Both the position numbers and the translations under genes were made by a program. Below are positions 1-64,000 of a stretch of 64,000 nt of DNA, piece by piece; the first letter of the stretch is position 1, and every line of letters starts with the position of its first letter. Origin of the DNA: Tetmemena sp. SeJ-2015 (taxonomy: Eukaryota; Ciliophora; Spirotrichea; Sporadotrichida; Oxytrichidae); NCBI GenBank assembly GCA_027382625.1, contig JAJKFJ010022091.1, positions 62,001-126,000 on the forward strand. The letters run 5' to 3'. A model generated the notes under the pieces. It did not search any database. It saw only the letters and a program-made list of their open reading frames with translations, and had not been told where the DNA came from.

Positions 1-1656
1 CTTAAAGTAGTAGTGGTGGGAACTTAGGAAGGAGTTGTCGATTAGTTATAAACCCCTCCGTTCGTTATATTAGGGAATGGATTCTAGAATACAGAGTAAC
101 TTGTAGGCTTAACCTTCTCCTTGGGGTTATTGTATCTGACTGACCCATAATAGTCGTAGCGCTTATGCTCCGCTTTTCCAGGCCCTAGAGAAAAGTCTGC
201 TCCTCTACTCAAAACTTTAAGAGACTAAATCTACTACTCCTTTGTCAAGTAGACTTAAGTTCCTGCTCCTATTTTATCATGCATGAGAGAAGTTGCTGAG
301 AAGTCTGAGAATTCAAACCCACTTTTAGTCCCAGGCTTTTCCTCTTTCAAAGTGCCTGGACGGTAACTTAATCCTAGCTTATCAGTTTTCCCAGTTCCTG
401 GGCCTGTCGAAGCTTAGCTGACGTTCTTTGGATAGCCACTTTTAAAGCTATGAGTGGAGCCTATGTTCCTATCTGTAGCTTCATCTCCTCCCACAATTTT
501 TCCATCAGTCTGAGTTATAATGTCATTACTTACTACCAGGCCCATCTTCTTCCTCGCTAATATAAAGCAATAATTAAGAGAGCTATTTCATCTAATTCTT
601 CCAAGTCTTCATCTCTGGTATCTTTTTTCAATGGAGCTCCAAATAGCTCTTGGACTTTTCTAAAGAAAATTATAATAAATAGTGGAAGGATTAAAAGCAA
701 CTAATTTTAATTAAATTTGGACTACTATTAATTTTAAGAAATATAGCTATAAGTTGATACTCCTTGTAAGTTTAAGGAATAGCAGTTCTTAGATTAGCAG
801 CTGCAAGCGTTCTAGGGTTAACAGCCTTTGCATTATGATACATTACAGGATCATCATCTGGGGGAGCATTCAAATTAGGAACTTTAATGGGACCGTATGG
901 CCTACTTGCAAGAGTAAATTTCATACTGATTCAAATAATTAATAAATTGGTATTGAGCGTCATTATAAGAATTGAACTGCTTATTGCTGTAGAAGTGTCG
1001 GTTATTCATGTCATCCTCATAGTCCCATTCCCTATCACCTCTCTCATTATTCTAGAGACCTTTGATAGTAGCTTCTCCGAGGTTAGGAATCTGGAAATTA
1101 TTTATACCTCTTACATCAACCCAGTTGAGCATTCTGTTATTGTCTTTCTCCTTCTTTGCCATCTCTAACATTTTCTTTCTCAAAGCTTTATCAGGTGGCA
1201 GTCTCGACCATCCCTTGAACTTCTTACCCTCTTTGTTACTAGTATGAACGGAGAGGATCTTTTCATGCTTCTATTCTTCAGGAGTGGGCACTCGGGGTGG
1301 CGAAGGTATGACTGGAGACCCGGGAGATGGAGGAGTATTTGGTGGTGGGGTTTCAACTTCAATATACTTGTCTCCGTACTTTGACGGCTACAATGAGACA
1401 AATTGATTATTAATTAAGGAAATGAGACTTTTCCAAGTTCAATATCTGGTTTGCTGGGTGGTTTGAGAGAAACTGTCTTGATAGTTGGGGAGTAAATAGG
1501 CTCATCATTGATGGTAACTCTTTTTCAGCTACTTCCCTTATTAAGACGTGAGGATGGAGGTCTGTTCTGGTACTTGAATGAACTCTAAGAAGAATAGTTC
1601 TGTTCATTAGCAGTCGACTTCATCGACATATCGAATTGCTTCAGAATGTTATTCAT
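1..1656 (-). CDS. Unrecognised protein, 3' part beyond the left edge (germline copy with IESs)
   Basis: The gene reads from an ATG at 1656 down to base 1 and leaves the window, so the C-terminus is missing. The frame starts MNNILKQFDMSMKST and continues through a proline-rich stretch (VETPPPNTPPSPGSP) and charged segments (ALRKKMLEMAKKEKDNNRML). A 41-nt GT-AG intron at 1388-1428 keeps frame. A longer intron (GTATCA...TTTAG, about 680-785) and an IES with pointer TAGC (556-585) are needed further down; after them the frame reads DEIARKKMGLVVSND without interruption to base 1. A third frame change near 920-975 fits a 52-nt AT-rich intron or an IES. An in-frame TGA at 1525-1527 is discussed as a finding. 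No family was recognised. The coding assignment is fairly sure, the exact model is not. Confidence 0.6.
556..585 (-). other. IES, pointer TAGC
   Basis: TAGC occurs (as GCTA on the plus strand) at 556-559 and 582-585. Deleting 26 nt changes the frame by two bases and joins EELDEIA to RKKMGLVVS. The removed 22 nt are AT-rich. Confidence 0.75.
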
Positions 1657-1763
1657 GTTTTATGTTATATTTATAATTTCACTGTTTAAAGATGATTATT
1701 CAAAAGATTAAGAAAAATACAAAATTAAGACTTCTTTACATTGCTATACTTTTTCTTGTTTTG

Positions 1764-2491
1764 TCACACTTATTCCAGCTTTCCTTATCTAATTAGGTGC
1801 TCTACCTCGCTCCTTCTGAGTAGAAGAGTGATATTCTTTTATAGATTGACCATTCCACTCTCTGGGAGCATGATCTGCCCGTAGTCATCTGTGCTCCTCA
1901 CTTCAATGAATAGTTCCTTTGGAGGTGCTAAGTCCACAGTAAGATCAATATTGCAGTCAAGGGAAATTGATTTATTGTAGGTGTCGATACTAGACAGATA
2001 CTTCTGATAGTAGTTGATTTCAATAGGAGTCATCCTCTCCTTGAATTGGATTGGTAGCGATTTTCCGCTCTCCCAGGCTATCCTGTGAAAGAACTCCGCT
2101 CTGTAATTTCTAAAGCAAGTTTAAACTTTTTTATTTCTCAACTATGTTTAGAATATACTGTCTCATCTCTGAAATTACTTACAAGTATGCAAGGAGTACT
2201 CTGATATTTCTATTCATGTACTGCATGTCCAAAACGAATTTGGCTTTATTTTCATGGTCATCATCATGGAATTCAGGATCACTATAGCATTAATTTAAGT
2301 AAGAATTGTGATATTTACTTAGTGATGTCCTCTATTCTTTTCCATTCTGCTCTTATCTCGCTGCATACATCCAATACTTTAGCATCCTATTGATAAATTA
2401 AATAAAGAATGAGCTCTACATCAAAAGGAGGGATGCTCTTGCTGTTTCTAAGCTCTTGCAACAGTTTAAGTGCGGTGCTGGTTTCTGCCAT
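1764..2491 (-). CDS. PSF1: GINS complex subunit Psf1
   Basis: Psf1 is one of four subunits of the GINS complex, which binds Mcm2-7 and Cdc45 to form the replicative helicase in the nucleus. The frame starts at ATG 2491 with METSTALKLLQELR-type helical sequence after MA. It contains LLAYLNYRAEFFHRI, which corresponds to the conserved LLAYxYxRLxxI helix. The C-terminal region LTVDLAPPKELFIEVR and the ending HLIRQGKLEQV match the Psf1 B-domain pattern (PPKxLYIEVR and LIRQG). Two GT-AG introns (GTAAATATC...CTATAG and GTAAGTAAT...CTTTAG) are phase-correct. TAA and TAG are read as glutamine; TGA at 1764-1766 is the stop. The length of about 190 residues is normal for the family. No IES is needed, so the gene may be IES-poor here. 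Confidence 0.93.
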
Positions 2492-2588
2492 TCTCAAAAT
2501 ATTTTCACAATTTAATTACCGCCTTCTTTTCAAAATTCAACTCAAAGTCGGCTAATACTTTCAATTAAGTGAAATTATAATCTTAGAA

Positions 2589-3212
2589 ATGAATCAATAA
2601 ATTTAAGTGAGTGAGAACTTTGAGAACATCAAATTTTCCACTAAGAAAAGTGTCGAGCAAGCAGACTACTTCACAAAGGTAAGAATGCTTATCATATTTC
2701 TTCTCTCTCTTATTCTTGAGTATTGAAATCGACATAAATAACTAATTGTTATAGAATCTGTTCTACTTGATGAATGAGATGATCAAAGTCAAATTGGGCT
2801 AAGAGGAAATCAAATCCTAACCTCATAACTAAAACGAGTAAAATTATATAGGGAAAATAATAATTGATGTAGAACAAACGATATGGAAATTATCAAGGAG
2901 AGAGATTTAGAGTAATCATGCCTAAATGCCTTAATGAATTCTTTAGATTGGAGACTCAGATGGGTATTTGCATTCAGACTCTCAAAAAGGAAAAATTTCA
3001 GCTTCTCACAGAATTGGTAAGTTACTTCATATTTTATCTGTGCCTAAATTACTCACTAATTAATGTAGGACTTGCTGAGTGACTAATTAGTCTAAGCAAA
3101 CTACGACAACCCAACCAAATTCAAGGAATATTTCGAGTCCTCAATTCGAGCTGAGGTGGGAGAACAAGATGAGATAACAGAAAGCTTGGGGGAGATTGAC
3201 AACTATCTTTGA
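2589..3212 (+). CDS. Small unrecognised protein with helical/coiled-coil character
   Basis: The frame opens at ATG 2589 (MNQQIQVSENFENIKFSTK) and ends at TGA 3210-3212 after ITESLGEIDNYL. Three introns are supported by GT-AG borders and frame: GTAAGAATGC...TTATAG, a 35-nt GTAAAATTA...GATGTAG, and GTAAGTTACT...AATGTAG. A micro-IES with pointer ATGCCT (2918-2931) is needed to pass from DLEQSCL to NEFFRLETQMG. The middle (LKKEKFQLLTELDLLSDQL) looks like an amphipathic helix. I do not recognise a family. The coherent frame through introns and pointer makes it a real gene. Confidence 0.7.
2918..2931 (+). other. Micro-IES of 2 nt, pointer ATGCCT
   Basis: ATGCCT is at 2918-2923 and again at 2926-2931. 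Deleting 8 nt (one pointer plus AA) restores a single frame through the small gene around it. Confidence 0.75.
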
Positions 3213-3489
3213 ATCAATAATTTAGAACTGCTTTTGATCAAGAATCATTATTCTTTTTTTCTTCACAAAATTGGACTGTTTATCTGCAATTTCGATACGA
3301 GTAGTTGATTAAAATTTGAAATTCAAGTTGTTATTTATTAAATTTAGCATCAATGTCGTTTTTCGATACAAGCCAGAGATTTACCTTTTACTATTTTATT
3401 TTATTAATTTTATTACCTCAGACAAGCAATCCATACAAATTAATGTTTCATCATCATACTTCTAATTGTTTAATTCAATGTGAGCCAAA

Positions 3490-3580
3490 ATGAATACCTT
3501 GTTAACTTTTTTAGTATTAGGGAAGTCCAGCGTCGGCTAGTACAATATCAAAGGTTTCTTCTCTTAAAGAAACCCATCTT
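3490..3580 (+). CDS. Putative first MDS of the Q-rich gene that continues at 5056
   Basis: An open frame begins at ATG 3490 and reads MNTLLTFLVLGKSSVGQYN then IKGFFSQRNPS. It ends in the 16-bp sequence TAAAGAAACCCATCTT (3565-3580), which recurs exactly at 5056-5071. Joining the two copies continues the frame as FFSQRNPSFSQKNQSPNYER. This makes the intervening 1.48 kb, which contains every aquaporin segment, an eliminated segment for this gene. I see no other coding in 3213-3489, which is AT-rich. The assignment rests on the length and exactness of the repeat plus frame continuity. Confidence 0.65.
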
Positions 3581-3766
3581 CAAATATATATTTAGAATAT
3601 ATATTCACGGCTGATACCAAAAATAGAACTGATATGAATTAATGAAGTTATAATATAGGAGGAAAAGGAATCTGTTGCTTTCTTCAATTAAAATTATCTT
3701 CGAAACTACTTCAGATAGAGCGGGAAAATTTAGAATAACAAAATACAAAAAGCAAAAAGTTAGAGG

Positions 3767-4567
3767 TCAGGCTGCGACTTCTCCTGCGGGAGCTGGTGCC
3801 TCCAATTTTTTCAGGGCTCTGTTGTCGAGTTTTATGTGGACTCTGAAAAACAAAGCAGCCAATATTGCACCTATAAGGAATGAGAAGTTCGCATTTGAAA
3901 ACTCATTAGCATATTTAAAGTTTGAAGATGCTCCATTCAAGTCAACTCCATTCAGGAATCCAACTTAGGATTTGAGAAGTCCTGAGCGAGGGCTTATAGA
4001 TGATCAGAAGGTAGGCATAGACCCACACGAATGAGTTTATCATCTCGAGCCAGAGGATCTTAGCGTAGTAGATGTTGCTAAATTGGGAAAAGTAGCGGGT
4101 CGCTCCCACTCCTCCGGCGATTCTCTCACTTGGCCACAGCATGTAACCCTGCACTGGCTCATTGAAAATTAGCAAAATTTAAATGGAAGTGCTTGTATTT
4201 AATTATAAAATTAGATAGGTGTTAAGGATTCCAGCGAAGGCTCCCATCAACTGGAATAGCCAATATAGAAGCAACCTTCCTAGCTGCTTTAGGTACTTGC
4301 CCTCTGAAAGGTAGACTCCTAGGGTGAAGGCTGGGTTGAAATGAGCTCCAGAGACTGTGAAAGCTAGCATCCACATGGTGAAGTAAGCCATCATCCGCAT
4401 CCAGTAGTTGTTGAAACTGAAGTTGAAGGCGTAAACCACTACCCAAGTCCCCAAGAACTCCATAACTAATGCCCTTAATTGATATCTTATTAAATATCAT
4501 TCATTTATCTTTGTTATGCCCTGATTAAATGTAGATATTTGTGATTTTCTGGCACTGAGCTCTCCAT
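3767..4567 (-). CDS. Aquaporin (MIP family), scrambled germline gene, minus-strand MDSs
   Basis: Membrane channel for water or small solutes. On the minus strand the gene starts at ATG 4567 (MESSVPENHKYLHLI). It crosses an IES with pointer AGGGCAT into RALVMEFLGTWVVVYAFNF, the usual MIP first-helix pattern, then carries the first NPA box in SGAHFNPAFTLGVYL. A second IES (pointer CTAATTTT) is followed by NEPVQGYMLWPSERI and continues to YKPSLRT. There the frame must leave to the inverted plus-strand segment at 4740 for the second NPA box. It then returns to minus-strand 3966-3767 for the last helix (FLIGAILAALFFRVHIKLD) and TGA at 3767-3769. About 265 residues are predicted after unscrambling, normal for aquaporins. 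Physical order on the plus strand is last part, first part, middle part (inverted). Confidence 0.9.
4165..4214 (-). other. IES, pointer CTAATTTT, in aquaporin gene
   Basis: The 8-bp repeat is at 4165-4172 and 4207-4214 (as AAAATTAG on the plus strand). Removing 42 nt leaves frame unchanged and joins AGILNTYLI to FNEPVQGYM, deleting a very AT-rich stretch. Confidence 0.85.
4469..4522 (-). other. IES, pointer AGGGCAT, in aquaporin gene
   Basis: AGGGCAT (ATGCCCT on the plus strand) lies at 4469-4475 and 4516-4522. Excision joins MESSVPENHKYLHLIRA to LVMEFLGTW and supplies a proper start codon for the aquaporin. Confidence 0.88.
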
Positions 4568-4739
4568 CGAGCAAGCAATCTTTCGATGAGGAAACAAGAA
4601 ACTTTTATAATTAAAACTAACTTTTTATTCACCTCCTTATATATCGTCCTAATTTGATCAAATCTTCCACCCACTTAGAATAATTATCTTGCTCATGATA
4701 TGATATTTTCATATTTATTGTATCCGCAGGGATGAGGTG

Positions 4740-4931
4740 CTCGCTCAGGACGGTGGATGAGATAATTAAAGGACTAGGAGTAGCTTTGATAGGATATGCA
4801 GTGTTGAGCACCACAGCAGAATCTGGTGGCTGTTTGAATCCTGCTTTAGCTATTTCCCAAGTTAGTTAAACCAGGCTTGTAATAGATCATGAACAATAAT
4901 AATTTAAGAAATCAATTTACCAAGTTGGATT
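4740..4931 (+). CDS. Inverted MDS of the aquaporin gene with the second NPA box
   Basis: The plus strand reads VDEIIKGLGVALIGYAVLS then TTAESGGCLNPALAISQ, a typical loop E / second NPA half. Its left border, CTCGCTCAGGAC at 4740-4751, is identical to the minus-strand end of the first aquaporin block (reverse complement at 3979-3990). Joining there reads KPSLRT-VDEIIK in one frame. Its right side ends at AAGTT (4859-4863), shared with minus-strand 3962-3966. Alternatively a 63-nt IES (pointer CCAAGTT, 4857-4926) is removed first and the junction uses AAGTTGGATT (4922-4931 and 3957-3966). Both give the same joined frame, AISQVG-FLNGVDLNG. Confidence 0.88.
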
Positions 4932-5055
4932 GATATTATGATGGTATTGATGGAGCAAGATACGCAAGCACTATCTGGTGTTACATTATCTTCCCTCTTA
5001 TAGGTGCAATACTATTTTCTATTCAAATTATTTCTTTCTAAGATTAAAAATTTTA
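4932..5055 (+). other. Diverged second copy of an aquaporin C-terminal segment
   Basis: Directly to the right of the inverted NPA segment the plus strand reads DGIDGARYASTIWCYIIFP then LIGAILFSIQ in another frame. This resembles the true last segment on the minus strand (NGVDLNGASSNFKYANEF and FLIGAILAALFF) in sequence and order. It may be a paralogous MDS of a second aquaporin gene, or a decayed duplicate left in eliminated DNA. A TGA just upstream breaks its frame. Confidence 0.5.
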
Positions 5056-8000
5056 TAAAGAAACCCATCTTTTTCCTAAAAGAACTAATCTCCAAACTAC
5101 GAGCGCAATTACGGCTCAATGGTTTAGAACTCAGAAGGTAATCGCAAAAGGTTGCAACACAATTCTTCTGAGGGCTAGCTGCTTTCTAATATGCACTTCA
5201 ACAGCACAATCAGATTCCAAGGGTAACTTAGTAATTCAGCCTCTGCGAGTAGACGCTAAAGCTCAAAGCCATTAAATCGGCATATTTAAAACTATTTAAG
5301 CCAGTTGATGGGTACCATGATAAGATAACTCTCCGAAGACTATCGTAGTAGCCTATTACAATTTAAGAGTTGCAGAAAAGGATGAACTTTAAGAACCAAC
5401 TTAAGAAGAGCTCGTTCAAGGCCTTGAACCAAATTAACTAAAACTTACAAACCAAATCATAATAATAGTAGAGGAGAATTTAAGAAGATTAAAAATAAGA
5501 GAAGTCATAAGATGCTTTAAGGTTACAAGAGAGCTCAAGGATATTAGCATAAATAGTTCATTTGGTTTAATAAATTAGGGATATGGAATAAAAAAGGCAA
5601 TTCTCCTCCTAATAAGCAAAGGTTGCGGGCTCAGCAATTAGTTTAGAGCAAAGTAATTATAATCAAAATTAAATGTTATATTTGAGCAAAAGCTGTGAAA
5701 GACAGAGAAAGAATGAACAGGGAGACGATAGTTGCAGTTTTCTCTAACTGAATCAAGATTTGCTAAAGCAATTTCTTCTTACATTTTATTGCTAGATCTT
5801 AAGTGTTTCTCCTAGGATGACCCTTCTCCGTTAGATGAACAAGAAGAATTCTCCAAACTTGAGGAAAGCTTCAAATTTTATAAGTAAAGGCTTTACTTAT
5901 AATGTAAATTGTTTTTTATTAAAATAAAAAAACTTAAGCAAATAAAAAGTTATATTCTCTAAATCTTGGTAATTCTATTTTAAGAAAGAAATAAACGTAT
6001 TTCTAAAGTTTAAAATATAATCCGTATGTATAAAACCATTATATCTTTTGTTTTAAGCTTGAAAATCAGAGACCTTTAGCTAAACGACACTTAAAATATC
6101 ACAAATAACCTTGATAAAAACAAAAGTAGGCAAAATTACTCTACAAGTATTTATTTTAAAATGCTGAGCAGTTTCCAAGAGACAGTTTGGAATATCAAGA
6201 ACCATAGATTATCCAGGAGGATATAAGTCAAGAACCGAATGAAAAAAGTGGTTATACTTAGAATATATCACAAGATATTTCACACGAAGCAGAAGGTGAA
6301 GTAAACAACTTAGGTGGGTGCTAGGAATGCTTTAAAGAAACTCTTTCGCGCATTTAAACAGAGAGACAAGTAATAACTAGAGCCATCCATCTCAACATCA
6401 AAAAGCTTCATGAAAAGCAGGAATACAACTTTTATATTGTCTCTTTAATGGAAGAGAAGAAGTCTTTGGTCAGTTAAAGTGAGAAGCGACTGCTTATGAG
6501 GAGAAACAGCTAAGGTCAGTTGCATTCATCAGAGTCTCTGACTCGTTCATTTAATAGCAATAAGAGTCACAACATTATGGACAATACATACTTCAATTTT
6601 AAGATTATTTCCTTCTTTTTACTTTAAGAAGATTTTAAAACCACAAAATCCAAGTTATAAACTCCCAGACCCAATCAAGGTTTTGAAATCTTCCAGCTCG
6701 GTTGCCTCACTGAATGTGTCTCACAGGAGAAACTCAACCAACTATTTCTCTCAGACTTCCTCCTCTCATTAAAACTCCTTGTATCCCCATCATGTGGCCC
6801 CTGTTGCTCAAATAAATATCAAGCCTAAGAGAAAATAAGTTACCACCAAAAATTAATTAGCAAGTCCTAAAACTTAAACACTAGGTAAACAAGTGGCGCA
6901 AAAATAAGGGGAGAGTCAGGTTGTTATGAAGACCTTTGGGGAGACGCAGTGCACGACTGGATACTCTGAGGCAAACAACTCTAACCATTCATTGCTCATT
7001 CTTAATAGAATAAACTCAGGAGTGCTCAAACCTTAAGACGTCAACTGCCTTCAAGATAAGCAGGGTGAGTCTAATTTTAACCAGAAAATTGTGCAGAGTC
7101 AATTAAGAAGAAGCTCCCCAAGAATTGTTGGAGTTTATAGTCTGCATACTGCTAAGAACTCCCCTTATAAGAAATCGAAGAACTAGACTCTCAAATTGAG
7201 CTTGAAAAGAAACTCTCGTAAAAACTCAAATACAAATTTTGATGATCCAATTGAAGGTGTCAACCACGATATGGGTTAGAAAATTTAAGGATGTATTTTA
7301 TGCTATCTTTAATCTTTTGATTAAAATAAAAGATACCCCTTGATAAGAAATAAATAGTGGATAAGAAAATAAACAACTACATTTTGACTAAGTACGAGAG
7401 TCAAAGCAAGCAAAGCAGCACAGAGAAATTTAAAAAGCAGTAGATGCAAAACTAGGACCTTTAACCGTAGGCTTTAAACCATATTTAGTTGAGATCTGTG
7501 CAGGAGGAGGATCTTGACAAAGATTATGGAAATAATTAGGAATACAGTTCAAGTCAATAGAAAGTAGTTCATAAGTTCAATGTGAATTAGAGCGATTAGA
7601 GCTCAAGTATAACACTTTTCGAGGACTCCAGAATTAAGAAGGAGAAGTTTAATTATACAATTAAATAAATTTAAGCAGAACCAAAAGTATTGCTAATTTA
7701 ATCAAAATATTTATTATGTTCTAAATCATTAAATATGCTCTACTATAAAGCGCAATTTAATTTTTTTGTTTTTTTATGTCTATAATAATCGAGCAAGGCT
7801 AACTTATTTGGAAAAAGACAAAGTCAAGCTAGTTTGGTTGGTTACTCTGGAGCCACAACAACTAGAGTGATAGACATTAAGAAGATTTAAAGCAATATCT
7901 CTACTTCTTAAAAGACTCTTTATAGCTCTCAGAGATTAAATCATAAGTAGCCTTAGTACTACTACTAAGATAAGAGCAAGAAAACTAAGAAGGAGAATTT

Positions 8001-9437
8001 TCTATTAGGAGGGAGTTAAACTTCTAGATTTGAACTTAAGCTAATAAGCACTAACAAAGGCTAATCTCAAAATCAAATTTCTCTATTGTAAAAGAGCAAG
8101 AATGAAAAAGGAGGAGCGACTGCCAATTCTACTTTAATATCAAATTCTGCATTCTCAACTAGTGAAAACTCCTACAGAAATACAGATCAAATTAAGAGAA
8201 ATATGAGCTAGGCATAGCTGTAGATTATGAGCCTGTTTCACAAAAAGACGAAGGAGATTTCCTTTTTTAAATTTTAGCTCCAGAAGCAATAGCCAACTCC
8301 CTATTTCCCCTCTCAAAATTCTGACTCACCTAGAAAATCGGATGTACAATAGTAGCAAATATAACCCTCTAAGTTTGAGTGCAGCACTCCATTGACTAAT
8401 GAAAAGCATTCTGCTCGGCCTTCTATAAGCTACTTATAGCATCCAAGTCTTCATCAGGCCTCTTAAATATCCTAGAAATAAACTTAAGCTCAAAAGCCTG
8501 GTCAACTCTACAATCACAAAAGAAATTAATCTGACTTCATTTAGACCAATAGTAGATCGGTTGGAGCATAAACACTGAGCTTGTCTCTTAGTTAAAGTCA
8601 GCTAACCCTCTCTCAAAACAGGCAGCATCAAGTCTAAAATAGCATCTTAGGATCTAAAGTGCCTCAAGAAAAGACAAGCGCTATAAGTTAAAATAGATCT
8701 TCTTTAAATGCATCCTCATCACAGCCTAACTTATAGAGTGTTGAAAAGATATAAGCAAACTTATATGAACAGGTTTACAAGAAACTAGGCCAGGACAGAA
8801 TGAGGGATATTGCCTAGTTTTAATACTCAATCAATCATAGCTCGGGAAATATTAGTAATATGGTCATTCAAGAGCTATAAAGTAGAGAGGCTAACTAATA
8901 TTAGCCATAACCAAATAGAATCTACAATCAGTAAAATGTGATATGGGAAGCCATCGATTTAGAACCTTCTTCGAATTTATTTAAGAATTAATTTTAAAAG
9001 TGAATGATGACATTAAAGACTCCTCGTTAATTCAATTTCAGAACAATTAGTAGCAAAATTAAAGAGATGCATTATAATATACCGTAACTAAGAATCCTTC
9101 TCGAAAATATAATGAGAAAGATTTGGATTCTTCAGAAAGTCCTATTTATAAAGGAGCATTTACCTTGTAAAAGTTTGAAAGAGAGATGTATGATTCAACT
9201 CCGGAGAGGGAGAATAATTCTTCAAAAAGGGCTCAAGATTAGCAATTCACTTTAAATATTGAAGAGCATTTATAAGAAGCTATAGTTTTTAGAGATTAAA
9301 GTTATAAAATTGTTGCCCTTGAGTTAAAATCGTTTATTCTTGCTTATAATTTCTTTCGATTTCCCTTTAAAAGAAAAGACATATTTCATACTTCCATAAA
9401 TTGTCATTACTTAATAGTAGTAAGAAGCAAAAGATGA
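5056..9437 (+). CDS. Large glutamine/serine-rich protein, main body (many IESs)
   Basis: After the 16-bp junction the frame runs through NYERNYGSMVQNSEGNRKR, an N-terminal helical part (FKALNQINQNLQTKSQQQQR), and a very long Q/S/N-rich tail. TAA and TAG are used heavily as Gln. At least seven IESs break the germline frame: pointers AGC, TTGCTA, AAGCTT, AAAAT, TTTAAGA, AGAAAAT and TAATC, each listed separately. Each removal restores continuous sense. A last change of frame near 8990-9010 is unresolved. After it the frame reads NDDIKDSSLIQFQNN and stays open to TGA 9435-9437; the true stop may lie earlier, before the AT-rich stretch at 9290. No domain was recognised. Low-complexity Q/S/N tails are common in ciliate cytoskeletal and signalling proteins, but function cannot be inferred. 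Confidence 0.75.
5177..5205 (+). other. Probable IES, pointer AGC
   Basis: AGC at 5177-5179 and 5203-5205. Removing 26 nt joins LQHNSSEGQ to HNQIPRVTQQFSL and corrects the frame by two bases. The pointer is short, so this is less certain than its neighbours. Confidence 0.5.
5760..5794 (+). other. IES, pointer TTGCTA
   Basis: TTGCTA at 5760-5765 and 5789-5794. Removing 29 nt joins LQLNQDLL to DLKCFSQDDPSPLDEQEE. Confidence 0.85.
5866..6060 (+). other. IES of 183 nt, pointer AAGCTT
   Basis: AAGCTT at 5866-5871 and 6055-6060 flanks an AT-rich stretch. Removal joins EFSKLEESL to KIRDLQLNDTQNITNN in frame. Confidence 0.85.
6132..6162 (+). other. IES, pointer AAAAT
   Basis: AAAAT at 6132-6136 and 6158-6162. 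Removing 26 nt joins NLDKNKSRQN to AEQFPRDSLEYQEPQ. Confidence 0.8.
6598..6629 (+). other. IES, pointer TTTAAGA
   Basis: TTTAAGA at 6598-6604 and 6623-6629. Removing 25 nt joins HNIMDNTYFNFKK to ILKPQNPSYKLPDPIK. Confidence 0.85.
7278..7370 (+). other. IES, pointer AGAAAAT
   Basis: AGAAAAT at 7278-7284 and 7364-7370. Removing 86 nt joins GVNHDMGQKI to NNYILTKYESQSKQ. Confidence 0.85.
7699..7790 (+). other. IES, pointer TAATC
   Basis: TAATC at 7699-7703 and 7786-7790. Removing 87 AT-rich nt joins AEPKVLLIQS to SKANLFGKRQSQ in the same frame. Confidence 0.75.
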
Positions 9438-10715
9438 ATAGACCAGGAGGAGATTTGGATGAGAATTAAATTAAGTTGCTCTAGAACAGAGAAGGCCTGA
9501 ACGAGTTTTGGGAGTAAGCCGCTTGCCCTGATGATGTGAACTTACTTGATTCAGAATCTAGAGTAGTGTAGAAACATATACGCAATTAAATTCTTAACAT
9601 ACCTTTGATTCATAAAATGCCACATTTTCACCCAATCGTTTCAAAAGGCTACAAAACGCAAAAGATGTCATTAGCAGCTTAGAAATTGAATATACTTTTT
9701 GTGAATCGATTTGGAATTAATTTATAAGAAGGAGAAACTTAGACTAAGCCCAAAAGAATGAATAGAGTTGCTTACTAGCCTCATGCTAACTAGTCACAAA
9801 ATAGGCTAGCTTAAACTAGATCTCAAGTGGAAGTGAATTCATTCTAAAGAGACTCGCTCTAATCTTCTAGCACCAATTAAATCCATACTCAAATTCGGGA
9901 GAGAGATAGCCTGCTGTCAGCTGAGTAAAGAGATTCCACTGCGCAAAGCTATCAACCAGTGATTAATATCAAGGAAGGATGCTTGTACTCACCAGTGGCC
10001 AAAGAGTTCTAACTCTACAACTCAAATGGAAATATGCAGGAGAATGAAGAAGAGTTTAAGGATTAGTTGCTCAATGCTATCATGCTGTCTAAACAGTAAC
10101 TCTCAGGTATCATAAGCGGGAGAAATATAGACAACGATGGTCCTATTCAAGAATAGGTGCTAGATGAAGAATATTTTGAGGATAATGAAAACGGATATGT
10201 TTAATACAATAAGTATTTTATTGCTATCATTATTAGTGTTTGTGTGTCAGGAAGAGAAGATAGAGATGAGGAATAAGAAGATATGGAATATTACGGGCTT
10301 GAAGAGAATGAGATGAAGCTTCCACATGATGAAAGATTGTATCTATTAATTTTTTCATTTGAGTGATGTGAATACTTACTCAAGTGATGAGTACACCAAG
10401 ACAGGAGAAGTAACTTTGGAGAATCCTTACCAATCTTATCAAAGCTAAGTTTAAAGGCCAGTATCAGTGGGTTAAAAATACTTAAGCTCTCAAGGGGTAG
10501 GCATGAGTTCGTACATGCATCAACTAGGTCTCAGAAGCAACATCAGCAATATTAGAGAAACCGATTAAGAGGATGAGTACTCCCTCGATTGCCAGACTTA
10601 CTCACTCCATAAGCCCACTACAACTACCCTCAAAATATAAATATCCCAAAAAGTGTATTTAATCTAAGGTCATTATATATTCATACTTAAAGAAGAAATA
10701 AAATGCAGTGAATGA
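9434..10715 (+). CDS. Acidic, Q-rich protein, unrecognised
   Basis: ATG 9434 opens MNRPGGDLDENQIKLLQNRE and the frame stays open with TAA/TAG as Gln for about 250 codons (for example YKTQKMSLAAQKLNILFVNR). Two IESs are needed in the second half, with pointers TGTTT (10198-10241) and TTG (10337-10361). After these the frame reads YYGLEENEMKLPHDERLSDV and on to a TGA at 10713-10715, although the last 25 codons lie in AT-rich sequence and the real stop may differ. The protein is rich in Gln, Ser, Asn, Asp and Glu. No domain was recognised. Confidence 0.7.
10198..10241 (+). other. IES, pointer TGTTT
   Basis: TGTTT at 10198-10202 and 10237-10241. Removing 39 AT-rich nt keeps frame and joins DNENGYV to CVSGREDRDEEQ. 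Confidence 0.75.
10337..10361 (+). other. IES, pointer TTG
   Basis: TTG at 10337-10339 and 10359-10361. Removing 22 nt joins PHDERL to SDVNTYSSDEYTK and removes an in-frame TGA. Confidence 0.65.
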
Positions 10716-10816
10716 GAAGTGTCTAGAAAGAAGAGAGAGTGCTTGTTGATATTAGAGTATCAATTTAAATGCATTAATTATTTTATAATAAATAATATAA
10801 CTATTAACAGGAAAAG

Positions 10817-12008
10817 ATGTTGGTCCCTAAGAATCTTATTTTCAGCTCCCTCAAGAACAAGGCCTCCAGACAGGCTGCCGCCTTCACCAGTACCATTCTT
10901 TGCATTGTTGTAAAAGTTATTGCTAGGCCAACAGGTGAGACCTTTCGGTATAGTGCAGGAGTACAACGAGAGAAAGAATAAGAAACTGATTAACAACGTG
11001 CTCTGCACTGAAGAGCCTAAGTTCTGGGTCACCTCCTCCAGACCATCCAACTTCGGAGATCCTCTCGACACCAAGACCAAGGTCGACAACTGGTTCGATG
11101 AGAACAGGTAAACCTCAAACAATGCGCACAACACACTCATAGAATATTAATATTGGCTAAGATTGGTTTAGGTAGATCCACTCTTTGTTAGAAATATCGG
11201 AGGTCAAATAAGCTTCCTAGAGATTCCAAGGAAGGAAATGCGGTCGTTTTAATGATGGAGGGCCCATCTTCCTCCCTGGAATAATCTATAATATTATATT
11301 AAACCCTCACTTACATTTGTAAGTTATCTAAAGTTGCAGTTTTTAGATATCAACTCTCTATTCGAGTTAACGATTTTATTATAAAATGATGGCGCTATTG
11401 GGGTTTAAGTGTGATAATAAATCGTAAATAGACTGTGGAACGAGGAGAACAAGGACTACGAAATCAAGAGAGCCCAGATCTACATGCTCCAAGGATTCGT
11501 GCTCAGCTCTTACGTACTCGGTATCAAAACCGTCATCACCTGCCTCTATCAGCAGATGAACACCCGTACTCGTTACATCAGAGACTCCTACAAGGAACTC
11601 GAAATCTCTGAGCTCCCACCTGGTGAGGTCCTCCAAACCTCTTGGAACGGAGAACTCATCTTCGTGAGAAGACTTACCCTCACTGAAGTCAAGGACACTG
11701 GCTCTCTCCCCGACTCCACCCTCCTCGATAAAACTTCAGTTACCTCTCTTTCCGACGCAGGAAACTCTCAAATCTTGGTGTGCTCAGCTATTTGCACTCA
11801 CTTGGGTTGCATCCCCGTGCCCTACTTGGGAGCCTACAAGGGATGGGTTTGCTTGTGCCACGGTTCAGTGTACGACAAGTTCGGAAGAGTGAGACAGGGA
11901 CCCGCCCAGAACAATCTCCCCTACATTAACAACTCAGTGTACGGACCCGTTGTGTGCATTGAAGAGCAAATCTTCCCCAACGAGCCCTCCATCTTCCTCT
12001 ACGTCTGA
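10817..12008 (+). CDS. Mitochondrial Rieske iron-sulfur protein (cytochrome bc1 complex)
   Basis: The Rieske subunit of respiratory complex III transfers electrons from ubiquinol to cytochrome c1 through a 2Fe-2S cluster in the inner mitochondrial membrane. The frame starts at ATG 10817 (MLVPKNLIFSSLKNKASRQA), a basic mitochondrial-targeting-like N-terminus. A 37-nt intron (10890-10926) and a 324-nt intron (11108-11431) are phase-correct GT-AG. Exon 3 carries both cluster boxes, CTHLGC and CLCHGS, with the usual spacing, followed by GPAQNNLPY in place of the common GPAPxxLxVP. Stop TGA is at 12006-12008, giving 276 codons, normal for the family. Codons are strikingly GC-ending compared with neighbouring genes, as expected for a highly expressed gene. 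Confidence 0.96.
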
Positions 12009-12317
12009 GCGCAATCAAAACAGTCATGCTCTCAAGCTGCAGATACTAGTGGACAGGAGTACTTTTCAGAAAGGAAAGTGTTCGCTATTTTTGCTTTTCG
12101 CCAAAGAGCTAATACTTATTTAAATATTTCATTCTTACAATCTGTGTTTTATTCAGTATGATGTCATTATCAATTTACTACCCTCAAGCACTAGGATTGA
12201 AAGTTTATATTGAAAGACAAAGAAAAGGAAGTGGGTGATAAGATTGAATTTTAAAGTAAATTAAGACTCTATATTTTAATATTTACAACGAAAAACTCTT
12301 TTAGTGAGGTGTCTCTT

Positions 12318-12871
12318 TCAATATCTGAAAAATCCATTTAACATAAATAAGAATCTTATTTTTATTTGCCCATTTTTGTTCTTCTCAATGTTCTTATCCA
12401 TTTTGACAGCGCCTGCAATGACTATGCACTCCATGAGGAAGGGGATGAGTCCGAAGAAAACCCATAGTGGCCAAATGTAAGTGAACCTCCAGGTGTCGAG
12501 GATATACCAAGTAGTGAACACACACCCCAGAAAGTGAAGGAAGATTTAAACTATGTTCACTTGGTTAAACAGCAGGGACAGTCCCAGTATCAATAGCAGA
12601 AACTCAAAAGCCACGCAGAATAAGTAAGCGATGCATACACCCACTAGCACCTTCTCTGCTGTCTTGTAAATTAAAATATCACATCCAATTTATAGAACTA
12701 GAATTCGATTATGGATTACTCAGATGAGGTATTGCTATGGGAAACTCCCACTCCCCAGTAAATATGGTCATCAGTTTGTTAAAGCACCAAGGCCAGTAGT
12801 AGTACTTGGATTAGAATAAGTGTGAACTTTGCGGGCATCAGATACTGAGGAGCTTGCACTAAAACTGTCAT
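12318..12871 (-). CDS. TMEM107-like ciliary transition-zone membrane protein
   Basis: TMEM107 is a small four-helix membrane protein of the MKS module at the base of cilia, which a ciliate would need. The frame begins at ATG 12871 (MTVLVQAPQYLMPAKFTLIL), with a hydrophobic helix. A frame change follows near 12,700-12,660 (intron or IES, not resolved), and then AEKVLVGVCIAYLFCVAFEF and VFTTWYILDTWRFTYIWPLW lead to VFFGLIPFLMECIVIAGAV. The pattern of a conserved W in the third loop (here DTWRFTYIW) followed by a P-containing last helix and E matches human TMEM107 (ERWECTTYW). TGA at 12318-12320 ends the frame. Homology is by pattern only, so confidence is moderate. Confidence 0.6.
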
Positions 12872-12924
12872 TTTGAAATTTAAATTTAATTCTAAATTTT
12901 TATCTCATCTCTCATAAATTAACA

Positions 12925-13137
12925 ATGAACTTTGCCAGTCTAGTCTTCAAGTTTATCAAATCAAGTAATCCAAATAAAGTGACCAAAGAATCCACAAAAA
13001 TCATAATTTAATCGAATCTTATCAGCAAGTGTTAGAGTAAACCCTTGAGATCATCTTTGAATTAATCCCAACAGTAGGCGTTGAAAAGACAATAGACTGG
13101 CTCCTCAAAGATTTAGATTGATTGCTCAAAGGATTGA
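12925..13137 (+). CDS. Open plus-strand segment, probable MDS of an unrecognised gene
   Basis: ATG 12925 reads MNFASLVFKFIKSSNPNKVT and continues with Gln codons TAA/TAG (SLNQSQQQALKRQQTGSSK) to a TGA at 13135-13137. The composition is like other coding DNA here. Another plus-strand coding segment with the same style lies at 13688-13937, with a minus-strand gene between them. I could not find a convincing pointer joining the two. Confidence 0.45.
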
Positions 13138-13199
13138 GAAATCCAGATGCTCCAAGTTGTCTTCTTTCAAAATCAAAAGTTTGCTAAATTTATTCTACT

Positions 13200-13643
13200 T
13201 CAATAAATGGATAAGTTTTATATTTGCCTCTTAAATTTGAATCTGTCAAGCTCTTTTTGTTTGCTGACTGCTTCTCGGGGAAGAGGTTAGTAGGTCTTTG
13301 TATCTTGAGTAGAATAAGTGTAGCTTCTAGAGTTGCAGTCATAGTTGTTGTCTGTTTGAAAGAGGTTAGCCTTGAATGAAGTGAGTCCATTAGGTTTTAA
13401 CTGTGACTTGTATCTTTGAAACCAAGCAGGTGTAGAGTCACTTTCAAGTTATCTGTTTGCTTATGACTTTCTCAATTCTTTAATTAAAAGCAGTTAGTTT
13501 TCATTCTCTTAAGTATTTCTGGATAATCTTTCATCCGCCAACTTTCTCATTAGAGCAAAACTCTCTCTTCCATAGTGAACATAACTTTTTGAAAAGCCTC
13601 TCAGTTTGTGGCAAATCAAGAGCACAAAGCAAAGTCTGTACAT
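13200..13643 (-). CDS. Small basic protein, intact, unrecognised
   Basis: A clean 147-codon frame from ATG 13643 (MYRLCFVLLICHKLRGFSKS) to TGA 13200-13202, with TAA read as Gln. It contains SNRQLES-type sequence, then STPAWFQRYKSQLKPNG and YSTQDTKTYQPLPREAVSKQ followed by KELDRFKFKRQIQ. No intron or IES is needed. The tyrosine/proline pattern resembles small axonemal or cortical proteins, but I do not recognise a family. It sits between two plus-strand coding segments. Confidence 0.65.
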
Positions 13644-13687
13644 TTTCAACACCACTTTAAAATAAAATCAATTAACAAATAACTTGA

Positions 13688-13937
13688 AGAGAGTGGAGTG
13701 AGATCAATCTACCACCTTAGTCTGACAAGAGAAAACTCATAAAAATTAGTTCAACAAGGTACATCACTAAAATAAAAGAGCTCATTTAATTTAACTAAGA
13801 GCAAGCAAGAAGCTCTCAAACGATGCTCTTTCAAAGATTTAAAGCTGGTGAGAAACCACAAAATCAAAGTCAAACTCAAGTACAGAATAGTTTACCACAC
13901 ATCGATAAACACCCCAAGTATCAAAGATTTTTATAAG
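13688..13937 (+). CDS. Open plus-strand coding segment without start codon
   Basis: The frame runs from just after a TGA at 13685-13687: REWSEINLPPQSDKRKLIK, then IKELIQFNQEQARSSQT, MLFQRFKAGEKPQNQSQTQ and NSLPHIDKHPKYQRFLQ. It has normal coding composition but neither start nor stop, as expected for an internal MDS. It could belong with 12925-13137. The minus-strand readings across it are poorer. Confidence 0.45.
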
Positions 13938-13944
13938 CAAATTT

Positions 13945-14767
13945 TTATTTAATCTCACTAATATAATTATAAGATTGTATGGAGTAGATGATGTCAATCT
14001 TTGAAGTGATAGAGTAGAAGAAGGAGTTGAGTTTCTCTTGATTGTTGCTGATTTGAGAATCCAAGTTTTGAAAGTTGTCTTAAAGCTGTCTCTGAAGAAT
14101 CAAGTGCTGTTGAAGGTGAAGTTGAGTTTCCTCAGAAAGGGCCCTCGCATCCTCAAGACTAGAACTGAGCTATTCTTGCCCAGCTTGAATTTCAACTCTA
14201 TATTTTTTCTTCAGATTAAAGTGAAACTTACAGCCTGTATTGAGCATCCCGAGAAGTCTTGTCGAGGCTCTAGATGAGTTGACCTGTGTTCTCTTACCAA
14301 AGTTCCGACTTCAAGTAAAAGCAAGTTTGCTAAGAGTGGGTGAAGAACAAACTGTAAGAGTTCCAAGTGTCTCCCTCTAGGCGGGAGAGGCAAGTTCGAA
14401 AAGCTCGCTCATCTGTGAGAGACTCGCATTTCACAGCTCTCTTTCCTGCAAGTTCCAAATGGCAGTTCATCATTCCAAAAGCAATCTGTTAAGAAGATTA
14501 ATTAAGTGTGTTGCTTACCTATGAGTTCTCAAAATCTGTTAGAAACTCACATTTTGAAGATAGCTCTGAGACTAGAGATCATAGACAAGAGCTTGATTTT
14601 GACACTCTTATAAGGTAGTCATAGCTCTCTATAAAAATAATTTCCTTCATGCTTATCGATTACATACCTTGAGTTTGTGAGGAGTGACTGCTTATAATAT
14701 CTAAGGCTTTGATTTTCGCAGTATGAAAGAAGAAAAAAGAGACAGAGAGAGTTTTGAGTATCATCAT
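13945..14767 (-). CDS. GEX1/Brambleberry/KAR5-like nuclear fusion protein, C-terminus not located
   Basis: Proteins of this family lie in the nuclear envelope and are required for fusion of gamete nuclei; in ciliates this means fusion of haploid pronuclei during conjugation. The start ATG 14767 gives a hydrophobic leader (MMILKTLSVSFFFFHTAKIKA). After an intron and an IES (pointer GTCT) the frame reads ELSSKCEFLTDFENSQIAFG and then MMNCHLELAGKRAVKC, the family's conserved cysteine/NCHLE region. LEGDTWNSYSLFFTHSQQTC and FYLKSELWQENTGQLI follow, corresponding to the AFNxYxxFFTHxxxxCFYL motif of plant GEX1. A coiled coil (QLHLQQHLILQRQLQDNF) comes next. Introns GTAAGCAAC...AACAG and GTAAGTTTC...ATATAG keep frame. 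The membrane anchor expected downstream was not found, so the last MDS may be elsewhere. Confidence 0.75.
14569..14586 (-). other. Micro-IES, pointer GTCT
   Basis: GTCT (AGAC on the plus strand) at 14569-14572 and 14583-14586. Removing 14 nt joins LQECQNQALV to SELSSKCEFLTDF, linking two frames of the GEX1-like gene. Confidence 0.65.
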
Positions 14768-14841
14768 ATGAAGCGGTGTATTAATTTAAGTTTATTAAAA
14801 TCAGAATAGAAAATTAAACTCTAATTGCATAATTAATTTGC

Positions 14842-16341
14842 TCAAGGGCATTTCCTCTCAATCATAATAGAGCCGTGCTCCTCGTACTCTTGTCTGCTCA
14901 TCCACATTTACTAGAATGATCCCAGGGAGCTTAAAATTGAACCTCCCACCCAAGAAGAGAACTTTCTTTCGTTACTGCTTAAGACCTTGACCTTAACGTT
15001 TTGAGGTGATATCTCAGGGATCTGTCTCTAAAGTCTCTCTAAAAAGCCCTTATAGAGAGTGTTTCCACCAGCTAAGATAACATTTTGGAAAAGATCACGT
15101 CTGATATCAATGTCAGACTTTCCTATTGACTCTACTATCATGTGCTGTAGGCCAATAAAGCCAGGTAGCTTATCATTAGGCACAAACATTTTCTCTGTGA
15201 AGGAGACTCTCTCACCTTGAAGATTTATCTGAGTTCCATCAGGTAGCTCATAACTCTGACTCTTAATAGTTTCCAAGCTTCTATCATCGATCTAGTCCTC
15301 GCTTACATAGAGCATCTCTTCCTTGAGTTCTCTGATAACTTCCTCCTTTGCCCATTGAAGATAACTTGGATGGACGTTGCTGATATCTAGCTTGGTAGTT
15401 TCAAAGCTTTCGACTCCATTGACGTTAAGGAATTTCTTCTTGAATGAAAATCTAGGCTGTGACTCGATTCTTCTTTCGCTCTCAAGCCACTGCATTAGAT
15501 CTTGAGTGATTGTATGACCACCGATATCATGCTTGATTATGCACTTCTGGAGAGCGTAGCCATCATGGACTGGGGTTGCATAAGTAGTCTTGTATCCTGA
15601 GTCAACAATGATTGCAGTGGATCTGCCACAGGAGAAAGAAGCCAGCACTGGAGCCTTGCCAATGAAGATAGCCGGGCATTGGTATTTCTCAAACATGAAC
15701 TCAGTCAGCTTTATCCTGGCCTCCTTATTATGCAGAGCAGTCTCTGTGAAGAGAAGTGGTGTATCTTTAGGGTTGATCATCAAGTTGTCTATCAAGCTCT
15801 TGTTCAGGATATCTTCCAAGAAGTCGAAATTAACTAAACAAACGATTCAATACAAATGCAAAATGAAAGGAATTGATGTTTTAAATGATGATGGTTTGTT
15901 TTTCTTGCTTACTTGTGCCTGATTCTTGAAAGAGTGATTGGATTTCCATGTTGTCTCTCTTGAAGTTTAGCTCTGCAGATCCTACGATGTATCTCCTCTG
16001 TTTATTCTCTTGTCCTACATCAACCATTTCATTATCATTGTTGGCCTGCTCTAAGATGCCAGCGTACTGTAAAATATTTAAGGAAGTGATTATCTTGCTT
16101 ACAGATGGGATGACACTTCTTGGGCAATCTTCTCCAGAGTAGCCTACAAATTAAAGGTGAGATTCAACAATCTTCAAACATTATAAGCTTACCTGCCCTA
16201 GTTTAGAAGGACCCAATGTCTATCACGCAACTTGAAACGTCGTCTAAAGAAATTCAGTTAATCACTATTCATTAGCAGAGTTGAGCTATCAGTTTATGTA
16301 GATCTAAATGAATGGCGCAAATACTTACCTCCACAGTACAT
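14842..16341 (-). CDS. ARP4: Nuclear actin-related protein ARP4 (BAF53/ACTL6 type)
   Basis: ARP4 is a shared subunit of chromatin remodelling and histone acetyltransferase complexes (INO80, SWR1, NuA4). ATG 16341 gives MYCGDDVSSCVIDIGSFQTR then AGYSGEDCPRSVIPS, the ARP4 N-terminus and phosphate loop 1. Four GT-AG introns follow, all GTAAG at the 5' end. Further on come FMFEKYQCPAIFIGKAPVL, FSCGRSTAIIVDSGYKTT, DIDIRRDLFQNVILAGGNTL and VLSSNERKFSSWVGGSIL then SSLGSFQQMWMSRQEYEEHG, where TAG-TAA encode the conserved QQ. The C-terminus is IERKCP, as in human ACTL6A. TGA is at 14842-14844. The frame is also open upstream to another ATG at 16653, but homology supports the start at 16341. Confidence 0.96.
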
Positions 16342-16653
16342 TATCAAATTAATACAATTTATTTATTTATAAAAACAAATGCAAAACCATTCACACCCAC
16401 CCTACTCCTACAATGAGCCATAAGAATATTCAAGATGATGAGACTCATCTCTCTTAACATTTTTGATAATCTGAGAGGGAAGAGATTTAATGAATATTTT
16501 AATTTTGAATTTAAATAAATGCTTCTTGATAGATGGGCATGACGGATGTTAGTGATTATAATAATTACGTGAGACTTAATAGAGCTCGTCGTCCTCGGGA
16601 TTGATTGGCTTATAGTGACTTATTTGTGTGAACTTGTTGAATAATTCTTTCAT
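16342..16653 (-). other. Open frame upstream of ARP4, possible small gene or leader
   Basis: On the minus strand an ATG at 16653 opens MKELFNKFTQISHYKPINPE and the frame has no TGA until it runs into the ARP4 start in the same phase. The first 26 codons look coding (PEDDELY), the rest is lysine- and isoleucine-rich and less convincing. It may be a separate short gene whose stop was lost in this reading, part of an IES, or chance. Confidence 0.3.
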
Positions 16654-16927
16654 ATTGGGATTCTATTTTTACAGTTTAAGAGATTGATTTTATCGGCAAC
16701 GATCTCACTTTGATATTCACAATGCTAAAAATATTATGCTCAAATATTTGAAATTTATAAATTGAAATCTTTAATTAAAATTTGTCCAAAGCATTCATAT
16801 TTATTATATCAATTACAGTTTGAATTTAGAATTATTCTATATCTATATTTAATTTAGGAATATGATCTTTCTGCTCTAAATCCCTTTTCAAATAAGAATG
16901 AAAGTTCTAATGTATATTTAAAGTTTT

Positions 16928-18245
16928 TCAGAATCCAAATAGCGAGAAGAGAAGCTGTGAGATTCTAACAAGCAGCGTCTCATAGTAGTTGAGATCTATG
17001 GTGTTGGAAATGTAGAAAATGTTTTCATTTTGCAAATCCTTCATGAGCGTGATGCCTTGCTGCTTAGCCCGGCTCACCTCCTTGAAATTCTTCGCATACC
17101 AAATCAAAATCAATACTATACGAGTTTAACTTAAGTAAAGTGACTTAATAAATAAAAGATTGCTTAGAGGAGATTTTAACTGAACAGAAATGGGTATGAT
17201 TGTTTCTGTTGTTGTTATAGTTTCATAGCCATATTATAGTTAATGACGTCATGGCTCATTAGAGTATGCTTTTACTTGTGGCCGGATAAAGAGAGAGCTC
17301 ACTCTTCGAAAAAGAGAAGAAGAAAGGAACTTACTTGGTGTGAAAATGGTCATGAGAATCTTAATGGTTTTGAAGTAGGGGAAGAGAGCGTTTATGAGCC
17401 AGATGAATCTCTCATAGGCAGTGGGCACATAGTTCTTGTCAAACTTAATTTGGAGTCGCTAGATTATTTTCTTAACTTGAAACTCCTATGTGTTCAGTTG
17501 CAGAATCTTCAGATATTTCTAAAAAAGGCTTTACACTCACTAAAAAGTTTACCTCTGGGTGCACTTTGCGACTTAGGGAGTCCAAAACCAAGTTAATTGA
17601 AAAGTCCTAATACTAATGACACAAATAAATAGATTACCTCTAACTTAAGATTCACATCTCTTCTGCAAAGAGGACAATTCTTGGTATTGTTGAGGAAAAA
17701 TTTGAAAATGCAGAGCTGACAAAAACTATAGAAGTGTAAGTATTTGATAGGAGCACAAAAGATAGGTGAGCCACAAAACAAGTAAAGTAGACCAGACTAT
17801 GCAAATGATATTGAGAACTTACGAGTGACCGCATGTGAGTGTGATTGGCTTGACAAACATGTGGAGGCAGATACTGCACTTGATATCCCTGTCCATTATT
17901 TTCTTGAGTTGCTGTCTCTTGTACTCTTGTGCTTCTTGCTTAGCCTTGGCCTCAGCCATTTTAGCAAGGGCAAGTTAAGAGGTGCGTTGGCGAGCCAAGG
18001 CCAGTGAAGATTGAGTAGGTTGCTGACTCACTTGAGAGGGTGATCTTCTCATTGTCTAAGTGCTCTTAAAAGATGAATTTAGCTTATTTTATTAATATTT
18101 ATAATGAATCCTCGGAGGACTCAGCCTCAGGTCGGCTAAATCTAAACGATGGGTTTGGAGTGGCTCCATCTTGTCCTCTGTTAGAATGGAAAAATGAGGC
18201 TTCCAATCCTTCAGAGAGGCCTCCCATGCAATCATTCATTTCCAT
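16928..18245 (-). CDS. RING-finger protein, probable E3 ubiquitin ligase
   Basis: RING proteins bring E2-ubiquitin to substrates. ATG 18245 reads MEMNDCMGGLSEGLEASFFH into a serine-rich leader. An IES (pointer ATTCAT) is removed, then a helix (KAKQEAQEYKRQQLKKIM) precedes DRDIKCSICLHMF, LTCGHSFCQLC and NCPLCRRDV. This is a C-x2-C, C-x-H-x2-C-x2-C, C-x2-C RING with one zinc ligand pair split by a GTAAGT intron. Two further introns join RKVHPE to KYLKILQLNTQEFQV and FTPI to LIWYAKNFKEVSR. The frame ends at TGA 16928-16930 after LLVRISQLLFSLFGF, which is hydrophobic and could be a membrane tail. The helix before the RING is like RNF8/CHFR-type architectures, but a specific orthologue was not recognised. 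Confidence 0.85.
18073..18109 (-). other. IES, pointer ATTCAT
   Basis: ATTCAT (ATGAAT on the plus strand) at 18073-18078 and 18104-18109. Removing 31 nt joins RPEAESSEDSS to FKSTQTMRRSPSQVS in the RING-finger gene. Confidence 0.85.
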
Positions 18246-18306
18246 TTCGCTTTTATTAGTTATTGCAATTATTAATTTAATCATCTTGCAATTCGCTACA
18301 AATTAA

Positions 18307-18785
18307 CATAGTAAATTATAGTAAAAGATAAAAAACACTTATGTTTAAAAACTATATTTGATTTAAAAGTATTTTTCAACTAAAGCAGTTCAATTTAGAT
18401 AAAATAAAGTAAAGTAAAGTAAAATTTAGGGAATATAAATAATCATCAATTTAAAAACCAGTACTTATTACAGTACTAGTTAATAAATCGTACTACTATT
18501 CTATATAAAGATAAAATAAAAAATCCTCAATGCTCATAAGTTACAATTTGTTTTAGTTGTTGTATTTTGATAGTGTATTTATTTCTGATTAAATATTTCA
18601 AATTGAGCTTAAATTTAAAACTAAAATATGGAGATAGAATAAAACCCCTGTCTTTTAAAGTAAATTTAATTTTAAATTATTCTTCCATTAAATTATGAGA
18701 ATATGTATTATTTACATTATAAAAATAATATTTTTTTAAAGCTATCTTAGTGTAGAGTTAATAATAAATAATTGTTATTTGAATG
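18307..18785. other. AT-rich non-coding DNA
   Basis: No frame with coding composition is seen on either strand. It contains the short direct repeat ATAAAGTAAAGTAAAGTAAA near 18,402-18,423. It separates the RING gene (minus) from the next plus-strand gene. Confidence 0.5.
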
Positions 18786-18797
18786 TAAAAGTAAGCT

Positions 18798-21700
18798 TAA
18801 AGCTCTCGAAGAGAAAGCCTCAACAATACTCCAGTGTATGAAAAGACTAGCATTCGTTTCAAACCCAATACTTTAGTAGCCGACTCTCCTCCCTATTCAA
18901 ATTCAGTTACAAATCATTTCTCTCTCGAATGCCAGCTAAGTCTATCTTAATAAATTTAATTAATTTCATTTGATTATCAAGAAGCGGGTGCAGTAAATCA
19001 AAGCAGCTACTTCTCCTTTGGAGGTAAATTATTATTCTATTTGTTAGAGCTCCAACCAAAGTAAGATTCAGACAAGAAGACAATAATATCTACAACTAGG
19101 CTTAAGCTTTTATTAAATGTGGGTTAAGTCAATTCTATTTTAATTTTCCCTTCGCTCACGAGGACAACTCTTTCTAATATTCTCTAAATATTTTTAGTAA
19201 TCAAAACAAATCATTTTAAAACTGATTAGAATTTCAATTGAACCATCAGAGAAATGTAGACTCTCTTATTTTTTATAAATATCGAGAATCTTAGTTGAAT
19301 AAGAACACAAGATTTCAAGCTGTATCATCTTTATGATACTCTAATTAATAACACTATCATTATTTCTAGAGTCTGAATCTAACAATATCTATTTAGCTTT
19401 TAGAATAAATAAATTTCATTAAATAACTTACAATATTAGGGTCGAGACTCTTCTCATATAGAGTATTCTGCTAATTCTCCACTTAAGCTTCTATCGCCCG
19501 AATCCAGGCTAATAATTTCAGTCTCTTCAACTGAATCTTCAAACTTCGGGGAAAGCCAAAATCTCCAAGGAAAGATATCTCAACAGGCCTTAAACTTGCA
19601 ACCTTAATCTCCACAAGATTACAATTGTGACATAAAAATTACCCCTACTTCTGAGAGCCCTTCTCAGTTTTTATTAGGAAAATTTTTTTCATATTTTAAT
19701 TATGTATCATATAATATGAAACACAATTCAGAGCCCTTAAGGAGTTCCAATTGACGATAAAACAGTGCTTCAGTTTTAAAAGCTGAGTGGAATTAAGTCC
19801 AGTTACTGCTCTTATATCATTATGGGATCTCCAAAGCCTGGGCAGGTGGGTTCTTTCAATCCACAGTACCAGAGTCTCTATGATCAAATGTCTCGAGTTC
19901 AATCTAAAATTGCAACTGAAAGCATTCAAGATTCTCAACTTGGTTCTCTTAAGTTTCTAAAGAAGCATAAAGATACTCATCTAACTAATCGCTAGGACTG
20001 CAAAAGTTAAGAATAGTATGAGGAGAAAGAGCAGTTTCCATTTGAGAAAAGAAACCAGAAGCTCTTGAATTAGGAAGTTTGTGAGTCAGCGAACTATCTT
20101 GAATTAAATACTCCGCCCTCTAAACAAAAATCATGGAAACAATCGAACATGTATGATACATCGGAGGATGAACTTAGTCCATAGAAATTGCAAGCTCCTG
20201 TTGAAACTAGCCAAGGAGGGGAGAACCTAACTTCTTCATACATAAGGAAGCACCCTATGTTTAGTGGAGAATAAAAGATGAGTACAAGAGGTGGATACCA
20301 TCCTAAATATAATCAAAATGCGAAACTATAAATCAACGAAGATCCAAGGCTATTGATAGAATAGAAAGCAATCATAACCAAGAATGAGCTGCTATAGCAC
20401 TCAAAACCTTACCGATATGAGCCCAATAAGGCTTTCACTATGAATACAGATGTAGATGAGGAAAACTTCTCCGGTGGGATTAAAGGTAAGTGACTTATTG
20501 GATTGCAATTGTAATATTTTTAAGGTGTTTCAACAAATCATCATCTCGAAAAGATCGATTAATTAACATTGATTTAGGTGTCAAAAATGACCTTAATTTA
20601 TTAATTTATTTTTGACTCTTATGGGAAGCCACTCAAAACAATAAAAAAGCAAAATCTAAATCCAGAAACAGTTTCAAGCCAAAACGATTGTGAAGACTAG
20701 AGTGACCCTAACTATGACAGGGAAAGCTATGTTTTAAACACCATGTCTTAAGGCGCAATTCTTTTGGATCTATAAGAAGGCAACAATCAGGGTCTTATAA
20801 TCATTGATCCCTTGAGCTCTCACAGAGATGATAATATATCTCCTGAGATAACTAACTTTTCTTCAATATAATGAAAAATTTGAATTTAAATTATTCAAAC
20901 AGAGAACCGGTGCGTCCTCGACTTCCCTCCTACATGTACTTATCTTCATTGACTATGGATTCAGTGAGAAGTAACGAGGAGAGGGCGGATGAAGACAAAA
21001 TAGGTGAGGTGAGAACGACTTCAAATCTTAAGCCTAATCTCTCGCTCTACAACTCCGATACTTTAAGAGAGGGTCCAAAGCACCAAAGAAGCGCTACAAC
21101 TTCCCAGGCAGAAAGATTCAGTACTCTGCAGTAAAGGGCAGCTACCATCAACAAGCAGAACAGAGCAAGAGTTTCAACATCTCATCACTAAAACTTTACT
21201 CACATTCCAGAATGGAATCCTTATTCGGATTTTCTTAGCCGACTTCCTTCTTAAAAGGAAGCAAAATATCCATGCAAATAATCCAAAACAAGCTCAAATG
21301 CTTCCCTTCTTAGCCATAATTCATCTTAATGTTGCCTTAAAAAACCAGAACATCTTAATAGACTTCTGTCAGCTCAAAGACAATATCTTAAATATTTTTC
21401 TTCTTATTCTTATATTCACAGAATTCTGACTGCTAGCTATAGCAAGCCAAATTTCCTGACAGCTAGGTCAATGAAGCCTCATTCACAAAACCAAGATGCA
21501 CTCACTAAGCATGAAATATGCGGTAGTTGTTGCTAAAAGCAGAACTTAAAATTTAAAGATCTTAAATACAATTTTTATAAATGCCCCACTCCTTATATTA
21601 TAGTGACGGACAAGAAAATGCTACTAAGATGATCATGATGTAATAGCCTTCTTCGTAATAAAATTATTTCTATCCTGCCTTTAACCAAAGTGGATGTGGG

Positions 21701-21998
21701 TAGAAATAACCTTAAGCAACAGTAGCTTACAATAATATAAGTGGTTAGTGCCATACTTGCTATAATCAGGCAAATCCAAGCTTATATCATTAAAATATTA
21801 TCCATTAACTTGAATCATAGTTTACTTTTAATTTTGTTAAATTAAGAGAGTATGAGAAGCAGCAATAACTCACAGTCAAAGTCAAGTGCCCGAGATAGAA
21901 AGCTTCTGGGGATATACTAGGATCTCTTGAACGACCTCCTTACTCCTGATTCAAAGCTTAAACTGCAGCAAAAGATCAGCGCTCTGCTAGATAAATGA
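18798..21998 (+). CDS. Large Q/S-rich protein, unrecognised, several IESs
   Basis: Coding begins near 18,798 (SRRESLNNTPVYEKTSIRFK) without a clear start codon, so the first MDS may be missing. A 24-nt GT-AG intron follows FGE, then the frame passes through AT-rich breaks into SRDSSHIEYSANSPLKLLS and a long unbroken stretch (GSPKPGQVGSFNPQYQSLYD to NTDVDEENFSGGIK). IESs with pointers TTCAA (20862-20898) and TTATA (21593-21602) restore frame later. Near the end are C-x2-C pairs (HEICGSCCQ; GQCHTCYNQ) and a last segment (LGIYQDLLNDLLTPDSKLKL) ending at TGA 21996-21998. No domain family is recognised. The segments share composition and orientation, but that they are one gene is an inference. Confidence 0.6.
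20862..20898 (+). other. IES, pointer TTCAA
   Basis: TTCAA at 20862-20866 and 20894-20898. Removing 32 AT-rich nt joins SPEITNFSS to NREPVRPRLPSYMY. Confidence 0.85.
21593..21602 (+). other. Zero-length IES: tandem pointer TTATA
   Basis: Two adjacent TTATA copies. Dropping one (5 nt) joins FYKCPTPY to SDGQENATKMIMMQQ, where the unedited frame soon meets TGA. The eliminated part would be only one pointer copy. Confidence 0.6.
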
Positions 21999-22232
21999 TT
22001 TATTTGGCTATTAATTTACCATTTTAAGTGTATTTATATGATTAGTTTGAGTTATAGTAAATTAAATCATCTAAAACCCTATGTGGAATTTAATTGGACT
22101 AAAATATTAACACAACCTATATTATCCATAAAATAAGATACAATCTATCTCACTATCATTTAAATAGTGATTGGGGGATAAGTGCTAGCCGTATAGAAAT
22201 TATAATTTAAAATTACAAATTAATTTGTCGAA

Positions 22233-25200
22233 ATGGAATAAACCCATCAAGAGACTCAATTAAAATAATGTTGCTTATTTTTAAATGATTGACTCAAAAT
22301 AGCCATGCTGAAGGCCATTTTGAGCCTCCTATCTCTCAATCTAATCCACACTAAGCCTAATTCGAAGCACATATGAGCTCTTAATAGCAAATGGAAACAT
22401 CCTATCCTGATTCTGCCCATGGATATATATTTAAAGCATAGTTTTTAATTAGATAGCAAGCATACGGTGGAGTTCAGCCCCCCTATGAGCAGCCTAATCA
22501 GCCAACTTATCAGCAATAGACCCTGAATGAACATAATACTAGTCATATATTGTATCATGTAAATAATCAGAGTATCTAGAGCTAAGAACTCGGGTAGCAA
22601 CCACCCTACTACCATCAACAATAAAATTATCCTCAAAAATATTCTCACCAATAATTCAATCATGATCACCATCAAGGCCCTCCTCCCTACTAATATCCTA
22701 CAATTATAAAAAAGAACATTATAACTTATTATTTGCTATAACTCTTAAGTTAAAAAAATAAATATTTCCGCAACAGAGATTTTAAAGCCCCATTGCTCAA
22801 ACCCCACCCAACTTGGTATCCTAATAAACAGCTACCTTTCCTCCTCAAGAGGCATCTGGCCCATGAACATACTTAATTAAGCAATCAGCCTTAGCTTAAT
22901 GAGTAGCCACCCCTTCCACAAAATGAAAGTATGACTATGAGTTTGAACGCAACACCTTCGTTTAGACAAGACTATTCAGGACAATTCTCAACTTAGCATA
23001 ACTCAGCTCCAGTTTATTCCTCTTCTCACCATCCCACACATTTGAATGGAGGTCCGAACGATATCCAGAGACATTAAAATGCCCCTTGCAAAGAAATCCA
23101 TCTATAAAAAATATAATTAAGAATGACATTTAATATCTCTTGATGGCACCTGCCTACGAAGAGAAGAAGGAGGCAATAGTTCAACCAAGCCAACTTGAAA
23201 ACAGAGATTACGAAGCGCTAAATGGAGTTTCTTTGGAACACTAACAGCCTCGACCTCTTGATGGGTAGTAAATTGCTTCCCCTTCGTTTAATGCCCCACC
23301 TCATTAAGTACAGTAGTCATATCATCATCAGCAGCCACCTCCATATTAAAACTACGGAAATAACTACCCGCCAACTTAGTATCAACCTCCACACACATAT
23401 TCTCAACACAATCATCCTCATAATTAATAGCATGCTTTCAGCCAAGAAAATGATCAACCCCACCAACCTTAACTAGAGTAGATTCCCTCATCCAATCATC
23501 AAAACTTTGGCGCTTATTAGGGTTAGCAACATTAAGCACCTGTTCAACAAATTTCAGAACATCATCATTAGACTGAGCCTATGAACACATCTGTTCACCC
23601 TAACGAGCTTAGCAAAACCCATAGTTTGGAAAGGAAATTTTCTAAAGAAGAAATAACACCAACCCATCCTTAATAAAATACTTCCTCACCCTAATATCAC
23701 CTGCAGTAGCCTCATCAACCACAAAGTCATTCTAATTCCTATCACAATATTGACCATAATAAATCTTTATGATATTATCAATCTTTTATGATAATTGAAG
23801 GAAGCTCCTATGTTAAAGTCCTCAATAAATTTCTTAATATTAAAAAATGAATTTAATAGAAAAGCCTATTAATTCAACTTGTAAAATCTCAATTTATTTG
23901 AATGTAATTGTAATACTATAGCCTTTTAAGAGGACATAATAGCATTAATTATTATAATATTTAAATTAATTAAGCATCAACTTGTCATCGTTAAGCAGGA
24001 TGAGCCTTAACACAGTTACTCCGCCTAATATCAGCCTATGCAATAGTAGACTCCTTAAGTTTAGACTGCCTCCTAGTAGTCACACCAAGGTGCTACTCAG
24101 ACTTTAAATCGGCCTCCTGCTTAGCAAAATCTACTCAGACTTTAAATTCCTTTCAAATATCTTACTCATTCTCTTTGAGCAAAATAAACCTCCATTTTAG
24201 CGTCCATCCTCACAATCAATAATGAGTGCTCATCCCCCTCCACCTACCTCCTTCTCAAACCAGCAGTTAGTGAACCAAATAATAGCAACGATTAAGAAAG
24301 GCGATATAGATCATGTCGTGCAACTTATCAACAATAGCGGACTTAGAACCAAGTCAGTTGAATGATGATGCTAACTTCAAGCAGCACTTGATTTTTACTT
24401 GCGCCGTCATTCCTGATGACGGGCTTGCAATAAAGATGGGAAATGTGTTGAAGAGTCTTGGCATAAATCCCTCTCAAGTAGATACTTTGAGTCAAACTCC
24501 TTTGTACTATGCTTGTAGAGATGGCAAGATCCAATTTGTTGAGTGGTTGATTGAGAATGGATGCAATCCAAATCATATAGACACCTATGGCTAGAATCCT
24601 GTTTTCTACGCTTGCAGAGAAGGCAAACTTGAGACTATAAAGCGCCTTATCAACAAGAACACTCAGATAGATTTGATCGACAACAATGGTTAAACTCCTC
24701 TCTTCTATGCTGTGAAGCATGGAAAGGCAGATGTAGTATGAGCTACTGCTTGTAAATAATGCAAATGTCAATGTCACTGATAAAAAGGGAACAACTCCAT
24801 TAGCACTTGCCAAGAGAGCCAGCAAGCATCAAATTATTGACCTTCTATTGAAGCACGGTGCTCCTGCTCCGATAGATCACAGCTTGAAAAATAAAGGGAA
24901 GAAAGTTCCACCTGCCCCAGTCCCTCAAAAGCCTAAATTAAATGAACGCAAAATACCAGCCAAGTACCAGCTTACAGTTTTGAAAGATGGAGTCTATCAG
25001 CCTGTTACTGAAGAGGAATTTGAGAAACTCAAAGCAGAGGTACCTGAAATAGCTCAGTACTTTGATCTACCTGAAGGATCAGAGCTGCTTGAGACTCTCC
25101 CTATTCCTGATGTGCCTGAAAATGCTCCGATTTATGACTGCTGGGATAAAGCGGCAAATCGCTTGTTGAATGTACTTTGGAAGCACCCTAACGCGTGGAT

Positions 25201-25468
25201 TTTCCATGAGCCAGTAGACCCCATTAAGTTGAATATCCCAGACTATTTGGAGATAGTGAAGCACCCAATGGATCTGTCGACTATCAAACAGAAGCTGAAA
25301 AACAACGAGTACACTAAGATTCAAGATCTTTTGCATGATGTTCAGCTGATCTTTGATAACTGTATCTTGTACAACCTGGAGACTTCGCAAGTGACTCTTA
25401 TGTGCAAGAGTGTGAGAGAGGAGTTCCAAAAGCAGTATCATAACCTCCATCTAGACTTCTATGTGTGA
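22233..25468 (+). CDS. Ankyrin-repeat bromodomain protein with a long P/Q-rich N-terminus
   Basis: Bromodomains read acetyl-lysine on histones, so this is likely a nuclear chromatin reader. ATG 22233 gives MEQTHQETQ, and after an IES NSHAEGHFEPPISQSNPHQ. A long Pro/Gln/His/Ser-rich region follows (QPPPYQNYGNNYPPTQYQPP), interrupted by IESs with pointers GACTCAA, AAGCATA, TATCCTA, ATCT and AGCAAAAT; one AT-rich break at about 23,770-24,005 is not resolved. From 24,240 come ankyrin repeats (QVDTLSQTPLYYACRDGK; NGQTPLFYAVKHGK; TDKKGTTPLALAKR). The C-terminus is a bromodomain: HPNAWIFHEPVDPIKLNIPD, YLEIVKHPMDLSTIKQKL and FDNCILYNLETSQV, with the YN of the acetyl-lysine pocket. ANK plus C-terminal bromodomain is the architecture of apicomplexan BDP1. 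TGA at 25466-25468. A one-base frame change at 24,731-24,740 is discussed in the findings. Confidence 0.9.
22253..22297 (+). other. IES, pointer GACTCAA
   Basis: GACTCAA at 22253-22259 and 22291-22297. Removing 38 nt joins MEQTHQETQ to NSHAEGHFEPP and gives the bromodomain gene its start codon. Confidence 0.85.
22434..22464 (+). other. IES, pointer AAGCATA
   Basis: AAGCATA at 22434-22440 and 22458-22464. The 24-nt removal keeps frame, so only the AT-rich insert and repeat support it. Confidence 0.6.
22694..22823 (+). other. IES, pointer TATCCTA
   Basis: TATCCTA at 22694-22700 and 22817-22823. Removing 123 nt keeps frame and joins HHQGPPPYQYP to NKQLPFLLKRHLAHEHTQ. Confidence 0.8.
23100..23138 (+). 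other. IES, pointer ATCT
   Basis: ATCT at 23100-23103 and 23135-23138. Removing 35 nt joins NAPCKEIHL to LMAPAYEEKKEAIVQP and bypasses a TGA. Confidence 0.75.
24123..24185 (+). other. IES, pointer AGCAAAAT
   Basis: AGCAAAAT at 24123-24130 and 24178-24185. Removing 55 nt joins TLNRPPAQQN to KPPFQRPSSQSIMSAHPPPP. Without it the frame hits TGA at 24,176. Confidence 0.88.
24359..24365 (+). other. Micro-IES of 1 nt, pointer TGA
   Basis: TGA at 24359-24361 and 24363-24365. Removing 4 nt joins GLRTKSV to DDANFKQHLIFTCAV. Plausible given other micro-IESs here, but so short a repeat can arise by chance. Confidence 0.5.
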
Positions 25469-25956
25469 GCACACTTCTTCCAACTAGAACTTGCGAATGC
25501 ACTATAAATAAATTAACACCTTGAATAATAAAGACTGAATGAAGTATTTATATGCTATAGAGCTTAGTATGCGTAAAGAGTTAATCCAATTTTGTATTTT
25601 GAGGTATAAATAATTTTATAAACTGTTCAATATCAAGTTATTATTAAGTTCTAAATTAGCTTTCTTTGAAGTAAATGAAGGTGATTATTTCTTACAGTTT
25701 GAACGATTTTTGTGTATATATTTCTAAAAGCCATTTTGATTATAGATTGACTTTAAAAGATTTGTGTATATATTATTAAATATTATTGCTGGGAGAAGAA
25801 TTACGCAATCATCCGTTAAAACATTACAATTTATATTATATGTCCGCTAAATTTCATCATTGGCAATAGGCCTTAACCTTTAATTAAAGTGGGTTGAATA
25901 TAATGAAGAGCAATTAGATTGAGTTAGTAGGTGGGTGAAAAAGGAATAAAAAGATC
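25469..25956. other. AT-rich spacer without recognised genes
   Basis: Between the bromodomain gene and the tRNA gene. No coding frame of usual composition is seen on either strand. Confidence 0.5.
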
Positions 25957-26042
25957 TCCGATCACCCGGATTCGAACCAGGGACCGCCTGATAACTGCGA
26001 TACCTCTACAGTCAGGCGCTCTACCAACTGAGCTATGATCGG
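25957..26042 (-). tRNA. tRNA-Tyr (GUA) with a 13-nt intron
   Basis: The minus strand folds as a tRNA: acceptor CCGATCA pairs with TGATCGG plus discriminator A. A box TAGCTCAGTTGGTAGAGCG and B box GGTTCGAATCC are both canonical. Anticodon stem CCTGA/TCAGG encloses CTGTAGA plus 13 extra nt, placing GTA as anticodon. The extra bases fit an intron one position 3' of the anticodon, as in most eukaryotic tRNA-Tyr genes. Total 86 nt. Tyr codons TAT/TAC are read normally in this code. Confidence 0.93.
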
Positions 26043-26428
26043 ATTCAAACTCTCATCTCTCCTCTTCCCTTTTAAACCCTTTTATCACTAAGGACTATCA
26101 TAATCCTTATATGATAAAATGCCTCAGCCATTTCACTGTTTGTATTTTCATCAGACTGACAAACAATTCAATCTCATCTTGACCAATTACGATGAGTGAA
26201 GTCAGATATTATTAATTAATCAAATATATAATATAATTAATTACACATAGAGTGCATATAGAATATGAAATAGACTTCCTTTGCTTAAATTTAAATTTTG
26301 GGTTAATATCTTATATAGATTTTTTTAAACTTTTTTTTTAATTTAAAAATAATTATATTTAATATAAAACTTAATGATTATATGACTTTTAGATTTAATT
26401 GAAGTTGAGGATTAATAAATCTTTGAAT
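26043..26428. other. AT-rich spacer
   Basis: Oligo-A/T runs and no coding frame. Probably intergenic or eliminated DNA between the tRNA and the next gene. Confidence 0.5.
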
Positions 26429-28273
26429 ATGGACAACGGCAGTGGAGAATCTTACAGATCTAAGTTGTACAAGTCGAACGTCTTCCAGCACGTTCTTTCT
26501 TACTACAGTATTGGAAAGCTTCTTGAGATGAGAGAGGTTTCTCAAGAAAATGGCAGATGAGATAGTCCCTAGAAATATCTAAGAGCTCAGATTCGAGTGC
26601 CCAGAAGACGAGGACGAGGAGCCCTACCAGTTCAATTTATAATTGTGAAATAGTTCCATAAATACGTGCGCCATGCCAAAAAGGTAGTGATTAGGAATAT
26701 TTGTGGGACTGAATCTCACTTACGCAAGTTGGAAGAAATAGGGTAGAATCAGCTCGGAGTAATTGAGTACCTCATTTTATTTCTATAATATGGAATATAC
26801 CTTCACTTGGAGTTTGATGATGAGGAAGACACTGAAGAGAGTAGGGAAGTGGCTCAGCAGTACGTGGAGGTGTTCCGCAAATACTTCTCAGGAATAAAAG
26901 ACCCTCAAGATAGAGACTGTGGGAGACAGGAACTTCACTAGCATGCTTGAGATCATGATGCAAGACTCCAACTTCCCTATATAGTTTATATTGTTTTTAA
27001 ATAGATGATTAGTTAAAAAAAAAAATGTTTTAATTAATTTAAAAAAATTTAAGATTAAAAAATTTAAAAACAATTAGCTTGTGTCGTTTATGATCTCAGT
27101 GGTCTCATTCTAGTTTGCAAGGGTTTATAGCTCTGAGAATTTAATGCTGAACTCAAAAAAATATAAAAAAATGTGTAATTATCATATTCTTCAAGTGCCT
27201 CTCCTTAAATCTGCTTTATTTTAAATATAATTTGTTTCTCAATTAATTCTCAGCTATAATAAAGGTATTTGACTTTAATTAATTGATTCCCATGGTTTGA
27301 GTCAGTGACAACAATAAAGTGCTACTAGATAAGGTACCTCAAGAACATGAACGTCATCAAGCTCTTCTTCACAAAGTTCAAGAACCTTCTGTGCTTCAAG
27401 GGTATCACAGAGGAGGAGTTCAACCCTCTTGACAAGTTTATAGAGGAGGAAAAGCACATTCCCATGATCTCCTGGACCATTCCTGAGAATCCAGATCTCA
27501 GAATGTCTTAAATCATTTAACTTATCACCCACTTTATTTTGAAAGGAAGTAATGAGGTTTTTGGAGTTCAATAAGACCTAGGACTTAAAGATCTTTTGGT
27601 GGAGCTCTTGAGAAGATCAAAGTTAGCACACTTCATCTTGAAAATACCAAGCACTTGACAATGATAGACATGCCGTCTTTTGAATTTGAAGGAGTGTTCA
27701 CGAGCCTGCCTGAGCTCAAGAGCTTCCACGTTCAAAACGTAGATGACTTTAAAAAGAACAACTTCGAGATCGTCAAGAACTGGTTCCTCAGCTAAGTTTT
27801 ACTTTTAAATTGCTATCAAGGCTTGGGGAAACTGGGATTAGAGCTACTTCAGTTCGATTTAGAGGACGTGAAAGAAGACTTCTTTAGCATTCTCAGACAC
27901 CATAACGCCTTAAATAGTCATCTATTCACAAGTGTTTAACTTTTATTGCTGCCTCTTTGAAAACCATACTCTTGGGAAGAAACAAGGTCCCTAACTCTTT
28001 CATGAGAGAGATGTGCAGCGCCATCTAGGATTTCAATTGCATCGAGCGCATAGAGCTACCTCATTTAATTAAGACTATAAGTTTAATTTAAAGGAGGCCA
28101 ATAAGATAGACTGGAGAGACTACCTATAAAGCATCGCTACTATCTCAGTCAACAGACCTGCTAATCCAGTCAAGGTTATCATTTCTGACTACCAAACCAG
28201 ACTCAAGCAGAAAGACATCAGCAAATTCATTTTTGAGTTCAATCCAAATATTGAAGTCAGGTACATAGATTGA
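26429..28273 (+). CDS. Leucine-rich-like protein, possible F-box/LRR type
   Basis: ATG 26429 reads MDNGSGESYRSKLYKSNVFQ. After a micro-IES (pointer GAGA) it reads LKKMADEIVPRNIQELRFEC. Further IESs with pointers AGTTC, TACCT and probably AATA lead to KTLKIETVGDRNFTSMLEIM. A large AT-rich break lies at 26,985-27,290. The second part has spaced leucine motifs (VSTLHLENTKHLTMIDMPSF; SLPELKSFHVQNVDDFKK; FNCIERIELPHLIK) like irregular LRRs. It ends IEVRYID at TGA 28271-28273. Several breaks between 27,490 and 28,080 were not worked out. Function unknown; LRR proteins usually bind other proteins. Confidence 0.7.
26525..26535 (+). other. Micro-IES, pointer GAGA
   Basis: GAGA at 26525-26528 and 26532-26535. 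Removing 7 nt joins SYYSIGKLLE to RFLKKMADEIVPRN. Confidence 0.6.
26629..26656 (+). other. IES, pointer AGTTC
   Basis: AGTTC at 26629-26633 and 26652-26656. Removing 23 nt joins EDEDEEPYQF to HKYVRHAKKVVIRN. Confidence 0.8.
26768..26802 (+). other. IES, pointer TACCT
   Basis: TACCT at 26768-26772 and 26798-26802. Removal of 30 AT-rich nt keeps frame (QLGVIEYL to HLEFDDEEDTEE). Confidence 0.65.
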
Positions 28274-28349
28274 AAGTCCTGTAATGAATAATCTTTAAAG
28301 GAAGAAAAACTTTATTAAACCTTAAATCAAAGCTAACTTATTGTTATAA

Positions 28350-30570
28350 TCATATTTTAAGTACTATATCGTTCGCTGGGGTGTTTTTCTTATCAGTGAG
28401 TTTAAAGTCCTTCTTCTCCACGCTGTATATTAGATTCTCTTTACCAAAGAAGGCCATTGCTACTATGTACGACTTCTTGATCTTAGCAAAGCAGTTATCC
28501 TCAATCGTTCCACTTTAAGTTCTGAAATTATTGATCACTCCAGATCCCGAGGCACTGCTGAATTGAAGGTTTTTCATTTTCTCTAGAATATATAGATTCT
28601 GTCTCCTCATTTGCGCCCTTATTCTAGTGAAAATTACTGCTATTATCCAACAGCGAGAAGTCTCCTCATCTATCACAACTAGACACTCATGACCTTCGAA
28701 CTAAAATGGCACCAGCCGCAAGTGAGGTAAGTTGTCTTGCAAGAATAAACCGAATACCAGGTGCTTATAGGCTTCTGGTCGGTGCTCGATAAGTTCTAGC
28801 TTTTTTGTTTCCATCAAATCGAGATTATAGTTCTTCTGCTTGTGCTTAAAATCTCCCAGTCTAAAATACTGAAGCATCTGAGCTGAGGTTATTTTTAAGT
28901 TCAGCAAATGTAGGTAAGTCTTGTAAAATAAGCATGTTGTCTCAGGAGTAGAAACTGTAACTTTTTCGCTGCTTTGCCCAAATTAAAGCTGTAAGGGGTC
29001 TTCATGATTGAGCTAGCTTGATGAAGATGTTAAATAGCCTTGTTAGAGCAAAAGATTAGTCAAAACTGATGTTGTGTGAATCTACTCTAACTTAAGATTG
29101 GAATAGTAATCCAGAGCCTATTTTTAGTCAAGTAGTTCTATCATAAAATCTACTATTTCTTTTTCTCCCAAACAAGAAAGTCATAGTACCTTTAGAAAGG
29201 TGCTATTATTGCATTCAAATAAGAGTGGGGGTGCTTCTATTTCTTGATGATATAATCTTGAATCATTCCTTGGATAGATAGTGGATTAAAGACTTGCTAT
29301 TAGGAGTAAGATAATCCTTTGAAGAAAGAAAGTGTCTAATTAACAACTGATTGCTCTATTTTGCACTTTCTAAGCAGCAAATCTTCAGTTTCATGTTAAA
29401 ATAAATCCAAAAGAAGTGGGAGATGGAGAGTTTAATGCCATAACCAGGCTTGAGTCAATATCAAAGAGACATGTATGAGGAATGTCTGCTTGAATAAGAC
29501 CTTGTCAAAATTATGGTATGAACTTTCTCGCTAAAATTTAAGCTCTTTGGAAGGATTTATTGATAGTAATCCTAAGCCTCTTTCAAAAAATTGTTGTGAA
29601 GACCCTGAGATAAGATGAAATCATAATCATCTATAAGAATGAATACCTTTTTACCATTCTTCTCAAAGAGCCTATCGATGCATTATTCCATTATCCATTT
29701 TGGCGAATGCTTAACTTTTAAATCGTCCTTGAAAATCATGATATGCTAATCTTTAATCTCTGTGTTAAAATAATTTTCCATGTCATACTCAACTTGACTC
29801 ATTTGCTTGCAAGACTTAAGTATTTTTGGAAACTTCAAATAGATTACGGGATACTAATTCATGTATTAATCTCTCAACTTTTTGTTTATGCTCTATCCTA
29901 TACGCTTATCTTTGAATAGCTCCTCTGATTAGGCTTTAATATCTAAAAATCACCTTAGTATGCTCATATTCATACTCTTCCCCATACCTCTAGGCCTACT
30001 GTAAAGCTATACTCGTTTATTACTAGAGAGGACTTCATTTATCCACATTGTCTTATCTACATAGAACTCAGGATAGTTTTCTAGAAACTTTTGAAAATCC
30101 CATGTCCTTTGTATCTTATGCTTTTCTGGCTTAGCAGTTTTACTCTTTTTCTTTTTCTGTAGGGCCTCTTTGACACATGAAAACTGTGTCTCTGGATTTT
30201 GAAGCATTGTACCTCCAATAAGTCCCTCCTGTCAATAGTTTTCATCAGCAGCTGATAAGAGCATGGATGAAAACATTCCTCCCTTTCCAACGCCAATTGT
30301 AGTTAAGCAGCTTCCTTCTTTTCTTTTAGGCTGGCTGCCTTGAGCGATTGTAGTAGAGGTCTCTAAGCAAGACAGTTTCATCCTCTTGTATGGATTTGGC
30401 CTAATCATTTCTCTAAGGTTAGAAACAGCTTGAGGGTTATAGTCATCACCTGCCTCTGAATCGTTTGGGATTTCTCCATTCTTACCCCAGCCAAGCAGAG
30501 AAGTATTCGTGGGTCTCTTCTTCTTACCCCTTTTTCCTTTGGACTCTCCCAGGTTTTCAAGTCTTGGCAT
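28350..30570 (-). CDS. AAA-ATPase-like protein with possible PD-(D/E)XK-type C-terminus
   Basis: From ATG 30570 the N-terminal part is basic and disordered (KGKRGKKKRPTNTSLLGWGK). A frame change leads to WDFQKFLENYPEFYVDKTMW and NKRVQLYSRPRGMGKSMNMS. YVDKT plus RPRxxGKS is the signature of the AAA-ATPase-like domain (Pfam PF09820) found in bacteria and some protists. GKKVFILIDDYDF is the Walker B region. The C-terminal part (HRPEAYKHLVFGLFLQDNLP; IKKSYIVAMAFFGKENL) resembles the nuclease-like domain usually paired with it. TGA at 28350-28352. An in-frame TGA at 29950-29952 interrupts the ATPase domain just after the P-loop, and other breaks lie at about 29,000-29,480. It may need IES removal or be decayed. 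Confidence 0.65.
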
Positions 30571-30957
30571 AGACAACTTCTATGATAATTATTATGATTA
30601 TTACTCTTAAACTTATATAACTAAGATCGATTTAATAATCTATGGCTGCAGTTAAAATTCTAAAAATTAGCATTAAAATATAAACTACTTAACTTTTAAA
30701 ATTAAAATTCTTTCCTTTATAAATTTTAGATTAAAAAATTAATCCAAAAAATTAAGATCAAAAATATTTTTCATCAATTTATTTTTATAATTTCTTCTTC
30801 TATTTAAAATATTTTGAGTCTCAAAATAATTAAAAATAATTTGCGAGGGCACACCCCAAATCTTAAGTTTGAAACTGAGTAAGGAACTATTTTGCTGAAG
30901 GGTTTAAAAATTGATATTTATTATTATCGCTTGTAATTAAATTGCTTATTGAATAAA
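30571..30957. other. AT-rich spacer
   Basis: Runs of TTAAAATTAA-type sequence, no coding frame seen. Confidence 0.45.
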
Positions 30958-31370
30958 ATGGGAAAGAAGAAGCAGTTGATGATTTTCAAGGGGTCCCTTA
31001 AGACTCACTGGATTAAGTATGTCACCAACTTTAACATATATAATTCATTTATATTTTTTACATGCATGTGAATCCTACTCAGCCACTTGCCATAAGACAA
31101 GGCAACGAGTTCTTGAAGATGTTCACAGTCATAGACTCTAAGTTCTTGCAACCAGGTTTCGCTTTCAAGCATGAGTTCATGAGGAATCAGGGCTACTACG
31201 AACCCTCCTGCCTTCATCTCAAATTCGTAAATGGCTACGAACGCAAATATGACTTTGGAAACAACAATTTTGCTTCTATCAAGCCAGAGATCGACTACAT
31301 CAACGAGTTAGTGGAATTCGAGCGTTCTATGAATGGACAAGATGATGAGCTTGATGATGAAGTCGTATGA
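30958..31370 (+). CDS. Small protein, possibly mitochondrial ribosomal/complex I L51-S25-B8-like
   Basis: ATG 30958 reads MGKKKQLMIFKGSLKTHWIK. An 80-nt GT-AG intron (31017-31096) joins it to QGNEFLKMFTVIDSKFLQPG and FAFKHEFMRNQGYYEPSCLH. LKFVNGYERKYDFGNNNFAS and an acidic end (DDELDDEVV) follow, then TGA at 31368-31370. About 111 residues. The EPxxxLKFxNGYE arrangement recalls the small thioredoxin-fold L51/S25/CI-B8 family, but this is a weak impression. GC-rich codon choice suggests high expression. Confidence 0.7.
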
Positions 31371-31503
31371 TCAAGCACATAATTTAAAGTCAGAAGCAAT
31401 TCACAATTGAAGCAAAATTTAGACGCTGATTTCTTCAATTTTTAATACCACAAAGATTATTCACATCAACCATTTGGCAAATGTATTATAGAAGAAATAA
31501 TTA

Positions 31504-33887
31504 ATGGATTAGCTAAAGTAAAGGGAACAGCAGAGGAAGGAAGAGGCACTAGATATTTTGAAGTACTAACTTGGGTATTTTGTAGATATCTTTCTTGATG
31601 AAGGAGGCCTTGCTTGGGTGTATAAAGTCCACTAAAAACAAACATTTATGGCTATATTTTTACTAACCAGTTGAAAAATTCTAGAAGATTAAATACTTAG
31701 CTGTGAGAATAATTGATAAGCAGAAGTATTTGAAATGCATGGATCCAGTTTCTGGATAACTTATAGATAATTGGACAGAGGAGTATTTCATCAGAAAATT
31801 AAGCGAGGAGGTGCGCATACTAGGGGCTTAGAGACTTTGAAGTGCAAAAATATAATCGAGGCACCATTGGAGATAGTGAATACTTAAGATTTCTGGTTTA
31901 TCTTTCACAACTTTTACAACAGAGGCACCCTCTATTCACTTTTAAATGATAGAATACAAAAATAGTAGTCTTCATTCGAGCAAATTAAGTGACCAAACTA
32001 AATTAGATAAAGAAGATTGGCCTTTCAAATATTTTTCTTTAATATTTTAAAGAAGATAGATTCCAATCTTTAATGAGTGAAACTGAGATAAGACACATTT
32101 TAGCCTAGTTGGTCGAAGCTTTAGAAAAGATTCACTCCTCCAATATAGTCCATTCCGATTTCAAAGCTCAAAATATTTTACTTCACTTTGATGAAGATGG
32201 TTCGAATTAAAACTAGCAAGAAGATAGTCTACTTAACTATAGAGATAGTTCTTGCTGATTTTGGGTTTGCAGCTTAGCTTAGAAAAGAAAGTTAGTATAT
32301 CTCTCCATAACAAGGTGGGTCGAGGTTTTACTATTCACTTTTATTATAAAAATAACTGCAGTTTTTTATATCACCTGAGTAATTAATCCAAGAGTCGCCT
32401 TCGATAAGTAAGGCAACTGATATATGGGCTCTAGGAGTGCTAACTTACATGATGGTATTTGGGAGATACCCATTTCTAAACTAAATATTGAGAAGCTACT
32501 TCCCCTCCCTCAGCTAAGATGCCTTGGATTCAAGACTAAATGCTGAAAAGCTAAATAACATAGACATTTCAAGGTTCATTGAAGGGTTCAAAGAGGTCAT
32601 GTCGCAAAAAGAACTATCTATTCATTAATTTAAATAAAGAACTCTAATTGATCTGAAGTAGAGGGCATACAGTTTAATTTTATAGTTAAAATTTTTTGCC
32701 ACAAGTTAGAGGAGATTCTAATTTTGAGGAAGATAGGAATGAGAGAAGATTAGACTTGAATAAAAGGTCCTCTGACGTTACCTCTTTCTAAACATAGCAG
32801 CTGACTCTAGTTGATCATCACAAGCATGCTGGTTCTTTCAAGGACCTAAGAACCTCTAGCTCCTCAGGCAGCTTTCCTCACTTAAAAGTTGAAGCAGATA
32901 GGCAGAATGAAGATAGTAGACTAGATCTGAGACAATTTAGGTCAAGCAGCAGTGCTGCAAATGAAAAATTGAAGATGAGTGATCATCCCAAGAAGCTATC
33001 AAGCTTTCACCAAAAAGCTCTCAAAAATTTAGAGAAAGCACATAGAGATACTCACTAAGAGAGCTTCGACGATAACCAAAGCTAAATTTATTATAATTAG
33101 TGATAGAGAAAACATAATTTAAGCTTTGAAGAGAAAATTGCAAGTAAAGGGAAATAAGGCGAGATCCAAGCATAATCAAGGACTTTTAATGAGAGTTCAA
33201 AGACACCGCCATCATTAGGTCCTTCAAGCAATAGGGCATTGTAGCTGAAGAGTAAGTTGAAACAGAGAAAGTCAACTTTCGATGAGAACGAAGAGGCCGA
33301 AAGTTAATTAGGTTTGGGTCTAGAAAAGATTCAATCTAACTAAAGCGCTTAATAAGCAATAACCAATCTTTTATAACCAAAGTCATCAATACAAGAGCTA
33401 GATTTTGAAGGCTTATCAAGAGGTTCATTCACATAAGCAGAAAATACATCCAAAATTATGATAATAAAGAATAGATAAGGGAGGACAATCCTCTTTCAAT
33501 TTAAGACAATTTATAGAATAAAGAAAATTCATACGAGATCTAGATTACAAATGCAGAAAACTTAGAAGCCTAGTCTCTTAATGAGGAAGAGCATTAATCT
33601 TTAATTAAGTGATTGATAAGTCTTCTATTTAAATATAATCTAGTTAGATGACTTAATAAACAAAATGCGATAAAATAGAAGATGGAATTTCATTAGATTT
33701 GCTAAACTTCATGGACAAATGTTTTAAATGGGAGATGGACAAAAGAGCCTCAGCCCTTGAGCTTTTGTATCATCCATTTATACAGATGAAAAATATTACA
33801 AATAGGTCCTAAAAATGTTTTAATGATGCAAGATTGGTGATTAATTTCGAGTGTGAAAGTGATTTTACTCATTTAATTACTGAATGA
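31504..33887 (+). CDS. Ser/Thr protein kinase with long Q/S-rich segment
   Basis: ATG 31504 begins MDQLKQREQQRKEEALDILK then YQLGYFVDIFLDEGGLAWVY, the glycine loop. The beta-3 segment reads KYLAVRIIDKQKY, with Arg where the catalytic Lys is usual. A micro-IES (pointer TAG) joins SEEVRILE to TLKCKNIIEAPLEIV. The catalytic loop IVHSDFKAQNILL keeps D, K and N but has S for R of HRD; ADFGFAAQ and the APE-region FFISPEQL are intact, then SKATDIWALGVLTYMMVFGR. After about 32,640 comes a 1-kb Ser/Gln-rich region. A C-lobe-like end (LLNFMDKCFKWEMDKRASAL then ELLYHPFIQMKN) appears only at 33,690-33,800, before TGA 33885-33887. Either the domain has a large insert or MDS order is permuted. Confidence 0.8.
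31821..31831 (+). other. Micro-IES, pointer TAG
   Basis: TAG at 31821-31823 and 31829-31831. Removing 8 nt joins LSEEVRIL to ETLKCKNIIEA, as expected for kinase subdomains III-IV. Confidence 0.65.
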
Positions 33888-34106
33888 AGATATCTTTGAA
33901 TTATTAGGGTTTAAATTTTGCAAATTTAAGATGAAAATTAGTTCTAATAATAATCTAAACAAATTGAATAATTATAAACTGATAGATTAGGATATACCAA
34001 CAAATATTTAGTTCTTATAGTGTTACAAGATGATCAATTTAGTATAAATTCATAGGCTTCTGTGCACATTTTAGACTCATTTTGTTATTATAATTTTAAT
34101 TTGTAG

Positions 34107-35895
34107 TCAGCTATAACTCATTTTGAATTTGGCTACGAGACCTATAATATATGTGAGTTATAATAAGTTTAAGTTACCTATAATGGCTACACCGCCAAGA
34201 GCTATACTTCCAAAAATAGTTTTATTTCTAAATTGATTGGTGGATTGGTTGGAGTACTTCTCCTTCTTGCTATTTAGTATCTTTGCATAGTCCACTGACT
34301 TCACCTTATCTGTCACCTCTATCAAACGATCCCATATCACAATATACAAATATACAAAAGTTAATCACATCTATAGCATTCATACTTATAATTTAAATCT
34401 TGTTTGGTTTTTACTTACAATTAATGAGTTTAAAGAGACGCCCGAAGTCTGAATGCTAGTCACTGAACGCATCGCAAAAACCGTAAGAATAAATTAATCT
34501 GCTTAAATTCATAAATATTATTCCTTTATTTTAAGTATACAGATTAAAATAAGCTATTCTAATTTAAAATGTCATTCTTAATAAGAGAAATATAACTATT
34601 TAAGTTAAAAGAATAATCTCTTCCATATCTGATTTTGGTTTTGCCATTGACCTTAACTTCAATTTTATCAACCGGATTAACGATTGAAAAGGGAGGGCAA
34701 TATTCTCAACAACATAATAATGAATAAATCATAAAATGCGTATTAATTATCAATAGTGAGTGGACGCAGAGCTATGGTTGTTGTGTGACTTGGTGTTTAG
34801 AAGCATTTCACTGACGACATCTGCGAGCTGGTACTTCTCATTAATAAATTTACCTCTGTACTTCTCAGAGATGAAATCTATGCACTCCAAAAATTCAATG
34901 CCTTTGTCGCTAGCTGAGAGGGATATATCATCTTTCATTGCTCTCAACTCATCAGGTTTGAAGCTATCTCCTTTTGCAATCATTTACGAAAAATTAGTTT
35001 TTCAAATTGATGATAGCTTAAGTGAATTTAATAACAATTTGAATTTATTCTAAAATATTGGTTACTTAAAATATAAATTTAATCAATTTTATTTAAGTTA
35101 TTTTTATATTTTTAAAGCAATGACAGGTAGGATGTTGACAAATTTTTTGAGCTGTAGCAAAATCTTGAAGTCTATGTTGTTAGTGTGATGACCATTAAAA
35201 AAGAATAAGAGCAAGTGCACTCTATTCAAATACTTTAGTAGCAAACTTAAAATTTCATTTTTCTAATAAGAAGTCGAATTTAAATGAGATGAATTGTCCT
35301 TAATCTTTCTCATTTCTTTGAGTCTTTCAGTAGCGTTCTCATATTTCTACTCAATCCTCTCCTTCTCATCGTGATACTCCACCAACTATAATTCACAATT
35401 AAAGCATAAAATATTACTTACCTATCTCTGAATGTACTTCTGGATGTACTTCCTCCATGAGTCAATATCTAGCTCCTCTCCATAGCCCACTGAATCTATC
35501 AACTTCAGTCGCTTTCCTTTCAAACTTCCATCTACTCTTTATCAAGATGTGCTCTTCAAAGTCCTTAGTTTACTTCCATTTTAGGCCGTAGCGTTGACGT
35601 GGATCTGTCGCGGGTGCCTTCTTCAAGGCTATTTAATTGTTAGTCATTTGAAATATTTAAATAGTGAATTTATGAATTGATTTGAGAAGAGTTTGATTAT
35701 GTTTTGATATTCTGTTATTAGATGGATTTACTCTTACTCTTTTCTTTGCTCAATACTTCATAAGCTTTCTTATCGAATTTCAGAAAATAAATATTTCTGA
35801 AGGAAGACCTCAAGGAAAGTTGTTTTTCCAACTGCCGCTGGCCCACATATCATTATATTTAGCTAGTCTTGCTAGGGCGCTTCACTCTTAAACAT
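34107..35895 (-). CDS. Septin-like GTPase with C-terminal hydrophobic segment
   Basis: Septins are filament-forming GTPases. From ATG 35895 the frame reads LNIMICGPAAVGKTTFLE (P-loop G-x4-GKT). IES removal (pointer CCTTGA) leads through a Thr-rich switch region, partly unresolved, to KGKRLKLIDSVGYGEELDID (G3, DSVGYG). An intron follows KYIQRQ, then KFVNILPVIA, and an IES (pointer ATTGC) joins it to KGDSFKPDEL, matching the septin G4 AKxD region with G for A. PPFSIVNPVDKIEVKVNGK and SDFGRLFKLIN match the septin unique element pattern PFAIVGS...VNGK...DFxxLRxxLI. The C-terminus carries IFGSIALGGVAIIGNLNLL, a possible membrane anchor. Tetrahymena septins are reported to be mitochondrial and membrane-associated, consistent with this. 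TGA at 34107-34109. Confidence 0.8.
34976..35121 (-). other. IES of 136 nt, pointer ATTGC
   Basis: ATTGC (GCAAT on the plus strand) at 34976-34980 and 35117-35121. Removal joins FVNILPVIA to KGDSFKPDELR, restoring the septin G4 region. Confidence 0.88.
35623..35815 (-). other. IES, pointer CCTTGA
   Basis: CCTTGA (TCAAGG on the plus strand) at 35623-35628 and 35810-35815. Removing 187 nt joins VGKTTFLE to EGTRDRSTSTLRPKMEV. A frame change remains downstream, so this is less certain. Confidence 0.6.
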
Positions 35896-35974
35896 ATTAT
35901 AAAATGTTGCTCTTAATGATCTCTAAATAAAATTACACAACTTATTACTATCTTACTTAATGCTTGCTGTTTTA

Positions 35975-38790
35975 TCAACTTCTATTCCTGTCTATTTTTA
36001 TAAATATTCTAAAATATTTTTCAATTTAAGTATTGAATTAAATGTCTTTGATTCCACATGTTGATATCCTATCTTTCATGTGCATTAGACTGGTTTAATT
36101 GTGATGCATCTCCTCCAGTGAGGAACTCTCTGAGTCTTCATCATAACCGTCCTTCATTTTCTAGTTAAAGTGCAGTTGAGCTTGCTAGCTTATGTGATCG
36201 TTGGAAAGCAGATCTTTCTCAGCTTGACAAATATTTCTATTCCCATATACAAATTTAAAACTAAAAATAACTAATCCATTTATATAAACTCATCAAATAA
36301 TCATATAAATTAATGCTTACTTAAGTGATTGGACAATTTTGATGAATTTGAAACCAAGAATTAAAAATATATTTAGTTAATATCAATAGGCATTCTGAAA
36401 TCATCCTGTTGCTGATACTAATTGAAATTATTGTGGTGCTAAAATTACTAAGCTTCTCTTTTGCTCTCCTCTTTCTTGATACTCATTTGATGGTTCAAAT
36501 TTTATTTACACTGCTCTGTACCCTTAAATTGAGTATCATTATCTTGATTTCCTTTTAGGTTGCATTCTCCATTATTAAAATCTTCAAGATAATTAATAAT
36601 TAATTTAAATCGCGATTTAATTTAAATCATCATCTTAGGCAGTCATTGGTCTAGAGCCAATATTAATTATGTCTGCGATTTTCAATTTGTCCATCTGTTT
36701 TCAGTCTAGAAGATTCAAAGCTAGGTTGCTCCAGAGAATCCTAGGAACCATTTTGAAAATAATAATTAAATTAAGTGAAATAATTTTTATAGAAGATCAA
36801 ATCTCTTTCCTCAACTTCCATTCCATACAAAGAGTGCTTTTTGTTGTCCTAAAATTCATACCTATGAGAACCAACTTATTAAGTACTTCTCACATCCTAC
36901 TGCTTCATAGTTTAAGTATGTGGAGGATACAATATAGCTAAAGCAAAAATCAATTATTAGATAGTGATTTCTAGAAAGATGGGCTTGGTGTCTCGACCCT
37001 CTAGTTTTGAATTAACCAGGTAAGATATCCTCATTTAAGATCAACTTTTTGTAACCTAGGTCACTCTCTCTATCTGTATAGCAAGCCTACTTGTCATAGG
37101 CATGGTGCTATGAAGGCATCTACCCTTTTACAGAATTTACAGTCAAAATAGAATTCACGATATAAAATTTCCTTCCACCATTTATCTATTGCTGTTTGAA
37201 TCCTGATCCATTAAGAAATTGAGAGTCTGATTTTTTGCTGAGCGATATGTATGTAAAAATAAAAGTTTTCGATTCTTGTCAACAATCATATCTTCTTCAT
37301 CAGTGACAATGCCCTTAATGAAACGATTTTTGAAGGATTGGGGCTGTTCGATGGTGGATGTGACATCCTCTGAGTTTACCCGATCTCTCCTGGATCTTTT
37401 TGGAGTTTGGTGAAACTCCATCTTCTTCACCTTCAAGCTGCTTCTAGAAGAATTTCTTGTTGTTTGAAGATTTGAGCCTGCTTAACTTGGACCTTGCAGG
37501 AAGCTTGTCGTATTTTGAGCTAATGAAGTTTTTATATTCATTTCTATACTAAATGATAAAGTGGACTGTGGAATTAGGGGACTCTTATACGCAGCTGAAC
37601 TCACATTATTTGGAAAAGGATCTACAGACAATTGTGGAGCTCTTAGTTTTGCACATTATTAAAGTCTTCTACTGATTAAGAATCTTCATCAATTATAATC
37701 ATAGAAATATGTGAGATCTTCATAATGATGCTTATCTTGAGGAATCAAATTTTGGAAAAGATTTCTGAATGAATTCTGATTCACTTGTTGCTTCTCATTA
37801 GCGTTTTAAAGTTTGAATAAATTTTATAATGTTTTCAGGTTCCTCCTCTGAGCTTCCTAATTTGCCTAGCTGTAAATACTCCGAGCTTTCCTTGACTGGA
37901 GACTAGTTTTGGAAAAACTAACTATCAGAATTGCTAGGCTCTTTTGAGTATTTCTAATCGAATTCCTCCTCTCTAATAGTTTCCATTAGATTTTAAAAGC
38001 CCTAATTATTTAAATATTCTTCCTTAAAAGAGCTCTGCTTTTTGGATCCTAGAGAGTTTCTCTTTTTCTTTGGAAGACTTGTAAAATTAAAACAAAAAAT
38101 GGTATTTAAAATCATACTTTTGACACTTTCTTTGAGCTTAGAAATATCCCCCAATGAATTTATTCCGCCTAAGAGGTCTCTACCCAAGCATATTCCTTTG
38201 AAATCTGGCTTCTCTGTCTCTACAATTGTATCAAGCACTCCGCTATGATGATGTACTTTGGAAGTTTTTTCCTAGAGAGACTTCTCTCTCAACTTACTAC
38301 TCTGAAATGTTTACTATTTCTTGCTCTATTCTTAAGTGATGTAATCAGGGAATGGAACTGGCCCTTAAGAAGAGAGCCTCCTCTGCTTAATCTAATCTCT
38401 CTCTTCGAGGTTCTTCTGTTGAATTCTTCTTGACTGATCTCGAATTGGATTATAGTCCTCGTATATCAAATTATGAGCATTTATGTTCTACTAGACTGTT
38501 TGCTGATTTAGAAATCCCATAGACCTTCCTTCTTCTCCATTTCCTTTGAACTACTCGAATATTGTTGATTCTCTACTTGAATTTGTAAAGATTTGGGATT
38601 AGTGAGGACCAGAATAGTCTTGAAAAAGCTGGTTTTGACTAGCTCTCTCATAGATCAGATTGTCCTCACATTAATTATTCCTGGCAACTGGTGGAACCTA
38701 ACTCAACATAGAATCCATCATCAGTGACGTGCAAGGCTCTATTTACTCCTCACTCAGAAGCAAAGATTCCTCCAGTTTCAAAGACTGCAT
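35975..38790 (-). CDS. Long Q/S-rich protein, unrecognised
   Basis: ATG 38790 opens MQSLKLEESLLLSEEQIEPC and the frame is free of TGA for about 260 codons (for example YNPIRDQSRRIQQKNLEERD; TEKPDFKGICLGRDLLGG). An AT-rich stretch near 38,080-38,120 with AAGT at both ends is a probable IES. Downstream, coding continues in segments: KRSRRDRVNSEDVTSTIEQP near 37,350, HRYEFQDNKKHSLYGMEVEE near 36,850, CNLKGNQDNDTQFKGTEQCK near 36,540, and KMKDGYDEDSESSSLEEMHH near 36,110, to TGA 35975-35977. The breaks between these were not all resolved. No domain was recognised; continuity as one gene is inferred from strand and composition. Confidence 0.6.
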
Positions 38791-39437
38791 ACTATAACCA
38801 AATTTATAATAACATTATGATTCATTATATCTTTTTTTTTAATTTAAGTAACTGTTTAAGTTTAAGGTAAGAAGCAAACTCACCTGTTTTAGTGAAAAAT
38901 TTCCATGATTTAAACTTAAAATCTATAATACGCACTCACTCGCCTCTCTTACTCACTTATTTTAATTAATTAAACTATATATCCATGCTCCAGGCACTAG
39001 ATTTATTTCAGGTAACTTATTCTTCTATATTATTCTAATTTCCTAATCATATTATAGCTTAGTACTCAAATCGAAATATAATAAGAAAAAGCAGAGTGAA
39101 AAATTAAAATGCTTAATCCATTTCTATGCTTACAGTATAAACTCTTGTCAAATGAAAATTTCTTCTTCAATTTAGCAAATATAAATAATGTATTTACTAG
39201 TTTATCAATTGATCGTCTCTAGTTACTGAGATTAGCTATTTTAACTTTCATCTTCAAAATTTACAAAGATAGTTAAATATAAAATTCATTGAGTATTTTG
39301 TTTTTATTTAAGTTAAGAGCTAGCGTGTTAAAATTCATGGTCCATTTTAATAGTGTGAATGTAACTTTTGTGGAAGCTCTTTTTACTCTTACATTAATTT
39401 GCTATATTAGAGAGTGACTGTGGTAATTGGTGAACTT
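38791..39437. other. AT-rich spacer
   Basis: No coding frame of the usual kind on either strand between the two minus-strand genes. Confidence 0.45.
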
Positions 39438-40045
39438 TCAGCGTCTCAACTACCCAAACACTCTCTTTATTATATAGAGTTGTTCATCTATATCTTTATT
39501 AGAAGAGTCTTGCTCCTCATTTTGCATTCACAGTTTATGATATACGCTCTCAGTGTTGCTCTCATAGGCAGATGATGATGAGGAATCACTTGTATCTTCC
39601 TAGTCAAAAAGCATCTTCTCAGTAATGAACTATGAATTCGTCTCGTACTTGTTTCTTCTCTGTCTCTCCTTCTTTCCCTTTACAATTCTTTTTCTTTATC
39701 AATAAAATAATAACAATTCAAGCAATAATTTTAAGATTTAAATTTAATTAATTTAATAAGATTCTTTTGACTTGTTTTTTGACTTTTCGGGAGGTGCGCC
39801 TGACAAACTTCCTCATTTCAGCATATTTGATGAATTTAGTGGCGCTGGAAGAGTACGTCAGAATGGCGCTCATTTAATTTTTTCTTTCTTTTTTAATCAT
39901 AAAGAAAAGCAATTGGGCATAGGCCCCAAATATCCAGTTTTAAATGATGACTGAGTTGTCCAATTGGGAATTCTTCTCTTCTTCTTCGTCATGCAAAACG
40001 TAGTAGAACTATTCGTAGTCAGACTCATTCACTGTTTTGTTTCAT
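39438..40045 (-). CDS. Small acidic protein, unrecognised
   Basis: From ATG 40045 a short frame reads SDYEQFYYVLHDEEEEKNSQ. After an AT-rich break (about 39,930-39,720) it continues GKEGETEKKQVRDEFIVH and FDQEDTSDSSSSSAYESNTE, ending near TGA 39438-39440 (KRVFGQLRR). A 1-nt micro-IES with pointer AAA at the N-terminus and two further frame changes are needed. No family was recognised. It could be two separate segments rather than one gene. Confidence 0.4.
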
Positions 40046-40965
40046 TATAAAATACACTAATTCCTTATTCAAATATTTATGCGAATAAGTGGATCAAATA
40101 AAGAGCGTAAATAAAAAATCTAAATAATTTTCAAAATTAATAAAGCAATAATGAAGGTTTTCTATTTTATTTATGCTTAAGATCATTTAATATTTTGATT
40201 ATGTTTAGTAGAGTGGAGTGAAGATTAGTTTAAGGGAGAACTCTTCGATTCTAAGAAAGACATATTTGAATAGTCTCTAATATAAATAAAGCAATATAAT
40301 TTAATGAATTAGTCGAGAGTGTGATTTCGGAAATCAAATTAAGTAATTATTATAACTTTATAAACGAATAATAAATTAATTTATAATTGATTATGCATTA
40401 TTGTAGTTTACTATGAGATAGTAATATTATTGTTTTAATAGAAATAAAAATATATTGAGCTTTCCTCTTAAGACTTTCATTACTTGTTATTTTAAAAAAT
40501 TAATTCGAAATATAAAAAGAAACAATAAAATATCTTCATAAAAATATATCTTTAATTATTTTAACATAACTGTGGCTCAAAATTGGATTAAAAACTTTTC
40601 AAACGGATGTTTTTCATTCTCAAATTTAAAGTTACATTATTTTATTATACAATTTATAAAAAAAATATTTAAATTAAAATCTGAAATTACTAAATATTAT
40701 AACTTTACAGAAATAATAATTTACAAGCATCTTGCTTATTATAAATGCTATTAATTTACTTGTCTTATAGTAGCGCATTTAATTAGAACTATTTCAGATA
40801 ATTATATGAGATATAGTTCTATTTTAAGGGTCGTAATTTGAAGCGAAAGTTAAACCCTCATCTAATCTCGTCTATTCATTATAATTATTATCACCCATTT
40901 ACAATTTTTTAATAATAAAACTTGAATAAAGTTGTTTGGAATAATTTGTAAAAGCAATCACAAAC
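40046..40965. other. AT-rich non-coding DNA
   Basis: About 920 bases with oligo-A/T and no coding composition. Lys/Ile/Asn-rich frames here are AT artefacts. Confidence 0.5.
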
Positions 40966-43451
40966 ATGTTGAACGAGATGATGAGCAAGAAGCATGAAAG
41001 TTAGCAGCAGAAGCAGCTACAGTAGCAACACTAAAATAAATTAGCCGCTTAGAGAGCTGCAAACGTATAAAGAGAGCAGTCTATAACCTCTGACAAATCA
41101 TATTTTCATGAAAGTATATTTACTTATACTAAGTACAACTTGAATAATTTCTAATCGAGACAAGACTCAAACATATCCTCAAACATTAAGTAAGTATCAG
41201 TCGATCAATCTACCTGGATCATATTCTTCTGTTCTGAATCTGCCATAATAGATGTGCTAACCCATATCCTTGTTTAGTGATCTAATTAGCAGAACAAGCA
41301 ATGGCAATCAAAGTTAGACTGCTAATCCTGCGCCAAGCGGGGCAAGTGTTGTTCAGGAAGTGGGTTACTAAAATACAAATGATAAAGCATAGAGAACTGC
41401 CTCTCAAATTTCCGCAAATGCGGGAGCACTAAGTCTGGCACCAGGAGTTATAGGTCTCTTTCAGTCAAACTACTCAATCAATTTACCAACTTTGTTTACT
41501 TAAATAAATAATATTAAACTTCATTATTTGTAGCAGTAGAGTAACACTCAGAACCCAGAACAATCTCAAGCTGAGAGGTAACAGTAGGAGGCAGTTGCAA
41601 TTCTCAACTTTACTTTCCTGAAGAATAAGTATAAGACCAATGGAATTTAAAGTTATAGTTTGAATGCAATTAATTTCCTTGATGCAAGTGATGCTAATGA
41701 AAGCTTTCTTAGAGTTCTTGGTTGAGGTAAATAAAGATCTGAATAGATTTGAGGTAATGAAGCGTCTTACCCTCATCAGCAATGTAAGTATTGTCTCAGT
41801 TAAATGATATGATTAGGAAATGATGATGCGAGAGTTTGAGATAGTTATGTGGGCTTGCCTTAACTCCAGAGAATAGCTTTAAAAATATGCGCTAGTTGCC
41901 AATCCTTAGTAAGAACTCCTCAAAAGACTCATGATGACGGCTTTCTACATCAAGGAAAATTTAAGCCCTAAGGAAGATTACATTTCTTTGTAACTAAGTA
42001 TAATTTATGTTCAAGAGTTTGAGTGTATTAAAGCTTTCTGGGTTTAAAACTTTTCATGCTTCTATGGCAAGTATAAATCTAAAATTCCTTTTTTATGAAA
42101 TATAAAATTTATATTTATAATAAAGTACACAACAGACTTTTTAATAATGGAGGAGCCAGATTTGACAGTGATAACACCGAAAGTGCTTAATGAAAAATTT
42201 ATGGAGCTAAAGAAAATATTTGAGAAGCAGAGATAACTTGAAAAGTTCAACGAAGATGAGGACGATCAAAATGATTAGAATAAGGACTTCAACAAAATCA
42301 ATTATAACTAATTCATTCTGCTTTAAAAAATAAATGGTTGAAGAATTGGGAGAGGAAATATCCAGGGTTGACATATTGAGAAAGCAGTAAATAGATAGAG
42401 AAGAGAGGAGGAGAAAGCAAAAGAAGAGACTTCATGAGCAGATTCAAAATATCTAAAAGGAAGATCCTGCTCAAGTTATGATATTTAGATATTTATAAAA
42501 TGAGGCAACTAACTGACCATCAGAATAGGCTGGAGCAGTACAGAGAGTTAGTTAGTAAATAGCTTGCCCTAGAATAATAGCAGCACTAGACACCCGGATA
42601 CAGTCAAGACTTTTAAAATAACTAGAACAATTAGGCAGTGTAATAGCAAGCTTCACTAATTGACTTCAATAGCAAGTTCAAGTTCTCTTAAACTGGACAG
42701 GACCTCATGTTCTTTCAGCAAAAGCTAAAGCTGCTGTTAGATTTATCAATTACGATCATCATATTTTAGTAAGTATAGCAAATACAGCTAACCCTCAGCA
42801 TTAAATTAAATTATTTATTTAAGCCTCATTTGAACACTAGTGGCCTTAATTTCGGTCTTTAATTTCCAAGTCAGATGGGAGGAATTGCAACTCCGAACAG
42901 GAATAACAACTTCGCAACCCCAAATAAGTCCTTAAATGGTTACCTAAATTAATTTTTTGGTAGTTTCACTGTGCTGCCTTTTAATTCTCAGTTCTTCAGC
43001 AACAGCGTAATAAACAACATCACAATCAATAACTCTAACTTAGTCTATGATTAAAATCCTCAGAATTAGATTACAGCCCAAGGCAACCAAAACTAATTAC
43101 AATCTGCTCAGACACCTGCAATGATAACTAATGGAGCTCAGTAAAATACTAACCCCCAACAACCTTACTATCTATTTAACCCCTAAGAAGCCATATACTC
43201 TCTAAATTCTATCATTTTAAACAGTCTTGCATTTTAATGTTGTTAGCAATTCGACAATCTTCGAGATAAAGGATTTGATGTAGGGTATTAACATGGTAGG
43301 GCAGCAAGGAGGCCTGGGAGATGGCATCGGAGGAACAAGTCAGCTATTTTAATTCAAGGAAAGCAAAACTTTCGGAGGGGCAGATCTACCTGCAAGAGGT
43401 AACTCATTCATGGCGTCAGGCTTTGATATGAACAAGAGGATGAGAAACTGA
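40966..43451 (+). CDS. Q/N-rich protein with helical middle part, unrecognised
   Basis: ATG 40966 reads MLNEMMSKKHESQQQKQLQQ. A folded-looking part follows at 41,560-41,990 (NFTFLKNKYKTNGIQSYSLN; VNKDLNRFEVMKRLTLIS; LVANPQQELLKRLMMTAFYI). Then coiled-coil segments come at 42,150-42,560 (LNEKFMELKKIFEKQRQLEK; EERRRKQKKRLHEQIQNIQK; LTDHQNRLEQYRELVSKQL) and an N/Q/F-rich C-terminus (NRNNNFATPNKSLNGYLNQF). It ends FDMNKRMRN at TGA 43449-43451. A micro-IES with pointer GTT (41714-41723) and several AT-rich breaks interrupt the frame. The order low-complexity, helical, coiled coil, N/Q/F-rich could suit a nucleoporin or vesicle adaptor, but that is a guess. Confidence 0.55.
41714..41723 (+). other. 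Micro-IES, pointer GTT
   Basis: GTT at 41714-41716 and 41721-41723. Removing 7 nt joins SDANESFLRV to EVNKDLNRFEV and bypasses a TGA. Confidence 0.6.
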
Positions 43452-44039
43452 AATTAATAAGGAGTATATTAATCAATACAATAAAGACTCAAATAAATGT
43501 GTAGAAATATCATTAACTTAATTTATATGTTCAAACACAAGAGTTAACATAATTTTAGCATGTTTAATTCCAGTGTTTATTTCGAAAATTTTAATGATTG
43601 CAATTTCATTCTATCAGAAACTGCTTTTAGATGAGCAAAGAATTATAAATAAAGTTTTCCATGATTAAATTTAATAAAGAGACTGCTTCATGCAAATGGG
43701 TCTGTCTAATTGCTCTGGCATTTTGGATAAACATAGGAGATTGCAGTTTCTTTGGATGGCAAGTTTTTGAGCAAGCGAATTGCTACTCTTGCTGGAACGC
43801 TTAATCCTCTGCATTCTTTTGCAATAGAAACAATCAAACTGGCTATTCAACTACATTTTTATCATATTATATGTGTATAATTCCGATATTTATGTGCAAT
43901 TATTACAAAATGATCTTTATCCAAACAAAATAGTTCTAATTATATTAAATTAGTATTTTTAAAACTTCAAAAAATAGAAACATTTATTTTATAAGAAGTT
44001 TAAAAAGGTTTGCATTATATAATTGTTGTCCTGACAGCG
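43452..44039. other. AT-rich spacer
   Basis: No convincing coding frame. Separates the Q/N-rich gene from the membrane-protein gene. Confidence 0.45.
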
Positions 44040-46020
44040 ATGCAGTAGAGTGCAGAAATTTAAACTCCTATAATTAGACTTGCTCAGACTCTTTGTCCAC
44101 CTGGTAACAACGCTTCACTTATTGTATCTCCTCGGCATCTCAACTGAGTTGTGGAGTGTAGATTATTCCTAATATAATTTTATTTGTAGAGCCCTTACAT
44201 ATATCTGAATAGCGCAGAGTCTCAAGCTGTTCTGATGAAAAATATCACTCAAACCAGAAGTGATTATTGCTTCTACCGCTTTAGTGTCGATAGTCCTTAA
44301 AACTTCAACTCCACTGCTGCTTTTGAAATCAAGTTCTCTCTCCTCCAAAATGTCAAAGTAAACTATTCACTTAGACGCATAAAGTAATTCTTTTAGCGTT
44401 TGTTTTTATATGTACTGACAGGCGACTAATACTCAACAATTAAGAACACAACTCTTTATATAAACAACAATGCCGTCATCAATATGACTTATCGCTTTTC
44501 ACAAAAAGCAGTAGTCTATATGACCATTATACCTGCAGATACTCCCTCCTCAGTCAACTTAAATAATAGAGCTATCTTCACCTATCTCACTCTCTAATTT
44601 AATTTTATCGCATGAATGAAACATGGGCTGTCCTAAGTGGAGGAAGTAAGAATACAACTACTAGTTCAGATGACTCCTTAACTGATACAGGCAAAATTTA
44701 ATAAGAACAAATATTAAGTGATATATTTGATAAATCATAGTAGGTGTATTTATGGGTGTGGTGGGGATGATTTGCGCAGGAGCTGGTTTGTATTTCTTGC
44801 TCTTGTGGCGAAAGAACAGGAGAGCAAAGGGCTAGGTGGCAACAGCAGGCATGACCATTATCACCCATGATCAAACAACAAGATTATAACTTATTAAAGT
44901 TAGAATCATAATTAATTTAAAGAGACGATCAAGAACACACCAGGAGGGAACTCAACTCTAAAAAGAAGAAAAAGGAAAAAGACTAATGGAAGCCAGCTAA
45001 TGTAGAAGGCTAGGAACTTGAAACTGGTCCCCAAGAAACTCAAGGTAAAACTCTTGAGCCTATTCAAATCAAGTCTCAACAAGTTACCACTCAGCTTGGA
45101 GTCTTCAACAAAAACAGATTCCTTCTCAAAAATTAAAATAATATGCTTAATAAATTGTTATCTATAAAATGATAATTTTTGGGTACCAAATAAAAAAAAG
45201 GGAAAAAGTTGTGGCAAAACCGACTAAAACTTAAAAACCCTTTTAAAAAAAATTTAGAATTTAAAAAAGAAAAAAAAAAATTAAAAAATTAAAAAAGAAA
45301 TAATGATAAAAATAACTTTCAGTCACTTTAAATTTAATATATTAGAATTTGTTTTTATATAAAATAATTTAATATTTTTGATCACCTTCTGTAAACTAAA
45401 CTCAGAATCCATCTATATTCAGCTCTATTTTATCTCCAGGAAGAGAGAGTAACTCTTAGCAATAGAATCTCTTAAAGCCTTAATTTCAAAGCAATCTGTA
45501 GGTTTAAAATAAGCAGCAAGATTATAAATATGAATTTTATAATTTTATTTTATTAGATTAGGAGCATATTTTCTCTTAATCTTAATAGTAAAAGAATACG
45601 ATGCAGCCTTTGGTGAATAAAAATGTTCTTATTAACTTTGAATCCATTCTCTCTGCGAGTCAGCAAGCAGACTCTTTGGCTCAAGTGAATTCTCCTTTTA
45701 CTAGCCTTGGTTAGAATCAAGGGTTTATATTTATATATAAATTATTTAAGTTTAGAGAGCGTTTTGAGAAACCCAGTGGACAAGGAGCTCCAGGGATGAA
45801 TCCCGTTTAACTAATGAGCAGAGCCCAGTTATAGAGCAAAGCCAATAATATTCTTCAGTAAAATCAATAGTTTAAATAAATTTTCTCATGTAATTATAAA
45901 TCAGAACAGTTTATTCAAAAACTTCGATGGAGGAAATCAAGCCTAATAAAGAAAAGAGGTGTCGGACAGTATTTTCAGTGGAATGGCAAACAGAATGTAA
46001 ATGTGAAGCAATAAATTATT
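44040..46020 (+). CDS. Single-pass membrane protein with N-glycosylated ectodomain and Q-rich tail
   Basis: Plus-strand coding in segments: LAQTLCPPGNNASLIVSPRH, SAESQAVLMKNITQTRSDYC, KNTTLYINNNAVINMTYRFS and YMTIIPADTPSSVNLNNRA. These carry several N-x-T/S sites and few cysteines, as in an ectodomain. A membrane helix follows at about 44,755-44,810 (VFMGVVGMICAGAGLYFLLL) with a basic stop-transfer WRKNRRAKG. The tail is charged and Q-rich (NVEGQELETGPQETQGKTLE). A second block at 45,390-46,020 (FSSILSPGRESNSQQQNLLK; NFESILSASQQADSLAQVNS) probably belongs to the same tail after an AT-rich IES at about 45,140-45,390. Neither the N-terminus nor the stop is settled. It looks like a relative of the next gene. 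Confidence 0.5.
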
Positions 46021-46139
46021 TAGATAATTTCTCTAATTTCTTGCAAGATAAATTTTAAAAAATGGAATTCAAAATGAATAATATTATTGATCATCTATGA
46101 AATCAAGACAACTAGTTTCCAATTTTAACTAACCTCTGA

Positions 46140-49100
46140 TAATAAAAGAAAGCAGATAATGCAGTTTCTTTAAAATTTGTTCTTGCGGTAGCTGTTATCC
46201 TAGGATTTAATAAGTGAGCGGATAGTCTTGGATAAGATACGGAGCCCCCAACTGTATAACTCAATGCTTCAATACTCATCCCAATGATGGATATTACTGC
46301 TCTTCATCAAGAAATTTAAGAATAGAAACATTTATAATCAAATAATTTTGGATGGTGTGTCCAGATTAATCTCGCTCTGAGTGTGTTGAAGACCCCACAA
46401 ATGAGGTTTATTGTAGCTTTGGGTCCTTAAAGCACTCTTACATGAAGTACACATTTTGTCCAAGGCATACTACAGCTTGTGGGACAGCTGGGCCTTTGTT
46501 AAATGCCCTTTACAATTAAAATTATGATAAATTCTTTCTCTCTATATTTTCATTTATCTTTACCTTTTTATTTTTTGTTTTAATTTTGATTGAGAAAATA
46601 TAAAAGATGTATGATTTTTTCCTTTAATTTATTTTATATTCTAGTTATTTATTTAAATTGTTAATGAATTAAAACAGCAGTGTTTCTCTGAATCAGTAAA
46701 TAAAAGCTTCAAATGCGGATGTGTGCTATTGGGAAATTAAAGTAAACGCCACATAGTTTATGAACAACAATCTACTCATATTTATAATGTTAATTTTATC
46801 AAGATATCAAAGATTTAACCTGGACTTATATAAACCTAGTGGTTCATAATTCTTCCAACTTGCAAGTTACTCTGCTCTAGGGTAGTGACAGAAAGAACGC
46901 GAACAACTCTTTGAAAGTAAATCCAAGTTACGGCTTGACTAACAAATTCTATCTAAACTAAGGTGTGAGTGTTTTCCTTATCGCCTATCCTTCTAGTCAA
47001 TCTAGCTCCAGCCCTACTAATTTGTCTTTTACTTATAACTTTACAACTAAAATTTAACTCTTTCTTAATTATAAAAATAATTTAACTGACTACTACAATG
47101 CGGAGTACTTAGCTAATTTGTTATTTCTGTCAGAGTATGACTTGGTTGGGTTTTGGCCCTTTATTTACGTGGGATTCTCCATCTACATAGCATCCTTCTT
47201 CACGATTATCATATGCATCTAAATGCGCAAGTTTGACCCCTTGACAGCTTTTGAAATCAGGAGAGAGTTATACATGAAGGAAAAAGTCAAACAACGAAAG
47301 GAATAGAAGGCTAAGGATATATAATATGCATTACATATGTTTATTGCTATTATTATTTTGGAGTAGGAAGAGTTATAGTAACTTGAATAAGAACTCTCGT
47401 TAAAAAGTCTTTTCTGAGAGAGAAAAAACTGGCTAAACTAAGCAGAACTCAAAACTCTAATACTCTCACTCTAGATGGAGCTGATGTCTCAGTCACTCAG
47501 AGGAAAGATTAAACTTTTAATCTCAATGAGAGCATGTCAATCTCTCAGAAATAGAATAAGCATCCACAATAAGTGCAATAAGTAATGAGTATGCCCAGAG
47601 GTACTGGCTTCTTTGTGCCTTTAGATGAACCACAATCTAAAGACATTTTCACAGATATCAAATTTCCTGATGACCCTTTCAATATAAAAAGACAACTCTA
47701 AACCAATCCTTAAAATTTACCATTAAACAAAAAGGAGATCCTTACAAAATCTAAAGTCCAAGGTTAAAGTCCTAGAGAACAGAATTTCAATTCTAATTAC
47801 CCAGCATTCAAAGTTATTCCTTAAAAACTTGAAGAAAGTTCCATGCTATTCAAGCCAGCTTAGGATTTATCATAGGATTAAAATTCTTAGAGCACAATAG
47901 GCTTTTAATTTTCTCCAGCTGTAGTAACTCAGTCTCCTTAAATGATGTAATTCGGATTACCCAAAATGGAGGAAACTTAGGATTATCAGAAAGGCAAATC
48001 CTAATAAAAGCAAAATAAATTCAATTAGCCAAGCTCCCCAATCATAAATAACATCTACGCTCCTTAGATTCAGTAATTTAACCCACCTCTTTATAGCTAA
48101 AATGGTCTGCATATCTAAAGAGAAGATAGCCAAACTAATAATTCTAGTCCTTACAGATAGGCTGAACTTTAGGATTTTCAAAATTTCTTTCCAGGGAACT
48201 TTATTATTTATTATTAACTTCCCTTAAAATGGGATGATGATGAACAACTATTAAGGAAACAATCCCTAATAGAATCATGGTTATTTTAATCCCTCAACCT
48301 AATCTAATAAATATGACTAAGCAAACCCAGTGCAGGACACCAATAATGTGTTCTAATATGCCTAGCCATAACATTCATTCAACCCTTCTTTTGCAAATGT
48401 ACCTGCTCTTGCAAATTAAGATCCCAGAAAGAACTAAGACAGAGAATAAAGGACAAATTATAATGCAAGCTAGAAATAGAACAAAGTAAAAGAAACTAAG
48501 CCCAACTTTATTATAAAAAAGAGAGAACCTAGCTTTTAGTTCGACTCAAATTTTAATATAATTTTAAAAAAAAATATCATATTTAAATTGTGAAATAATT
48601 AAAAATAAGTTTATTTTATATTAATGTATGCAATAAACTTATTTATTGTATGTTTTAAGTTATTTTATTGATAATTTATTTTTTAAAAATGCATAAGTAG
48701 AAGAATCTATTCCTTTTGAGCAGCAACTAGATTATGGAGTAAACAATAGGATTCAATAGTAAATGCAAGCCTCTTAAGGATGGAATAAGGGCAACTCTGC
48801 TAATGTAGATTTAATTAGCAAGGATATAAAGCCAAATTTATATAAATTGTTTTAATCTCTAGAGAGGAAACACCTAAGGAGAGTAAACCAAAGGAAACAA
48901 CAAGACTCCAAAAGTAGATGATAGGGGAACAATAGGCACAAGTTGCGATATTGAAATGACAGTAAGGTACTCTGACATAAGTGCAGGACTATCAGTCACC
49001 AAGAGCCAAGGGTGCTAAGATTCTAGAAAATAAAGCAGCTCCCAGAAGCCAATAGTTGAAGCCGTCAAATAACCAAATCCCTACGAAGAATATCTTAAAT

Positions 49101-49177
49101 AGTTAAATCAGAACATCAAAAAAGAAAACAAGCAAAAGAAAAAAGGAAGAGAAACTAAATACACTCCTAAATTTTGA
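46140..49177 (+). CDS. Cysteine-rich single-pass membrane protein with long Q-rich cytoplasmic tail
   Basis: Near 46,150 a leader (SLKFVLAVAVILGF) precedes a Cys-rich ectodomain: SWIRYGAPNCITQCFNTHPN, FWMVCPDQSRSECVED, YTFCPRHTTACGTAGP. After an AT-rich break at 46,510-46,680 come SDRKNANNSLKVNPSYGLTN and FTYNFTTKIQLFLNYKNNLT. The membrane helix is VGFWPFIYVGFSIYIASFFT followed by basic QMRKFDPL. The tail is Q/S-rich (VTQRKDQTFNLNESMSISQK; QFSPAVVTQSPQMMQFGLPK). A final block at 48,700-49,177 (TSCDIEMTVRYSDISAGLSV; NPYEEYLKQLNQNIKKENK) ends at TGA 49175-49177 and probably is its end. IESs were not all resolved. A surface receptor-like role is possible but unproven. Confidence 0.55.
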
Positions 49178-49252
49178 TTTTTCCACTTTAAATTCTTTCC
49201 TCGTTATAATTAATTTAAGAAATTAGTATAATAATATAAAATAGATTTCTTT

Positions 49253-51275
49253 TCAGACTGAATTCTCTTTGCTGTTTTGTTTTTTAAAGTGAGAATTGGC
49301 TGTTCTTTCCCTGACTTCTAGTGAATTTATATATGAATTATTGGAATAGGAGTTGTTTGAATAGTGCTGATGATTTTCTTTTTTGTCTGAGGTTTTATGA
49401 GGAATAGGATTTTGTTTGTAGACATGACGTTTTATCTTTTAATAATTCTTTTAGGAGGAGAGTATCTTTGTGAGATCAGTCTCGTTCAGCTACCCATATT
49501 GGCTTTGATGATTATAAAATATCTTTTTTTAATGATAAATGATCTTCTTGGATAGAAGTGTTGTGCGAATAAAAAGTCTTTTGATTGCTTACATATTTAA
49601 CAAATTTATTCCAAATAGAAATATTAGTCGTTTTATATTTAAATTATATAAGAATATAAAAGAAAACGAGACAAATAAACTAATTTTAAATAAAGAGGCC
49701 TCAATGCCTTCAAAATATTTTTTTTACCTATTAAGAATATATATTTAAAGTAAATTGAATGCTTGACATTATTGAAATATTGTTTTACTGTTTCGCAAAT
49801 TAATTATAAAATAAAAATTCTCTGTAGCTATTGGCTGTTATATTTGATATATTATTTTACTAGGGCTTTGTTTCATAATAATGTGGGTTAGAGTAGCCAA
49901 TACTAAAAGTGGAGTACTACTTTTTTAGAATATCTATTGAGCTTTAGGGCTTGTTCTCTGTCAAAGTAACTTCCTTTTTAATTTCGTTCTTAGTGAGATC
50001 TAACTTTACCTAATTCTCTTTCAAAATTAAGCATTTATTTAAATAAGAAAAATTAAAATCAGTATCTTCTTATATGATAAATGATTTTATAATAAAATTT
50101 ACAAAATGACACTTTTGAAAGCTTTGATGAAAGACATTTCTAAATAAATCTTAAACTATAATAATATTTTATCATGTTTTCTCAAGATTACTTATTTTAT
50201 TGTAAATAAAATTATCCAATAGTTATATATTTTCCTTATATATTATCAATGAATAATTTATACAACTAAAATTAAATTTTCATAGGCTAAACTTTTAGGC
50301 CAGCATTCTTACTAAACAATAGTTAATTAGCAGATTTAGGGGCAGAATTAGTATTCGTATAATAAGATTGAAATAGCAGGTCTTTGCTTGAGTTTTAATT
50401 CAGATTTTTTTAAAGTTAGTTCTGAAAAAATTACTCTTGCCCTATATCTGCCATTGAAGGTTATGCTTTTTCACTTATATCTGCTGCATCAACCTCGTCT
50501 TAAATGTGGGATTGGTTCAAAGGTGAAACGGCTTGGTGCTGATGATCTTAATCTTTTAAATTTGACTCCTAAGCTTGAGAATTTTAGAAATTCTATCTTG
50601 AGTGGTATAATTTGATGCTCTTTCTTCTTGTTCTAGTTCCCTGACTATAGGGTTTGTCGGAGGAATCTGTCATCTGCATCTTCATTACATCTTCTTTAAC
50701 CTTGGCTAGATCTTTATTTGAATGAGATGCAGGATGGATCTTTTGAGGTAACTTTGGATGAGTGGTCTATTCTCGCTTTTAACTAGTTGCAGGTGTAATT
50801 AATCTATCAACTCCAGCAAAAGAAGAATTGAAGCTCATGAGCTCAGAATTCTTGAAGCTAGCATTTTCTTTTTACTTGTAGACTCTTTAAGGTTGCATTG
50901 TATTTTTAACTCTCTCATCTGCTTTAATTGCTCTCGTGGTATGCTTTTAGTTAGCAGGAGCAACTTTTTGTTTTTAAAAAGCTATTTTTTCTTCCAATGC
51001 TTATCAAAATTATATAGACTGCTGGTTAAAAGTTTGAAGATCCCCTTACATGGAAATTAAAAGCTTATTTGGTATTGAGGACATTTAACTTGACAGTAAT
51101 TTACTATTAGGATTCCTAAATAGAGTTTAAATTTTAGTCATTAAAACTATAGTTTGTGGAATTACCGTGTTTAATAAATTATTGTTGTTGACTTGAAGTT
51201 TTATTTTGCTATTTACTTTCCAAACGCATTGGCTAGCCATTTTTGTCCATAGCTTGTCTTTTTAGCATCTCCCAT
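49253..51275 (-). CDS. Q/S-rich protein, unrecognised
   Basis: ATG 51275 gives MGDAKKTSYGQKWLANAFGK. After AT-rich breaks the frame is unbroken from about 51,000 to 50,280 (NQKHTTRAIKADERVKNTMQ; SFNSSFAGVDRLITPATSQK; SHIQDEVDAADISEKAQPSM). A further segment at 49,520-49,253 (ETDLTKILSSQKNYQKIKRH; SNNSYSNNSYINSLEVRE) ends at TGA 49253-49255. The gap 49,521-50,270 is AT-rich and likely eliminated DNA. No domain recognised; unity of the segments is inferred from strand and style. Confidence 0.5.
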
Positions 51276-51989
51276 TAAGATTAATGCTAGCTTTAGCCAA
51301 AACTATAAAAATCATGGAATCTAAAAAAATATTCAATCAAGATTTACTCTCTATATTATGGTAGACTATAAATACAATGATTAAAATTAATGAGTAAGAG
51401 AATTCTGTTTTATTAAAAAATAAAATCAATGAGCTTTACATTTTAATTTTGAGATATTGAACAAATTAAGAAAGGTAAAAAATTCATTTGCTAATTATGT
51501 TATATTAAAGTAAGATCCAGATGCTTTAGGAATATCAATATAGCTATTTACAGCTTGTTTAGGCTATCTCTTGAAGTATTCTGACTTTGGTCTTTATTTT
51601 TATATTTATTATATTACTTTGGATGCTTCTGGCAGCGATTGATACACCATTGCATTTTTATCTTCACGAGCGTTTTTGTTATTCTAAAACGAGATTTCTC
51701 CTTTTTAACTTTACATTGAAATATAATATTCACACCGAAAATAATTTTTAAACACATTAAACTAAATCCTATATTATTGCATTCATTAAAACATGTTCAG
51801 ATCATTATGTAAAAAGAAATTAGAATAAAAAAATAGAAAGAAGCGCTACTATTATTTGAAATTTAAAATGTATAGCACGTTTTGTTTAATTATTTTTAAC
51901 TTAAGTAGATCATTAGCTTTTAATAAACAAAAATTTGAAGGATTTAATTATTTATATTATTTGAAATGTTGGCTTTTTCTTTCAATACA

Positions 51990-52470
51990 GATGAATTTTA
52001 TAAATTTGAAAGTGTTTTGAAATTTTTCTTCAGCTTTCTCACTCCTATTTTAAACTAAGATATTAAAAATGCTTTAATTATTTTAGAGCTGTACTAAGAT
52101 GCCTTAAGTGCTCCTATTTTATGTGATGAGTCATTAATGTCAAGCTCCAGATTTTAATAAGAGACTTAGTTTTAAAAGTTCGATCCATACTATTCTATCC
52201 AACTATGCTTTGAAATTCTAAACTAGTTTTAAGATTACTGATCATAAAATAAAAATGAACATTATACTCCTTTCTCATTATACCAGAGTCTAAAATACAA
52301 TTATTAAATCTTTAGGTTAAGATTGTTATTTTTATAGACTCCGAGACTAGATTTGGCTATAGTCTTTTGAGTCTGAATCTTTATGATGATTGGCACTGTG
52401 AAGTTTTAACCTGCTAAGCTAGGCCTCTGCTAAATTCATCTGACTCAATTTTTCCCTTATAGATGTTTAC
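51990..52470 (-). CDS. Coding segments of an unrecognised gene
   Basis: The minus strand reads YKGKIESDEFSRGLAQQVKT and SSQRFRLKRLQPNLVSESIK from about 52,465, and DINDSSHKIGALKASQYSSK then IIKAFLISQFKIGVRKLKK near 52,130-52,000. TAA/TAG occur as Gln within them. No start or stop was fixed and no family recognised. Confidence 0.35.
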
Positions 52471-52714
52471 CTATAGTATTTGGTTTGCTTTAAAGTCTAA
52501 GCGATCGGTGCAGAGGATTGCCCATTCAGTAAATTATCGATCAGTGCTATTTTTTATTCTATGACTACTAAATTAGTGATGATGAATGATGAATAATTGA
52601 GCATGTAAAAGAATAATCAAGTTCCAATCTAGAGATCAGACTTAATTAAACAACTCAAGCATTATTAAATAGGACTTCCAGAGGAAGATTAGAGATTAGG
52701 AATTAGAGTGATTT

Positions 52715-53215
52715 AAATATTGCCCCATGGGGTGGGTTTGACTATTTAATACCCCCACCTGTCCCCCTCATAAATATGGGGGCTCATACGGTCTCCCTCC
52801 AATGCATCACCGGTACTCTCTAGACGTACTGACCACTGACCAGGGGGCCCACAGCCGATAGCCGCAAGAGGACGCATGCCACTCACTGCACAGGGCAATG
52901 GCCAGGAATCCCTGCCGTTCAAACCCACCCTGACTGAGAGCGTGAGCTGCCGATCACTCGGGGGCCTCGGGCGCCATGCCTGGGGGCTCAGTGGACTGAT
53001 CAAAGAGAGCGTGCACTCTGCCTCCGGTGTCTGATTCAGGGTGCCTCATAGCGGTAGTCATAGGGTGGCCGCTGTCAGTCTCTAGTCATCCTCAACTAGG
53101 TTCGATCTGTCTTGGAATGCTCTAGTAGCACTGTAGTCGCCGTAGTCGGTGCGTCGTTTGCTGCAACCACTCTTACTTTATTTCCCTTTTTTTCCTTTTT
53201 TTTCCCAGTCAGCTC
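52715..53215. repeat. GC-rich island, unlike all flanking DNA
   Basis: About 500 bases are clearly G+C-rich in otherwise AT-rich surroundings. They contain blocks such as CCCCC/GGGGG (CCCCTCATAAATATGGGG can form a hairpin), the repeated GGGGGCTCA at about 52,780 and 52,983, and a B-box-like GGTTCGATCTG near 53,099. It ends in pyrimidine runs. An 85-codon minus frame (52746-53003) exists but contains no recognisable protein. Candidates are a satellite unit, a SINE-like element or foreign DNA. Confidence 0.45.
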
Positions 53216-53219
53216 CATC

Positions 53220-54960
53220 AGCAACTCCATCTTCCTTCGGAAGTCCTATTTAATAATACTACTAAATTAGAGTCATCCTTTTCTTCTCTTAAAAAGAATA
53301 TGAGCGTAAATAATCTTGAAATTCCAGTTAGCAATCTTTAATGTCTGTTGCTGATTCTCCCACTAACAACTCTTGAAGATTTGATGTTGCTTCCTTTACT
53401 AGATGCTGATGAGCTAGGTCGAAAGCCTGCCTTTGGATGCAAGTTTTGAAAAGCAAAAGCATTTCTATTTTGGTAAACTGTTTCAAATTCACCCTTTTAA
53501 TTTTTAACATTAATGCGTTAAATTTTAAACTTACTCTGCTATTTTATTGCTTTGCTAAATAAGTTTAGCAGAGCTGTTTACTATATTGCCATTTATTTTC
53601 ACTATATTCTTTTAAATAAATTGACGAATTTATTTTTTTAAACAATTTTTTACATTTTATTATTTCCAAAATAATCTCTCTGAACTTGAATATTATAATG
53701 TTAATTTCTTTTATTTTAGCAGTTAATTAACCTGAAACAATATTAAGGATAAATTTAGTTTTTGAGTTAGGGATTTATAAACTTCTAAGAATAGTCTGTG
53801 ACTTAGTAAATCTAATTGACATCCTACTCATCTTCCTCTCTTCATAATTGTAATTAAATAATCTCTATTAGTTTAGATGAACTGCTCAGTTGTTTAAGAA
53901 ATAGAGAATCCATTATTTTCCTTCCTAACTGGTCTGTTGTTAATGTAGTTGCTTGTGTATTTTACTTAGTTTATGTTTGTGCCGCCCAATTTCTAATTCT
54001 ATCCATGAGCTAAATTTTATAAATACAAAATAGATAATTATTTATTTATTATAATTTAGGTTTGCATCATTATCTGTCACTTAGTAGGAAGTAGCATTTT
54101 AAAATAGTATATTTATGGCTGGTTAGTTTTGACTTAAATCTTGACTCTGGTTGTTTGCATTAAGAGTAGCAAACTAAGAATCTATTGCGAATTCATTCAT
54201 CTTTTCTTGGGAAGTTTAGTCGTCCTCGCCTTTATCAAACATTGGATTCATCTACCTCTAATCAAGAAAATTTCATAAATTATCAATAAAAATATTATTT
54301 AAAAAAAATTATTGCAGCAAAATAAATATAAGAGAGCAAAAAATCTTAGAATAATTGAATTAAATACAATTTTACTTTGAATTGATGTTGTAATTGAATA
54401 AATTTAAGGAATGATTGTTTTGAAATAAATGATTGTAATTTAAAATTCTATCTTAATAAAAGAGACTGCCTAATTGAAAACTCATCATTACTGCTGTTAT
54501 TGACAACTCCTTATCTCTTCTGCATCTTTTATAGTTCTTGACTGTTATCCTAATCTCTTTGTTCTCCTTGCTTTTTGAAATTTTATGACTGAGTTTAAGG
54601 TTTAACATCTTTTTGTATTTCTAATTGCTCCTCTATGTCCGAGTTTAAATTATAAAGAAGAGTTGATATGCTTGGTCATACCACTACTTCTAAGTATTCT
54701 TGAAACCTTCGTAAATTTATCTTAAGAAATTTAATATAAATTTCGTTTTCATATCAACATTAAGCATGAGTCCTTGCTTGCTAGACTTTTTGTTGATAAT
54801 TGGTGATTCTATTTCACTTTGATCTTCTTTGAGATACTTCTTTCTAGGATTAAAATAATTTTGAATTGCCTTGAGAAGTTTGGGCTCGCTGATGGGTTTT
54901 TCAAGTTTCTACAAATTTTGATATGTTCTCCACATTCATTTTGTGCTTAATGGTAGCCAT
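53220..54960 (-). CDS. Q-rich protein, unrecognised
   Basis: ATG 54960 reads MATIKHKMNVENIS. A probable micro-IES (pointer AAA, 10 nt removed) leads to KLEKPISEPKLLKAIQNYFN and PRKKYLKEDQSEIESPIINK. After AT-rich DNA the frame continues SDIEEQLEIQKDVKPQTQSQ and NFKKQGEQRDQDNSQELQK near 54,650-54,450. A further segment near 53,480-53,330 (FKTCIQRQAFDLAHQHLVKE or the overlapping serine-rich frame) may belong. The end is not determined. No family recognised. Confidence 0.45.
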
Positions 54961-55249
54961 CTCAACTTAAATTAATTAGTAACTGGTTCTCCTGGCGTGC
55001 TATCTCTGCCCTTTTTCTTATTTTGTCCTTTCATAATTTAACTTAAATTCTATATCTCAAATAAAATACTTCAGTCTTTATCATGAGATTTAAGTTAAAA
55101 AAATAATAAAACTAACTAGAGAATAAGACGTGAAATTCACGTTCGACTAAGAAATTCAAGAGCTCGAAAAATTATTTCGAGAAATACCTTGTAACAAAAG
55201 CAACGCTATATTTTATTTTATAATTTAGAATAACTGTTTGACCTCTTTC

Positions 55250-58200
55250 AAATAAGTTCTTAGTTCTTTGCTCTCTTAGGCTTTACAATATATCATAAAC
55301 ATATCAATTTGCTTAAGTTTGAATGAGTCTGTTTTGTTTATCTAGAGAACAAAATATTTGAGAAGTTTTAGAATTGATGATTCTCTTGAGTTCAGTTATC
55401 TTGCCATCCCAGATATCTCCACTTACTCCTTCTTCGCTTTCTAACTAAGCAATATACAGATAGTCCCCTTTATCATCGAATTCCTTGATTTAAGCTTCAG
55501 TGAGCAGGTGCATATTCTCAAATATCAGAATTGAAAACTCTTTGTAAACTATTTACAAATAGCTAATCAAAATATCTTTTAATTATTTGGTTTACATTCT
55601 CTATTTTTAAGATCCTTAAACTCGTTCAAAAGTGTCCGATATTATAGCAATTAACAAATTAAGCATGATCACAATCAGGAAGAGAGTTGCTATCATAAAC
55701 AAAATCCAAACTTCTTCCACAAATTTCTGCCCAAAATTTCCCGTATCAAAGTCACCAAGCATCAATCGATAAACAAAGGCATAAGCAGAAACCAACCCAC
55801 CGTCTATGAATTGCTCTCCCTCAGGATTAGATTCACTAAGTAGCAGGAAGGGACCACTTAACACCACAATACAAAAATAAATGGAAAAGCCAATAATCAA
55901 CAGAAAGCACTTCATATCGATTATCACTTCAAAGATCAGTGAAACCAAATGCCCAGTCTATCGGAAAAGCCTGAAGAAGTATAAGAAATAAAAGGAGAGG
56001 AAGAATATTATATATGCATTCATCATGTTCAAAGAGTCTTAAATGTTAAAGACTGAAGATATAAAATATTCTCAACAATATATTTTAAGCATCTTAAAGG
56101 ATCTGAAGAATTACAGATACAAGAACTAAAGTCTTGGGAAACACATCCAATACATTCCAAAGGTCAAGCTCCCAAATCTCATACTAATTGAATTAGCTTA
56201 AATTATCAAATTGCGATAGAAGTAAATTGAAAATCCTATGAGCAAGATTTCTGAAGCTATTTTTACCCCAAAATAAAACAGATCTTCTTAAAAATTGAGC
56301 CAGATACACATATACTTGAATAGAAAAGCATATATAGTATAAGGAATAAGTAGGTGATTGATTATTGCGTTCTTTAATAATAAATAGAATGTGATTAAAA
56401 AATTAATAAATTCTTCACTGGAGGTAGTTTAACTTCTAGAAGTGCCTAAATATATTGGACATTAAAAGTTTGCTCAATATTGTCTGATTCAGCTAGTTCT
56501 TTAATAAGTTATTTTGCATTGGGATCTCCGAACTGGTGCATTTTAGGTAAATCAGTTACCTTTAAGAGTAGAGGCATCTTAACTTCATTAAAATCGTCAT
56601 CATCATTATCTTTTTCAAATAACATTGAGTAAAAATGCTCCTTTTGAGTTGTATTTAGATGAGATTAAACCACTTAGAATTAACATCCTGGCCTTGTCTT
56701 AATTTTTTAAATAAATATCTCTATGATTTTTTTAAAAATAATTTCACCTTTAGTATAATCCAAAGCCCATTAAGGTTTTATTGTTCTTTTCTGAATATAA
56801 TCGCATAATGCTATAGGGTTAAGTTTAAGTATTTCATCGAAGATGTCCTTTATGAAAAGAAAATGATCATCGATAGGATAATTTGCAATCTCCTCTAGTA
56901 TAATTCCTGCTATTTTAGAAAGCTAATTCTTGATGCAAATATGAAGTGGAGTTATGCCGTTTTAGCAAGGAATAAAGTTGATATGAATGCTTTTATTTCC
57001 CTCTCTTCTCATTTATTTAATTATCTCCATCAGTTTTTCAAACTGTTGCTAATTGTTCTTTACTAATCTGTGAATGAGTGTTTCCCCAGTTGGGAGTGTC
57101 ACATTTAACAGCTCTTGAATAACTTCAGTACTGAAATATTAAATCAATAGTTGACCCTGCTCCAATAATTCAATAATTCTCCAATGGTAATATGAGTATC
57201 CCTAGATTGATTTCATGCACCCGTTTATATAAACTCTTTTGCTGCATTCGAGTCCATTTCTATTCTGAGAATAAATAGATAGCTACGAAAACTTTTGATT
57301 TTTTATCAGAACATCAAATATTTATTTATTCTAAAATGTATCAATAATTTTAAAAGGCCAAAAAAATATTACAAAGAATTCTTATTTTTATTAAAAAAAT
57401 TAAAGATAATTGGTTTGCTAGTAATTGATTAGATTTAATAATTCTTACTTATTTTAATAAATATCTCTTCACTGGATAGTGAGGACAGTAATCTGTCAGT
57501 GCTAATTCTAATCTTTTGAGGATAAGTTGCAAAGTTTCATCATCTAGCTATCGTTCATTTTCAAGATATTATTCTTTATTTTAGTTTTTAATTTAATAAA
57601 TTTGAATTGTTTAATCTCTATTAACCAGCGAAATGCTATCATCTCCTAATATAATCATATAAAAGAAAAAATTAATTTCTTTGATTTTGAAAACCAATCT
57701 TCCTTAAAGTTCAATAATTCAATAAATTCAAAATTTATTATGTCTTTACTTTACTAGGTTGCCATAAAGATTAGTCAATTATCAAAAAAATAGGAAATGA
57801 TAAAATCAAATGATAAATCAAATGTTTAAATAAGGTAATTCTTTTTACACAATTTTTATATTTTAATAAGTGTTTTAAAGCATATTTTCATTAAAATTAG
57901 ATGATAGCCTTAACAGCGGAATTTATAACTTATTATTCTCTAAAATTTAGTTGGGGTCCATTTCAATAGTACTCTCTGATTTTTAAAGATGAAATTAAAA
58001 TGATTCTAGATAGCTCAACTTGATTTATTCATGGCTGAAGTCATTACTAAGCTCATATGTCTTGTATTATTTATCTTAATAACTGAAGTCGATATATTTG
58101 GTGAAATTGGAATTAAAGTATAGAGGTTATGCTTAAAACATGATTGGTTTGATGCAGCAAATAAATATTGCTCTGCCATCTGCTATTTAAAATACCCTGT

Positions 58201-59330
58201 ATTCTTTCTTTGCTAGATTGCTTTCTATGAATAATTTGTTATGCTCTGAAACAAAGAACTTTTTATCTCTTCTATCATCGCATAAGTGAAAGAATGAAGC
58301 TGCTTCAACTATTTCATGAAGGTTGACAAATATTTTTTTGAAAAGAATTTGGTCTTAAGGGTTTTTATTATGAGTTAATTCTGGTAATAGTTAGTAAATG
58401 AGAGTATGTTCATTCTCTAGTCTGCATTCTTGTTTAAACATCGAATAATCCTAATCAGAATTGATTTTAGAAATGGATAAAGGTTGACCAAGGGAGAGAG
58501 ATTACACAAATAGCATGTTTTTAGGAGCATAGAGAACAACAACTTTATCATTATAGCTACAGTTTTCAATATAAATATATATCATCTTTGTGGTAAGAAT
58601 AAGCCAGAAATCTCTTCTCGAATTCACAGAATCCTACCAAATCTATTTTTGAGTCACTTAACTAATTCTGTATCTTCAATGAGATAAAATATTTTATAAA
58701 TTGATATTGAGAAATATATAATTCATTTAATGTCCAAGGATTTTAGTAAGTTACTATCTTATTTGAAAGAGGGTCAAATTAAAATTTGGTTTCGAGGAGT
58801 CCAGTGCATTAAATAATAAATATATTTGATAATAGGAGACCATATAAGCATAGAAAGCTCTCCATCTATTTAAAATAGTCAAATATTTGAATAATTTCCA
58901 AAGGGTTCATTGAACTCTTTCTTTTCCTAGAATTTTAAAAATAAAAATAATGAATGCCTTAGTTAATATCCAGTCAAGGTCAAAGAAGTAAAAGTTGTCT
59001 TAGTCACATCTAAGGTATATATTTTTGCCTTCTACTACATGCAAATTCTTTATGCCCCCTCTAAAATTGTACATAAATTTCTTTCCAGTTATCAAATTAA
59101 TCTCAACCAAGTTTCCATTCATCTCATAGAACATATAGTCTCCGTCGAGGAAATAAATTTAAATTATTTAAATTTTTGAATACTACTTGTACTCACTATA
59201 GTCAAAGTTCCCAATTCTTTAGCATAAATTGTCTTGCCAAATATCTGGCTCATCTAATATTCTATCCACGTCGTTCAATATAAATATCAGCAATTCATTA
59301 GTCACAATATCTGCAAATAAAGAGTAATAA
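55250..59330 (-). CDS. WD40-like / ankyrin / TRP-type cation channel protein
   Basis: Minus-strand coding in order: a beta-propeller-like part near 59,160-58,950 (DGDYMFYEMNGNLVEINLIT; NIYLRCDQDNFYFFDLDW), an ankyrin part near 56,960-56,760 (NGITPLHICIKNQLSK; ILEEIANYPIDDHFLF), then membrane helices. The channel core reads FGVKIASEILLIGFSIYFYR, FEVIIDMKCFLLIIGFSIYF, a pore loop with RLMLGDFDTGNF, and S6 FLIVIMLNLLIAIISDTFER. S6 and the GDFD pore are typical of TRP/polycystin channels. A cytoplasmic tail (LLTEAQIKEFDDKGDYLYIA; SGDIWDGKITELKRII) follows near 55,520-55,380. Such WD40/ANK/ion-transport fusions occur in ciliates. Frame breaks between parts (for example near 56,425) are unresolved, and 57,300-58,000 is AT-rich. 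Confidence 0.65.
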
Positions 59331-62050
59331 ATATGTATAATTGATTAAGAAAAGCTTGAAATCTCACACATAGATCAACCAAACTAATTAAAATATCATA
59401 AAAATAAATTATAATATATAATTTCACTGCTCTCCTTTCCAAATAAGCAAATTTTAAATGGATCTTGAGGATTAATAAAAGACACTCAGCACTTTCCCAT
59501 GAGCCACATAATTTAATTACAAATGAATTTAATTAAGTTATGAATATTTTATTTTTATTGATGTGCAAAGTAAAGATTATTTAAGGGGGCTGCCTGAATA
59601 TTAAGTAATCTTCGTGAAGAGCTCATGTTTTGAATCAAAATGACTATCTGAGAATCCTAATTAGACTAAAATATTGTGGATAGATTGGAGTTATCTTGAT
59701 GAAAAGCTTTTTCAAATTCCTAGATCAACCTTACCATGTTTTTGGTACATGTTATAATCGCAGACAGAGTGAATTTGTTTCGTGTTGTCTAAATAAAATA
59801 TTACAATAATTATGATAATGTTACATTTCCTTAGGCAAATCTCCGCTTTTAATGGTCTGATTATGTTGGAAGTTGTGTATACGAGTAATTTTTGTAAATA
59901 TCTCCCATGATAGCAAACCAATATGTGGAAGATAATTAAAATATTTTAATTTACAAAATGATTGAGCTTTCATAGCTATTGATAAAGTTTATGTGAGATA
60001 TTTCACTATTCATTAAATAGCAAAGTTGAATTGATTAACTTGAAGTTTATGGAATTTAAGAGAAGTAGTGAATCCATTTCTTTGAGGATGATTATTAAAT
60101 TTTTATGGCCACATTAAAAATTTTTGACTTTTTTTCCCTTTAAAAAGGTTCAACCTCAAATAAAAATTTTTGTAAAAAATCAATAACCTTACTGTGCAAT
60201 CGGATGAATCTCTCTTTTTTAATTTATAATTTTAAAAATTTAAATTTTTTAAATTAAAATTTAAAAATATTGTTATCTTAAATTTTATTTTCTATAAAAA
60301 AATTTACTTCAATTGAAAAATTTTTATATTTTATTCATTTGCATAAGATGCTTTATAAATATTTCTTTATTTAGACATAAGCTTTGCAGAAAGTCTTTCC
60401 AGTTAATAAAAATTCTCACTTATCAATTTCTTATTTAAATATAATAAAGAGTATTTTTCATAATTTAAATATATATAGATTCTTCTTACAAGCTAAAAGC
60501 ATTCTTTTTTCCCTTTTTTTTGTATTTTAGGTGAAAACTGATAAAAGTTGACGTTTTGGTTTTTTTTGAATTCTCATTTTTCTTTTCATAATAAAAATGA
60601 ATTTTTTTAATTTTCCCGGGAAATAACAAACAAAATATTTTTAAATAAATATACAGAAAATTTATAAACATATTATTTTAAATAAATAATGAGAGTAGAG
60701 GTTTGAGGCTCTCATAATTTATTTAATAAACTAAATCTTAATTAACTCACACTAAGAATCTAAAAATGGGAATAAAAGGAAATAATAAATCCTTAAATCC
60801 CTTTCCCAATTTAAATTTCTTTTATTTTTTAAAAAAAAATTTAAAAAAGAAAAATTTTAAAATTTAAAGAATGAAATAGAGACCCCCTTAAATTTTTAAA
60901 AAAATTGCCTTAAATCTTTCTTTTTATTTTTTGATTTGGGGAAAGATTCAAAAGTAGAAGTATTTATCTCTTGATTTATTGCAAAAATTCCATCCCCATT
61001 TTTAGTTTTCAAAAAAAAAGGGGGCTTTAAAATTGAATTATATTTTTTTTTGTATTTCTTTGTCAAAAAGTAAATCATCTTCAGTAAAATTATTTCGAGA
61101 AATATGAGAGCTCAGTTTAAAACTCTTCATGAAAGTAACTTATAAGTTTTCCTTATTGTTTTCATTCAGTATTTTTAAATCATAGCAGAAAAAGCTTTTT
61201 AAATTTTTCATTAAATTTTTTTTTCTCAAAGTATGATTTTGTAAATTATTTTTTTTAAAAAAGGAAAAATTTTTTTAAAAAATTTAAAAAATTTAAATTT
61301 TTTAAAATTTTAAAATTTTTTAAATTTAAATTTTTTACAAATTCAAAATAAATTGAAATAGTTCTAATGAAATAACTAATTAGTTTTGTTATTTAGAAAA
61401 AGATTGAATTTTTATATATTCTATCAAATGAATAATTTTAAGGGATTTTAAATTTTTGATAGGCTAAAAACCCCCCAATTTAAAATTTAAAAAAAATTTT
61501 CCTTGCTTAAAAACTTAATTTTTTGCTTTTAAATATTTTTATAAAATAGCCCAAAGGGGGAAATAATCGTAATCAATCTTAAGAATCTTTTAGCTGGGAT
61601 CTATTTGGTCTCTTAAAAATTATATGAAATCGACTGTGTGAGTTTAGTTATTACTAACATGTGGATTTAAGCTTTAAAAAGAAGCTTTCCCCTATAAAAG
61701 ATCCTTCCTTATCTCTTAGTTGGTTTGAGTTTTAAGATCTTAATCTCGAGTCTTAAGAGAGAAGCTATTAGCTGGTTTGTGTCCTATCTTTTATTAAAAA
61801 TAAAATATTAAATTAACCTTGCCTGGTAGGTGCTTTGCTTCCATCATAGTTTGAAATCAGTTCGTCAAATTCATTTTCATATTCAATCAAAGGATCCAAT
61901 TTATAATCAGATTTCATAGTGCTTAAAATTTCCAAAAAAATCCACTTTTAAAAAAAGGGGTTTTAAATTTTAAAATTTTTTTCAAATTTATTTGTTTTAG
62001 ACCATAAAAAATAAGATTTAAAATTTTTTAAATTATTTTTTAATGTTTAA
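59331..62050. other. Extremely AT-rich, non-coding DNA
   Basis: Long A and T runs and near-palindromic TTTAAATTT-type blocks, densest at 60,100-62,050, with scattered GGGGG/CCCCC. Lys/Phe-rich frames here are base-composition artefacts. No gene seen. Confidence 0.55.
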
Positions 62051-62149
62051 CAAATGGGCCCCTTCTTTTTAAAAGGGAAAGGACTAGAAATATGGAGTGC
62101 TCTTTCTAAGAATGGCTGAACTATAATCACATTTTACTTTTCTCCTTTC

Positions 62150-62345
62150 GTGAGATAAGCTAATTCTGTTTGTGAAGCATATAAGTCCTCGACTTCACCT
62201 ATTTCAAAATTAGAAACAAATGCTTACTATGATGGACATGCTGGAAAAGTCTCTCTTTATTTTTCCAAACTTAAAATAGAAATTCACCTCCATGAAATTC
62301 TATCAGCTCTTTAGGCTTGAACTTAAGAACTAAGCAAACATAGTC
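62150..62345 (+). CDS. Isolated segment with PP2C-like YDGHAG motif
   Basis: The plus strand reads CEAYKSSTSPISKLETNAYY then DGHAGKVSLYFSKLKIEIHL and on. YDGHAG is the first metal-binding motif of PP2C phosphatases (D and G ligate the metals). No other PP2C motif was found close by, so this may be one MDS of a scattered gene, or chance. Confidence 0.3.
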
Positions 62346-63480
62346 ATTAGCAAAGCTCTATGAATTTTCCTTAAATTGAAATATTTATCGCACTTCAAAT
62401 ACCAAAATAAATAATTAATTTCAAAGAGATCACTTAAATCCACTGTCTATGTTAACTAAAAAATAAGAGTAAGGACAAAGTAAAATTGGAAAGATAATTT
62501 CTAAAGAAATCTAAATTACTTGGTTAAGATAATCATTTGCATTATCGGGAATTTATTAAGATTTATCTTTTTCTTGTTAAGAACGAACACTCTTTCTATC
62601 TAAAATATCCAATAATTTTAAAAATAATCTAGTTGCTACACATCTTTCTATTTATTCTATGATTATTTTTAGTTTTTGCTTGTATTTTGAAATTAAGAGT
62701 CTTCTTTATAAGATTCTCCTTGATAAGATGATGAGTCCAGGAGAGCTGTTTTCATTTTAGCCTAATATACAAATACAAAAGATCTATTCTAATTTAAATA
62801 ATCATCAGCAACATCAGAATTCTTATAGAGTTTTAATCAAAGAAATTATATTGCAAAAAATAAAATCAATATCTTGAGTATTCATGGTAATTTTAATTAA
62901 CTTATTGGTAGTTCGTTTTAGTATAATTTTTTTTTCCAGAGGATGATTTGTGGAATAAAAATAGGATGAGAAGAGGTAGAGATTTTTTAAGATGGTAAAT
63001 GATTTACAAATATCATCTGATTATTTGAAAACATGTTTATTATTTTCTTAATTTTGCTATTTGATTTAATTATGGTAATAATGATGTCATTGTTTGGTAT
63101 AAATTGGTTTAAATGAAACCTTTTAATGAATAATTTAGGGAATTCCCCTCTCTAACTTGAAATTTAGAACATTTAAATTTTAAAATGGTTTAAAAGGATT
63201 ATTGATTAATTTAGCTCTTTAAATCTTCAATACTTGTAAGTTATGCCTTGGAATCTTTGGTAGGGGTAGAAGTCTATTTAAAAAAATTAAGTCCTTTGCG
63301 TTTAGAACTACCTCTCTCTCATGCATCTAACAAATAAGCCTCCCCTTAAGTTCTGTTGCAATAAATTTGTATACAAAATAATTTGCTGTAGGTATAGAGG
63401 GTCTTCATGAAAGAAGGCGGCATATTGTGAGGTTCAAATAAGAAGTTGTAGCTGATAACACACAAAAATTAAAATTTATT
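62346..63480. other. AT-rich DNA, no recognised gene
   Basis: No sustained coding frame with normal composition on either strand. Confidence 0.4.
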
Positions 63481-64000
63481 AAAGCTTAAAGATAAATTGA
63501 ATTTAACGAAGAGAACAGACATATTCATTATCTGTGTTCCATATTTTATTGGGCTGATCACCCCCTTCTCAACTAAGAGATTGAAAACAGCTTCTGCTGC
63601 TCTAGGGAGCAAAAATACCTTAAGCAAGTTTTGATCACGCCCATCAGCTAAGAATAGTGACAGAGAGCTTAATGAAGCTGCTAAGAATACCTCCTTACAT
63701 AAATAAATTAAGATCTCTCCTTATCTTGACTGATCTTGATTTTCAATCTTCTTATTAAATTAAATTAACTTTGTAAAATTAATAAGAAACAAAAGTTGAG
63801 TAGTTTAAATACCTCGTGAATTTGAATAAGAAGGAGAAGAGCCCACACATCAGGCCAAAGCGGGTAAATTGAGGGAAATTCTTCAGCACTTTTATCAAGT
63901 TCAATTTAAGATTAATTTTTCTTCAAAACTATAACTAATTCTTTAATTCAATTTGTTGGTGAGCAGATTGAAAAGAAGTTTGATTCCACTTCCCACGACG
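63480..64000 (-). CDS. Membrane protein, possibly TMEM135-like, cut by the right edge
   Basis: Reading leftward from 64,000 the minus strand gives GSGIKLLFNLLTNKL. After a break come LDKSAEEFPSIYPLWPDVWA and LLLLIQIHE near 63,890-63,810, and KEVFLAASLSSLSLFLADGR then VFLLPRAAEAVFNLLVEKG near 63,700-63,540. The AGxLAGxSxxF-like helix followed by L-x2-R-A-x-E recalls the C-terminal half of TMEM135, which acts at mitochondria and peroxisomes. Two AT-rich breaks separate the pieces. The start lies beyond the window; the family call is tentative. Confidence 0.4.

Follow-up and report, generated by a model that had tools for sequence, protein, structure and literature searches.

A probable scrambled aquaporin locus with two inverted segments in putative germline DNA of a spirotrich-like ciliate

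How can one aquaporin be encoded when the two halves of its sequence, each with an NPA box, lie on opposite strands? The question is raised by a locus in the window analysed here, a 64,000-nucleotide stretch (C3003:62001-126000) of an assembly of 146 Mb in 5213 contigs, which also holds a Rieske iron-sulphur protein (PF00355, 33.4 bits) at 11415-12005 on the plus strand. The minus strand carries the first NPA box, the plus strand the second. The word CTCGCTCAGGAC occurs exactly at 3979-3990 (minus) and 4740-4751 (plus), as does AAGTTGGATT at 3957-3966 (minus) and 4922-4931 (plus). These features had been recognized in an earlier note, which took them for a scrambled gene with a single inverted segment and a continuous minus-strand tail. 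The locus is very probably germline (micronuclear) DNA of a spirotrich-like ciliate in which one aquaporin is stored as seven scrambled segments (MDSs), or eight if the two halves of MDS4, which an ordinary IES separates, are counted apart. Five segments (1, 2, 3, 5 and 7) are minus-strand and two (4 and 6) plus-strand, giving the plus-strand order 7' 5' 3' 2' 1' 4 6 (prime for inverted). The inverted pieces are separated from the start codon by 172 bp (4568-4739), beyond which they lie, and sit mid-gene in the joined gene only. All joins are predicted; they yield a 268-residue aquaporin. No second, macronuclear copy of the locus was found in the assembly, where its minus and plus stretches match themselves only. 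Translation followed table 6 (TAA and TAG glutamine, TGA stop), chosen because the reading frame of a sister gene contains two TAA and one TAG and ends in TGA, and because neighbouring long frames are rich in TAA and TAG; the aquaporin pieces of the window have neither codon.

Reading frame alone leads to a simpler product. Once two ordinary IESs are taken out, 47 bp with AGGGCAT (4522-4476) and 42 bp with CTAATTTT (4214-4173), the start codon at 4567, both NPA boxes and the stop at 3767-3769 share one frame, as had been claimed. A single inverted segment (4740-4863 or 4740-4931) followed by an unbroken minus tail from 3966 to the stop then gives an in-frame protein of 268 aa through an AAGTT join or 289 aa through the AAGTTGGATT join, with Pfam MIP scores of 50.4 and 50.3 bits, above the cut-off of 25. 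In this product, however, the conserved first half of TM6 is exchanged for a polar stretch. An aquaporin-like start of TM6 (ARYASTIWCYIIFPLIGAI) is present on the plus strand, while the minus strand is polar there. A trial hybrid protein that needed an ad hoc frame change scored 65.7 bits to Pfam MIP, up from 50.4, and an unscrambled relative was therefore sought.

A search of the assembly with a trial hybrid gives 28 matches among the best candidates scored. Six contigs carry at least two aquaporin matches; in five of them all matches are on one strand, and strands are mixed at the window locus only. Two contigs, C4275 and C3515, carry colinear sister copies. Removing IESs of 37 and 31 bp rebuilds their coding sequence, which specifies a protein of 263 residues. 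The two copies differ at 18 of 792 bases with no protein change and probably represent two alleles or a recent duplication. Two other aquaporin-bearing regions came to light. A 5-kb region (G000:C1724:18635-23611; L003, L007, L014, L016, L020, L023) has five matches, all on one strand, and is likely a tandem aquaporin cluster. An aquaporin frame of 250 aa, intact and free of internal stops (L001, G000:C1832:286692-290378), lies on a 318-kb contig of bacterial look, so that a bacterial contig may be present in the assembly.

The sister protein, used alone in tblastn with no join assumed, finds four stretches at the locus: 4475-3978 (minus), 4741-4860 (plus), 4937-5023 (plus) and 4003-3785 (minus). 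TM6 is split between strands: plus 4950-5011 encodes its first half, and the remainder lies on the minus strand, beginning at 3877. Two further inverted matches, of which the earlier note had made no use, lie at the required places: CTTATAGGTGCAATA, a 15-bp word found by repeat search inside TM6 on both strands (4997-5011 and 3877-3863), and ATGGAGCA (4950-4957 and 3936-3929). Judged by the sister, the gene probably has two inverted segments, where one had been proposed, and four scrambled junctions.

Followed in coding order, the gene opens with MDS1 (4523-4567, minus), whose coding part from the start codon at 4567 reads MESSVP, as does the beginning of the sister; its tblastn match, in a search of 3700-5100, is weak (residues 1-17 at 4567-4517, E 0.24). 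Ordinary IES1 (4476-4522, minus; 47 bp including one copy of the pointer AGGGCAT, GC 0.21) precedes MDS2 (4215-4475, minus), which carries the first NPA box and lies in the tblastn match at 4475-3978 (E 2e-68). Ordinary IES2 (4173-4214, minus; 42 bp including one copy of CTAATTTT, GC 0.19) leads to MDS3 (3979-4172, minus), whose 3' end is pointer 3/4, CTCGCTCAGGAC at 3990-3979, an exact word used by the gapless search described below. The predicted path switches here to the plus strand, where the first part of MDS4 (4740-4860) starts with pointer 3/4 and contains the second NPA box (tblastn 4741-4860, E 4e-13). A third ordinary IES, beyond the two that had been counted, interrupts this first plus segment at 4861-4911 (plus; 51 bp, GC 0.25, placed by the gapless search). 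Its 2-bp pointer AA is poor support for it; an alternative pointer CCAAGTT (4857, 4920) would drop SIYQ. Removal of 4861-4911 restores the motif Q-[S/T]-x-Y after the second NPA box, present in seven of the eight paralog sequences listed with this region, a share taken from a list pre-filtered by motif pattern and hence not unbiased, in which the near-identical C4275 and C3515 count as two and L023 lacks the motif. The second part of MDS4 (4912-4931, plus; SIYQVG) ends in pointer 4/5, AAGTTGGATT at 4922-4931.

From there the path returns to the minus strand for MDS5 (3929-3966; VGFLNGVDLNGA), bounded by pointer 4/5 at 3966-3957 and pointer 5/6, ATGGAGCA, at 3936-3929. MDS6 (4950-5011, plus), inverted like MDS4, encodes the first half of TM6 (GARYASTIWCYIIFPLIGAI; tblastn 4937-5023, E 4e-13) between pointer 5/6 at 4950-4957 and pointer 6/7, CTTATAGGTGCAATA, at 4997-5011. 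MDS7 (3767-3877, minus) starts with pointer 6/7 at 3877-3863, supplies the rest of TM6 and ends at the stop codon; the tblastn match 4003-3785 ends inside it, gapped over the IES. Three IESs thus lie at scrambled places: 12 bp between MDS3 and MDS5 (3967-3978, minus, GC 0.33), 18 bp between MDS4 and MDS6 (4932-4949, plus, GC 0.28) and 51 bp between MDS5 and MDS7 (3878-3928, minus, GC 0.29). The last is open in frame and was coding in the uninterrupted minus tail of the earlier note, but with TM6 starting on the plus strand it is best read as an IES. An exact short repeat is present at every junction, of 12, 10, 8 and 15 bp at the scrambled ones and 7, 8 and 2 bp at the ordinary ones. The removed DNA is AT-richer, with GC of 0.19-0.33 in the six IESs and 0.36-0.49 in seven of the eight MDS pieces, although the ranges overlap (0.30 in the 20-bp second part of MDS4 against 0.33 in the 12-bp IES).

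The protein stitched with switches at the 12-, 10-, 8- and 15-bp words and removal of the three ordinary IESs aligns without a gap across the 263 residues of the sister, 163 of them identical, whereas the two joins that keep the minus tail reach 145 and 128 ungapped identities. Its global alignment score to the sister is 893.5 versus 792.5 and 791.5, and its match to Pfam MIP (PF00230) 66.6 bits, against the 69.6 bits of the sister, and 16 bits above the one-inversion products (50.4 and 50.3; cut-off 25). The AAGTT join gives a protein of equal total length and was open to a gapless search with words of 5 bp, yet it was not picked; ungapped it scores 421 against 566. Both the AAGTT and the AAGTTGGATT joins into an unbroken tail were set aside as in frame yet poorer by Pfam and alignment scores. 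They also leave unexplained the plus-strand TM6 match (4937-5023, E 4e-13) and the 15-bp word. We therefore consider one inverted segment with a continuous tail a very unlikely description of this gene. What stands of it is the scrambling of one aquaporin with inversion and its first pointer, CTCGCTCAGGAC; for the second pointer, AAGTTGGATT, offered as an alternative to AAGTT, is judged the likelier of the two. Another candidate, a plus segment 4740-5011 with one ordinary IES, offers 31 possible pointer pairs of 3-4 bp, none convincing, and the switch through MDS5 was preferred.

The gapless search compared residues 103-263 of the sister with minus 4172-3767 and plus 4730-5075, allowing strand switches at shared words of at least 5 or at least 8 bp and skips between 2-bp repeats. 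It returned exactly the four-switch path with either minimum word, with a score of 520. When the plus stretch was recoded synonymously, 45 of 60 runs found no full-length path and the best score was 450; other pieces of the window gave 19 of 60 without a path and a best of 314; randomising the four plus-strand pointers, which changes the encoded residues too, gave 55 of 60 and 341. No control run, of 60 for each type and 180 in all, attained 520. The template here, as in every decisive test, was the sister protein encoded in this genome, and the search stretches and starting frame were chosen by us.

The shared words carry unequal weight singly and together. Inverted repeats of at least 12 bp within 1.6 kb number 17 in the window against 4, 12, 6, 14 and 10 in five Markov shuffles, counted after filtering for AT content and complexity, and the 12-mer CTCGCTCAGGAC by itself is not clearly beyond chance. 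Exact runs in a fixed 60-nt register, in 200,000 random pairs drawn from 2500-6500 (a range that can include the true pointers), reached at least 8 bp in 293 cases, at least 10 in 40, at least 12 in six and at least 15 in one. Above chance is the presence of four shared words exactly where the gapless protein requires them. Their order is mirrored, 4740, 4922, 4950 and 4997 on the plus strand facing 3990, 3966, 3936 and 3877 on the minus strand.

Near-chance frequency of lone 12-bp inverted repeats, together with TM6-like sequence on both strands, would also suit an inverted partial duplication with decay, in which a broken minus-strand gene lies beside leftovers of a second aquaporin and nothing is joined. 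The pieces of the two strands are nevertheless complementary, and the stitched product is free of gaps and frameshifts. Moreover, placing the same number of substitutions at random never matched the identity to the sister of MDS2, 3, 4, 6 or 7 (0/5000 each), so pieces of both strands are constrained; pooled plus pieces and pooled minus pieces each show excess amino-acid identity as well (0/5000). MDS1 (106/5000) and MDS5 (467/5000, nine codons) give weak results singly and are too short or divergent for a verdict on selection. Saturation at synonymous sites in five of the seven segments precludes a dN/dS ratio. Outside the pointers the exchanged stretches are no more alike than shuffles, so no decayed second copy is visible, and we regard leftovers of a decayed duplicate as a most improbable source of the plus-strand pieces.

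The germline order changes strand once only, between 4567 and 4740, as a misassembly that created the inversion would produce. Flipping 4740-5011 back still does not give a colinear gene: segments 4 and 6 must interleave with 3, 5 and 7, so one wrong inversion would not explain the layout, and an assembly artefact appears extremely remote.

We infer from the sequence that the cell makes the predicted joins of the seven-segment gene. As the somatic nucleus develops, the cell would excise the three ordinary IESs, flip segments 4 and 6 and join them in alternation with 3, 5 and 7 at the four exact words, retaining one copy of each word. Since the four pointers stand in mirror order, a hairpin of the locus could pair them all, alternate stretches being kept or discarded. 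By analogy with work on Oxytricha, joining may be template-guided, presumably by RNA. The layout would have derived from a colinear ancestor. Three MDS/IES pairs share both flanking pointers, with lengths of 119/12 (the IES in MDS4 left out), 20/18 and 39/51 nt, and their similarity is that of shuffled sequence, 2554, 4566 and 3901 of 5000 shuffles reaching the observed score; so do 896 of 2000 for similarity after 5011. A candidate relic of an inverted duplication before 4740 beat shuffles (2/2000) but ranked 422 among 844 window chunks, which is background, and was discarded. A duplication-and-decay origin is unsupported here; an old event of that kind, or another origin, may account for the locus.

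The locus may itself be part of a larger arrangement. A 16-bp exact direct repeat, TAAAGAAACCCATCTT (3565-3580 and 5056-5071), flanks the whole aquaporin locus and has no further match in the window at up to two mismatches; direct repeats of at least 15 bp number two in the window versus 0, 1, 3, 0 and 0 in five shuffles. Joined across TAAAGAAACCCATCTT, an open frame from ATG 3490, starting MNTLLTFLVLGKSSVGQYN, enters plus-strand sequence with long frames rich in TAA and TAG. No paralog of the joined flanking peptide was found in the assembly with another open frame of the same join as query. These observations only suggest that a plus-strand gene encloses the aquaporin locus within its first IES. 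As minus 3928-3878 is 51 nt in frame without a stop, one can also picture two somatic aquaporins, the four-switch product and another that skips MDS6 and keeps 3928-3878, in a locus so nested; this combination seems to us improbable, and in it the MDS6-skipping version would have an altered first half of TM6. Elsewhere in the window a 19-bp inverted repeat (ATTATTAAATAGGACTTCC) bounds about 600 bp of GC-richer sequence (52661-53257), which resembles either a second scrambled locus or a short transposon flanked by terminal repeats.

The protein predicted from the four-switch joins has the NPA boxes FNPAF and LNPAL. In classical water-selective aquaporins the Arg after the second NPA box is a selectivity filter, and Aquaporin-10 has NPAR; the stitched protein has Leu there instead, as does the sister (NPAL). 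After the second NPA box, Leu or Phe replaces the usual Arg here (box at 4837-4848, plus) and in the ciliate aquaporins L006, L008, L012, L024 and L027, a replacement that may alter selectivity.

DNA polymerase alpha of hypotrichs is also scrambled into odd and even segments with an inversion, and a hairpin pairs its pointers; the polymerase gene has far more segments than the present locus and is unrelated to it. Written a b c d d c b a, the pointer order of the present locus forms a return word. Braun et al. (2018, PMC5940158) describe odd-even loci and "repeat and return words" from Oxytricha trifallax, with odd and even segments on separate stretches and pointers of 2-20 bp, as here, the present case being an aquaporin with only four scrambled pointers. 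The scrambled actin I gene known from Stylonychia lemnae and O. trifallax (PMC2394655) likewise has inverted MDSs, pointers of 3-19 bp and ordinary IESs of tens of bp; in S. lemnae segments 1 and 2 are inverted and 9 is moved, a layout unlike the alternation of inverted segments 4 and 6 with segments 3, 5 and 7 in the aquaporin. Loci used to test duplication and decay (Gao et al. 2015, as cited in Feng et al. 2022, PMC9797194) resemble ours in having pairs with the same pointers on both sides and differ in that our pairs show no similarity above shuffles. Scrambling of the inverted and odd-even kinds is a common finding: one study of O. trifallax classed 29.2% of 18,111 chromosomes as scrambled, 21.4% of the scrambled ones by inversion and 14.7% by inversion plus insertion (PMC10901763). 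A scrambled aquaporin was not found in the literature searched, a negative of little weight because the search took in few subscription journals; the one paper that names both aquaporin and Oxytricha deals with Paramecium calkinsi.

The case carries a caution and a remedy for the reading of such loci. Frame alone can yield a plausible but probably wrong product from a scrambled locus, and a sister protein used as gapless template can decide between joins. With the sister in the same genome, close prediction of the joins does not require macronuclear data. The locus is a clear further example of the well-known inverted odd-even scrambling, adding one to the thousands of scrambled loci that others have described, and a compact one that stands beside an unscrambled sister in the same genome.
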